Shown here in pieces: positions 1 through 51,092 of a stretch of DNA of 51,092 bases. Source of the stretch: Candidatus Hydrogenedentota bacterium. GTDB taxonomy: Bacteria; Hydrogenedentota; Hydrogenedentia; Hydrogenedentales; SLHB01. The stretch lies in the NCBI GenBank assembly GCA_903925285.1, contig CAIYET010000536.1:1-51092 (forward strand). The letters are read 5' to 3'. The notes under the pieces are model-generated. The model saw only the letters and a program-made list of their open reading frames with translations. It was not told where the DNA came from and made no database searches. Position 1 is the first letter of the stretch; each line of letters starts with the position of its first letter. The position numbers and the translations under genes were made by a program.

Positions 1-81
1 CGCACCGGGATATCCCTTGGCGGGGTGCTCGCCAGCAAGAACCGCCTCCGTTTCACCCGGTACGACAAGTTTACCAGAGCA

Positions 82-130
82 TCACTGAACGATGTCCTGG
101 CACATAATTCACTGAACGATGTCCTGGCAC
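82..130. repeat. Two tandem copies of TCACTGAACGATGTCCTGGCAC (82-103 and 109-130, 27-bp spacing); possibly the outer end of an insertion sequence lying left of the window
   Basis: Two identical 22-mers read directly from the sequence; IS attribution is from memory of similar repeated GAACGATGTCCTG ends and is unverified. Confidence 0.5.
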
Positions 131-240
131 TTAAGACCTAATTCCTAATTCATCCTTTTTACGCCGGTGATTGCGATCAGACCGAGCAAGGCGCCCAGCC
201 CGGCCAACCCGGCAACAGGCAATTCGTTTTCAACCTGAAC

Positions 241-1200
241 CGTCGCCACATAGTCCTGGCCGGTCAGCGTGCTGGCCACGCTCGTGTAAGTCGTGGTTAC
301 CGGCGCAAACGTATAGTCCGTCAGCGTCGGCGTCGCCGTCCCGCTGAAACCAGCGTGTACCGTCGCGATGTAAGTGCCGTCGCCAATCGTTACCGGATTG
401 CCCGGCAGACCCGAAATGGTCACACCCGCGAGGCCGACGCCGTCTACAGTCACCGTCCCGGAAATCGTGTAGGTGCTGACCGTCGCCGCATAGTTCTGGC
501 CGCTCTGATTGCTGGTCACGTTCGTGTAGATCGTGTTTACCGGCGCGAACGTATAGCCTGCCAGCGTCGGCGTCGCCGTCCCGCTGAAACCATAGTTCAC
601 CGTCGCCATGTAGACACCGCTGGCATTCGTCACCAGATTACCCGGCAGACCCAAAATGGTCACACCTTCGAGGCCGACCCCACCCTCGGCCACCATCCCG
701 GAAATCGTGTAGGTGATGGCCGTTGCCGTATAGTCTTGGGCGGTCTGATTGCCGGTCACGCTCGTGTAGGTCTTGCTCACCGGCGCAAACGTGTAGCCAG
801 CCAGCATCGGCGTCGCCGTTCCGCTGAAACCATAGTCCACGGTCGCGGTGTAGACGCCGCTACCATTCGTTACGGGATTGCCCGGCAGACCCGAAATGGT
901 CACACCTCCAAGGCCGACGCCGTCTACGGTAGCCGTCCCGGAAATCGTGTAAGTGACGACAGTTGCCGTGTAGTCCTGGCCGGTCTGATTGCCGGTCACG
1001 TTTGTGTAAATCATGTTTAGCGGCGCGAACGTATAGCCAGCCAGCGTCGGTGTTACCGTCGCGCCGAAACCAGCGATCACCGTCGCAGTGTAGGCGCCGT
1101 TGGCAATCGTTACCGGAGGTCCCGGCAGACCCGAAAGGGTCACGCCTTCGAGGCCGACCCCGCCCACAGTCACCGTCCCCGAAACCGTGTAGGTGAGCGA
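241..1200 (-). repeat. Four tandem 240-bp repeats encoding ~80-aa beta-sandwich (CarboxypepD_reg-like) units
   Basis: CCCGGCAGAC recurs at 401, 641, 881 and 1121, exactly 240 bp apart; protein repeats TYTISGTVTVDGVGLxGVTISGLPGNPVT...GYTFAPV...YTSVTGNQTxQDYTATV. Confidence 0.9.
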
Positions 1201-2559
1201 CATGGTGTCGATCACGATGGCCTTGCTCCCACCCAACGAATTCACCGTGTACAGAGTCGGCAACGTCAATGCCGCGTTATTCGTCGCCGCATCCATCAAG
1301 GTTGCCGGAGCCGTCAAGGTCAACGCCCCCGTGCTCAGATATTCCAGGTCCAGCGACGCGTCCCCCGCCGTAACCGTGTAATTGAACGTCAGCACCGCCG
1401 TGCCGCTGCCGCCCGAATAGACAGCCTGCCGATCCGGGGTCCCGGTCTCGAGTTGCAACTGCGCGGACCCGGCGCCCGCAGAATACGTCACCGGCTCGCT
1501 GAACGTCACCAAGACAGGCACAATCTGGCCTGTGCTATAAGTCCCATTCGCAAGGCTGCTCGACACACTCGATACCGTCGGCGCAATCGAGTCATAGGCC
1601 CGGCTCACCGTGTTCGACTCGAGATTATACGTCCCCGTGTCATCCGTGAACTGGCCCGCTGGGATCCAACAAGAGAACGTGAACTCACCCGAACCGCTCG
1701 GCACGAGGCTAAACGAATACGACGTGTCGCCACCCGTGAAATCCGAGATGCCGGCATTCGGGCTGTGCTCGATGTCGGCCTGGAAAATCACCGCCGCTTC
1801 ACTCAACGTCATCGTGACCGTGACCGCCCCGTTGACCGTGGGCGACGCCGTGCAAACCAGCGTCGCTGTCGGCGCAAAATCCACCTTGAACACGTGGAGT
1901 TCGTGCGCGGCCACGGGATTATCCACCGTGTCCGTCACCTGACCCAACTCGATCGAGACGCTGTAGTCGCCCTCGTCAACCACGTCCCACGTCCCGCCCG
2001 GAGGCGTGATCCGATACGTGGCGGTCACCAACTCCGCGTTCGTATCCGGACTGGACGACACGAACGTCGCAAGCACGTCCAACCCCGGACCCATCACGCG
2101 GATATCCAGACTATCCAGGGTGCCGACATTCACTGCCGTGTCATCCGAATACAGCACCGTGAACTCATAGACCGTCAAGTTCGAGTTCCGGTCCACATTC
2201 GGAATGGCGCCCACCTCCGCGACCGGCGGGTCTGCATCAATCAAATATGGACCGTAATCCAGCGTCCCGCCCGCCAAAGACTCCGCGTTGAACGACTCGA
2301 GATGCAGGTAGTAAGAACCGCGTCCTGTCGGGCTATACCCCAACAGCCCCGTAGACCAGTCCGCCTCCGTGCCCAAGAATTCATAGGTCGCATTCGAGTT
2401 CCACGCGTACTTGAACTTGCTCGACTTGTATGCGCCGCCCCCATGCGTCCCCGCGCCGAATCCCGCCGGGTTCGAAAACGTGAACGTCGTTCCGCCTATG
2501 TACGGCGTGCCGACGGACTTGTCGCACGAGATGTTGTTCCCGATAGACGGTGGACCACA

Positions 2560-3690
2560 CAGCGTGTATTTCGACGCCGAGGCCGATGTCGTCGTGACGG
2601 ATTCGCCATTTCGCGATTGGCCGGAGAACGAGTATTGCGTGTTCGGCGTGAGGACCGAAGACGTCCACGGATTGTTGTTTGGCTGCCACGCCGAGGGCAG
2701 CGCTACTGTTGTGTTCGCGAATTGCAGGCCCGAAGTACCGCTCGATAGATTACTTGGCGTGTTCGTCGAGACTACCGTAATGGCGGTCTGCCCAATGGCT
2801 GAAAACGCCAAGCCGGCCACCGCCTCGATCTGCGTGTATTTCGATGTCGAGGCCGCCGTCGTCGTCACGGATACGCTGTTGCGCGATTGCCCGGTAAAGG
2901 CATATTGCGTGTTCGGCGACAGGCCCAAGGACGTCCACGGATTGTTGTTCTGCTGCCACCCCGAGGGTTGCGCCACCGTCGTGTTCACGAATAGCAGGCC
3001 CGAAGTACCGCTCGACAGATTGCTCGGCACATTGCTCGATGCCACAGCGATCGCGTTCAGTCCAACGCTGGAAAACGCCAAGCTGGCCACCGGCTCGATT
3101 AACGTGTATTTCGAGGCCGAGGTCGCCGCCATCGTGACGGATTCGCCATTGCGCGATTGGCCCGTAAACGCGTACAGCGTGTTCGGCAACAGGCTCGATG
3201 ACGTCCACGGATTGTTGTTCGGCTGCCAGCCCGAGAAGGTTTGCGGAGCCGTCGTCTTCGAGAATTGCAGGCCCGACGTGCCCGACGCCAGATTGCTCGG
3301 TACGTTCGTCGAGGCTACCGTAATGGCGTTCTGCCCTACGGCTGAAAACGCCAGGTCGGCCACCGGCTCGATCAGCGTGTATTTCGACCCCGCTACAGCC
3401 GTCGTCGTCACGGATTCGCCGTTGCGCGATTGCCCGGTAAAGGCATATTGCGTGTTCGGCGACAGGCTCGAGGATACCCACGGCGTGTTGTTATGCTGCC
3501 ACGTCGAGGAGGTTGGCGGGGCCGTCGTCTTCGCGAATTGCAGGCCCGAATTGCTGCTGGTCAGATTGCTCGGCGTGTTAGTGGACGCCACACTGATGGA
3601 GTTCATCGCAACGCCGGAAAACGTCAACCCAGTACAGGCCTGGATCAGCGTCCACTCTGAATAATTCGTGGTTTTCGAACTGTCGACGCC
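2560..3690 (-). repeat. About four to five tandem ~270-bp repeats (fibronectin type III-like)
   Basis: CGTGTATT(T) anchor at about 2563, 2833, 3103 and 3376; protein repeats LAFSAVGQNAITVASTNVPSNLxSGTSGLQF...NNNPWTSSSLxPNTxYAFTGQSRNGESVT. Confidence 0.85.
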
Positions 3691-4924
3691 GTTGTTGGTC
3701 GCGCAAACCTGAAACGTATATTGCGTGTTCGAGACCAGGCCGGTGTGTTGCCACGAGATGGCGTCTGCCGCAGTGGTTATCCACAAATTCGTTGGCGTTC
3801 CCGTGCCTGTAATGTCATAAACTTTGAACCCCGTCTCATCGCCCGAATTGTCCTGCCACGTCCACGTGATCCTGGTCGAATCGACTGCCGTCGAGCCGGG
3901 ATTGCTCGGCGCTGTGGGCGGGGGCGGCGGGTCCGCATACGTTATGATCAGTAGTCCATTGCCAGATCTGACTCCATTCGCCCAAGAGACGGGGTTGACG
4001 CCTCGGTAACTGCTGCCCCCTCCGCCACCGCCAGCATGTAAACCATCCGAAGACCCTCCACCCCCTCCAGAATAGCCATAGCCGCCGCCGCCGCCCGTGC
4101 TATTGGTATAAGCAGCACCGGCAGCCAACCAGTATCCTGGCGCACCAGGTCCAATTGTCGCACCCGCACCACCACCACTCGATGTTCCTGGACTTCCACA
4201 GACGGTAGCATCAAAAACCCCATTGCTTTTCCCCTGTTGACCCAAGTCGTATCCGCCGTAGCCGCCGTCATCGTTGGTCGTGCCGCTCTTATAGCCCGCT
4301 CCACCGCCACCACCGGCAGCCAGCAATCTATGTCCATTATCCCCCCTCCACACTTCGGAACTTCCACCACCACCGCCGCACGGACCATTTAATCCGCCAG
4401 ATGCACCTAAATTAAAACTGCCTGCCGGGGAACCGCCTTGACCTCCAACCCATACGTCCAAAGTCTCTCCCGGCGTCACAACGAGCGACCCTTTTGCCAT
4501 TCCACCTAGTCACCCTGTGCCAGTAGCGGAATTTCCGCCCTGAGCGCCATAGGCTTCAACGGTTATCTCAATGACTCCGGCGGGCACTGTGAACGATTGC
4601 TCAGCGCCCGTGAAGTTGTACGTCTGAGTCACCACTGCTTGCGCTGTCGAGGCTAGTATCGCCGCCGCACTAAGAATCAGGACCAGAATCATTTTGTTCA
4701 TTTCGGGCATCCTCCACGTATAACATGTCGCTTTTTCTCATTTATGATCATGAAATCGGCGCCAAGTCCTTTTCCAACCCCGCGCCTTCGCCGACAGAAT
4801 CGCAAGAATTCCCAACAAACCACCTATTCGTCTCCGCGGCCTCTACTACGCCGCAACGGACAACGAGTCTTATTCACTGCACACGGGCAACGCCAAACCT
4901 CTCAGAGGTTGTGAAGAAATGCCG

Positions 4925-4990
4925 TTCTCGTAGGGCGGGATTAATTCCCGCCGATTTGCGGAGGCGGGAATCAATCCCGCCCTACGAGAA
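4925..4990. repeat. 66-bp inverted repeat with nested palindromes in each arm
   Basis: TTCTCGTAGGGCGGGATTAATTCCCGCC-GATTTGCGGA-GGCGGGAATCAATCCCGCCCTACGAGAA; 28-bp arms with one mismatch. Confidence 0.9.
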
Positions 4991-5160
4991 CATGCGAGAA
5001 TTGAGTCTGTTTTCGTCATCCACCTCCACTGAAACACGCGAGTCGATATATTCACAAGCTCTCAGTAGTAAGTAGCAATCATGATGCTACTAGTATGATC
5101 CTAATGCAATGTGGCTACTGACTACTTACTACGTACTACTATCAAGCGTTATTTTCGGGC

Positions 5161-5189
5161 TTGAAAACGGCGTCGGGCTGTGGTAAGGT
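5161..5189 (+). promoter_or_regulatory. Candidate sigma70-type promoter upstream of kdsB
   Basis: TTGAAA-N17-TAAGGT. Confidence 0.35.
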
Positions 5190-5285
5190 AAGATCCCGTT
5201 AGAAAGACGGGCCTCGCCAATGTTTTTTCTAGCCTTCGACGCAGTGGGTTTTGGCCGATTTTCGCTTGTAAGGTGCTGTGACGCA

Positions 5286-6038
5286 ATGAGTTGTGCTTTA
5301 CACGATAAAGTCCTCGCGGTGATTCCGGCACGATTTGCCTCCACGCGTTTTCCAGGCAAAATCATCGCGCCGCTGGCGGGAAAACCACTTGTGGTGCATA
5401 CGTTCGAGCGGACGCGTCAAGCGCGCTTGGTCGATGAAGTCATTGTCGCGACGGACGATGCGCGCGTGGCGGCCGCAGTGGCGCCATACGGCGTGCCGGT
5501 GGCGATGACGCGCGGGGATCATCCGAGCGGCACGGACCGCATCGCGGAAGTGGCCGCGCGCTCGGACGCGGCGATTGTGGTCAACGTGCAGGGGGACGAG
5601 CCGTTGATCGATCCGAACACGATCGACGCGGCGATCCGGGCGCTACTCGATGACGCTTCGTTGCCGATGGCCACGGTGCGTCGGCTGATTGCGGATCGTG
5701 CGTTTGTCGACGATCCGAACGTGGTCAAGGTCGTGTGCGATATCCGGGGACGTGCAATTTACTTCAGTCGGCACGCGATCCCGTACGTGCGCGACGCGGT
5801 GGAGCGCGCGGCGGCGTGCCATTGGCAACACATCGGGCTTTATGCGTACCGCCGCGATTTTCTGTTGCGGTACGCGAAGTTGCCGCAGACGCCGTTGGAG
5901 AAGCTGGAGAATCTCGAGCAGCTTCGCGTGCTCGAGAACGGCTTCGACATCGCGGTCGTGGATACTCAATACGAAAGCATCGGCGTGGATACGCCGGAGG
6001 ATTTGGAAAAGGCGCGGGCGTTGATTGAAACGCAGTAA
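5286..6038 (+). CDS. kdsB: 3-deoxy-manno-octulosonate cytidylyltransferase (CMP-KDO synthetase)
   Basis: VIPARFASTRFPGKxLA-type N-terminus, VNVQGDEPLIDP motif; internal Met chosen as start. Confidence 0.95.
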   Translation: MSCALHDKVLAVIPARFASTRFPGKIIAPLAGKPLVVHTFERTRQARLVDEVIVATDDARVAAAVAPYGVPVAMTRGDHPSGTDRIAEVAARSDAAIVVNVQGDEPLIDPNTIDAAIRALLDDASLPMATVRRLIADRAFVDDPNVVKVVCDIRGRAIYFSRHAIPYVRDAVERAAACHWQHIGLYAYRRDFLLRYAKLPQTPLEKLENLEQLRVLENGFDIAVVDTQYESIGVDTPEDLEKARALIETQ

Positions 6039-6059
6039 ACAAAAGGGAGAGGGGTCTAC

Positions 6060-7691
6060 ATGCCGAAGTATGTGTTCGTGACGGGCGGAGTCGTATCGTC
6101 GGTGGGCAAAGGCGTTCTGGCGGCGAGCCTGGGGCTGCTGCTCGAGTACCGCGGCCTCAAGGTCGCCATGATGAAGTTGGACCCGTACATCAACGTGGAC
6201 CCCGGCACCATGAATCCCTACGAACACGGAGAAGTGTTCGTGACGGATGACGGCGCGGAGACCGACCTCGACCTCGGCCATTATCAGCGCTTCACGCATG
6301 CGCACCTGTCGCAGAAGAGCAACGTTACGACCGGCGGCATCTACAATGCCGTCATCCAGAAAGAGCGCCGCGGCGAGTATCTCGGCAAAACCGTCCAGGT
6401 CATCCCGCACATCACCGACGAGATCAAGTCGCGGATCCGCATGCTGACGACGGAAGAAAACAGCGATGTCGACATCGCTATCATCGAGATCGGCGGGACG
6501 GTCGGCGACATCGAAAGCCAGCCGTTTCTCGAAGCAATCCGGCAGTTCAAACTCGAGGTTGGCACGCGTGAATGCTGCTACGTGCACGTGACGCTCGTGC
6601 CGTACATCGAAGCAGCGGGCGAACTCAAAACGAAACCGACTCAGCATAGCGTGCGCGCGTTGCGCGACATCGGCATCCAGCCCAACGTCATCGTCTGCCG
6701 GACCGGTTCGCACAAGCTCGGTGTCGATCAACGGCGCAAGGTCGCGTTGTTCTGCGACGTTTCGGACAACGCCATTATCAGCGCCGAGGACATCACGCCG
6801 TTCTATGCAATTCCGCTGAATCTGAAGAATCAGGGACTGGACGACACCGTCCTTGAACTGCTCGACATCGAAGCGCCGGAGGGGGACCTTTCGGAATGGC
6901 GAACGATCGTCGACCGTCTGATTTCGGCGACGGAGGTGGTTCGCATCGCGGCGGTCGGCAAATATGTGAGCCATAACGATGCGTACAAGAGCATCAACGA
7001 GGCATTCGTGCATGCAGGCATCGCCAACGAGTGCAAGGTACAGCTCGAATGGGTCGATTCGGAATGCTTCGAACAGGGCGAGGATCCGGAAAAGGTGTTG
7101 GCGGACTACGACGGCGTGCTGATCGGCCCTGGATTCGGCTCGCGCGGCATCGAAGGCAAGATCAAGGCCGTGCGCTACGTGCGCGAGAACAAGAAGCCTT
7201 TCTTTGGCATCTGCCTGGGCATGCAGATCGCCGTGATCGAAATGACGCGGACCTGTCTCGGGCGTCCCGAAGCGAACTCGACCGAGTTCAACACGGAAAC
7301 GCCCGATCCCGTCGTGTCGCTGTTGACCGAACAGCTCGGCGTCCAGGCGATGGGCGGAACCATGCGCCTTGGCGCGTACCGTTGCGAATTGAAGGCAGGC
7401 ACGAAGGTCCGCGCCGCGTACGGGCAGGACGTGATCGGCGAACGGCATCGCCACCGCTACGAGTTCAACAACAATTACCGCGAGCCGCTCGAAAAGGCCG
7501 CCGGACTCGTCGTCAGCGGCATCCATCCGAAGATTGATCACGAGCTCGTCGAGATTATCGAACTCGAGGATCATCCGTGGTTCTGCGCATCGCAGTTCCA
7601 TCCCGAGTTCAAGAGCACGCCGCTCAATCCGCAGCCGTTGTTCCGCGATTTCGTGAAGGCGGCGCTCGCATGCCGCCGCGAACGTGGATAA
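6060..7691 (+). CDS. pyrG: CTP synthase
   Basis: [24 protein letters not shown]-terminus; C-terminal glutamine amidotransferase [15 protein letters not shown]. Confidence 0.98.
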
Positions 7692-8613
7692 CAACGTCGC
7701 ACGAGAACTGTTGCGGTACGCCATGGCGTATCGCGAGAAGGCGCAAGCCGCCGCGCTGGGCGGCGATGACGATGAACACGCAACGCGCGCGCTGGTCGGG
7801 GCGCAGGCGTGCTTGACCTGCGTGCGGGTGGCGCTCATGGCGGATTTGGAATCGCGCGCAACGGAATTGCGCGCGGCCATCGAGAATCCCGCCGTCGATG
7901 TGGATGTGTCGTTGCTCCGCAGGAATGTATCCGCGTTCAACGACCTGTTGCGCGCCAAACGGGCAGACCAGTTGGGCCACTTCATCGACTTGCCGCTCGA
8001 TGAATACCCCGCGCGCATTCGCGCACGCGCGGAGGCGCTCGGGATATGGCCGTCGCGGCATGCCCCGCGCCAACGACGCCGCTATACTATCGCCGGAATC
8101 GACATCGTACCGACACGGCGCGGATTCATTGTGTGGCTGATATGCCTGGGCGCGGCATTGCTCGCTTCGAGTTATTACCTCGGCGTATTGCGCCCGTTCA
8201 GCGAACTCGCCTTGACCGCTTCACCCGTCGACGTGCGCGGGAACGTTCAGGTGACGTGCCGTAACGACCGAAGATCCGCCGTTATGTTGTTCGTGCCAGA
8301 CTCGCCCGACGCGTTGCCTGCGGACTCGTCAACGGACTATGGCCTCGCGATCTATGCGCGCGAAAAAAATGGCGACGCCTACCGTTTGCTTCCCCCCATT
8401 CCCAACGCGTGGACATATTTAGGCGTTGTCCTGCAAGAGACCACTCCCATCGCGCTCGGCCCGTCACTCGCCTGCGAACTGACGTTTTCGCCCGCACGAG
8501 TCCGCGAAGCAACCGGCGTTTCCGTTACGCGTCTGCGACTCGTCCTCGCGCGGACCGGACGCGCCATGGCCGCTGCCTGCGAAATCGACATACCGCCCGC
8601 GCCGGGCAGATAA
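7684..8613 (+). CDS. Hypothetical protein with one predicted TM segment; GTG start overlapping the pyrG end
   Basis: Long ORF, hydrophobic [21 protein letters not shown] segment; overlaps pyrG stop by 8 nt. Confidence 0.75.
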
Positions 8614-8627
8614 ACCTAAAAAAGGCA

Positions 8628-8650
8628 GTCAGAATTCTGACTCCTGAGCC
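8628..8650. repeat. Copy of dispersed GGCAGTCAGAATTC(TGACTCCTGA) intergenic repeat
   Basis: AACCTAAAAAAGGCAGTCAGAATTCTGACTCCTGAG. Confidence 0.7.
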
Positions 8651-8757
8651 TCTTGCAGAACCTCGGCTGTTTAGGCTTTAGGCTGTAGGCTTTAGGCTGT
8701 AGGCAGTGCCTAAAGCCTACAGCCTAAAGCCTAAAGCCGGTTTTGCAAGAGCCTCCC
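8645..8757. repeat. Long imperfect inverted repeat whose core is a heptanucleotide array (TTTAGGC/TGTAGGC)
   Basis: TTAGGCTTTAGGCTGTAGGCTTTAGGCTGTAGGC AGT GCCTAAAGCCTACAGCCTAAAGCCTAAAGCC flanked by GAGCCTCTTGCAGAACC / GGTTTTGCAAGAGCCTC. Confidence 0.85.
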
Positions 8758-8811
8758 CAGTATAGTTGAAGTCTGGCTGGGGAGCAAGCAAGCCTTTCCG
8801 TCCTGGTTGTT

Positions 8812-10434
8812 TCAGATTGCGATGAGCGACGGATCGTAGCCTTCGGGCTTTTCATAGCCGAGTAGCGCGAGCAGTGTTGCTGCTACGTTGCTGAGGGCTG
8901 CCGAGGGGACGTTTGCGAGCGCGAGGCGATTCGCGCCGCTGAAGTCCTTTACGATGAACGGCACGGGGTTGAGTGTGTGCGCCACCATGGACTCGCGCTT
9001 GCCTTTTTTCTCCGTGAACATGCAGTCGGCATTGCCGTGGTCGGCGGTGACGACGAGCATGCCTTTGGCCGCCGCGAGGGCAGGCAACAGGCGGCTCAGG
9101 CCGAGGTCCACGGATTCGACGGCGATGCGGATTGCCGGGACGATGCCGGTATGGCCAACCATGTCGCCGTTGGGATAGTTGAGCCGGATGAACCGGTGTT
9201 TTCCCGAAGCGATTGCACCGAGCACGCTGTCGGTGATCTCGGCGGATTTCATCCATGGCCGCAGGTTGAACATGATCTTGTCCGAGGGTATTTCGACGTA
9301 CGTTTCGAGCTGCTCGTCGATATAGCCCGAGTTGTTTCCGTTCCAAAAATAGGTCACGTGTCCGAATTTTTGCGTCTCGGAGATCGCGAACGACGTGACG
9401 CCCGCCGCGCACAGATATTGGCTGATCGTGCGGTCGATGGCGGGCGGTTCGACGAGGTAACTCTTCGGGATCAGCGCGTCGCCGTCGTACTGCATCAGGC
9501 CGGCGTAGAAGACGCTGGGGCGGCGTTTGCGGTCGAATTCGGCAAAATCGTCTTCGTCGAACGCGCGCGAGATCTCGATGGCACGGTCGCCCCGGAAGTT
9601 GAAGAAGACGACCGCGTCGCCGTCTTCGATGGTCCCGACGGGCTTGCCGTTCTCGACGATGACGAAGCTGTCGAGATATTGGTCGGTGCTGGTCGTATCT
9701 TCCATATAATAGGTTTGAACGGCTTGAGCGGCGGATGCGAACGGGCGGCCTTCGCCGAGGACATGCGTCTTCCAGCCGCGTTCGACGACACTCCAATTCG
9801 CGCCGTACCGGTCCATGGTCGTAACCATGCGTCCGCCGCCGGATGCGACACGGTAGTCCTTGCCGCCGGCGTTGATTTCGGCGAGTTTCTTTTCGAGGAT
9901 ATCGAGGTAAGACAGCGCGCTGCGTTCGCCGACGTCGCGTCCGTCGAGCAGCGGATGCACGCGTACGCGCGGCACGCCTTCCTCGGCGCAACGGTCGAGA
10001 AGCTCGAGCAACTGAGTGATGTGACTGTGCACGTTTCCGTCGGACAGCAGGCCAATGAAATGGACCGCACCGCCCTGGGCCGCTTGCGCGACGACCTTCT
10101 TCCATGCCGCGCCCGCAAACAGCGCCCCGCTGGCGATCGCCGCGTTGACTAGTTTGGCGCCCTGCGCAAAGACGCGTCCCGCGCCGAGCGCGTTGTGCCC
10201 GACTTCCGAGTTGCCCATGTCGTCGTCGCTGGGCAATCCGACCGCCTTCCCGTGCGCTTTCAGTTGCGTGTACAGCGGCTCGCCGAATAGCGCATCGAGT
10301 ACCGGCGTGTAAGCCATGAAGACGCCGTCGGATTCGTCGCGCTTACCGATGCCGACGCCGTCCATAATGACGAAGACCAGCGGTCCGGGAAACGGGGTAT
10401 AGTTGCTCGATGCTTTGAGGGAGAGAGCGCTCAC
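8812..10434 (-). CDS. gpmI: 2,3-bisphosphoglycerate-independent phosphoglycerate mutase
   Basis: FVIMDGVGIG, DDDMGNSEVGHNALGAGR, VVTADHGNAD motifs. Confidence 0.95.
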   Translation of the reverse strand: MSALSLKASSNYTPFPGPLVFVIMDGVGIGKRDESDGVFMAYTPVLDALFGEPLYTQLKAHGKAVGLPSDDDMGNSEVGHNALGAGRVFAQGAKLVNAAIASGALFAGAAWKKVVAQAAQGGAVHFIGLLSDGNVHSHITQLLELLDRCAEEGVPRVRVHPLLDGRDVGERSALSYLDILEKKLAEINAGGKDYRVASGGGRMVTTMDRYGANWSVVERGWKTHVLGEGRPFASAAQAVQTYYMEDTTSTDQYLDSFVIVENGKPVGTIEDGDAVVFFNFRGDRAIEISRAFDEDDFAEFDRKRRPSVFYAGLMQYDGDALIPKSYLVEPPAIDRTISQYLCAAGVTSFAISETQKFGHVTYFWNGNNSGYIDEQLETYVEIPSDKIMFNLRPWMKSAEITDSVLGAIASGKHRFIRLNYPNGDMVGHTGIVPAIRIAVESVDLGLSRLLPALAAAKGMLVVTADHGNADCMFTEKKGKRESMVAHTLNPVPFIVKDFSGANRLALANVPSAALSNVAATLLALLGYEKPEGYDPSLIAI

Positions 10435-10517
10435 GGTAGTTTATCCTTCCAATCCAGCGCGGCCTGTTCGACCTGGGGTTCGGTGAAGGTGCTCATGCGC
10501 CTGTCGTGTCCGCAATC

Positions 10518-11360
10518 CTACTTCTTCCGGTTCTTCTTCCGCGCCTTCTTTTGCTCTTTGTTTTTCTTTTTGGCCTTCGCGTGGGTTTTGCCGCTCGGCG
10601 GTGGCGGGCGCATCCCCGGCGGCAAAGCATGAGCCTTCGTGTCTGAACCCAAGAACCACGACTGCGGCTTTGACGTGATGCGTTTGTCCAGCAACCCCAA
10701 TTCGATCTGCGCCTCTTCCCAGTCACCCTGGACACTCAAATCGACCGCATCCGCCGCGAATGCCTGCTCCATCACCGGAGCGGATTCCACTGCGGCGAGG
10801 TCCAGCAACCATGAGATCAGAAACGCATTCAGGTCATCGCCGTTTTCGGCGAACCGCTCTAACTGGCCGGTCAGCGCGTCCACGCACGCATCGCGCGCGC
10901 CGGGATGGCCCTGGCCGATCTTGGCAAGGCTCTTACTCGCCGCGATCCGCGCCCATACCCCATGCGTCGCATCCTGCACATAGGCCTCGAGCGCCGGTAT
11001 CGCGACCGGCCCGATCGACCCCATTGCTTCAGGCAAGTCTTCGCCCACCGAGTCGTCCTGTTCGTCATCCACCCGACGGAACAACCCGATCAACGGCTCG
11101 ATGGCCGCCTCGGCCTTCAACTGGCCCAGCGCACGCCACGCATGAACCGGCGCCCACACCTCCGCGCCCTCCCAGTCCGCCGTGAGCAGCGCCTCGTCCG
11201 TCGCCATCCGGATCAGATCCGGCACGTGTCCCGCGTCCAAGCCCATCGCTGTATAATCCGGCCAATCCCTGCCAAATCTCGACGAGGCGCCCAATGTCAA
11301 TAGGTGTGCAACGGGTTCTGGATACTGTGTGTCTGCCAAATGCTCATTCATTTCGCTCAT
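10518..11360 (-). CDS. HEAT-like / DUF1186-type repeat protein with Lys-rich C-terminal tail
   Basis: Helical repeat pattern (ALGQLKAEAAIEPLIGLF..., AMGSIGPVAIPALEAYV...); C-terminus KTHAKAKKKNKEQKKARKKNRKK. Confidence 0.65.
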   Translation of the reverse strand: MSEMNEHLADTQYPEPVAHLLTLGASSRFGRDWPDYTAMGLDAGHVPDLIRMATDEALLTADWEGAEVWAPVHAWRALGQLKAEAAIEPLIGLFRRVDDEQDDSVGEDLPEAMGSIGPVAIPALEAYVQDATHGVWARIAASKSLAKIGQGHPGARDACVDALTGQLERFAENGDDLNAFLISWLLDLAAVESAPVMEQAFAADAVDLSVQGDWEEAQIELGLLDKRITSKPQSWFLGSDTKAHALPPGMRPPPPSGKTHAKAKKKNKEQKKARKKNRKK

Positions 11361-11419
11361 GCCCTAATACGTTACTTCATCGAGTCTGTCTCAGAAATTC
11401 AAAAAAAACATCGAAACTC

Positions 11420-11492
11420 GTGGCGCGGACTGTCAGTCCGCGAGAACTTAGCCGTAAACGCACATTCTCCACAGGCTAACAGCCTGCGCCAC
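11420..11492. repeat. 73-bp inverted repeat with nested palindromes
   Basis: Outer GTGGCGC...GCGCCAC; inner GCGGACTGTCAGTCCGC and CAGGCTAACAGCCTG; middle GAGAA/TTCTC. Confidence 0.8.
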
Positions 11493-11532
11493 AATCCACA
11501 AAGGATTCCTTTGCTAGATCTCAGGCGTTTCG

Positions 11533-12531
11533 TCAATCGAGCGGTTCGACCCAGATGTTGCGGTACTGGACGGGGGCGTGGTGGTCTTGCAGCAGGAGGA
11601 CGCCCTTCGGGGCTTCGTCGCCGCTTACGCCGCCGGGGGTCGCGCCATCGAGTTCGGCGTTGTCGTGGATGACGATGCCGTTATGCTCGATTTTAATGAT
11701 GGCGTTCTTGACCTTCTTGCCCGCTGCATCGAATTTTGGGGCATGGAACGTCATGTCGTACGTCTGCCATTCCGTCGGCGGCAGGCAGGCGTTGGTTTTC
11801 GGCACGGCCTTCTTGTAGATGCCGCCGCACTCGTTATCGGCGGCAGGCAGGCCGAAGCTGTCGAGCACCTGCACCTCGTAACGTCCGAAGATGTACACGC
11901 CGCTGTTGCCGCGGGCCTGGCCGCGCTTGTCGGCCAAGAGCGGTGTACGGAATTCGAGATGCAGCTTGTGATCGCCGAATTCCTGTTTCGTCATGATATT
12001 CCCTTTGCGGACTTCCATCGCGCCGCCTTCGACGATGACCCACGGCATTTCCGTCGATTTCCACGCGTCAAGGTTCTTGCCGTCGAGTAGCACGATGGCG
12101 TTCGCGGGGGGCTTTGCGCCCATGGACGGCGGTTGGTTGAAGATGTGATCGAGTTTGAACGCGCCCGGCGTTTCCTTACCCTTGAACTTACCGGCGATCT
12201 TGGCGCCGTCGCCCTTGAGCGTCAGCTTGCATGTCCCGCCGAGGCTTGCGCCGAGGTCCACATCGCTTTCGACCGAAAACTTCTTTCCATCGAGCGTGCC
12301 CATGGTCCGAATCGAGACGGGTTTGCCGTCCTTGCCCGTAATCTCGAAAAACACGCGGTACAGATTCTTGCCGTCTGCGACGACTTTGACATCGAGCGGC
12401 GTGTCTTTCCACGCCTTGTCCGTGAACAGGCCTTTCCAGTTGCCCTGGACGGGATCCGCGACTTGCTGGGCCGTAGCGAAACCTGCCGCGAGTACCATTG
12501 CCAGCGCCAATACAATAACCATGTGTTTCAT
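11533..12531 (-). CDS. Secreted DUF1080 (3-keto-disaccharide hydrolase-type) protein
   Basis: Signal peptide MKHMVIVLALAMVLAAGFATAQ; LLDGKNLDAWK..., GNSGVYIFGRYEVQVLDSFG, QYRNIWVEPL motifs. Confidence 0.85.
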   Translation of the reverse strand: MKHMVIVLALAMVLAAGFATAQQVADPVQGNWKGLFTDKAWKDTPLDVKVVADGKNLYRVFFEITGKDGKPVSIRTMGTLDGKKFSVESDVDLGASLGGTCKLTLKGDGAKIAGKFKGKETPGAFKLDHIFNQPPSMGAKPPANAIVLLDGKNLDAWKSTEMPWVIVEGGAMEVRKGNIMTKQEFGDHKLHLEFRTPLLADKRGQARGNSGVYIFGRYEVQVLDSFGLPAADNECGGIYKKAVPKTNACLPPTEWQTYDMTFHAPKFDAAGKKVKNAIIKIEHNGIVIHDNAELDGATPGGVSGDEAPKGVLLLQDHHAPVQYRNIWVEPLD

Positions 12532-12767
12532 GATGCGTCTCCTTCGTTTGCGTTGTGGACTCCGAAAACGTAGCAATCGTATCACAGAGCCATCTGGCGC
12601 GCAATGTGTTTTAGCGACGCCGATAGCGTAAGTCCAAGCAGGCGAAATGGTGTTGCGTGAAGAAGCGCCATCGACTATCATTAGACAGTACAACGTGCAA
12701 CCCAATGGTTCGAAGGCCAAGCCTTATCAGGTGAAGCAAGTACGCAATCTCATAGTAAAATACAAAC

Positions 12768-12992
12768 TTGGAGGCACATATCTTGGCCAGATATGAAGTA
12801 ATCATCTTCTGGAGCGACGATGATGCCGCGTTCATTGCCGAGGTCCCGGAGTTACCCGGATGCATGGCGGATGGTTCGACCTATCGGGAAGCCCTTGCAA
12901 ACGTCGAAATTGTCATCGACGAGTGGCTCCAGACGGCCCATGACTTGGGGCGTCCCATCCCGGAACCCAAGGGCCGTTTGCTGTACGCATGA
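12768..12992 (+). CDS. HicB-family antitoxin-like protein (no recognisable adjacent HicA)
   Basis: RYEVIIFWSDDDAAFIAEVPELPGCMADGSTYREALANVEIVIDEWLQTAHDLGRPIPEPKG matches the HicB_like short-protein pattern. Confidence 0.85.
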   Translation: MEAHILARYEVIIFWSDDDAAFIAEVPELPGCMADGSTYREALANVEIVIDEWLQTAHDLGRPIPEPKGRLLYA

Positions 12993-13013
12993 ACGAATTC
13001 ACAGGGAGTAGTC

Positions 13014-13910
13014 ATGTTTTTTTTTGCTAAGGCGCCGTGGGCGGTATCGCTGCACGGCGGACATAGCAGCGATTATTGCGATCACGGCGACAGCACGTTG
13101 CGCGAGATGCTCGACGCGGCGGTCGCCGTCGGCTATCACACGTTCGGCGTCGCCGAGCATGCGCCGCGCGCCGGGGCGCGTTTTCTATACGATGAGGAGA
13201 TCGAGCGCGGCTGGGATGTGGCCAAGATCCAGGGCGATTTCGAGGCGTATGCCGTTGCGACGCAATCGCTGGCGGAAGAATACGCGGGGCGGTTGAACGT
13301 TCTGCGCGGGTTCGAGGCGGAAGTCGTGCCGACGGATCGGTACGCGGACCTCATGCTCGAACTGCGCGAGCGTTACCGCTTCGACTACATGGTCGGTTCG
13401 GTGCATTGGGTCGACGACCGCAGCATCGATTACACGCTCAGATTGTTCGATGAGGTGGTTGCCGTGTTCCCGAGTCTCGAAGCGCTGGCGGTACGCTACT
13501 ATGAGCGCGTGGCGGAAATGGTTCGCGCACTGCGTCCGGAAGTCGTTGGCCATATCGACGTGATTCGCAAGTATGCGCGGCACCACGGCCCAGTCGATAC
13601 GCCCGCGATCCGCGATGCGGCGGACGGCGCCCTCGAAGCGATTCGCGATGCGGGTGCGATTATCGACGTGAACACTTCGGCTTATCGGTGCGGGTTCGAT
13701 ACGCCCTATCCCGCACCGTGGCTGCTCGAACGTGCGGTCCGGCATTTCGGCATTGGCGTGTGTTTCGGCGACGACAGCCATAACGTCGCCCAGGTCGGCG
13801 TCGGCATTCTCGAAGCGCGGGCCTATCTGCTCGAACACGGGGTCGCGTACTTGAGCACATTGGCCCGAAGCGACGCGGGCGTGGTACGCGCCCGTGTGCC
13901 TTTGGCGTGA
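13014..13910 (+). CDS. PHP-domain histidinol-phosphatase-like protein
   Basis: HGGHSSDYCDHGDSTLREMLDAAVAVGYHTFGVAEHAP; FDYMVGSVHWVDD; VVGHIDVIRKY. Confidence 0.85.
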   Translation: MFFFAKAPWAVSLHGGHSSDYCDHGDSTLREMLDAAVAVGYHTFGVAEHAPRAGARFLYDEEIERGWDVAKIQGDFEAYAVATQSLAEEYAGRLNVLRGFEAEVVPTDRYADLMLELRERYRFDYMVGSVHWVDDRSIDYTLRLFDEVVAVFPSLEALAVRYYERVAEMVRALRPEVVGHIDVIRKYARHHGPVDTPAIRDAADGALEAIRDAGAIIDVNTSAYRCGFDTPYPAPWLLERAVRHFGIGVCFGDDSHNVAQVGVGILEARAYLLEHGVAYLSTLARSDAGVVRARVPLA

Positions 13911-14011
13911 AGGCGGAGACCGCGTTTTGCGCGTTGATGATAGATATGCAGGTTTGCAGTCATGAGGATATCTATAAATGTTATCCATTGCCTTCGCGAT
14001 GCTTGTGGAAG

Positions 14012-14042
14012 AAAAAACGCCATCGCTTTCGGGCGTTTTTTT
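14012..14042 (+). terminator. Rho-independent-type hairpin with flanking A/T tracts (possibly bidirectional)
   Basis: AAAAAACGCC-ATCGCTTTCG-GGCGTTTTTTT. Confidence 0.8.
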
Positions 14043-14094
14043 CATGGGGCGACGAAGGGATTTCGGCGTGTGATTATCCGAGTCGATGCGTTGC

Positions 14095-14123
14095 TTGACA
14101 TTGGGTGATTCATATGCTACACT
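14095..14123 (+). promoter_or_regulatory. Strong sigma70-type promoter for the str operon
   Basis: TTGACA-N17-TACACT about 70 nt upstream of rpsL. Confidence 0.75.
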
Positions 14124-14194
14124 TCCCCCTCGTTGTCTGTAGGGAGACTTCGTTTGTCTCCGGACGGCGTGAAAGAGAGTTAGGGAGACGGCTA

Positions 14195-14620
14195 GTGCCA
14201 ACGATCAATCAACTCGTGCGCAATTGTCGGAAGAAGGTAACGCCGAAGACGAATAGTCCGGCGTTGAAAGCTTGCCCGCAAGCGTCGGGCACGTGTACGC
14301 GCGTATTCACGTTGACGCCGAAGAAACCGAATTCGGCGCTTCGGAAAGTGGCGCGCGTTCGCCTCAAGAATGGTATGGAAGTGACTACGTACATTCCGGG
14401 CGTCGGGCATAACCTGCAGGAACATTCGCAGGTGATGATCCGCGGCGGCCGCGTGAAGGATCTTCCGGGCGTCCGCTACCACATGATCCGCGGCGTGCTC
14501 GATGCCAGTGGCGACTGTGGCGGGACGAGCGGCACGAAGGACGACGGCGGCAAGAAGATTCATACGGGACGTTGGGTTAGCCGGTCCAAGTACGGCGTAA
14601 AACGGGCGAAGAGCGCATAG
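14195..14620 (+). CDS. rpsL: 30S ribosomal protein S12 (GTG start)
   Basis: [13 protein letters not shown]...[60 protein letters not shown]. Confidence 0.98.
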
Positions 14621-14646
14621 AGACGCGAGGAGTCGAATAGGAAGCC

Positions 14647-15120
14647 ATGCCGAGAAGACGCGAAGTAGCGAAGCGGACTCCGCTGCAAGATCCGAAGTAT
14701 CACAGCACGCTGCTGACGAAATTCGTCAACACCGTGATGCTCTCCGGCAAGAAGAGTATCGCCGAGTCTATCGTGTACGGCGCACTGGACGTAATCAAGA
14801 AGAAGCGCCCCAACGAAGAGGCGCTCGCCATCTTCAACCAAGCCGTCGACAACGCAAAACCTGTCCTGCAAGTCAAGTCGCGGCGCGTTGGCGGCGCCAC
14901 CTATCAAGTCCCCGTCGAAATTCCGCCCGCGACCCGTACAGCGCTGGCCTTCCGTTGGATCATCGAATTTTCCCGTAAGCGCGGCGAAAAGACCATGGCC
15001 GAGCGTTTGGCCGGGGAACTGGTGGACTGCAGCGGGAATCAAGGGTCGACCATTAAACGTAAAGAAGATACGCATCGAATGGCGGAAGCGAACAAGGCTT
15101 TCGCGCATTTCAGATATTAG
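14647..15120 (+). CDS. rpsG: 30S ribosomal protein S7
   Basis: [40 protein letters not shown]... Confidence 0.98.
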
Positions 15121-15337
15121 TCGGTTTTAACGTTTTGCCGGTTTTCCGGTGAAATGAGTGAAATTGGCCTCGAATGGCCACTCAACAGTTGAATCGTGAG
15201 CGTGGGCCCAGGATTCAGGCAGTAAAGCGAGCGACGAGATGTTCATGGAAGTGGTATACAGATTTGGCAAGGTCGCGGCGGATGCGCAAACGCATTCGCC
15301 GAGCGCAGCCCTGTAAACCGCAGAAGAGGAATCAGTC

Positions 15338-17434
15338 GTGGCTAGACGCTATACGCTTGAAAAAACCCGAAACATCGGGATCATGGCCCATATCGACGCC
15401 GGCAAGACCACCGTTACGGAACGCGTCTTGTACTACTCCGGTCGGGTGCACCGCGTGGGCGAAGTCCACGATGGTACGGCGACCATGGATTACATGGTCC
15501 AAGAACGGGAGCGCGGCATCACCATCACCTCAGCGGCAACCGCCTGTGAGTGGAACGGGTACCGTATCAATATCATCGATACGCCGGGCCACGTGGATTT
15601 CACGGCGGAAGTCGAACGCAGTCTTCGGGTGCTGGACGGTGCGGTAGGAGTATTTTGCGCAGTAGCGGGGGTTCAGCCGCAGTCGGAAACCGTCTGGCGC
15701 CAAGCCAATCGTTATCACGTTCCACGTATTGCCCTTGTCAACAAGATGGACCGCGTGGGTGCTGATTTTCAGCGCGCGGTCCGCAGTATGCGCGAACGGC
15801 TTGCGGCGGTCATGGTGCCAATTCAACTCCCGATAGGAGCTGAAGATACATTTCGCGGCGTGGTGGACTTGGTCCACATGCGTAGCGTGATGTTGGAAGG
15901 CGACGACATCGATGTGGAGCCTGTGATAGGCGAGATTCCGGACGACATGCGCGCCGAGGCCAAACAAGCCCGGCATGACCTGATCGAAGCCGTGGCCGAG
16001 GTCGATCCCGTGATCATGGAGAAATACGTCCATGAGGAAGAAATCACGGTCGACGAACTGAAGGCGGGCATTCGTAAAGGCGTATTGGCCGTGGCGTTTT
16101 GCCCGGTCGTTTGCGGCGCCGCCCTGAAGAACAAGGGCATACGGCTGATGCTGGACGCGATCCTCGACTACCTGCCGGCGCCGGACGATGTTTTGCCGAC
16201 GCAGGGCACGGATCCGGGCCATAAGTCCAAAACGCTCGAACGCATGCCTTCGGACGATGCGCCATTTTGCGCGCTGGCCTTCAAAATTTTGACGGATCAG
16301 CACGTTGGCCGGTTAACCTTCATCCGGGTCTACTCGGGAGTGGTCAAGACCGGGTCGATGGTGTTGAATGCGCGTACGGGTCGTAAGGAACGTTTGGGCC
16401 GGATACTCGAGATGCACGCGGACGAACGCACGGACCTCGAAGAGATACGGGCGGGCGATATCGGCGCGGTAATCGGTCCGAAGAATACGACGACGGGCGA
16501 TACGCTGTGCGACACGAAGCATCCGATAACGCTGATGTCGGTCGACTTCCCCGATCCGGTGGTGCATATTGCCATCGAGCCGCGGACCAAAGCCGACCAA
16601 GACCGTTTGAGTGCGGCGCTGGTGCGGCTGAGCGATGAGGATCCGACGTTCCACGTCAAGTCGAACGAGGACACGGGACAGATGATCATCGCCGGCATGG
16701 GCGAGTTGCACTTGGAGATCATCGTTGACCGGTTGAAACGCGAGTTCAACGTACATGCGAACGTCGGGCGTCCGGTGGTCGCCTACCGGGAAACGATCCG
16801 GAAGCGTTGCGAAGCAGAAGTTAAGTTCGTGCGACAGACCGGCGGGCACGGGCAGTATGGGCATGTGGTATTGGCCCTATCGCCCGGAGAAGTTGGTTCG
16901 CACTTTACATTTGAAGATAAGACCGTGGGCGGTTCGGTGCCGAAGGAATACATTCCGTCGGTCCAACGAGGCGCCCGCGAAGCGCTGGAAAGCGGCATTG
17001 TTTCGGGCTATCCGATGGTGGATGTGCATGTCGAGTTGCTCGACGGTTCGTTCCACGAGGTGGACTCGTCCGACATGGCGTTCCTGATAGCAGGCTCGAT
17101 GGCGGCGCGCGAAGCGGCTCCAAAGGGTCGGCCGGCGTTGCTCGAACCGATGGTGAAGATCGAAGCAACCTGTCCGGACGAATACCTGGGCGAGGTTCTA
17201 AGCGACATATCGAGGCGGCGCGGGCGCATCGAAGGCATGGAGCAAGTCGCCGGTTTGCGCGAAGTGCATGCGGTGGCGCCATTGGCCGAGATGTTTGGAT
17301 ACGCGAATGACTTGCGTAGCCGGACTCAGGGCCGGGCCTCGCACGCGATGGAGTTCAGTCATTACGAAGAAGTGCCACCCAACGTGGCGAACGAGATTAT
17401 GGAACATACCGGAGGCAACTTCCGGTTCGCATAA
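15338..17434 (+). CDS. fusA: Elongation factor G
   Basis: [52 protein letters not shown]; full five-domain length. Confidence 0.98.
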
Positions 17435-17518
17435 GTGGTTGTGACGTTTTGAGATAAAACGGATTTGGCTGATGATGGCGCGCATGGCGCGCCAAGGCCC
17501 TTGGATGAGGAGACAGAC

Positions 17519-18712
17519 ATGGCGAAGGCAAAGTATGCGCGGACAAAGCCGCACGTAAACGTAGGCACGATTGGCCACGTGGACCACGGCAAAACGACCT
17601 TGACGAGCGCGATCACGATGGCGCTGGCAAAACAGGGCCTTGCTAAAATCATGGCCTTCGATCAGATCGACAAGGCGCCGGAAGAGAAAGAACGTGGAAT
17701 CACGATCGCAATCGCACACGTCGAGTATGAGACCGCAAATCGTCATTACGCGCACGTGGATTGCCCGGGCCATGCGGATTATATCAAGAACATGATCACG
17801 GGCGCGGCCCAGATGGATGGCGCGATCGTGGTGGTTGGCGCGGACGATGGTCCGATGGCGCAGACGCGCGAGCACATTCTGCTGGCCCGTCAGGTGAACG
17901 TGCCGGCTATCGTGGTATATATGAACAAGGTTGACTTGGTCGATGATCCGGAACTGCTGGACTTGGTCGAGTTGGAAGTGCGCGAGTTGCTGACGAAGTA
18001 TGAATTTCCCGGCGACGATATCCCGGTGATTCGGGGTTCGGCGCGCGCGGCGATGGAAGGGCGCGACCCGGAAATCGGCGAGCAGTCGGTATTGAAATTG
18101 ATGGAGGCGGTGGACTCGTATATCCCGACGCCGATGCGCGCGTTGGACAAGCCTTTCCTGATGCCGATCGAGGACGTGTTCACGATCACGGGCCGCGGGA
18201 CGGTGGTAACGGGCGCGATCGCGCAGGGCATTGTGCATGTGGGCGACAAAGTTCAGTTGGTGGGCGTGGCGGAAAAGAGCCGCGACACGGTGGTAACGGG
18301 CGTCGAGATGTTCCGCAAGATGCTCGATGAAGGCCAGGCGGGCGATAACGTTGGGTTGCTGCTGCGCGGTGTCGAGCGCGACGACGTTGTCCGCGGGATG
18401 GTGGTTGCGAAGCCAGGCTCGATCACGCCGCATACGAAGTTCGAGGCGGAAGTGTACGTGCTGACGAAGGAAGAAGGCGGACGTCATACGCCGTTCTTCA
18501 ATGGGTATCGTCCGCAGTTTTACTTCCGTACGACGGATGTGACGGGCAACCTGGATCTTCCGGCGGGCGTCGAGATGGTGATGCCGGGCGACAATGTGAC
18601 GATTACGGGGCAATTGATTACCCCGATCGCGATGAATGAAGAGCTTCGGTTCGCAATCCGCGAAGGCGGGCGGACCGTCGGCGCGGGCGTTGTGTCGAAG
18701 ATTCTCGAGTAA
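17519..18712 (+). CDS. tuf: Elongation factor Tu
   Basis: [47 protein letters not shown]; internal Met chosen as start. Confidence 0.98.
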
Positions 18713-18730
18713 CATGGAAACGGTGGACCG

Positions 18731-18880
18731 ATGAGAGAGCAGATTACGTTGCAATGTCAGGAATGTAAGCGCCGCAATTATACGGGTACGCGCGACAAGC
18801 GCAAAAAGACCGAGCGGCTTGAAATGAAGAAGTTTTGCCGGTTCGACCGGAAACATACGGTGCACCGGGAGATAAAATAG
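18731..18880 (+). CDS. rpmG: 50S ribosomal protein L33 (49 aa, below the ORF-track cutoff)
   Basis: Manual translation MREQITLQCQECKRRNYTGTRDKRKKTERLEMKKFCRFDRKHTVHREIK*. Confidence 0.95.
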   Translation: MREQITLQCQECKRRNYTGTRDKRKKTERLEMKKFCRFDRKHTVHREIK

Positions 18881-18914
18881 ACGCATATGTTCGCCGGGAT
18901 GTCCGGCGTTTCTG

Positions 18915-18991
18915 CAGGCCTGTGGCTCAATCGGTAGAGCAGGGGCCTCCAAAGCCCAAGGTTGGGGGTTCGAGTCCCTCCAGGCCTGCCA
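18915..18991 (+). tRNA. tRNA-Trp (anticodon CCA), 3' CCA encoded
   Basis: Acceptor AGGCCTG/CAGGCCT, D-loop GGCTCAATCGGTAGAGC, anticodon loop CTCCAAA, T-arm GGGGGTTCGAGTCCCTC. Confidence 0.95.
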
Positions 18992-19035
18992 TCTTTGTGT
19001 TGTATTGCGGCTAACCGCAGGGATAGGATTGACGT

Positions 19036-19266
19036 ATGGCGAAACAGATAGTGGCAACCGAAGCCAAGAAGACGGTGCCTGCACGGATCAAGGAGTTCTA
19101 TCAGGACGTCATGACGGAGATGACCAAGGTAACTTGGCCGTCCGTTGAAGAATTGAAGACGTCCACGTCGGTGGTGTTAATGTTGCTCGCCGTGGTGGCG
19201 GCCATCGTCTATGCGTACGACTTTGTATTCCAGATCTTGGTGTTTGGCTTGTTCAAGCTGGTGTAA
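19036..19266 (+). CDS. secE: Preprotein translocase subunit SecE
   Basis: EFYQDVMTEMTKVTWPSVEELKTSTSVVLMLLAVVAAIVYAYDFVFQ; position upstream of nusG. Confidence 0.95.
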   Translation: MAKQIVATEAKKTVPARIKEFYQDVMTEMTKVTWPSVEELKTSTSVVLMLLAVVAAIVYAYDFVFQILVFGLFKLV

Positions 19267-19278
19267 GGGAGAACGGAC

Positions 19279-19902
19279 GTGACCGAGGAAACCACCGTGC
19301 AAGATAGTTCGGTGTTAGAGACCGCGCCCGACGATCCGCTCGAGCCTGTGGATGATGGTATCAAGCGGCGGTGGTATGCGATCCACGCGCATTCGGGCCA
19401 GGAAGGCAATGTCCGCAAGAATCTCTTGATGATGGCGGAACAGGCGGGTATCCTGAACCTGATCGCCAACGTGCTCGTCCCGATGGAAGAAGTCGCCGAG
19501 ATCAAGTCGGGCCAAAAGAAGGTATCGAAGCGGAAATTTTTCCCTGGTTATGTTTTGGTTCACTTGCCGGAGCATCCGGAACGGCACGCCGAGTTGTGGC
19601 ATCTGATCAAGGATGTGCCGGGTGTGACGGGTTTCATCGGTTCGAGGACGGTTCCGGTTCCGCTCGAGGATGCTGAGGTGAATGCTATCCTCGAGGAGTT
19701 GCGGGGCGAACGCGAGCGTCCGAAGCTGAAGGTCAAGTTCGAGCATGGCGAACGCGTGAAGATAATCGATGGTCCATTCGCGAATTTCCTGGGCAGCATC
19801 GACGAGATGAACCAGGAACGCGGTAAACTCAAGATAATGGTCGAGATATTCGAGCGCCTGACCAGCGTGGAAGTGGAATTCTGGCAGGTAGAGAAGGTGT
19901 AA
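19279..19902 (+). CDS. nusG: Transcription termination/antitermination protein NusG
   Basis: [41 protein letters not shown]-region. Confidence 0.97.
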
Positions 19903-19918
19903 CAGGGAGAGTCTATCG

Positions 19919-20353
19919 ATGGCCCCGAGAAGAAAGAAATTGACCGCGAAAGTGAAGTTGCAGTGCCCCGCCGGGGCTGCAACGCCGGCTCCGCCGGTGG
20001 GTCCCGCGTTGGGCCAGCACGGCGTGAATATCATGGATTTCTGTCGGCAGTTCAATGAACGGACGAAAGACCAGCAGGGTCTGATCATTCCGGTCGTCGT
20101 ATCGGTTTACGAGGACAGGAGCATCTCGTTCATTACGAAGACGCCGCCTGCTCCGGTGCTGCTCAAGCGGGCCGCGAAGTTGGCGAAGGCGTCTGGCGAA
20201 CCGAACAAGACGAAGGTCGGATCGGTTACGAAGGAGCAGGTGCGGGAAATCGCGGTGTGGAAGATGCCGGACCTGAACGCCGCGAGCGTCGAAGCGGCGA
20301 TGAGCATGGTTGAAGGCACGGCCCGCAGCATGGGAATCACGATCCAGGGATAG
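19919..20353 (+). CDS. rplK: 50S ribosomal protein L11
   Basis: [37 protein letters not shown]. Confidence 0.98.
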
Positions 20354-20364
20354 ACCGGCGGACG

Positions 20365-20394
20365 TTGTTTTTTTGTTAAGTGTTTTTGTATAAT
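20365..20394 (+). promoter_or_regulatory. Candidate internal promoter between rplK and rplA
   Basis: TTGTTT-N18-TATAAT in a T-rich stretch. Confidence 0.4.
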
Positions 20395-20455
20395 TGGTTG
20401 AACAACAGTGGGAGGGTCGTATTACGACCCGATCGAACCACGGGAGATTGCGACA

Positions 20456-21169
20456 ATGCCCCAAAGTAAGCGTATGAAGGCCCTCCAGGCCAAGGTCGAC
20501 CCCGGCCGCACGTACACCTTATCCGAAGCCACGGCATTCGTTAAAGAAAATGCCACGGCAAAATTCGATGAAACAATCGAACTGGCGTTCTTTCTCGGCG
20601 TCGACCCGCGCCACGCGGAACAAATGGTCCGCGGCGCGGTTTCGCTGCCTCACGGGACGGGCAAGAAGATCCGCATCGTCGTTTTCTGCAAGCAGGATGC
20701 GCAACAGGCTGCCGCGCGCGAGGCGGGCGCGGATGAAGTCGGCGCGGAAGAGCTTGTGAAAAGAGTTCAGGAAGGCTGGACCGATTTCGACGCGGCGGTT
20801 GCTTCGCCGGACATGATGGGCCAGATCGGGCGGTTGGGCAAAATTCTCGGTCCGCGCGGTTTGATGCCCAGCCCGAAGGCGGGCACCGTTACGCAGAACG
20901 TGGGCCAGGCCGTCGAGGAAATCAAGAAGGGCCGTATCGAATTCCGTGTCGACAAGAACGCGAATATCCACGTTCCGGTTGGCAAGGCGTCGTTCGGCGT
21001 GGAGCAGATTCAGGAAAATGCCACCGCGATCATCGAAGCGATCGTCAAGGCGAAGCCGTCCGCTTGCAAAGGCACGTACCTCAAGACTTGCGCGATGAGC
21101 AGCACGATGGGGCCGGGCTTCAAGCTGGATCCCGCCGTATTGACGGCGCAGCATCGCGGCGGCGCATAA
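20456..21169 (+). CDS. rplA: 50S ribosomal protein L1
   Basis: [40 protein letters not shown]; Met in ORF chosen as start. Confidence 0.98.
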
Positions 21170-21220
21170 CAGGCCATCGACGCCGACGGTGTGCAACGCC
21201 TCGGCCCAGAGGAGCGATGT

Positions 21221-22381
21221 ATGAGTAAAGGCATTCTTTTCACTTCGGAATCGGTCACGGAAGGGCACCCGGACAAGCTGGCCGATTACATCTCGGACTC
21301 GGTGCTCGACGCGATGCTCGAGCAGGACGCGTTTAGCCGCGTGGCGTGCGAGACGCTCGTGACGACGGGCCTGTGCGTGGTTGCCGGCGAAATTACGACG
21401 AAGGCGGTCGTAAGCGTAGCCGACGTGGCGCGCAAGGCCATTTCCGAGATCGGCTATAACGGCGGCGACAGCGGTTTCGACGCCAAGCGTTGCGCCGTCA
21501 TGGTCACGCTGGACAAGCAGTCGCCCGATATCTCGCAGGGCGTCACGGTGACGTCGTCGCGCGAACAGGGCGCGGGCGATCAGGGCATGATGTTTGGCTA
21601 TGCATGCGACGAGACGCCGGAACTGATGCCGGTGCCGATTTGGCTCGCGCACAAGCTTGGCCTGCAACTCTCGAAGTTGCGCAAGAGCAAGAAGCTCGAC
21701 TGGCTCCAGCCCGACGGCAAGTCGCAGGTCACCGTCGAGTATGTGGACGACAGGCCGGTCCGCATCGATACCATCGTCATCTCGAACCAGCATGGCGAGA
21801 AGGTTTCACAGAAGGAGATCCGCAAGGAGATCATCGAGAAGGCGTGCCTGCCCGTTCTTCCGAAGAAATATGTGAAGGGCGAAATCAAGTTCCATATCAA
21901 TCCGACGGGGCGCTTTTTCGTCGGCGGTCCGTGCGGCGATACCGGCCTGACGGGACGCAAGATTATCGTCGATACGTACGGCGGCATGGGACGCCACGGC
22001 GGCGGTGCGTTCAGCGGCAAGGATCCGTCGAAAGTCGACCGTTCCGCGGCCTACATGGCGCGCTACATTGCTAAGAATGTCGTCGCTGCGAAGCTGGCTT
22101 CGCGTTGCGAAGTGCAGTTGGCCTATGCAATCGGCGTTGCGAAACCCGTCTCGATTAACGTCACAACGTTCGGTACGTGCAAAATCGCCGAAGAAAAACT
22201 CGGCAAAATCCTCATGGACCAATTCGATTGCCGGCCCGCCGCGATCATCAAACTGCTCGATCTGCGCAAGCCCATCTTCCGCAAGACGACCAACTATGGC
22301 CACTTCGGACGCGAGAATGAAGGGTTCCGTTGGGAAATGACGGACCAAGTGGACATGCTGCGCAAGAAGGCCGGTTTGTAA
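21221..22381 (+). CDS. metK: S-adenosylmethionine synthetase
   Basis: [68 protein letters not shown]. Confidence 0.98.
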
Positions 22382-22405
22382 CTGCTACACCGAATTCGTA
22401 TCCTG

Positions 22406-22442
22406 TAACGCGCCCGGAAAACCGGGCGCGTTCGTGTTTTTT
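22406..22442 (+). terminator. Hairpin terminator after metK
   Basis: AACGCGCCCGG-AAAA-CCGGGCGCGTT followed by CGTGTTTTTTG. Confidence 0.85.
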
Positions 22443-22459
22443 GAGGAAGGAGTACTCGA

Positions 22460-22612
22460 ATGAAAGTCCAGGATTTTGCGCATCAAGTCTCTTCGCGTAC
22501 GCTGGCGCTGCTCGAGGAGACGCAGCATTATAAGGTGCCGGACGACCTTCGCAAAAGCGTCCTCGCCAAGATCCAGAGCGAGGTCGACGAACTTATCAAG
22601 AAAGCGTCGTAA
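22460..22612 (+). CDS. Small conserved-looking protein (50 aa) immediately upstream of addB
   Basis: Manual translation MKVQDFAHQVSSRTLALLEETQHYKVPDDLRKSVLAKIQSEVDELIKKAS*; preceded by GAGGAAGGAG Shine-Dalgarno-like sequence. Confidence 0.65.
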   Translation: MKVQDFAHQVSSRTLALLEETQHYKVPDDLRKSVLAKIQSEVDELIKKAS

Positions 22613-22621
22613 ACCGGTCTC

Positions 22622-25600
22622 ATGGCCGATGTCTTCTTGATCGCCGGCCCCCTGGGTTCCGGGCGAGTCGCGCGCATCGATGGTCTGCTGCGCGAGGCGT
22701 GGGGCCATGCGTGGCTGCTGGTCCCGACGCGGCAATACGCGTCGCGCCGTATCGAGCGGCTGCTGCTCGAAAGCGATCTCGGTGGCGCGTGGGGACGTCC
22801 CGTTTCGACCATGGAGGACTTCGTCGTAACGTTGTTACGCGCCGAAGGTCTCGATCCCGTCCGGCTCGACGATTTCGAGCGGCGCATGCTGCTCAAACGG
22901 GTCATCGAGCGTTTGGAGTCCGAGGGCGCACTCGAATTGCTCGGTCCGGCGGCGCGAACGAATGGCTTTGCCACGCACATCCTGCGGACGATTACACAAC
23001 TGAAGCAGGCCGCCATCGAACCGGTCGTCTTCGCGGAACGTATCGTGCGACGCCAACATGCGGCGTCCATCCATGGCGTTGTGGCGGCGGTCTATGCGGG
23101 CTATCAGGACGCCCTGCGCGACGTCGGCGTGTACGATTTGCCGGGCCTTTTCTGGGAAGCGGATCTGGTCGCACAAGCGAAATGCCCCGCCGCGCTCGAC
23201 GGAATCGATACGCTGCTCTTGGATGGGTTCGACGATTTCACGCCGTCCGAATTTCGTTTGCTCGCGTCCATCGAAAAGCACGTGGCCCGGCTTGTCTTCG
23301 GCGTCGATTACGATGCGGATCCCGACCGCCGCGATCTGTTTGCGTTGCCGTATCGCACGATCCAGGCGCTCCAGAAACGGTTCGCGATGCGGACCGAGAC
23401 CTATGAGACGGACGCGCCTCGAACGTGCATCGAATTCGCGTCTCGGCATTTCATGCATCGCGGCAAGCCCCCGGCGTCGTCGGATCTTGTACGCGATGTT
23501 GGCTTCTGGATCTGTTCGGATTTCACGCAAGAAATGGAGGCCGTCGCGCGCCGCGTTAAGACGCTGCTGCTCGAGGGCGTGCCTGCGGACGCGATCGCCG
23601 TCGTCTATCCGGACCTCAGGCAGGCCGCCCCGTCCGTTTGCATGGTCTTCGCAGAGTTCGGCGTGCCGATACGGCTCATTCATCCGCCCGCGTTATGGTC
23701 GAGCGCCGTAAGCGGTTTCTTGCTCGCGTTGCTCGAGGCGCTCGATGCCTGGAACCACAACGCGGTGCTCGATGTGCTCATGTCGCCATGGTTCCTCGGC
23801 GGCACGTCCGAATCCGATTCGTTCGCACGGCTCGCTGCGAAGGCACAGGTGGTTGCGGGACGTTCCGAATGGTTCCAAGGCATCGAGCGCCTGCTCGCGC
23901 GTATCGAGGCTAAGAAAGGCGACGATATTGCGCGCCTGATCGATAGCGTACCGAACGCCGAAGCGTGCCTGCGACTGCTGCAAACACGGCTCGTAAAATT
24001 GGGGAGCCTCGCCGATTGCGCGCCGGAACGCGATCCGCCCGCAGCATGGCCCGCATGGCTCGACGCCATGATCGACGAATTGAATATTGCGGAAACTGTC
24101 GAGCGCCATCCGGTCAAGGCCATTCGCGATTCCGAGCGCGCGGCGCTCGCCACGTTGCGCGACCTCTTGGGCCGCTGGGCCGCATGGGCGATGTCCGACG
24201 AACGCCCGCAGACGCGCGCCGATTTCGTGGCGGCGTTGCGCCACGCGCTCCAACAGACGCCGTTCCCGGCGCCGGGCGCGGGTAGCGGCGTGGCCGTGCT
24301 CGATCTCGCTTCGCTTCGCGGACTGCAATTCGATTACGTGTTCCTGGCCGGCGCGAACGAAGGCGATATCCCTTCGCCGCCCCCGGCCAACGCGGTCTAC
24401 TCGGAACAGGACGTTTCCGAACTCGCCGAGCATGGCGTCGAAATCGAGGGACGGCGCGTGCATGCCGAACGCGAGGCGCTGTTGTTCCATCGCGTTTTCG
24501 GCGCCGCGCGCAAACATCTGAACATTTCCTGGCGCATCTATGCGCGGGGCGGTAAGGAGCAGTCCCCAAGCCCGTACGCCGACGAAGTGCGCGCGTTGTT
24601 GGAGCCTGTGATCGGACCGCCGGTTGCGCGGGACCGTTTTGTGCCGGACGCCGGCGAAGTTGCGTCGTGGCGCGATATCTGCAACTTGGCGAACAACGGC
24701 GCGTCCGCGGTGAAGTCTGTAGTCGCACGCCGTTTTCCGCGAATAGAAGCGGGCGCACGAATCGAGCGCGCACGGCTCGATACGACGCCGTTCGGCGCGT
24801 ATGACGGCGTCTTGAACCATATCGGCATCGCCGAACGCTACGGATCGAACCATATTTTCAGCGTTGCGCAATTGGAGACGTACGCGGATTGCCCGTTCCG
24901 ATTTTTCGTCGAACGTATCCTCGACATCGAGGAGTCCGAACTTCCCGAAGCGGAATTCGATCCGCGCGTGCGCGGTCAGATCATGCACAAGGCGCTCGAA
25001 TCCCTGCATCGCAGATACCTCGGACGCGCGGTTTCCGAATGGCCCGAAGATGAGTTGCGCGAAGCCGTCCGCCGTTCGGTGAGCGAAGCGTTCGAGCAAT
25101 TGGCGTGGCATAGCGTCACGGCGCCGCGTGGGGTGATGAACGTCGAGCGCGAACGCCTCTGCGCGCTCCTCGACCGCTACCTGCGCATCGAACGCGAGCG
25201 CGGCGAGATCGAATGGAAGCCAAGCCATCTCGAAGTCGCGTTCGGCGGCGTGCGTGATTCGGACGATCCTATCAGTAACGCTGAACCGTATCTGCTGCAC
25301 GTGAATGAACAGGAGACTGTTCGTTTCGCAGGGCGTATCGACCGGATTGATCGGTGCGGGAACGATGCACGTATTATCGACTACAAGAGTTCGTTGCCGT
25401 CGCCGGATTTCAAAACAGGCCGGTCGATGCAGTTGGCGGTGTACGCGATGGCGCTCGAAGAGTTCCTTGCGCCTGGCGCGGTCTGTTCCGAGGCGTATTT
25501 CCTGCCTGTCGGAAGAAAGGACCGCAAGGAGGCGTTGGGCCGCAACAAGAAAACGGATGAGTGGCCGGCGCGGCGCGCTGCGGTGCTTGAGACGATCGCG

Positions 25601-25738
25601 CGATGCGTCGCGGGCATTCGCGAAGGTCGTTTCCCGCCGACGCCCGCCGACCGCAAGAAAGTCTGCCAGTATTGTCGGAACCGGCGTGCGTGCCGCCACG
25701 AGACGAGCCGTATCGAGCGCAAGGAGGCCACGCCATGA
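22622..25738 (+). CDS. addB: AddB/RexB-like PD-(D/E)XK nuclease with putative Fe-S cysteines
   Basis: SVAQLETYADCPFRFFVERIL; RIIDYKSS nuclease motif; C-terminal CQYCRNRRACRHE. Confidence 0.85.
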   Translation: MADVFLIAGPLGSGRVARIDGLLREAWGHAWLLVPTRQYASRRIERLLLESDLGGAWGRPVSTMEDFVVTLLRAEGLDPVRLDDFERRMLLKRVIERLESEGALELLGPAARTNGFATHILRTITQLKQAAIEPVVFAERIVRRQHAASIHGVVAAVYAGYQDALRDVGVYDLPGLFWEADLVAQAKCPAALDGIDTLLLDGFDDFTPSEFRLLASIEKHVARLVFGVDYDADPDRRDLFALPYRTIQALQKRFAMRTETYETDAPRTCIEFASRHFMHRGKPPASSDLVRDVGFWICSDFTQEMEAVARRVKTLLLEGVPADAIAVVYPDLRQAAPSVCMVFAEFGVPIRLIHPPALWSSAVSGFLLALLEALDAWNHNAVLDVLMSPWFLGGTSESDSFARLAAKAQVVAGRSEWFQGIERLLARIEAKKGDDIARLIDSVPNAEACLRLLQTRLVKLGSLADCAPERDPPAAWPAWLDAMIDELNIAETVERHPVKAIRDSERAALATLRDLLGRWAAWAMSDERPQTRADFVAALRHALQQTPFPAPGAGSGVAVLDLASLRGLQFDYVFLAGANEGDIPSPPPANAVYSEQDVSELAEHGVEIEGRRVHAEREALLFHRVFGAARKHLNISWRIYARGGKEQSPSPYADEVRALLEPVIGPPVARDRFVPDAGEVASWRDICNLANNGASAVKSVVARRFPRIEAGARIERARLDTTPFGAYDGVLNHIGIAERYGSNHIFSVAQLETYADCPFRFFVERILDIEESELPEAEFDPRVRGQIMHKALESLHRRYLGRAVSEWPEDELREAVRRSVSEAFEQLAWHSVTAPRGVMNVERERLCALLDRYLRIERERGEIEWKPSHLEVAFGGVRDSDDPISNAEPYLLHVNEQETVRFAGRIDRIDRCGNDARIIDYKSSLPSPDFKTGRSMQLAVYAMALEEFLAPGAVCSEAYFLPVGRKDRKEALGRNKKTDEWPARRAAVLETIARCVAGIREGRFPPTPADRKKVCQYCRNRRACRHETSRIERKEATP

Positions 25739-28700
25739 GCCGAACCGATGCGCAGCAGAGAGCTATTACTGCGGAGCTTAAGATGCTCTGCGTCGACGCG
25801 GGCGCAGGATCGGGCAAGACGCTCGTTCTCGTCGAGCGCATCGTTCACTTGATCGCGGAAAAGAAGGCGGACCTCGACGACATCGTTGCAATAACGTTTA
25901 CCGACAAGGCCGCCGCCGAGATGAAGGCGCGTCTGCGCCGCGCGTTCCGCGAGAAGGCGCCTATCGACGATCCCGGCGAGATGACGCGCTGGCGCGATTT
26001 GGAGCGGCGCGTCGAAACGGCGCGGATCGGAACCATCCATTCGTTCTGCGCACGGCTTTTGCGCGAACATGCGTTGCGGATCGGCATGGACCCCGACTTC
26101 ACGGTGTTGACCGAAGCCGAAACGGTGCTCCTGCGTAACGAAACAGCCATCGAAGCCGTACATGAACGCCTCGAAGCGACCGATCCCGCCGCGATGCGCG
26201 CCGCAACCGAATATGGTCCCGCGACGTTGATCGACGCGCTGGACGCGTTGCTCGCGAAACGCGGCGTGTTGGACCGCCTCGAAGCGGACCTGCCGTTGGA
26301 CGATCCCGATGCGCTGGCCGAGCGCTGGGCCGATCTTGCGCGCGCGGCGCATGAGCAGCGCCTGAAAACGTTCGCGCGGTCGCATGAAGTGCGGCTGTGG
26401 ATCGAACGCATCGAGTCGTTTGACGGGTTGTGCGAGAAACCTACGGATGGCCGCGAAGTCAAACGGCTAGAACAGATAGATCTGCTCGAAAAACTGCGTA
26501 ACGCGGAGAATATCGCCGCGATAAACACGTGTCTGGCCGGGATGGCCGCGCCGCCCCGGCAGTCCAAGTCGTCGAAGGACAACTGGCAGACCGAGGCGGC
26601 ATACGTTGGAATCGGCGCCCTGTTCGATACGATCAAGAAGCGCGCCCAGGGACTCGTCTGGACCGATCCCGATCCTGTCATCGAGGCTCGTGCGGCGCAA
26701 CTGACCTGCGACCTGTATGCGATGTTCGAGCACGTGCGAGGCGCGTTTAGCGACGCGAAGGCCGCGCGGGCCGCGATGGATTTCGACGATCTGATCGCGT
26801 CCGCGTGGCGCATGCTGCGCGAGAACGAATCGGTGCGTACGCGCGTGGCGCGCGGTATCCGTTTTCTGCTTGTCGACGAATTCCAGGACACGGATTGGAT
26901 CCAACTCGATATCGCGCGGATGCTCGTCGATGAACCCGGCGGTCCCGACTGGTTCTTCGTCGGCGACGCGAAGCAATCCATCTACGATTTTCGCGGCGCG
27001 GAGGTCGAGGTTTTCCAGAAACAGCGGACGACCGCCGAAGAAGTGGTCCCGCTGGCGCGGAATTTCCGCACGGTACCGGAGATCATCGATTTCGTCAACG
27101 ACGTGTTCGCGCGCACGGGACTGCTCGAAGCGGTCGAGGCCGAATACAGCGCCATCGAACCGCACCGCCCGGCCGCGAACGAGCCGCGTATCGCGTTCCT
27201 CGTGCCGCGCAAACGCGAGGAAAAGGCAAACGTCGAGGACTATCGTCGCGACGAGGCGGACCTGATCGCGTGGCGAATCGAGGAGATGTGTGTCGGTCCG
27301 AATCGCGTCATGGTTGGCTCGGACGACACGCGGCCCGCCGAGTACGGCGACGTGGCGATCTTGTTGCGGACCTTCTCGAACGTCCACCTCTACGAGGAAG
27401 GATTGCGACGCCGGTCGATCCCGTTCAGCGTCGTCGCGGGCGTCGGCTTCTATGAACGCCAGGAAATTATCGACCTGCGCAATCTCCTCGGCGTGGTCGT
27501 CAATCCCTGGGACGAGGGCGCGTTGCTGGGATTCCTGCGGGGACCACTGGCCGGGCTTTCGGACGACGCGCTAGCCGTCATGCGGCGTATGGGCAGCGTG
27601 GCGCGCACGTTCTGGTCGAACCCGTTGCCCGCAGATGCGCCCGAAGCCGAGTTGCTCGAACGTGCGCGCGCGTTGGCCAGCGACTTGCGCGGCCATCAGG
27701 ATCTGCCATTGCCGGCGTTCATGCGGTACGTGCTCGATGCGACGAAACATGAAGCTATATTACTCGAGCAGTACCTCGGTGGGCAAAAGGCATGGAACGT
27801 TCGCAAAGCGGCGGATTTGGCCGAAAATTTCGCTCGCACGCAGCCCGCGCGCTTGCCCGCGTTCGTCCATTACCTCGAAAAACTCGTCGGCCAGGAAGTC
27901 CGCGAAGGCGATGCCGCCGTGCAGTCCCGCGGCGCGGTGACGCTGATGACCGTTCACAAGGCCAAGGGCCTGGAATTCCCGATTGTCGTATTGGCCGATT
28001 CGGGACGCGAACTCGACGAGACGCGCATGGGCCTTCTCGCGGTCCATCGCGACATCGGTCTTGCCGCGCGCGTGACCGGCGACGATGGCGAATCGGCCAA
28101 GCCGGCCGTGTATACCGCGATTCGGAATGCGCGCAACGAAAAAGAAATGGCGGAGCACGCGCGCGTGTTGTACGTCGGCATGACGCGCGCCCGCGATTGG
28201 CTGCTCTTCGGCGGCACGCCCGCTCCGGGCACGAACAGTTGGCTCGAAACGCTGGACGACGCCTATTGCCTTCTGGACCGCAATAACGGCGGAGTCGTCG
28301 AGACCGAAAAATGGTCGGCAATTGTCTGGCGCGATCGCGTTGCGCACGTCGCAACGCCCAGCGAAGATCGCGTGCTCGAGTCGTTGGATGTCGATGCGCT
28401 CGTGCGTCGCGCCGAGCCGGTTATTGTCCCCGCGATCCGGCGCACGATTTCCGTATCGGCGGTCTTGGACGCAATGGTTGGCGCGCATGACGACGATGAG
28501 CCGCATCGCGAGTCAAACGACGATTTCGCGCCGACATTCGCGATGAAACGCGGCACGCTGGTCCATCGCCTCTTCGAATGCTGGACGCCCGGCACGCGCA
28601 TGGACGTGGGCGCGTTCCTCGCGCGCGAATGCCCGGCGCTGAACCTCTGCGAGATGCTTGTGCCCGACTTGGAGGGGATCCTGCAACGCTTCGAGACCGG

Positions 28701-29067
28701 CGCGCTCGCGCTACGAATGACGTCGGCTAAACGGATCGAACGCGAAGCGCCGTTCCTGTTGCGCATCGACGCCACGCTCGTAAGCGGGACCATCGACGCG
28801 CTGATTGACAATAGAATAGTCGTTGACTATAAAACTGGGCGTCCCCGCGCGGCGCTTCACGAACGCTACGAGTGGCAACTGCGCCTGTACGCGGCCGCCG
28901 TGCGGTCGTTGCTGGGCATTACGCCGACGGAAGCCTTGTTATATTATGCGGACCTCGGCGAAGAACGCGCAGTCGATATCGGCGTGCCGTACATGGACGA
29001 GGCGCTCGACCGCGCCGCCGCCGCGATTGAGTCGATCCGTATACCGGTAACGAACCAATCTCTATGA
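25735..29067 (+). CDS. addA: AddA/RecB-like UvrD-family helicase-nuclease
   Basis: Walker A CVDAGAGSGKT; VDEFQDTDWIQL; LMTVHKAKGLEFPIVVL; C-terminal VVDYKTGRP; ATGA overlap with addB stop. Confidence 0.92.
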   Translation: MSRTDAQQRAITAELKMLCVDAGAGSGKTLVLVERIVHLIAEKKADLDDIVAITFTDKAAAEMKARLRRAFREKAPIDDPGEMTRWRDLERRVETARIGTIHSFCARLLREHALRIGMDPDFTVLTEAETVLLRNETAIEAVHERLEATDPAAMRAATEYGPATLIDALDALLAKRGVLDRLEADLPLDDPDALAERWADLARAAHEQRLKTFARSHEVRLWIERIESFDGLCEKPTDGREVKRLEQIDLLEKLRNAENIAAINTCLAGMAAPPRQSKSSKDNWQTEAAYVGIGALFDTIKKRAQGLVWTDPDPVIEARAAQLTCDLYAMFEHVRGAFSDAKAARAAMDFDDLIASAWRMLRENESVRTRVARGIRFLLVDEFQDTDWIQLDIARMLVDEPGGPDWFFVGDAKQSIYDFRGAEVEVFQKQRTTAEEVVPLARNFRTVPEIIDFVNDVFARTGLLEAVEAEYSAIEPHRPAANEPRIAFLVPRKREEKANVEDYRRDEADLIAWRIEEMCVGPNRVMVGSDDTRPAEYGDVAILLRTFSNVHLYEEGLRRRSIPFSVVAGVGFYERQEIIDLRNLLGVVVNPWDEGALLGFLRGPLAGLSDDALAVMRRMGSVARTFWSNPLPADAPEAELLERARALASDLRGHQDLPLPAFMRYVLDATKHEAILLEQYLGGQKAWNVRKAADLAENFARTQPARLPAFVHYLEKLVGQEVREGDAAVQSRGAVTLMTVHKAKGLEFPIVVLADSGRELDETRMGLLAVHRDIGLAARVTGDDGESAKPAVYTAIRNARNEKEMAEHARVLYVGMTRARDWLLFGGTPAPGTNSWLETLDDAYCLLDRNNGGVVETEKWSAIVWRDRVAHVATPSEDRVLESLDVDALVRRAEPVIVPAIRRTISVSAVLDAMVGAHDDDEPHRESNDDFAPTFAMKRGTLVHRLFECWTPGTRMDVGAFLARECPALNLCEMLVPDLEGILQRFETGALALRMTSAKRIEREAPFLLRIDATLVSGTIDALIDNRIVVDYKTGRPRAALHERYEWQLRLYAAAVRSLLGITPTEALLYYADLGEERAVDIGVPYMDEALDRAAAAIESIRIPVTNQSL

Positions 29068-29189
29068 GACATGCCGCGTTCACGGGACTAATTGTGGATC
29101 ATCCGGATTTAGCGTACTTCACCTTCACTTTCGGAAGAAGGCCGCGCGCAGGGCTTCTGCTGCGAACGGGGAATTGTCGTTTCGATTCG

Positions 29190-29407
29190 GTTTCCCCGAA
29201 GGGGAAGAACATGAATAGCCGTGGGTGGCAACCCACGGATACAAAACCAATATCCATCGACCCTGGAAGGGTCGCACTATGTCCATATTATCGTTAATAA
29301 AGGTCGTCATTGTGCTCCTTGTGCGACCCCTTCAGGGTCGGTGGTTAAGCATTTGTACCCGTGGGTTGCCACCCACGGCTATTCATGTTCTTCCCCTTCG
29401 GGGAAAC
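29190..29407. repeat. 218-bp composite inverted repeat: perfect 49-bp arms plus a nested inner repeat
   Basis: GTTTCCCCGAAGGGGAAGAACATGAATAGCCGTGGGTGGCAACCCACGG at 29190-29238 and its exact reverse complement at 29359-29407; inner CGACCCTGGAAGGGTCGCAC (29258-29277) / GTGCGACCCCTTCAGGGTCG (29321-29340). Confidence 0.95.
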
Positions 29408-29419
29408 TCACTTGAGTCG

Positions 29420-30457
29420 ACAACTTTCCGAAAGAGAGAAGCCCTTATAAAGTACGCCAAATCCGGAAGATCCCTAATTGTGCTCTTGCTGGCAACCGGT
29501 TTCGTCTATGCGTCGCCGTTGCAAACACCGGTTGACTCTTATGTCGCAGATAAGGAGCAAAATGTTACTGATGGCATCCTGACGGTCGTTCACGATCCGG
29601 ACGACGCGGCGGTTGCGCGCGAGACGTTGGATGTGCTGAAAGAGGAACTGGCCGAATGCGCGCCGCACTTGCCCGTAGGCAGCGCGCCGGTCACGGTCTA
29701 CCTATGCCATTCGATGCAGGAATTCAAGACACGCGCGGGCGCGTATGGCCAGGCGCGCATCGGCGGCGTGGCCAAGGCGGAAAAGGGCGTCATCATCGTA
29801 CGAGCGCCGGCGATCTTGTCGTCGCCTACGGATTTTCGCGGGATCGTACGCCACGAACTGATCCACGTATTACTTGCACGCAACACCGAGCCAGCCTACG
29901 TGCCGCGCTGGCTCGACGAAGGCGTCGCGATGGTCCTGTCGAAGGAATTGCGATGGGAAAGCGCCCTCGAAGTGGCGCGGATGTATGTCGAGCGACGCCT
30001 ATCGCCGTACCGCGAACTCGATTTTGCGTTCGCGCCCATCGGCGACGAAACCACGTTCAGCGGCGCATACGCGCAAGCGTTGTCGATGACGCGATGGCTC
30101 ATGCAACGCACGGGCGAAGACACATTTTGGCAACTCGTGGCCGGGTTGCGCACGACGCCGTTCGAAGACGCGTTGCGCACGTATGCGAAGCTCACGCCGG
30201 CGGGCTTGGACGACGGCTGGCACGCCTCGCTTTGGAAAGTTGCCCTGGTCGCGTCGCTTGTGTCAGGATTTTCCGCGTTTCAATTTATGGCGGTCCTGGT
30301 CGTCGTAGTCTATCTGTACAAGCGGCGGCGCGGCCAACGCCTCATGCGGCAATGGGCCGCAGAAGACGACGGCGAACCGCCGGTGTTCCATTGGGAATCC
30401 ATCGAAGAAGGTCCGTATTCCTGGGAAGAAGAAGAGGACGATGACGAGCGGAAATAG
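29420..30457 (+). CDS. Membrane-anchored zinc metallopeptidase-like protein (peptidase MA-type); true start uncertain, after the repeat
   Basis: RHELIHVLLARNTEPAYVPRWLDEGVAMVLSKE (HExxH), N-terminal hydrophobic segment, C-terminal TM; the upstream ORF-track start at 29225 lies inside the inverted repeat. Confidence 0.7.
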   Translation, partial: TTFRKREALIKYAKSGRSLIVLLLATGFVYASPLQTPVDSYVADKEQNVTDGILTVVHDPDDAAVARETLDVLKEELAECAPHLPVGSAPVTVYLCHSMQEFKTRAGAYGQARIGGVAKAEKGVIIVRAPAILSSPTDFRGIVRHELIHVLLARNTEPAYVPRWLDEGVAMVLSKELRWESALEVARMYVERRLSPYRELDFAFAPIGDETTFSGAYAQALSMTRWLMQRTGEDTFWQLVAGLRTTPFEDALRTYAKLTPAGLDDGWHASLWKVALVASLVSGFSAFQFMAVLVVVVYLYKRRRGQRLMRQWAAEDDGEPPVFHWESIEEGPYSWEEEEDDDERK

Positions 30458-31403
30458 TAAGCGCGTCGCGGTGATTGGCGCAAGCGGCATCGGCAAACAT
30501 CACGCCAAGTGGTGGCAACACGCCGGCGCGGAAGTCTGCGCGTTCGCGGGCGCCTCGCCTGAGTCGGTCGCAAAGACGCGCGACGCGCTGACGGCGCTGT
30601 TCGGATTCGACGGGCGTGCCTACACGGATATCGCGAAGATGCTTGACGCCGAACGCCCCGACATCGTCGACGTTTGCTCGCCGCCGGCGTGCCATGCGCA
30701 ACATGTGCGCACGGCCCTCGAAGCGGATTGCGACGTCTTCTGCGAGAAACCGTTCGTCTACGATCCCGCGTGGCCGCGCGAGGAACTGATGGCGGCGGCC
30801 ACGGACTTGACCGCGCTGGCCGTACACCGCAGACGGCTCCTGTCGGTATCGACGCAATACGCAGCGGCCGCGCTGGCCTTCGGACGCTTGTGGGGAGACC
30901 GCGAACCCGTTACCCATTTCCATGGCCACATCGAATCGCCCGCGCGGAATCGCCCGCCGGATCCGATTCGGATCTGGATTGATTTGTCGCCGCACCCGTT
31001 GAGCGTGCTATTGAAACTCGCGCCGGGCGGCAAGATCCTGTGGAACACGCTCGATACGCGGTTTTCCGGATACGAAGCCATCGCGACATTCGACGTGCAA
31101 CGTCCGCATGGAGAATTGTTGCACGCCATGATCGTGACGCGAAACGCCCTGGAACCGCCGCTGAACACCCGCCATTTCAAGTACAACGAATACCCATTCA
31201 TCGTGGAAGGACAGACCGACGAGAACGGCGTTTACCGCGCGCGCATCGAAACGACCGACGGCAACTGTATCGAAGCGGATATGTTGCACGCAACGATCGC
31301 CGCTTTTCTACGCGGCAATCCCGTCGTGGGCATGCCCGAGTCCCTCCGCAACCTCGATTGGATGCTGCGTATTCGCGATGCCGCTATGGAGGCCGCCCGG
31401 TAG
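30441..31403 (+). CDS. Gfo/Idh/MocA family oxidoreductase
   Basis: RVAVIGASGIGKHHAKWW; DVFCEKPFVYD; VDVCSPPACHAQHV. Confidence 0.85.
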   Translation: MTSGNSKRVAVIGASGIGKHHAKWWQHAGAEVCAFAGASPESVAKTRDALTALFGFDGRAYTDIAKMLDAERPDIVDVCSPPACHAQHVRTALEADCDVFCEKPFVYDPAWPREELMAAATDLTALAVHRRRLLSVSTQYAAAALAFGRLWGDREPVTHFHGHIESPARNRPPDPIRIWIDLSPHPLSVLLKLAPGGKILWNTLDTRFSGYEAIATFDVQRPHGELLHAMIVTRNALEPPLNTRHFKYNEYPFIVEGQTDENGVYRARIETTDGNCIEADMLHATIAAFLRGNPVVGMPESLRNLDWMLRIRDAAMEAAR

Positions 31404-31406
31404 CCC

Positions 31407-33467
31407 ATGTCCGAACTCAACGCCGTTCATTTGCATCTCATGCCGGGCCGCGCCTACCCGCTCGGCGCCGCAGTACGCCAATCGGGCGTCCGTTTTGCGG
31501 TGGTGAGCCGCTATGCCACGCGCGTGTGGCTGGCGCTGTACGACAACGCCGAGGATGTCGAACCGGCGTTCGAAGTCGAACTCGATCCCGAACGGTACCG
31601 CACCGGCGACGTCTGGAGCGTGTACATCGAAGGGTTGGCCTCCGGCGCGCTGTACATGTACCGGATGGACGGTCCCTTGACGCCAAAGACCGGCCTTCGA
31701 TTTGACAAAAACGTTTATCTGTTGGACCCATACGCTAAGGTGATCGTCGGCGATATTCAGGCGCGTACTGCGAAGTGCGTCGCCTTCGGCGAGAAACAGG
31801 ATTGGGTGGACGACGTCCGCCCGCGCGTGCCGCTCGACCGTCTCGTCATCTACGAAACGCACGTCCGCGGATTTACCGTCGGCGAAAGCGCCGGCGTGCC
31901 CCATCCGGGCACGTATTTGGGGCTGATCGAGAAAATCCCCCATCTGAAAGATCTTGGCGTAACGGCCGTCGAGTTGCTGCCGATCCAGGAATTCGGCGAG
32001 ACGCGGCTCGGTCGTTCCAGTATCGCTTCCGGCCAAGAGTTGCACAATTACTGGGGCTACAGCACGGTCGGTTTCTTCGCGCCGACGGGCCGCTACGCCG
32101 TCGTGCCGGGCGGACAACTCGACGAGTTTCGACGGATGGTATCGGCGCTGCATAAGGCCGGCATCGAGATCATTCTCGACGTGGTATTCAACCACACGTC
32201 CGAGGGCAACGAATTAGGACCGACGCTCAGTTTCCGCGGCCTCGACAACGCAATCTACTACATGCTCGACGACGAAGGCGCCTACCGCAACTACAGCGGC
32301 TGCGGCAACACGCTCAACTGCAACCATCCGCTCGTGCGCGATTTTATCCTCGACTGCCTGCGCTATTGGGTGACGGTCCTGCACGTGGACGGTTTCCGTT
32401 TCGACCTCGCCTCGATCCTGGGCCGGGACACCAAGGGGCGTATCGTCGAGAACGCGGGGCTTATCGAACGCATCGCGGAAGACCCGACGTTGCGCGATGC
32501 AAAACTCATCGCGGAGGCATGGGACGCGGGCGGCGCGTATCAGGTTGGCTCGTTCGGCGACGTGCGCTGGGCCGAGTGGAACGGACGTTACCGCGACGAC
32601 ATCCGCCGGTTCTGGCGCGGCGGCGAGCACGCGCGCGGGGATTTCGCGACGCGCCTCACGGGCAGTTCCGACCTCTACCAGTGGGCTGGCCGGTCACCCG
32701 CGCACAGTATCAACTTCGTTACCGCACACGACGGTTTCACGTTGCGCGATTTGGTCTCGTACAACCAGAAGCACAATCGCCTCAACGGCGAGGACAACCG
32801 CGACGGCGGCGACGACAACATCAGTTGGAACTGCGGCATCGAAGGCGAGACCGGCGATGCGCGCATCAACGCGTTGCGCCTGCGCATGCAGAAGGACTTT
32901 CTGGCCACGCTGTTTCTGTCGCTCGGCATTCCGATGCTGCTCGGCGGCGACGAATTCGGACGGACGCAACAGGGCAACAACAACGCCTATTGCCAGGACA
33001 ACCCAATTTCATGGTATGACTGGCGGTTCTTGGAGAAGAACGCGGATCTCTTCCGTTTCTGCAAAGAAATGATCCGTTTCCGCCGCGAGAATCCCGTTTT
33101 CGGACGCCTCGAATTCTTCGAGGGCAAGCCAGCCACGAATGGCGGCGAACCGGATATCGCATGGTTCGACAACACTGGCGAACCGATCATGTGGGAGAAC
33201 GACGCGCCGTACCTCGCCTGCCGGATCGGCGGCGTCGCGAACGATTCCGTCGCGCTGTACCTGATGTTCAACGCCGCGCGAAAAGACATTTCGTTTCGTG
33301 TGCCGCGCGGCGCATGGCTCATGCGCATCAACACGGGCCAACCGTCGCCGCGCGACATTTGCGACGCCAAAGACGCTCCGGCAGTCGAAGGACGAAGCCT
33401 GCTCGTCCTGCCAGCGAAATCCCTAGCCGTTCTCTCCTGCCAACCCAACGCCGAGGCGTCGGATTGA
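31407..33467 (+). CDS. glgX: Glycogen debranching enzyme (isoamylase-type)
   Basis: GRAYPLGAAVRQSGVRFAVVS; YETHVRGFT; DVVFNHTSEGNELGPTLSFRGLDNAIYYML; GFRFDLASILGRD; TAHDGFTLRDLVSYNQKHN. Confidence 0.95.
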   Translation: MSELNAVHLHLMPGRAYPLGAAVRQSGVRFAVVSRYATRVWLALYDNAEDVEPAFEVELDPERYRTGDVWSVYIEGLASGALYMYRMDGPLTPKTGLRFDKNVYLLDPYAKVIVGDIQARTAKCVAFGEKQDWVDDVRPRVPLDRLVIYETHVRGFTVGESAGVPHPGTYLGLIEKIPHLKDLGVTAVELLPIQEFGETRLGRSSIASGQELHNYWGYSTVGFFAPTGRYAVVPGGQLDEFRRMVSALHKAGIEIILDVVFNHTSEGNELGPTLSFRGLDNAIYYMLDDEGAYRNYSGCGNTLNCNHPLVRDFILDCLRYWVTVLHVDGFRFDLASILGRDTKGRIVENAGLIERIAEDPTLRDAKLIAEAWDAGGAYQVGSFGDVRWAEWNGRYRDDIRRFWRGGEHARGDFATRLTGSSDLYQWAGRSPAHSINFVTAHDGFTLRDLVSYNQKHNRLNGEDNRDGGDDNISWNCGIEGETGDARINALRLRMQKDFLATLFLSLGIPMLLGGDEFGRTQQGNNNAYCQDNPISWYDWRFLEKNADLFRFCKEMIRFRRENPVFGRLEFFEGKPATNGGEPDIAWFDNTGEPIMWENDAPYLACRIGGVANDSVALYLMFNAARKDISFRVPRGAWLMRINTGQPSPRDICDAKDAPAVEGRSLLVLPAKSLAVLSCQPNAEASD

Positions 33468-33479
33468 AGCGCGGAACGC

Positions 33480-34784
33480 TCACCGCATCACGATTCGGAC
33501 GGACATGTCGGCCCCGGCTACAACGTTGACAGCTTGCGAGGCGGAACGGAAATCGACGCTGCCTTGTTGGCCCGCAGTAATCACGAGCATGTAGTCGCCG
33601 GGATCGAGCGCCTCGAATGCGAAGGAGCCGTCGGAGGCTACGTTCACGTTGGCGGCAACGTCCCGATGCAGATTCATCAATTGATCGAAGGTCATCTTGC
33701 CGAATTGTTGCGGCGCGCCGCGCAACGCGAGCACGCTGGCCTGCTCTCCGGCGCGCAATCCCCTCACTTGGCCTTGGACGGTCCCCGCGACCGGAAAATC
33801 GAAGTCCTGCTGCAGGGTCTCGTGAACGTTCAAATCGAGTTGCGCCGATTTCTTGCGGTCGGAACCGTTCGCAAGCGGTACGGAGACCTGCAAATTCGTC
33901 GGACCATCGGGCAGCGCGGCAATGCGATAGCCGCCGTCCGCGCCGGTCTCCGCGCTGGCTTGGTATTGGCCGCGCGGGTTAGCGACTTGCAGCACGATAG
34001 CGGCTTGAACGACCGGACGCCCTTCGAAGACGACGAATCCTTCCACGACGCTGTCGCAATCGGGCAGATCAAAATCGGCGGTGGCGATTTCTCCCGTCTT
34101 CACCTCGACCTTCTGCAAAAGCCACGGGGCGGCCAGAGGCTTGTCCGTGCTCGCGTCTTCGCCAAGATCGAGATGGACCGCGAATGAACCGGGCAGCATT
34201 CCGCCGAAGGCGAACCGCCCTTGCGCATCCGTTGTCGTGCCCCTTTCGTTTTCGTCCACGAACACTTTGACGTTGGGCGCGAGCTGTCCGCCTCGCAAGA
34301 CCGTACCCGCGATGCCCCCGCCCTTGTCCAAAGTAATCGTAATGCGTAGCGGTGTTTCTTTACCAGGCGTGAAAGCTACCGTACGCGATATATAGTCAGG
34401 ATGCGTGGCCGTCAGCGTCGCGTCGGGATCCGGCGGCGACGCCAGCGTGAAGCGACCGTCGATTCCGGTCTTCGCCACTTCGGGGCCGTCCGCCGCCTTT
34501 CCCATATGGAGCGTCGCACCGGCAATCGGCGCGCCGGCATTGTCGACAACCATACCGGCGACGGCGGGAACCTCTCGAACAGGCGGCGTTTCGCGCTTGG
34601 GCGCGGGACGTTCGACGGCCACGGGCGTTGTGGGCTGGGAAAGAGACCCGGTCTTCATTTTTTCGATAGGCGTCGCGGGCGCCTGAACGTGGCGTTCAGG
34701 TTCGCGTGTGCCAAAATAGATCACGACCACACCGGCAACCACGAGCAGCACAAGCATTCCAACCATGGCAAAGCGCGAGTTCAT
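33480..34784 (-). CDS. Membrane-anchored carboxypeptidase-regulatory-like domain protein
   Basis: N-terminal TM MVGMLVLLVVAGVVVIYFG; repeats VAGMVVDNAGAPIAGATLHMG..., IAGTVLRGGQLAPNVKVFVDE...; ATGA overlap with lpxK. Confidence 0.8.
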   Translation of the reverse strand: MNSRFAMVGMLVLLVVAGVVVIYFGTREPERHVQAPATPIEKMKTGSLSQPTTPVAVERPAPKRETPPVREVPAVAGMVVDNAGAPIAGATLHMGKAADGPEVAKTGIDGRFTLASPPDPDATLTATHPDYISRTVAFTPGKETPLRITITLDKGGGIAGTVLRGGQLAPNVKVFVDENERGTTTDAQGRFAFGGMLPGSFAVHLDLGEDASTDKPLAAPWLLQKVEVKTGEIATADFDLPDCDSVVEGFVVFEGRPVVQAAIVLQVANPRGQYQASAETGADGGYRIAALPDGPTNLQVSVPLANGSDRKKSAQLDLNVHETLQQDFDFPVAGTVQGQVRGLRAGEQASVLALRGAPQQFGKMTFDQLMNLHRDVAANVNVASDGSFAFEALDPGDYMLVITAGQQGSVDFRSASQAVNVVAGADMSVRIVMR

Positions 34785-35782
34785 ACAGGCCGCCACTCCT
34801 CCAGTTCGATCGTTAAGGCATATACATGCGCGGGCGCGCTACACATACGCACGGCGTCCTTTTCCGTCACGACGACCGGCAACGGGCCGGACAGCGCGGA
34901 ATCGGGGATCGCCGCGTGATCGGGAAATGCGTTGCATTCCGTTACATGCGCGCCAAGCGATGCAAGCGTATCGAAAAATGCTTCCGGGCTGCCGACGGCA
35001 CACATCGCGCGGATCGGCCCTTCGCGGAGCAGTTTGAGCGGATACGCCGCGCCGTCGCTCACGCGCCAACAGCCTGTCGGCGCATGCCGCGTCAGTCGAA
35101 TCGGCATGTCCGCCCGGATGGCGGTCACGCGGTCGATTACGCCTTGTACATCCCGCGCCTGGTCGCAACGCGTGACGACGACATGCGTCGCGCGGCGCAA
35201 CGCCTCGACCGGCTCGCGTAGAATACCGCGCGGGATCAGGCAGCCGTTGCCAAACGGATTGCGCGCATCGATGACCACAATATCCTCATTTCGCGCCAAC
35301 TGGACGTGCTGGAATCCGTCATCGAGGATCAGCATGTTGCAACCAAACCATTCGAGGGCCATGCGCGCCGCCGCGACGCGATCCACACATTTTACGATGA
35401 CTACCCCCGGAACCTTGCGCATGATCAACGCGGCTTCATCGCCCATCAAGTAGCAAAGCGCGCCGGAAGGATTCGATATCGCCGCGACAGGCTCGTTCGT
35501 TGCGGCCGTGCCATAGCCGCGCGTCAGAACGGCGACCTTCCGGCCCCGCGCGGATTCCTGGCGCGCGCGTTCGATCACGAGCGGCGTCTTTCCCGAACCG
35601 CCGGCAGTCAGATTGCCGACGCTGACGACATGCGCATCGACCGTAACGACAGGCTGGCGGCGACGCCACCACATCCCCGCGCGAACGACTGGCGTCGCCG
35701 CATCGAGCAACACAGCAAGGGGGAAAGGGATGGGTTCATTGCGCCTGATTCGCTCGGCGAGCCGGTACAGCGCGGCGTTCAT
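34781..35782 (-). CDS. lpxK: Tetraacyldisaccharide 4'-kinase
   Basis: SVGNLTAGGSGKTPLVI; ILDDGFQHVQLARNEDIVVIDA. Confidence 0.95.
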   Translation of the reverse strand: MNAALYRLAERIRRNEPIPFPLAVLLDAATPVVRAGMWWRRRQPVVTVDAHVVSVGNLTAGGSGKTPLVIERARQESARGRKVAVLTRGYGTAATNEPVAAISNPSGALCYLMGDEAALIMRKVPGVVIVKCVDRVAAARMALEWFGCNMLILDDGFQHVQLARNEDIVVIDARNPFGNGCLIPRGILREPVEALRRATHVVVTRCDQARDVQGVIDRVTAIRADMPIRLTRHAPTGCWRVSDGAAYPLKLLREGPIRAMCAVGSPEAFFDTLASLGAHVTECNAFPDHAAIPDSALSGPLPVVVTEKDAVRMCSAPAHVYALTIELEEWRPV

Positions 35783-36903
35783 GTCGGCGCGAACCGTTTG
35801 CCACTAAACTGCCGAACCAGCCCGCGCAACTCGAGCATGGTCAACGTGCTCAAGGCTTCCGAGATCGAGATGCGGCACGCGGTCGCGATCTCGTCCACGA
35901 AGGTGCCGTTCGGAGAGAGCGCCGCCAGAATGTCCTTCTCGATCGGACTCGCCACGGGCTGCGGAGGCGGCGATGCGGCCACGGATGTCACGGGCGCGTC
36001 GTGCGTCGCTTGCGGTTGACGCGCCTGCGCGGGCAGATCGAGTTCGACGAGGATATCGTCGACCGTTTCAACCAGTTTCGCGCCGTCGCGGATCAACGAG
36101 TGCGGTCCTTCGCTCGTGTGAAAGCCTATCTGCCCCGGCACCGCGAATACCTCGCGGCCCTGTTCGGCGGCCTGGCGCGCCGTGATGAGCGCCCCGCTGC
36201 TCAACGGCGCCTCGACGACCACCGTACCCAACGTCAGGCCGCTAATAATCCGGTTGCGGTACGGGAAATGGCCCGCCGAGGGTTTGGTCCCCATCACGAA
36301 CTGCGAGAGGACGCACCCGTGCTCCTCGATCTGTTTCATAAGGTCCGCGTTCTGCGGTGGGTACACGACATCGACGCCGCATCCCAAGACCGCGACCGTC
36401 CGTCCGCCCACTTCGATGGCGCCGCGATGCGCCGCCGTGTCAATGCCGCTCGCCATGCCGCTGACGACCGTGATGCCGCGCGCAGCCAGATCGCGGCCAA
36501 GGTTTTCCGCCACGCGCAGTCCGTACGGCGTAGCGCGGCGCGTACCGACGATCGCGATACAATGCTCGTCGGAACTGCGCAATTCGCCCCGGACAAACAG
36601 CAGCAACGGCGGATCGTAGATCTCCGCGAGCCGAACGGGATAGTCCGGGTCCTCGAGCGTGAGCAATCGCACGCCGAGCGCATCCATTTGCCGTTCCTGC
36701 CCGTCCACATCGACCGCATCGGCATATTGCGCGATACGTTCGGCCAGCGACTTTCCAACGACCTCTGCGATCGCCGCGCGCGAGGCGCGCAGAACCTGGC
36801 CGGGACTGTGGAACCGCGAGAGCAACTGGATGAAATACGTCGTGCCGACGCCCGGCACCATCGTCAGCCGCAGCCAGTCGCGTTGTTCCGGAGTCAGTCC
36901 CAT
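35779..36903 (-). CDS. dprA: DNA-processing protein DprA
   Basis: IVGTRRATPYGLRVAENLGRDLAARGITVVSGMASGIDTAAHRGA; FPYRNRIISGL; winged-helix-like C-terminus; internal Met start. Confidence 0.95.
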   Translation of the reverse strand: MGLTPEQRDWLRLTMVPGVGTTYFIQLLSRFHSPGQVLRASRAAIAEVVGKSLAERIAQYADAVDVDGQERQMDALGVRLLTLEDPDYPVRLAEIYDPPLLLFVRGELRSSDEHCIAIVGTRRATPYGLRVAENLGRDLAARGITVVSGMASGIDTAAHRGAIEVGGRTVAVLGCGVDVVYPPQNADLMKQIEEHGCVLSQFVMGTKPSAGHFPYRNRIISGLTLGTVVVEAPLSSGALITARQAAEQGREVFAVPGQIGFHTSEGPHSLIRDGAKLVETVDDILVELDLPAQARQPQATHDAPVTSVAASPPPQPVASPIEKDILAALSPNGTFVDEIATACRISISEALSTLTMLELRGLVRQFSGKRFAPT

Positions 36904-37086
36904 GGCATAGCGCTCACAACCCGTGAAAAAGCCGAACGGCAACGCGCCCTGTAGGTCCCACTTATCAGCGGGATCCTCGGCGCGCCAACCCACCCTATCT
37001 GCGTCCTATCCATGCACCCATATTACCGGCATGCAACGAATCCAGTCAACGCGCGCGTCTCTCCCTCAACTCTACCGTCTGACCCC

Positions 37087-37115
37087 TTGAGGCGCGGACC
37101 GTTGTTTCATATAAT
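37087..37115 (+). promoter_or_regulatory. Candidate sigma70-type promoter for the downstream oxidoreductase
   Basis: TTGAGG-N17-TATAAT. Confidence 0.5.
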
Positions 37116-37181
37116 TCAGGGGAATCTTTTGCTACGGCGTATCAACGCGGAATCGGATTTGCGATTCTTGGAGGATGTACG

Positions 37182-38435
37182 ATGGGAACGTTCAAATTGG
37201 GGTATATCGGCGCAGGGTTTATCGCAAAATTCCAGATGAAGGCGCTGCAATCCGTGCGGGGCATCGACCTCGTCGGCGTGACCGCGCTCAAGGGCGCGGA
37301 AGAATTGGCCGCCTCTGCAAGAAGTAACGGCGTGGGCGACTGCAAGGTCTATCCGTCCATACTCGAACTGTGCAACCATTGCGACGCCGTCGCCGTCTTC
37401 GCACCGAACTTCGCGCGCATCGAGATTGTCGAACAAATCCTCGAAGCCGTGAAGGCGGGCGCGCCGCTCAAGGGCGTCATCTGCGAAAAACCGTTGGGAC
37501 GCACCGTCGCTGAGGCCAAACGCCTCGTCGAACTGGGCAAGGCGATGAAGCTTCCGACGGCGTACTTCGAGAATCAGATTCACATGAAAGCCATTACGGC
37601 ACAACTCGCGCAACTCGCGCCGCAGCAGCGGTCGATGGGTCCATTCATGTTGGCGCGCGCTGCGGAGGAACACGCCGGGCCGCACGAAGGCTGGTTCTGG
37701 GATCCGACGAAACAGGGCGGCGGTGTGCTGTGCGACATGGCGTGCCACTGCATCGCGGCGTGCTGGTACGTGTTGACGCCGCTGGGCAAACCGGTCGATT
37801 TCCTGCAACCGGTATCGGTGACCGCCGACACGGCGTTGCTGAAATGGGGCCAGCCGCAATGGCGCAAGCGCCTCTTGGACAAAATGGGCGTGGACTACGG
37901 CAAGGTCCCGGCGGAGGATTTCGCGACCGGCCTTGTCACGTTTCGCAATCCGGAAAATGGGCAGTTGGTCAGAGGCCAGTTCACGAGTTCGTGGATGTAC
38001 GACAAGCAGGGTCTGCGCCTGTCGATGGACGCGCTAGGACCGGGCTATGCCTTCGAGTTGAACAGTCTCCAGACGCCGTTGCAAATCTTCATCGGCGACG
38101 AGGCGGCCGATGCCGTGGCCGACGCCGAAACCGCGCTCGAAAAGTCGACCGCCAGCCGCGGGTTGCTGGCCATCGAACCGAACGAAGCCGATTTGTACGG
38201 GTACACGGACGAACACATCGACGCGTGCCGCGCGTTCGCGGCGGGTAAGGACGCCAAGCTGAACTGGGCGTACGGACTCGAAGTCACGAAGCTGTGCCAG
38301 GCCGCCTACATGGCTGCCGAACGCGGTAAAACTCTCGACTTGACCTGTCCGCAGGTGCAGAAGGATCTCGATGGCTACGTATCGCTGATCGCCCAAGGCC
38401 GCGGCGGCGAAATCCTGTTTGGGAAAAGGCTGTAG
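37182..38435 (+). CDS. Gfo/Idh/MocA family oxidoreductase
   Basis: KLGYIGAGFIAKFQMKAL; GVICEKPLGRTVAEAKRLVEL; GGVLCDMACHCIAACWY. Confidence 0.88.
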   Translation: MGTFKLGYIGAGFIAKFQMKALQSVRGIDLVGVTALKGAEELAASARSNGVGDCKVYPSILELCNHCDAVAVFAPNFARIEIVEQILEAVKAGAPLKGVICEKPLGRTVAEAKRLVELGKAMKLPTAYFENQIHMKAITAQLAQLAPQQRSMGPFMLARAAEEHAGPHEGWFWDPTKQGGGVLCDMACHCIAACWYVLTPLGKPVDFLQPVSVTADTALLKWGQPQWRKRLLDKMGVDYGKVPAEDFATGLVTFRNPENGQLVRGQFTSSWMYDKQGLRLSMDALGPGYAFELNSLQTPLQIFIGDEAADAVADAETALEKSTASRGLLAIEPNEADLYGYTDEHIDACRAFAAGKDAKLNWAYGLEVTKLCQAAYMAAERGKTLDLTCPQVQKDLDGYVSLIAQGRGGEILFGKRL

Positions 38436-38455
38436 GCTATCGCCTGTAGGAAGGA

Positions 38456-38525
38456 TGAACCTAAAATGGCAATTGGAATTCAGAATACAGGAGTCAGAAT
38501 TCAGAATGGCAACAGGTTACGGTAT
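38456..38525. repeat. Copy of the dispersed intergenic repeat (AACCTAAAA-GGCA...GTCAGAATTCAGAATGGCAACAGGTTACGG)
   Basis: Shares GTCAGAATTCAGAATGGCA(A)CAGGTTACGG with the reverse complement of the 47465-47500 copy. Confidence 0.8.
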
Positions 38526-38704
38526 CTTTCGCCGCGTCACCTAAACGGATTTGTTTGCTTTTCCGAAGAATTGTGCCGCTCCTTTGTATAAGGTCCTCTC
38601 TGTGATCTCCGTGTCTCCGTGCGAGAGCATTGGACGCAGATGCACCTATCGGTTGTCGCGGATCGAAAGGGATGTTGTCATGGAGCAGAGGCCGCAATGC
38701 GCTA

Positions 38705-38896
38705 TTACGCCGTAACGTTCAGATGCTGGCCGATGTCGGGATCGATTGTGGCGCTCTGGATGAGTTGAATGGCGGCTTGCCCCAACATGTCCTGTACATC
38801 GAGACTTTTTCTCGCGACAGCGGCCTGAAAGGAGCTTTGGACGCGCGTCGTCTGGAGTGCCGTATTGATAGCGCCGATGGCGATTTCCGCGAACAT
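38705..38896 (-). CDS. Small protein, possible YjfB-like putative motility protein
   Basis: MFAEIAIGAINTALQTTRVQSSFQAAVARKSLDVQDMLGQAAIQLIQSATI...; resemblance to YjfB-type short proteins by eye only. Confidence 0.5.
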   Translation of the reverse strand: MFAEIAIGAINTALQTTRVQSSFQAAVARKSLDVQDMLGQAAIQLIQSATIDPDIGQHLNVTA

Positions 38897-38905
38897 GGTT
38901 TCGCC

Positions 38906-39082
38906 CTACGCCTTGACGTCCAACCGGCGGCCAACATGCTGGTCTGCCGATTGCGCGGTCGGTTTCTGCGGGCGCGCCTGTTCATTTCGCGCGACCGGAC
39001 GTGGACGCCGTACCGTGCCCGGCGTCTGAGCCTTGCTGACCTGCACGGGGTTGCTGGTCGGCCCTACTCCATTAACGGCCAT
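38906..39082 (-). CDS. Small basic hypothetical protein (58 aa) directly upstream of the YjfB-like ORF
   Basis: Manual translation MAVNGVGPTSNPVQVSKAQTPGTVRRPRPVARNEQARPQKPTAQSADQHVGRRLDVKA*. Confidence 0.4.
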   Translation of the reverse strand: MAVNGVGPTSNPVQVSKAQTPGTVRRPRPVARNEQARPQKPTAQSADQHVGRRLDVKA

Positions 39083-39150
39083 ATCTGGTTCCTCTCGCCT
39101 TACGGTCTTGCACGTGTATTATATCACAAAACTGAATGTGCTGCGTCGCG

Positions 39151-40506
39151 CTACTTCGAGCCTGATTCCGCCGTTGGCTCCAATGCGTAACCGACGTCTT
39201 TCAACATAACCTCGCTGCATTGTGCGAAGTCGTCGTCGAACATACGCTTGACGGCTTGAATGGCATCGGTGTCATACGTCGCGATGGCTGATTCGGTGTA
39301 ATATTTCTCGGAGGTAAAGGTCGCATTGTACGAGCCAACCGCCGCGACCACATCGTCGACCAGGAATCCTTTCGCGTGCATGGGCGCATTGCCCGAATAC
39401 TCGAAGATCCGCAGGCCCGCTTCGAGTAACGGCCGGTACTGTTTTTGCGTCAAGTAGTAAATGAATCCGCCGCCGATCGGGATCATCTTCATATTGCGCT
39501 TCGAGTTGGTCATCAGGCGCACATCCACGCCGCGCTTCGCCGCATCGAACAGCGCCTGCTTCTGCACCGGCGCGGGACGGATCGAGATGCTCTGCCAGTA
39601 GATGTGCGACTTCGCACGGTCCATGGTCTCCTTGAAGAACGGTGTCATGTGCGCGACGCCGCCGTTTTCATGCGGTTGCTGATACAAAAAGCGCGTCAGT
39701 TTGCGCACGCGGCGTCCGTATGGCGCTTGCGGGTCGGGCGAGATGAAGTCCTCGTACCGCAGGTCCGCCGGAAACATGAGTTGCGCATACGCCGCCTCCA
39801 AATCGCGGTCAGCGGTATCGAATGCTTCCTTGCCCGCGTCGCGATTCCACCGTTTTGCGAACTCGGCATCCATGATTGCCGCCTGTGGACCTTGCACGTA
39901 GATGTCCGTGTCGCGCCAGGCTACCTTCGCATCGGTCCCGCCGCGTTCGTACCGCGCGCTCCAATTCATGCCGCCGGCAAGGGCTTCCTTGCCGTCAACC
40001 ACGAGATACTTGTCGTGGAGGTGTTTTTTCCAAAAGTGCGTGGGATCGGGAAGAATGACCTCGGACACCGTCCCATATTTCTCGACCTCGATCCCGTTGT
40101 TTTTCATTTGCTTGTAGAACGGCATGTTGCCCAACGCGTACGTGCCGAAGACGATTATCTTGACGTCCAGGCCTTCGCGTTTCTTGCGGACGAGTAGGTC
40201 GGCGAGTTTCTTGTTCGTATCGTCTTTGGTGATGTACATCGTCGTAAAATGAATGGATTTGCGCGCCTCCTCGAGCATGCGCCAGCGCACCGGATACGAC
40301 GCCGTGCCGTTCACAAGCACTTGGATGTCGTCGCTAACGGTCAGGACGCTGTCGGTCGCACGGTTCAATTCGCGCTGGAATGCGGGTTCGAGGATCGGGT
40401 GCAACGGCGGCAACGCGTCGTCCGCCCGCGCAACGCCGCACAGTATCAGGAACAAGACGATGTATATTCGTTGTTTTGTACAAAGACGGAACATGGCAAG
40501 TCCCAT
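39151..40506 (-). CDS. Secreted phospholipase D-like / cardiolipin synthase-type protein
   Basis: Two HKD-type motifs (HDKYLVVDGKEALAGGMN; HAKGFLVDDVVAAVGSYN); N-terminal signal MFRLCTKQRIYIVLFLILCGVARA. Confidence 0.88.
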   Translation of the reverse strand: MGLAMFRLCTKQRIYIVLFLILCGVARADDALPPLHPILEPAFQRELNRATDSVLTVSDDIQVLVNGTASYPVRWRMLEEARKSIHFTTMYITKDDTNKKLADLLVRKKREGLDVKIIVFGTYALGNMPFYKQMKNNGIEVEKYGTVSEVILPDPTHFWKKHLHDKYLVVDGKEALAGGMNWSARYERGGTDAKVAWRDTDIYVQGPQAAIMDAEFAKRWNRDAGKEAFDTADRDLEAAYAQLMFPADLRYEDFISPDPQAPYGRRVRKLTRFLYQQPHENGGVAHMTPFFKETMDRAKSHIYWQSISIRPAPVQKQALFDAAKRGVDVRLMTNSKRNMKMIPIGGGFIYYLTQKQYRPLLEAGLRIFEYSGNAPMHAKGFLVDDVVAAVGSYNATFTSEKYYTESAIATYDTDAIQAVKRMFDDDFAQCSEVMLKDVGYALEPTAESGSK

Positions 40507-40580
40507 AGATTTGCGGCCAAGAGTGCCGGTACCATAGCATAGGCGTCGGTGGAAAACCATAAACCTAAAGAAAGCAGTTA

Positions 40581-40662
40581 GAATTCAGGAGTCAGAATTC
40601 AGGAGTGAACGAACGGTGGCGGCAGCGCCATTCTAAATTCTGACTCCTGACTCCTGAATTCC
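40581..40662. repeat. Copy of dispersed GAATTCAGGAGTCAG repeat arranged as an inverted repeat
   Basis: GAATTCAGGAGTCAGAATTCAGGAGT ... ATTCTGACTCCTGACTCCTGAATTCC. Confidence 0.85.
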
Positions 40663-40670
40663 TTGGTGTT

Positions 40671-42449
40671 TTGAATTCTATATTCCTATTGGCTTTTCTA
40701 GGACAAACAGGAGTTGCTGCGATGATCGTTCAATGTCTTCTTGGGATCGTGGCGTTATACTCGGCGGTCCCCGCCGAGGCGCCGTCACCCACAGTGACGC
40801 CGGTATTCGAGACCGATGCCGCGCATGCCGGCGCGCCGATTCGCGTGTTCGTTCAAGTCGCGTTCGGCGCGGGATGGCACGTCAACGCGCACAAGCCGAA
40901 CGACGAATATCTGATCCCCACAGACTTGAAACTCAGTCCGGTTCCCGGCATGACCGTTCGCGAAATTGCCTATCCCGAACCCGTCAAGATCGTCCTCGAA
41001 GGCGCCAACGAAACCCTCGCCACATACGGTCCGGCATTTGCCATCGACGTCACGATCGATATCGCCGAGGACGTCAAGCCGGGCGACTACATCGTGCAGG
41101 GCGTTCTGCAATACCAGGCGTGCGACAAGAAACAATGTTATCCACCTAACACGGTTTCCATAGCTCTGCCAATCAAGGTAGTTCCCGCGAGCCAGGCACT
41201 CGTATCCCAACCCTCCGAAGTTCCGAAGGGATCGATTACGAGCACGACCGTCTCAAATCTCAAATCTCAGATCTCAGATCTCAAATCTCAAATCCCCCAA
41301 ACCCCAAACCCCAAACCCCAAACCCCAAACCCCAAAACAAGCGACTGGCAACCGCTCGCAAATTCGTTCGCAGTCGCGGGCGACGCGTCGGGCTATATGA
41401 ACGCCTCGGACTTCATCGCGTTCCTCGATAACGCGGAAAGCGGCCATGGCGCAGACGGAAACAATCCACTTGCGAACAAGGCCGGCTGGCTCGTGGCATT
41501 GTTCGCGCTCACGGGCGGACTGTTGCTCAACTTTACGCCGTGCGTGTTGCCGCTGATCCCGATCAACCTCGGCATCATCGGCGCGGGCGTCAAGGCCGGT
41601 TCGAGGTCGCGCGGATTCCTGCTCGGCGGCGCATACGGCGCGGGGATCGCGCTGACCTACGGCGTGCTCGGATTGGTCGTCATTCTCGGCGTGTCCAAGA
41701 CCTTCGGCGCGATCAACGCGACCCCGTGGTTCAACGCGGCCATCGCCGTCATCTTCGTCATGCTCGCCCTGGCAATGTTCGACGTGTACCTCATCGACTT
41801 CACGCGATTCCAGACGCGCCTCGGCCTCAAGAAAAAAACGGGCGGCAGCTTCGTCACGGCGATTTTGATGGGCGCGGTTTCCGCACTACTCGCCGGGGCA
41901 TGCGTCGCGCCGGTGATCATCTCGACCATCGTCTACGCGCAAGACCGTTACGCCAACGGCGTATTGGCGGCATTGTTTTTACCGTTCCTCGTCGGCATCG
42001 GCATGGCCCTGCCATGGCCCCTGGCCGGTGCCGGCCTGTCGTTCCTGCCCAAGCCCGGCGCATGGATGGTCCGCGTCAAATACGCATTCGGCGTGCTGAT
42101 CCTCATCTTCGCAGCGTACTACGCCCACCTAGCCTACGGCCTCATACGCGAACAGCATGCCGCCAGCGGACAGGAATTGGCGGGGTGGACGCCATCGCTA
42201 GCCGAAGGACTCGCCCAAGCCCAACGCGAAAAGAAACCCGTCCTAATCGACTTCTGGGCGACATGGTGCAAGAACTGCACCATGATGGACAAAACCACGC
42301 TACGAAATCAGCAAGTCCAAACCCATCTAGCCAACTACGTCAAGATCAAATTCCAAGCCGAACATCCCGGCAACCCCGCCACCCGCGAAGCCATGGAGCA
42401 TTTCGAGGTAGTTGGCCTGCCGACGTATGTCGTCCTGAAACCCAGGTAA
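40671..42449 (+). CDS. DsbD-like thiol:disulfide interchange protein (periplasmic N-domain, multi-TM core, C-terminal thioredoxin domain)
   Basis: Multi-TM FTPCVLPLIPINLGIIG; C-terminal DFWATWCKNCTMMDKTTL; start uncertain (40671 or 40722). Confidence 0.88.
   Translation: MNSIFLLAFLGQTGVAAMIVQCLLGIVALYSAVPAEAPSPTVTPVFETDAAHAGAPIRVFVQVAFGAGWHVNAHKPNDEYLIPTDLKLSPVPGMTVREIAYPEPVKIVLEGANETLATYGPAFAIDVTIDIAEDVKPGDYIVQGVLQYQACDKKQCYPPNTVSIALPIKVVPASQALVSQPSEVPKGSITSTTVSNLKSQISDLKSQIPQTPNPKPQTPNPKTSDWQPLANSFAVAGDASGYMNASDFIAFLDNAESGHGADGNNPLANKAGWLVALFALTGGLLLNFTPCVLPLIPINLGIIGAGVKAGSRSRGFLLGGAYGAGIALTYGVLGLVVILGVSKTFGAINATPWFNAAIAVIFVMLALAMFDVYLIDFTRFQTRLGLKKKTGGSFVTAILMGAVSALLAGACVAPVIISTIVYAQDRYANGVLAALFLPFLVGIGMALPWPLAGAGLSFLPKPGAWMVRVKYAFGVLILIFAAYYAHLAYGLIREQHAASGQELAGWTPSLAEGLAQAQREKKPVLIDFWATWCKNCTMMDKTTLRNQQVQTHLANYVKIKFQAEHPGNPATREAMEHFEVVGLPTYVVLKPR
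41251..41336 (+). repeat. Two abutting heptanucleotide arrays inside the dsbD-like CDS: (TCTCARA)6 at 41251-41292 and (CCCCAAA)6 at 41295-41336
   Basis: Counted directly from the sequence; encodes SNLKSQISDLKSQIPQTPNPKPQTPNPK. Confidence 0.95.
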
Positions 42450-42459
42450 GAAAGCGCAT

Positions 42460-45400
42460 CTATCTCCTTGTTTGGATAACCATTTGGACCAAGACCTCAT
42501 AGATCTTGGCCTGAAGGTCTTCGTCGGCCGTTCGGGCTTCGATCAACTCGCGTAGGCGTTGGTTTCGTTGCGCAAGGAATTGCTCGTAACTCGCGCGCAG
42601 TCGTTCGCATTCGGTCTTGTCGTGAGGGACACGAGTAAAGAGGCGTCTTTCGGAATTGGCCACCAAGGCAAAAAGATGTTCTTGTCCCGGAATTCTCATC
42701 TCAATCAAGCCGAGAGTCCTCTTCTTCGGCGTCATGAACCGCACACCGTGAGGAATCAGCATGTCCGAATAGACTTCGGCCGTCCCCTCAAGCGGCACTT
42801 CATACGTATCGTAAGGCTGCAAGCGGTCAATGAAATGATCGTCATAGCGCCGAAGCAATTGGCCCTCACGGTCAAAGATTTCCTCATACACCTGCAAGGC
42901 GATATCGGCGGCACTCGCGGGATCCTTCCGATTTGCCTTTTTCTTGTTTTCGATAGCCTTTTCTTCTTTCTGGCGCGTCCATTCAAAGAACTCTCGCAAG
43001 TAAGCGTAGAGTTCATCAATCAGGCGTTGCCGTTCTCTCTTGGACTTGACGCCCAACATCTCGAGCACGGCGTCATCAAGTTCCCGTCTATCGGGCATAT
43101 CGAGTTCACACGCGTCAGACAACCTAGCGAGTTGGTCCGTCTTTCTTGCCTGCGTGTAAGCCATTTCGCGCATACGGCGTTCAGACAGTAATTGAAGAGG
43201 CTTGCGCTTTCTTGACGCTTGAAACGCAAGCACGATTCTCTTCAGTAGCTTCTGCGCTCCTTTCCTCGGATCGGGGACAAGCATCATGTTCACGTCTACA
43301 ACCATTGTGCTCCAGTTGCCTTCATTTCCAACTGGCCGCCCGAATTGCAGAGAAGAGAGCAGTACCCACGTTGAGTTGAGTATCCCACCCCAAAGATCGG
43401 GATCGCTATACTCCTCTCGCGGGTAGATTTCATAAAGGCGGCAGTTTGCTATGAGGCGTTCAGGATTTGCGGGTGCGATGTGCCGGTACTGCCGTTCCTT
43501 GGGCCACAAGGCCGGTGCCCTGTCGTGGCCTGTCAAGTCGTACCACTCCTTGTCTTCTGTGACACGCGCCGCACAGGTAGCCCCCAGATTGTACCCTTGC
43601 TTTTCTCCCCATAGGATGTACTTGAGAACGTGCGTTCCTCTCAATTCGCGCTTTCTCTTGTCAACAAGCAGGATACAACGCGAGCAATCGTCAGGTTCCA
43701 CGGAAAAACCATCTACTTCCATCAGACTGTGTAGCTCCGGTTCCAGGTACTGAGCTTCAATCGCACGAATCTCGCCGCGTCCTTCGCCACACGAGACCAG
43801 TTTTACATGCCCCGATTCCACTTGCTGACGTTTGACGCCGTACGCGATCTCAAAATCGGCAGGCAATAGGTGCGATTGAAGACATTCCTCGCTACAATCC
43901 TTCGGGAAGAAGAAACAGTCCTTGCCGGATTTTACACCGAAACGGACTTCAGCAATATCTCCTAGGGGGGTGAGCTTGTCACCCAAACGTTCTAACAATT
44001 GAAACCATAGATCGGGCGCTCTGAGATGTATGCCCCACTTGCCGCCGAAATATCCGTTCACCCCGTTTTGATCTTCGCTATCGTCGTCTTCGGAAACTTC
44101 GGCCTTTCCTATTATGACGCCGAGTTGAACGCCTTGCCGCCAGAGATCGCCTTGCCTGACCAAACGGGCACGGTAACGCCTGTTGACGGTGTTGGCGGTC
44201 AGGAAAAGCACTTCATCGCGGAACTGGTTTGCCGACGAAATGGCGCCGATGGTCGTGCCGTCATGTGCGAGTATTTCCGCAACGGGGCGGCGGATCTGAA
44301 CAAAGCGCACAATGTTATTCATTCGTTCGGTGTCGTCCCGTTGCTTGCGCAGAATCGTTACCGTCGTGGCTACGCGCGCACCGACAAACCACGGTTCATC
44401 AAAACTTTCAAAGACGGCGATGATCTCGAAATTGCGGAGAATCCAATCTTGCAGACGGAAACCGTATTCCACATCAAGCCATTGGCTAGACGTAAGCAGG
44501 CACAGGTAACCGTTGTCCTTGAGGAATTTCGCCGCATGCGGCCAAAAGTAGCAGTGAATATCGCTGCGCCCGGATAAGATCGCGGCGCTTTCGTCATACA
44601 CCAGTTTCAGGTAGTAGTCTTTGGTTCCCGGACTAGGCGGTTTTCCTGCTGCCTTTTGGATTTCTTCTTGCCGGACATAGGGTGGATTGCCCACCACGGC
44701 ATCCAGCAGCGGGATAGCCACATCCCGATGCTGAATCTTGCCCAGTCCCGTGCTCTTCGTTCGCTTCGGCAAGACGACGAAGGTTCTGTCTGGCGCAACG
44801 TCAAAGAAGTCACTCCGCAGAATCTGCGGGTAGTTTTCATCATTAACGAGGTCGCGCGTTGCCAAGTTGATCGTGGTCAAATGCGTGGCGAAGTGAGAAA
44901 CGTCCACGCCATAGAGATCGGCAAGGTGTTGCCCGTGAGAACGGGTTGGGGCCAGCTCCTTCTTGCGCGCATAGGCCCGGACAAGGAATGTGCCGCCGCC
45001 GCACGCAGGGTCCATAAGCGTTTCACTGCCGTCTTGAATGCAGAAACTGTTGATAAGATCCACGATTTCAACGCGCGTATAAAACTGTCCATATTTGTGC
45101 CGCTCTTCGGGAGCGATGAGGCGCTCGAAAATACTGCCGATGATTTCGTAATCGAGTTTTGAGAAGTCGAATTCGTGAATCTGGTTGATCAAGACGCGCC
45201 AATGAACCACGGCGTTGTCCGAGTAGAAGGGAATGCGGTTGCCGATGGAATAATGGTCTTCGCCGAAGACGGTTTCATAGTCCCCGGTCACTTCCTTGGC
45301 TTTGGCAAAGTAACCATCGAGGAGACTCATCAAGCTTTCGCCGGTATCGATGTGATCGGGTACGGCAAGTCTTTCCATTTCCTTGCTGTGTCGTTTCAGC

Positions 45401-46134
45401 AGGGCCTCATAGAAAACAAGCCTGTTGACGAGCGCGTAGCATGCGAATTTCGACGCCCGTTCAAGGTTATCACGGATTCCTTCGGCGTCATCGTAGATGA
45501 CCCACCCCTGATCGTCACGCATCCACCGGTCAAGTTCCGCCTTGGGCTGTCTTTTCCCATAACGTACCGCCAACTCTTCGATGGTCATCAAGATCGGCAT
45601 ACTCAAGGAAGATTCCAAGGCTTCGACGAATTTTTCATCGGGAGACTTGAAGCCAATAGGAGAAGTGCCGCGAAGGATTTTTGCGAATTCATAAATGAAC
45701 GTTGCAAGCCAACGGTGAATGTCCGTGACGATCATGGGGTTATCAAACTGGCTCTCGCGGTTGATGTTCACAACAACCCACGACTTATAATTGCGATCCG
45801 CCAAGGTGGTCTTGTCGGGCGTCGTTTCCCATAATACGCATTGGTTGACGTTCCACGTGAAGAAGAATCGGGCTTGGGCGCGTTGCGCCTTCTTCCGCGC
45901 GTCGTCCACCACGGCGTTGATAAATGGGCTACTGCCGTCCTTTTGGTAAGGCAACTTGACTTCCCCTGTCAAACATACCCGGCGTTGTCTGTCAAGGAGG
46001 GTCAGATCACGCCTCTTTTGCGAACCCGTACCGCGTTGCTCGCATTTGGCGCGGCTAAACGGCAGATCCGGGTCTCTGGCAAGGATTTCGTTGATCCAGC
46101 TTGCCACATCCGCCGTGAATTCCCATTCGTTCAT
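42460..46134 (-). CDS. Type IIG-like (fused) restriction endonuclease / N6-adenine DNA methyltransferase
   Basis: MTase motifs DPACGGGTFLVRAYARKKE and GNPPYVRQEEI; N-terminal RDLTLLDRQRRVCLTGEVKLPYQKDG resembles PD-(D/E)XK. Confidence 0.85.
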   Translation of the reverse strand: MNEWEFTADVASWINEILARDPDLPFSRAKCEQRGTGSQKRRDLTLLDRQRRVCLTGEVKLPYQKDGSSPFINAVVDDARKKAQRAQARFFFTWNVNQCVLWETTPDKTTLADRNYKSWVVVNINRESQFDNPMIVTDIHRWLATFIYEFAKILRGTSPIGFKSPDEKFVEALESSLSMPILMTIEELAVRYGKRQPKAELDRWMRDDQGWVIYDDAEGIRDNLERASKFACYALVNRLVFYEALLKRHSKEMERLAVPDHIDTGESLMSLLDGYFAKAKEVTGDYETVFGEDHYSIGNRIPFYSDNAVVHWRVLINQIHEFDFSKLDYEIIGSIFERLIAPEERHKYGQFYTRVEIVDLINSFCIQDGSETLMDPACGGGTFLVRAYARKKELAPTRSHGQHLADLYGVDVSHFATHLTTINLATRDLVNDENYPQILRSDFFDVAPDRTFVVLPKRTKSTGLGKIQHRDVAIPLLDAVVGNPPYVRQEEIQKAAGKPPSPGTKDYYLKLVYDESAAILSGRSDIHCYFWPHAAKFLKDNGYLCLLTSSQWLDVEYGFRLQDWILRNFEIIAVFESFDEPWFVGARVATTVTILRKQRDDTERMNNIVRFVQIRRPVAEILAHDGTTIGAISSANQFRDEVLFLTANTVNRRYRARLVRQGDLWRQGVQLGVIIGKAEVSEDDDSEDQNGVNGYFGGKWGIHLRAPDLWFQLLERLGDKLTPLGDIAEVRFGVKSGKDCFFFPKDCSEECLQSHLLPADFEIAYGVKRQQVESGHVKLVSCGEGRGEIRAIEAQYLEPELHSLMEVDGFSVEPDDCSRCILLVDKRKRELRGTHVLKYILWGEKQGYNLGATCAARVTEDKEWYDLTGHDRAPALWPKERQYRHIAPANPERLIANCRLYEIYPREEYSDPDLWGGILNSTWVLLSSLQFGRPVGNEGNWSTMVVDVNMMLVPDPRKGAQKLLKRIVLAFQASRKRKPLQLLSERRMREMAYTQARKTDQLARLSDACELDMPDRRELDDAVLEMLGVKSKRERQRLIDELYAYLREFFEWTRQKEEKAIENKKKANRKDPASAADIALQVYEEIFDREGQLLRRYDDHFIDRLQPYDTYEVPLEGTAEVYSDMLIPHGVRFMTPKKRTLGLIEMRIPGQEHLFALVANSERRLFTRVPHDKTECERLRASYEQFLAQRNQRLRELIEARTADEDLQAKIYEVLVQMVIQTRR

Positions 46135-46321
46135 ATTGACTCCCGCCTCGCGTTCGGCCAGTGCGTGTCCACGTCGTGAGCATCCTCGGTTTCCGATATA
46201 TCAAGACGTACGCAGAGGATTCTTGCATGCACACTGTAGTACGCGGCGCCTCCTTAACTCAAGATGATGCCGTCGGCACAAACGAACATCTACAGGCGCC
46301 GGAAGCCACGGGTATGGAAAC

Positions 46322-47293
46322 TTACGCGCGCCAAGGGCGCTCGCGTTTGACGTCTGCCAAGACTTTCTTGGCGATGGCGGCGTCTTCGGCGACTTGGAAG
46401 TCGAACATGCCTACGCAGATGAAGTCGGCGCCGTGGTCGAAGGCGTAGCGGAATCCGTCTTCGGGCTGGATCGCGCCTGCGGCCAGCACTTTGAACGCGA
46501 TCCACGGTTTCTCGACGGCCTTCATGGTTTCGATGGTCTTTTCGGGGTCGTAACACCAGAAGTTGTCGTGGGTGTCTTCGACGACTTCAGTGGTCTGGTC
46601 GGGGCGTCGCGCGGACCAGTAGTTGCCAGAATGGAGCGTCTTGACGTAGAAATCGGGGTTGACGCCGGCCTTTTCGCATTCGACGACGACCTCGAGCGAA
46701 TGACATCCAACGCCGGCGGGGACGCCGCATTCCTTGACAAATTCGACGGTCTTCGCAATCGTCTCGATATGTCCCGATTTGAGGAGGCGGTCGCCGACAT
46801 TGCCTTGGATGTAGACCATACTAGCGCCGTTATCGACGGCGGCTGTCGCGCCCGTCTTGAAGTCGTCCGGGTTCGGATGCGTTTCCGAAATCCACTGAAT
46901 CTTCCCACCGCGTTCGTGCCAGTAGCGGGTGATTACCGGGCCTGACACGGGATTGGTCAGTATCGTGTTGACGCCGTGTTGTTCGCAGACCTGAAGCGTT
47001 TCCATGATCTTGTCGTCGGTGTTGTAGGCTTTGAACAGTCGCGAAGTGTAGATGAGGTCGCGGCTATGCGCCCAGCCGCCGATCAGATTGCCGCCGCAAA
47101 TGACGCGGCTGATGGACAGGTCTTTGATCTTGCCCGTCGGCAGCGCCTGCTCGGGTTTGACCGGCTTGCCGGGCGTGTCGGGCGCCTGGGCCAGTTGCAT
47201 CAGGAAGGCGTGTTCCTCGGGGCCAACGCCCGAAACCATCCCTGCGGCCATTGCGCCTTTCAGGAAACCTCTACGTCCTACTTTTCGACTCAT
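46322..47293 (-). CDS. TAT-exported aldo/keto-reductase-like or TIM-barrel protein
   Basis: Twin-arginine signal GRRGFLKGAMAAGM; LSISRVICGGNLIGGWAHSRDL. Confidence 0.75.
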   Translation of the reverse strand: MSRKVGRRGFLKGAMAAGMVSGVGPEEHAFLMQLAQAPDTPGKPVKPEQALPTGKIKDLSISRVICGGNLIGGWAHSRDLIYTSRLFKAYNTDDKIMETLQVCEQHGVNTILTNPVSGPVITRYWHERGGKIQWISETHPNPDDFKTGATAAVDNGASMVYIQGNVGDRLLKSGHIETIAKTVEFVKECGVPAGVGCHSLEVVVECEKAGVNPDFYVKTLHSGNYWSARRPDQTTEVVEDTHDNFWCYDPEKTIETMKAVEKPWIAFKVLAAGAIQPEDGFRYAFDHGADFICVGMFDFQVAEDAAIAKKVLADVKRERPWRA

Positions 47294-47377
47294 GGCAAGC
47301 TCCTTATGGCCCGTCGGATTATTCCAAGCGTGTATCTTACGCGGCGTGCGACGTGGTCATCAAATCGGACGGGAAAT

Positions 47378-47500
47378 GCAGAATTCAGCAGTCTGAATTC
47401 AGAAAACAGTGGAATTACACATGAGGCTTGGCAACATTTTGCGCTCACCCAACGGATGAATCCGTAACCTGTGCCATTCTGAATTCTGACTGCCGTTTTT
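47378..47500. repeat. Copies of the dispersed GTCAGAATTCAGAATGGCACAGGTTACGG family
   Basis: GAATTCAGCAGTCTGAATTCAG at 47380-47402; CCGTAACCTGTGCCATTCTGAATTCTGACTGCCGTTTTTAGCC at about 47462-47504. Confidence 0.75.
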
Positions 47501-47616
47501 AGCCTCATCACAGTTAGATGCGTTTGCCTTGCGAAGTGCATCCGTACTGGCGGCGATGGGGTTGGTCGTGGTAGGCTTTAGGTTGTACGTTGGTATCTGA
47601 TGGGGAGGCTTCATCC

Positions 47617-50064
47617 ATGGCTTTGAATGCGCCCGTGCGCGACGATGGTCGCGACAGTCGCCATTGGTGGTGGTTGCTTCTGGTTCTCCTGCTCGCCCTG
47701 GCGCTTCGGCTCGTTCGTTTAGGCACGTTCGCTTATTGGCACGACGAGGTTCACAACCTGATCGCCAGCGAAGATCTGTATGCCCTCGTCTTTCACGGCA
47801 ATCTGGTCTCTAACCATCCGCCCGTGCCTTACATCCTCGTGGCGTTCTGGCGCGCGATTGGTATGGGTGGAAACGAATGGACGATGCGGCTGTTGCCGGT
47901 CATTTTTGGGGTAGGATGCGTCGCCGCCGTTTACGCACTGGGTCGCCGACTGTTGGGCGAGCGCGCTGGAATCTGTGCGGCGTTTTTGCTGGCAATCTCG
48001 CCTCTGCATTTGCATCACTCACAGGATCTGAAGGAATACATCTACCTTCCTTGCGTCGCAGCAGTGATGGTTCTTTGGTTCTACCGGGCAATGGACTCGA
48101 ACCGGATGCGCGACTGGCTGATCTACGGCGTGCTTGCGGGTCTCGCGTGCTACACGGAAATCTTCGTAGGGCCTTTGCTGGTCGCCATCAATTTATGGGC
48201 CGTGTTCCAGGCGGGATCGAAGCGCGGCCTCTGGCGGGGATGGCTTACGGGAAATGTACTTGGCGCGTTGCTTTTTCTGCCGTGGCTCGGCATCATGTGC
48301 CAAAAAGCGGGCAAAACGATGATCGACGCCACCAACTGGTGGGTGCCGCCGCCAAGTTTGATCGGCGCGGGTTTCTACTTCAAAGCGGTTGCATTCGGTT
48401 ACACGGCCGTCAAGCCGTGGTTCCAGGTTGCCTTTTTCCTCTACCTCGTGCTCGTCACGCTAGGTTTTGTCCAGGCCTTTCGTGTGAATCGGAAGGGTGC
48501 ATTACTGCTCGCGATGTGGGCGGTCATTCCTGTTGGAATTATCTATGGCGTTTCACTGATAACGCAAAGCGTCTTCCTAATCAGAGCCATGCTTCCGTAC
48601 ACGATAGCCCTCTACCTTCTTGCGGGTGCGGGCCTTGCTTACTTGCGGCCACGGTGGGTCCAAGCGGGGATGCTCGGCCTTGTTTGTGTCGTCGCGGGCG
48701 TAGGACTCTTCCACGAATATAAGCGAGACTATCCACCTCTCGATTTTCCGCACCGGCCGGGGACACATCCCCCGCGAGATTACTCCGGTACCGCAAAGTA
48801 TATTTTGGCACACTGGCAAGATGGCGACATCGTCGTACATTGCACCGATGCCACGTGGCTGCCTTTCTATTGGTATGGATTCCGCGGGATGCCGAGTTAC
48901 TTCGGGGGACTTGGTACGCAGTTCATCGAAGGGATCAAAATAGGCAATCCGCGCAACTCGTGGGATCCACTCCTCGATAATTATTGGCCACAAGAACCGC
49001 AGGGAGTGGTGCCCGGCGCAAAACGCATTTGGTTCGTGTTCGCCGAATGGGAACGCAAATACCTTTGCGGTAACGCGATGAACATGTATCGCTGGTTGGA
49101 CGCACACTTCACTGAAATCGAGAACCACGCGTTCCATGGAATCGATGTCCTCCTATACATGCCGCCGGAATCGGTTACGCCCATAACGCGCGATGAGGAC
49201 GACGGCGTGTCCGTCGTTATCACCCATGCTGGGGACATACAGGGGGCCTATCGGAAGACACAGCCGGATTGCGGAGTTGTGGCCAGGCCCATCGAGGAAC
49301 GCCGCGGACGCCTGACCTTGGCCTTTGATGACGAGTCGCGCGGCTCGGCAGTCCGGCTTGCCGGCGTCGCCCGCCCCATACGAACCGTGGGCTTCGCAGT
49401 CGAGAACCGTGCGCCCGACGCCGTCGAATGCCGTATCGAGTGTATGCCGTCGGACGCCCTGATCGAGTTGGCGTCTCTGTTCGAGGCCAATCCAAAATCC
49501 GATGCGTGGAACGTGCGGCCTCTGTACAATTGCACTCCGCCGCCGCAAGATTATAATTTGTGGGAACTGAGTGCAAATCTGATCGAGGGGCCTGCGTCCA
49601 TGACCGGAGAGGTCCGGCTGCCGCTTGGCGATTACAGCACCTTCCTTTACTCCTTGGCCGTTCCCGGGGATGTCGCCCTTGAGCGAGCGCTCATCGACCT
49701 TCGTGTTGGAGACACGCGTGTCTTCACACCGACGCCGGTTCCGATCCGAGGACCATACCGTTGGGTCTGGCTGAAAACCGCCAATGTTCACACCGACGGC
49801 CGCCCTGCGACGATACGTCTCGAAGGCGAACCATTGCAGGGATGCAAAAACGGTTGGGCTAACCTGGGATATCTCGCCCTGGTACGGCGCACATCCGTGG
49901 CGAATCAGGACAATCCTGCCTGGGCAACCTCGTTGACCATCCCGGCCCGCACCACCCAACACTGGACAATGCAGATCGACGAAGACGTCAGCCGTGTCGA
50001 CATCTGGGTGTTCGAGTCTGGACAGGACGCTAAAGGGTACCGGATCTTCCGCACGTTCCGCTAG
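47617..50064 (+). CDS. GT39-like membrane glycosyltransferase (ArnT/PMT-type)
   Basis: LRLVRLGTFAYWHDEVHNLIASED, multiple TM segments, SNHPPVPYILVAFWR; large soluble C-terminal domain. Confidence 0.85.
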   Translation: MALNAPVRDDGRDSRHWWWLLLVLLLALALRLVRLGTFAYWHDEVHNLIASEDLYALVFHGNLVSNHPPVPYILVAFWRAIGMGGNEWTMRLLPVIFGVGCVAAVYALGRRLLGERAGICAAFLLAISPLHLHHSQDLKEYIYLPCVAAVMVLWFYRAMDSNRMRDWLIYGVLAGLACYTEIFVGPLLVAINLWAVFQAGSKRGLWRGWLTGNVLGALLFLPWLGIMCQKAGKTMIDATNWWVPPPSLIGAGFYFKAVAFGYTAVKPWFQVAFFLYLVLVTLGFVQAFRVNRKGALLLAMWAVIPVGIIYGVSLITQSVFLIRAMLPYTIALYLLAGAGLAYLRPRWVQAGMLGLVCVVAGVGLFHEYKRDYPPLDFPHRPGTHPPRDYSGTAKYILAHWQDGDIVVHCTDATWLPFYWYGFRGMPSYFGGLGTQFIEGIKIGNPRNSWDPLLDNYWPQEPQGVVPGAKRIWFVFAEWERKYLCGNAMNMYRWLDAHFTEIENHAFHGIDVLLYMPPESVTPITRDEDDGVSVVITHAGDIQGAYRKTQPDCGVVARPIEERRGRLTLAFDDESRGSAVRLAGVARPIRTVGFAVENRAPDAVECRIECMPSDALIELASLFEANPKSDAWNVRPLYNCTPPPQDYNLWELSANLIEGPASMTGEVRLPLGDYSTFLYSLAVPGDVALERALIDLRVGDTRVFTPTPVPIRGPYRWVWLKTANVHTDGRPATIRLEGEPLQGCKNGWANLGYLALVRRTSVANQDNPAWATSLTIPARTTQHWTMQIDEDVSRVDIWVFESGQDAKGYRIFRTFR

Positions 50065-50149
50065 GTACACCGCTCAGTCTGGCGCCTCGATGGAATTCAT
50101 GCACACCCAAAGCGTCAATTGCGCCGCGAGAACCGAAGAAAGGCCGTCC

Positions 50150-50926
50150 ATGAACGAGTATCCCATGCAGGCGATCGCGCCGACCGTGGCACGACTGTTG
50201 AATGTGCCCGCGCCGGAGAAGGCCGAGGCGGAGGCCATCGACATTGTCATGCGCGACTTGACCGGCGTACCGCGCGTGGCGGTGCTGGGCATCGATGCCC
50301 TGGGCTTGGCAATTTACCAATATTGGCACGCGAAGATGCCCATCATGGCCGCACTCGAACGGCAGGCCTTCGCAACCCTTCGCTCGATCCCCATCAGTAA
50401 GACCTGCATCAATTTCGGATGCATGGTCACCGGCGCTTCGATGCACGTGCACGGCGCCGTCACGAGGGATACCCCATTTCAGTGCGAGACCATCTTCGAC
50501 GTGTTGCGACGGCATGGTAAACGCGGCGCCGGTCTCGGACGAAAAGGCTGGACCGGCCATGAACTCCTCGGACGCCACGCCGACATTACGACGGGCGGCG
50601 CGGCACAAGACGACCCGGCAGTCGAGGCATGCGCGCATCGCATCATCCACGAACAGACTCCCGATTTCCTCATCGTACAATACGGGCTCACCGACGAAAC
50701 CTTCCATCGACACGGCCCATACGCACCACAAAGCGCCGAAGCAATCATCGCGGCGGACGCGTGGCTCGAACGAATGGCCGCCTCGCTACGCGACGCATCC
50801 TATGGCATCATACTCCTCGCCGATCACGGCCAGCACACTATCCAACCAGATGAAGACAACCGACTCGGCGCACACGGCGCCGACGCGGACGAAGATTGCG
50901 TCGTCCCCCTGATCTGGACGCGATGA
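50150..50926 (+). CDS. Alkaline phosphatase-superfamily / type I phosphodiesterase-like protein
   Basis: RVAVLGIDALGLAIYQYW; ISKTCINFGCMVTGASMHVHG; ILLADHGQHT. Confidence 0.8.
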   Translation: MNEYPMQAIAPTVARLLNVPAPEKAEAEAIDIVMRDLTGVPRVAVLGIDALGLAIYQYWHAKMPIMAALERQAFATLRSIPISKTCINFGCMVTGASMHVHGAVTRDTPFQCETIFDVLRRHGKRGAGLGRKGWTGHELLGRHADITTGGAAQDDPAVEACAHRIIHEQTPDFLIVQYGLTDETFHRHGPYAPQSAEAIIAADAWLERMAASLRDASYGIILLADHGQHTIQPDEDNRLGAHGADADEDCVVPLIWTR

Positions 50927-50930
50927 TATA

Positions 50931-51040
50931 ACCCTAAACCTAAATTTTGGCAGTTGACACAGAAGAGCATCGCCTGCCTTTTTTATGTTTAGCCTAGAAA
51001 CGGCAGTTGAACCACGAATCACACGAATCACACGAATGAA
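50931..51040. repeat. Further copies of the dispersed repeat plus GAATCACAC tandem
   Basis: CTAAACCTAAATTTTGGCAGTTGACAC and TAGCCTAGAAACGGCAGTTGAACCACGAATCACACGAATCACACGAATG. Confidence 0.6.
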
Positions 51041-51092
51041 TCAGCGCTTTATCTCATTGAGGCAAAACGCCCAACAAAACTTCCGAGAAGCG

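Follow-up and report, generated by a model that had tools for sequence, protein, structure and literature searches.

A probable composite MITE with ISL3-type ends around a Y1 transposase relic in a Hydrogenedentota genome

Introduction

MITEs, ISL3 ends and hairpin derivatives of Y1 elements are each already known. PATEs have arisen from IS200/IS605 elements by internal deletion; they transpose by IS200 chemistry and leave no target duplication. Published ISL3 elements are characterized by 24-bp repeats and 8-bp duplications, and ISArsp7 begins with GGCTCTTC (PMC6305408). Among the Y1 transposases, subclass 1.2 was defined by a Y---Q--HH motif and a length of about 148 aa (Quentin et al., 2018; PMC6006769). 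Its members were described as occurring mostly in Cyanobacteria and Bacteroidetes, as generally without the typical IS200 terminal structures and as low in copy number (PMC6006769).

The element described here lies in a 51,092-nucleotide stretch of DNA from a Candidatus Hydrogenedentota bacterium, which was analyzed as a whole and is called the window. It resembles ISL3 insertion sequences and MITEs, like ISArsp7 and ISPst2 (PMC6305408), by its 24-bp terminal inverted repeats (TIRs), its 8-bp duplications and its nature as a short, non-coding multi-copy derivative. In contrast to ISL3 MITEs, its interior is a relic of a Y1 transposon and not an ISL3 remnant, and no ISL3 transposase was detected in the host assembly. 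The core also recalls REPINs and the REP-RAYT system (PMC3116915), since it is an inverted hairpin pair with a short spacer, is present in many dispersed copies and has a Y1 gene with the same sequences. However, it has three hairpins per arm and sits within ISL3 ends and 8-bp duplications, unlike REPINs, and the associated TnpA belongs to class 1 (Y---Q--HH), whereas RAYT belongs to class 2 (Y---NP). The related TnpA shares with subclass 1.2 (PMC6006769) the length of 148 aa, the motifs DHLH, WQ and Y---Q--HH and the small number of tnpA copies, but differs from the published description in that tnpA is located here between long mirrored arms. As in PATEs, the element ends were kept and the transposase gene was deleted; unlike PATEs, the window copy has TIRs and a duplication.

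Structure of the element

A first, sequence-only reading of the window described a 218-bp palindrome (29190-29407) with perfect 49-bp arms, further palindromes within the arms and an inner CGACCCT..AGGGTCG pair. All of these were found exactly where they had been placed. The palindrome is genuine and lies far outside chance expectation, with the segment folding at z = -19.6 compared to dinucleotide shuffles. However, it makes up just the core of a wider unit. The full element spans 29096-29473 (378 bp), ends in 24-bp TIRs and is flanked by an 8-bp duplication (Table 1); beyond the palindrome, the inverted repeat continues outwards in the complementary segments 29090-29119 and 29450-29479.

The motif map of the fetched copies revealed the plan TIR - spacer - H1 - H2 - H3 - loop - H3' - H2' - H1' - spacer - TIR, in which the core consists of three hairpins, a 43-nt loop and the mirrored set of the three hairpins. 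Only the TIRs and the core are mirrored. The left and the right spacer are unlike each other (57% within copies), and the element therefore has a distinct left end and a distinct right end. The left spacer of the window copy contains a 33-bp insertion (approximately 29133-29165), itself an imperfect hairpin, which is absent from the other aligned copies.

Table 1. Features of the element and of the interrupted gene in the window.
Feature	Position	Strand	Basis
First 8 codons of the interrupted Peptidase_MA gene, ATG overlaps the addA stop as ATGA	29064..29087	+	Empty-site reading
8-bp target-site duplication, left copy CTAATTGT	29088..29095	.	Perfect match in the window; significant over 16 copies
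Left 24-bp terminal inverted repeat GGATCATCCGGATTTAGCGTACTT, ISL3 type	29096..29119	+	Copy alignment, flank test, relatives
Left subterminal spacer	29120..29190	.	Copy alignment
Hairpin H1, left arm, TTTCCCCGAAGGGGAA then GAACATGAATAG	29191..29218	+	Motif map
Hairpin H2, left arm, GCCGTGGGTGGCAACCCACGG	29218..29238	+	Motif map
Hairpin H3, left arm, CATCGACCCTGGAAGGGTCGCAC	29255..29277	+	Motif map
43-nt loop, tnpA deletion scar	29278..29320	-	Alignment with the C869 and C463 tnpA copies
Hairpin H3', right arm	29321..29343	-	Motif map
Hairpin H2', right arm	29359..29379	-	Motif map
Hairpin H1', right arm	29379..29406	-	Motif map
Right 24-bp terminal inverted repeat AAGTACGCCAAATCCGGAAGATCC	29450..29473	-	Copy alignment, flank test
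8-bp target-site duplication, right copy CTAATTGT	29474..29481	.	Perfect match in the window
Remainder of the interrupted secreted metallopeptidase gene (PF13485)	29482..30457	+	Empty-site reading, homologue and domain matches

Copies and target duplications

A search of the own draft genome (8.28 Mb, 1133 contigs) returned dozens of copies with an identity of about 83-93%, many of them stopping at contig ends. The core was identified in at least 64 places, 56 of which show at least one TIR and 16 both; these counts are lower bounds because the assembly breaks inside repeats. The element is short, non-coding and multi-copy, and most full copies are about 345-380 bp long. In the flanks of 16 full copies, the best agreement is reached at a length of exactly 8 bp (73% vs. 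42% in shuffled flanks, p = 0.0005), with a weaker signal at 7 and 9 bp and none at lengths of 2-6 and 10-12 bp. The duplications abut the ends of the TIRs and not the hairpins. With these duplications and at least 64 core places, the non-autonomous mobile element that had been suggested from the sequence is borne out. In several full copies, no 8-bp duplication can be recognised, and the other copies are about 88-92% identical to the window copy; transposition may therefore belong to the past.

At least three core copies are without TIRs (C939, C696 and C139), and some movement of the core may bypass the ISL3 ends. In two of these TIR-free cores, L039 (C939) and L074 (C139), common alternative flanks were observed, GATTCCAAAA.AGCGTTG / CG.TCCG.AAATGCAG, which may represent another type of outer end. 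Other copies are rearranged, with extra or inverted core modules (L022 in G000:C541, L018 in C176, L024 in C879 and L034 in C696). In one example, two cores lie inside one TIR pair. The rearranged copies suggest unequal exchange or inversion between arms.

Relationship of the outer ends to ISL3 transposases

Of 68 genomes of the phylum, 8 contain the TIR, and none contains the reversed pattern that served as a control. A PF01610 (ISL3) transposase is encoded in 21 of the 68 genomes. For 6 of the 28 PF01610 matches in relatives, a TIR with at most 7 mismatches in 24 positions lies 18-56 bp downstream, compared to 0 of 4675 random segments. The ends are called ISL3-type because of the TIR sequence, the 8-bp duplication and the ISL3 transposase genes that end beside similar TIRs in relatives. 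The element is most likely mobilized by an ISL3 transposase acting in trans. PF01610 gave 0 matches in the own 1133-contig draft genome, and the fetched single-TIR loci contained truncated ends only and no autonomous ISL3 partner. The proposed mobilizer is thus missing, lost or unassembled in this genome; membership in the MITEs does not strictly demand a living ISL3 partner in the same genome. In G038, 14 TIR copies were found, and the listed ones (L133, L147 and L151) lie at a distance of about 100 bp from the end of a contig, which suggests that an element with these ends, near-identical and in high copy number, was lost from the assembly.

Relationship of the core to Y1 transposase genes

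The sequence-only reading had proposed to look for Y1 transposases in the genome, and two Y1 tnpA copies with the same arms are present. At C869 (L072) and C463 (L071), arms identical in type to those of the window core enclose an ORF for a TnpA of 148 aa. It belongs to the IS200/IS605-family Y1 transposases, as shown by a match to PF01797 and a score above the cut-off of NF033573; its PDB matches, to ISHp608 and other Y1 transposase structures, are weak. On the minus strand, the 43-nt loop in the window copy reads as the first tnpA codons joined to the 3' tail of tnpA. This deletion junction is common to 15 aligned full copies and to the TIR-free cores of C939 and C696, and therefore one deletion probably founded the lineage. 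The core derives from an IS200-like Y1 element (HuH) by internal deletion. Left of H1, the two tnpA-bearing loci L072 (approximately 872-900) and L071 (approximately 941-967) have about 25 nt in common, GAGTAAAGCG.TCTCC.AAATGTA. At C869, an lpxB-like ORF ends in these nucleotides, which form its last codons, and its 3' end may have been replaced by the element.

Some tnpA-bearing copies have an ISL3-type TIR on one side, namely C869 and C1096, the latter with a 3-bp deletion in the TIR, and C463 has a TIR-like left end with a 9-bp deletion. Composites of like build also occur in G059 and G061, where other core sequences lie between the TIRs and 7-8 of 8 bases are duplicated in six copies; in G059, the composite core and the arms of a tnpA from this genome match at 87%. 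The one-sided TIRs and the composites would agree with a single integrated transposon of dual mobility, in which ISL3-type ends and Y1 arms co-evolve. However, most of the examined tnpA loci of this phylum and of others have arms but no such TIR, and two different cores behind one TIR type in one genus point to separate captures. We therefore regard an integrated transposon as unlikely.

Terminal arms of subclass 1.2 transposases

The motif YVRRQEEHH and the length of 148 aa fit TnpA-Y1 subclass 1.2. Inverted arms of at least 35 nt, located within 300 bp on both sides of the gene, were found at 35 of 51 loci with subclass 1.2-related genes and at 0 of 220 control intervals. Long mirrored arms are present at 25 of the 30 loci of this phylum. 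These arms run against the lack of terminal structures in subclass 1.2, although the published statement is general and not absolute. Very similar hairpins around tnpA, without a TIR, were detected in one Sumerlaeota and one Verrucomicrobia genome. In the Verrucomicrobia locus L104 (755-981), a transposase-free mirrored hairpin unit of 227 bp and of like plan directly adjoins the tnpA gene. By eye, GA(A/G)TAG (ATAG/GTAG) was seen directly 5' of hairpin H2 in G000, G015 and L103; it recalls the GTAG guide of REPs. It is possible, and put forward here tentatively, that the subclass 1.2 proteins are the enzymes of a widespread element type with mirrored multi-hairpin ends. Its transposase-less derivatives might spread REPIN-like and be recurrently captured by ISL3 ends, so that they might move in two ways, through single strands or by cut-and-paste.

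Arm pairs in related genomes

In G015, which belongs to the same family, arm pairs like the arms of its own tnpA are dispersed and start sharply at H1 in unrelated flanks. No ISL3 TIR was found in G015 within 3 mismatches. The TIR-free G015 units also showed no consistent target duplication, a weak result as the sample is inflated by nested arrays and the right boundary is uncertain. Two of the G015 arm units (L255 and L257) have about 40 bp in common beyond the right H1 hairpin, and the true right end of these units may lie outside this hairpin. G061 contains 67 matching pieces, many of them as inverted pairs, compared to only 5 TIR hits. Together with the composites, this suggests, without proving it, that the arms can move alone and were repeatedly captured by ISL3 ends.

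The arm units of G015, the inverted pairs of G061 and the TIR-free cores C939, C696 and C139 of the own genome would also agree with a REPIN-like origin, in which the hairpin pair is the mobile unit, is moved by the Y1 TnpA in trans via single-stranded DNA and has the ISL3-like ends only incidentally. However, a TIR is present at 56 of the 64 core places of the own genome, and the duplications are located at the TIR ends and not at the hairpins. Elements of the IS200/IS605 type are recognized by ends at the hairpins and by the lack of a duplication, whereas the window copy has an 8-bp duplication at its outer TIRs. Transposition of the IS200 type is not known to leave a duplication of 8 bp. 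The duplication at the TIRs refutes the REPIN-like origin as the sole explanation of the window copy, and this origin is improbable overall.

Insertion site

The element was first placed between addA and a metallopeptidase gene but is actually located inside the signal-peptide codons of the latter. When the flanks are joined without the element and one duplication, an intact ORF of 335 aa from ATG 29064 is obtained. It begins MRHAAFTGLIVLLLATGFVYASP, and its N-terminus MRHAAFTGLIVLLLATGFVYA is signal-peptide-like. The gene body matches Peptidase_MA_2. In the window, codons 9-11 of the gene, in the region of the signal peptide, are interrupted. Homologues of this Peptidase_MA gene are present in 25 of 25 genomes of the family, and many relatives with addA upstream show the identical 4-base overlap start. 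None of the relatives of the family has the element at this site, which is empty. Absence elsewhere, combined with a lack of conservation at this locus, had been named beforehand as speaking against a mobile element. The locus is indeed without the element in relatives, but the element is present in at least 64 dispersed places of the genome, as predicted for a mobile insertion. The upstream start codon GTG 29225 does lie within the element, as had been noticed before. Starts at GTG 29225 and ATG 29279, both within the element, open an ORF that still runs into the hydrophobic segment; a restarted protease protein could thus be produced.

The perfect arms of the window copy had been taken as a sign of recent mobility, gene-conversion-like correction or selection on structure. 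Mismatch-free arms over the palindrome stretch were found in only 3 of 15 full copies. The difference between left and right arm averages 4.0% within a copy and 5.6% between copies (permutation p = 0.003). As the former is only slightly below the latter, the idea that the perfect arms reflect strong selection or a recent gene conversion was rejected. This slightly higher similarity within copies and the strong fold would suit a cruciform protein-binding site or a structured RNA that is selectively kept in place, which was the other early suggestion. However, the mirrored arms alone account for the fold, and the Rfam scan of the window gave a tRNA as its sole match and no family for the palindrome. 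Dispersed copies with target duplications, the empty locus in relatives and the interrupted gene also speak against such a site or RNA. It gained no independent support and is extremely improbable.

Origin and significance of the element

The window element is very probably a non-autonomous composite MITE, in which ISL3-type ends surround a relic of a Y1 element of subclass 1.2. In the proposed course of events, a Y1 element would have entered, or would have been captured between, ISL3 ends. A single deletion would then have removed tnpA except for its first and last few codons, while the three-hairpin arms remained. The short composite would subsequently have spread to at least 64 places, presumably moved by an ISL3 DDE transposase acting in trans, with an 8-bp target duplication at each insertion. 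The window copy would have inserted into codons 9-11 of the secreted Peptidase_MA gene.

In the open-access literature that was searched, we found no description of an ISL3/IS200 composite MITE, of its recurrence or of terminal arms in subclass 1.2. The element represents one mini-element that is built from two chemically unrelated transposition systems, and the same pairing is met again in other genera, where the cores are different. The arms supply mobile-element ends for the single-strand transposases of subclass 1.2, the mobility of which thereby becomes directly testable. At this locus, the insertion explains the misplaced start codon and a secreted protease that is probably disrupted or re-started.
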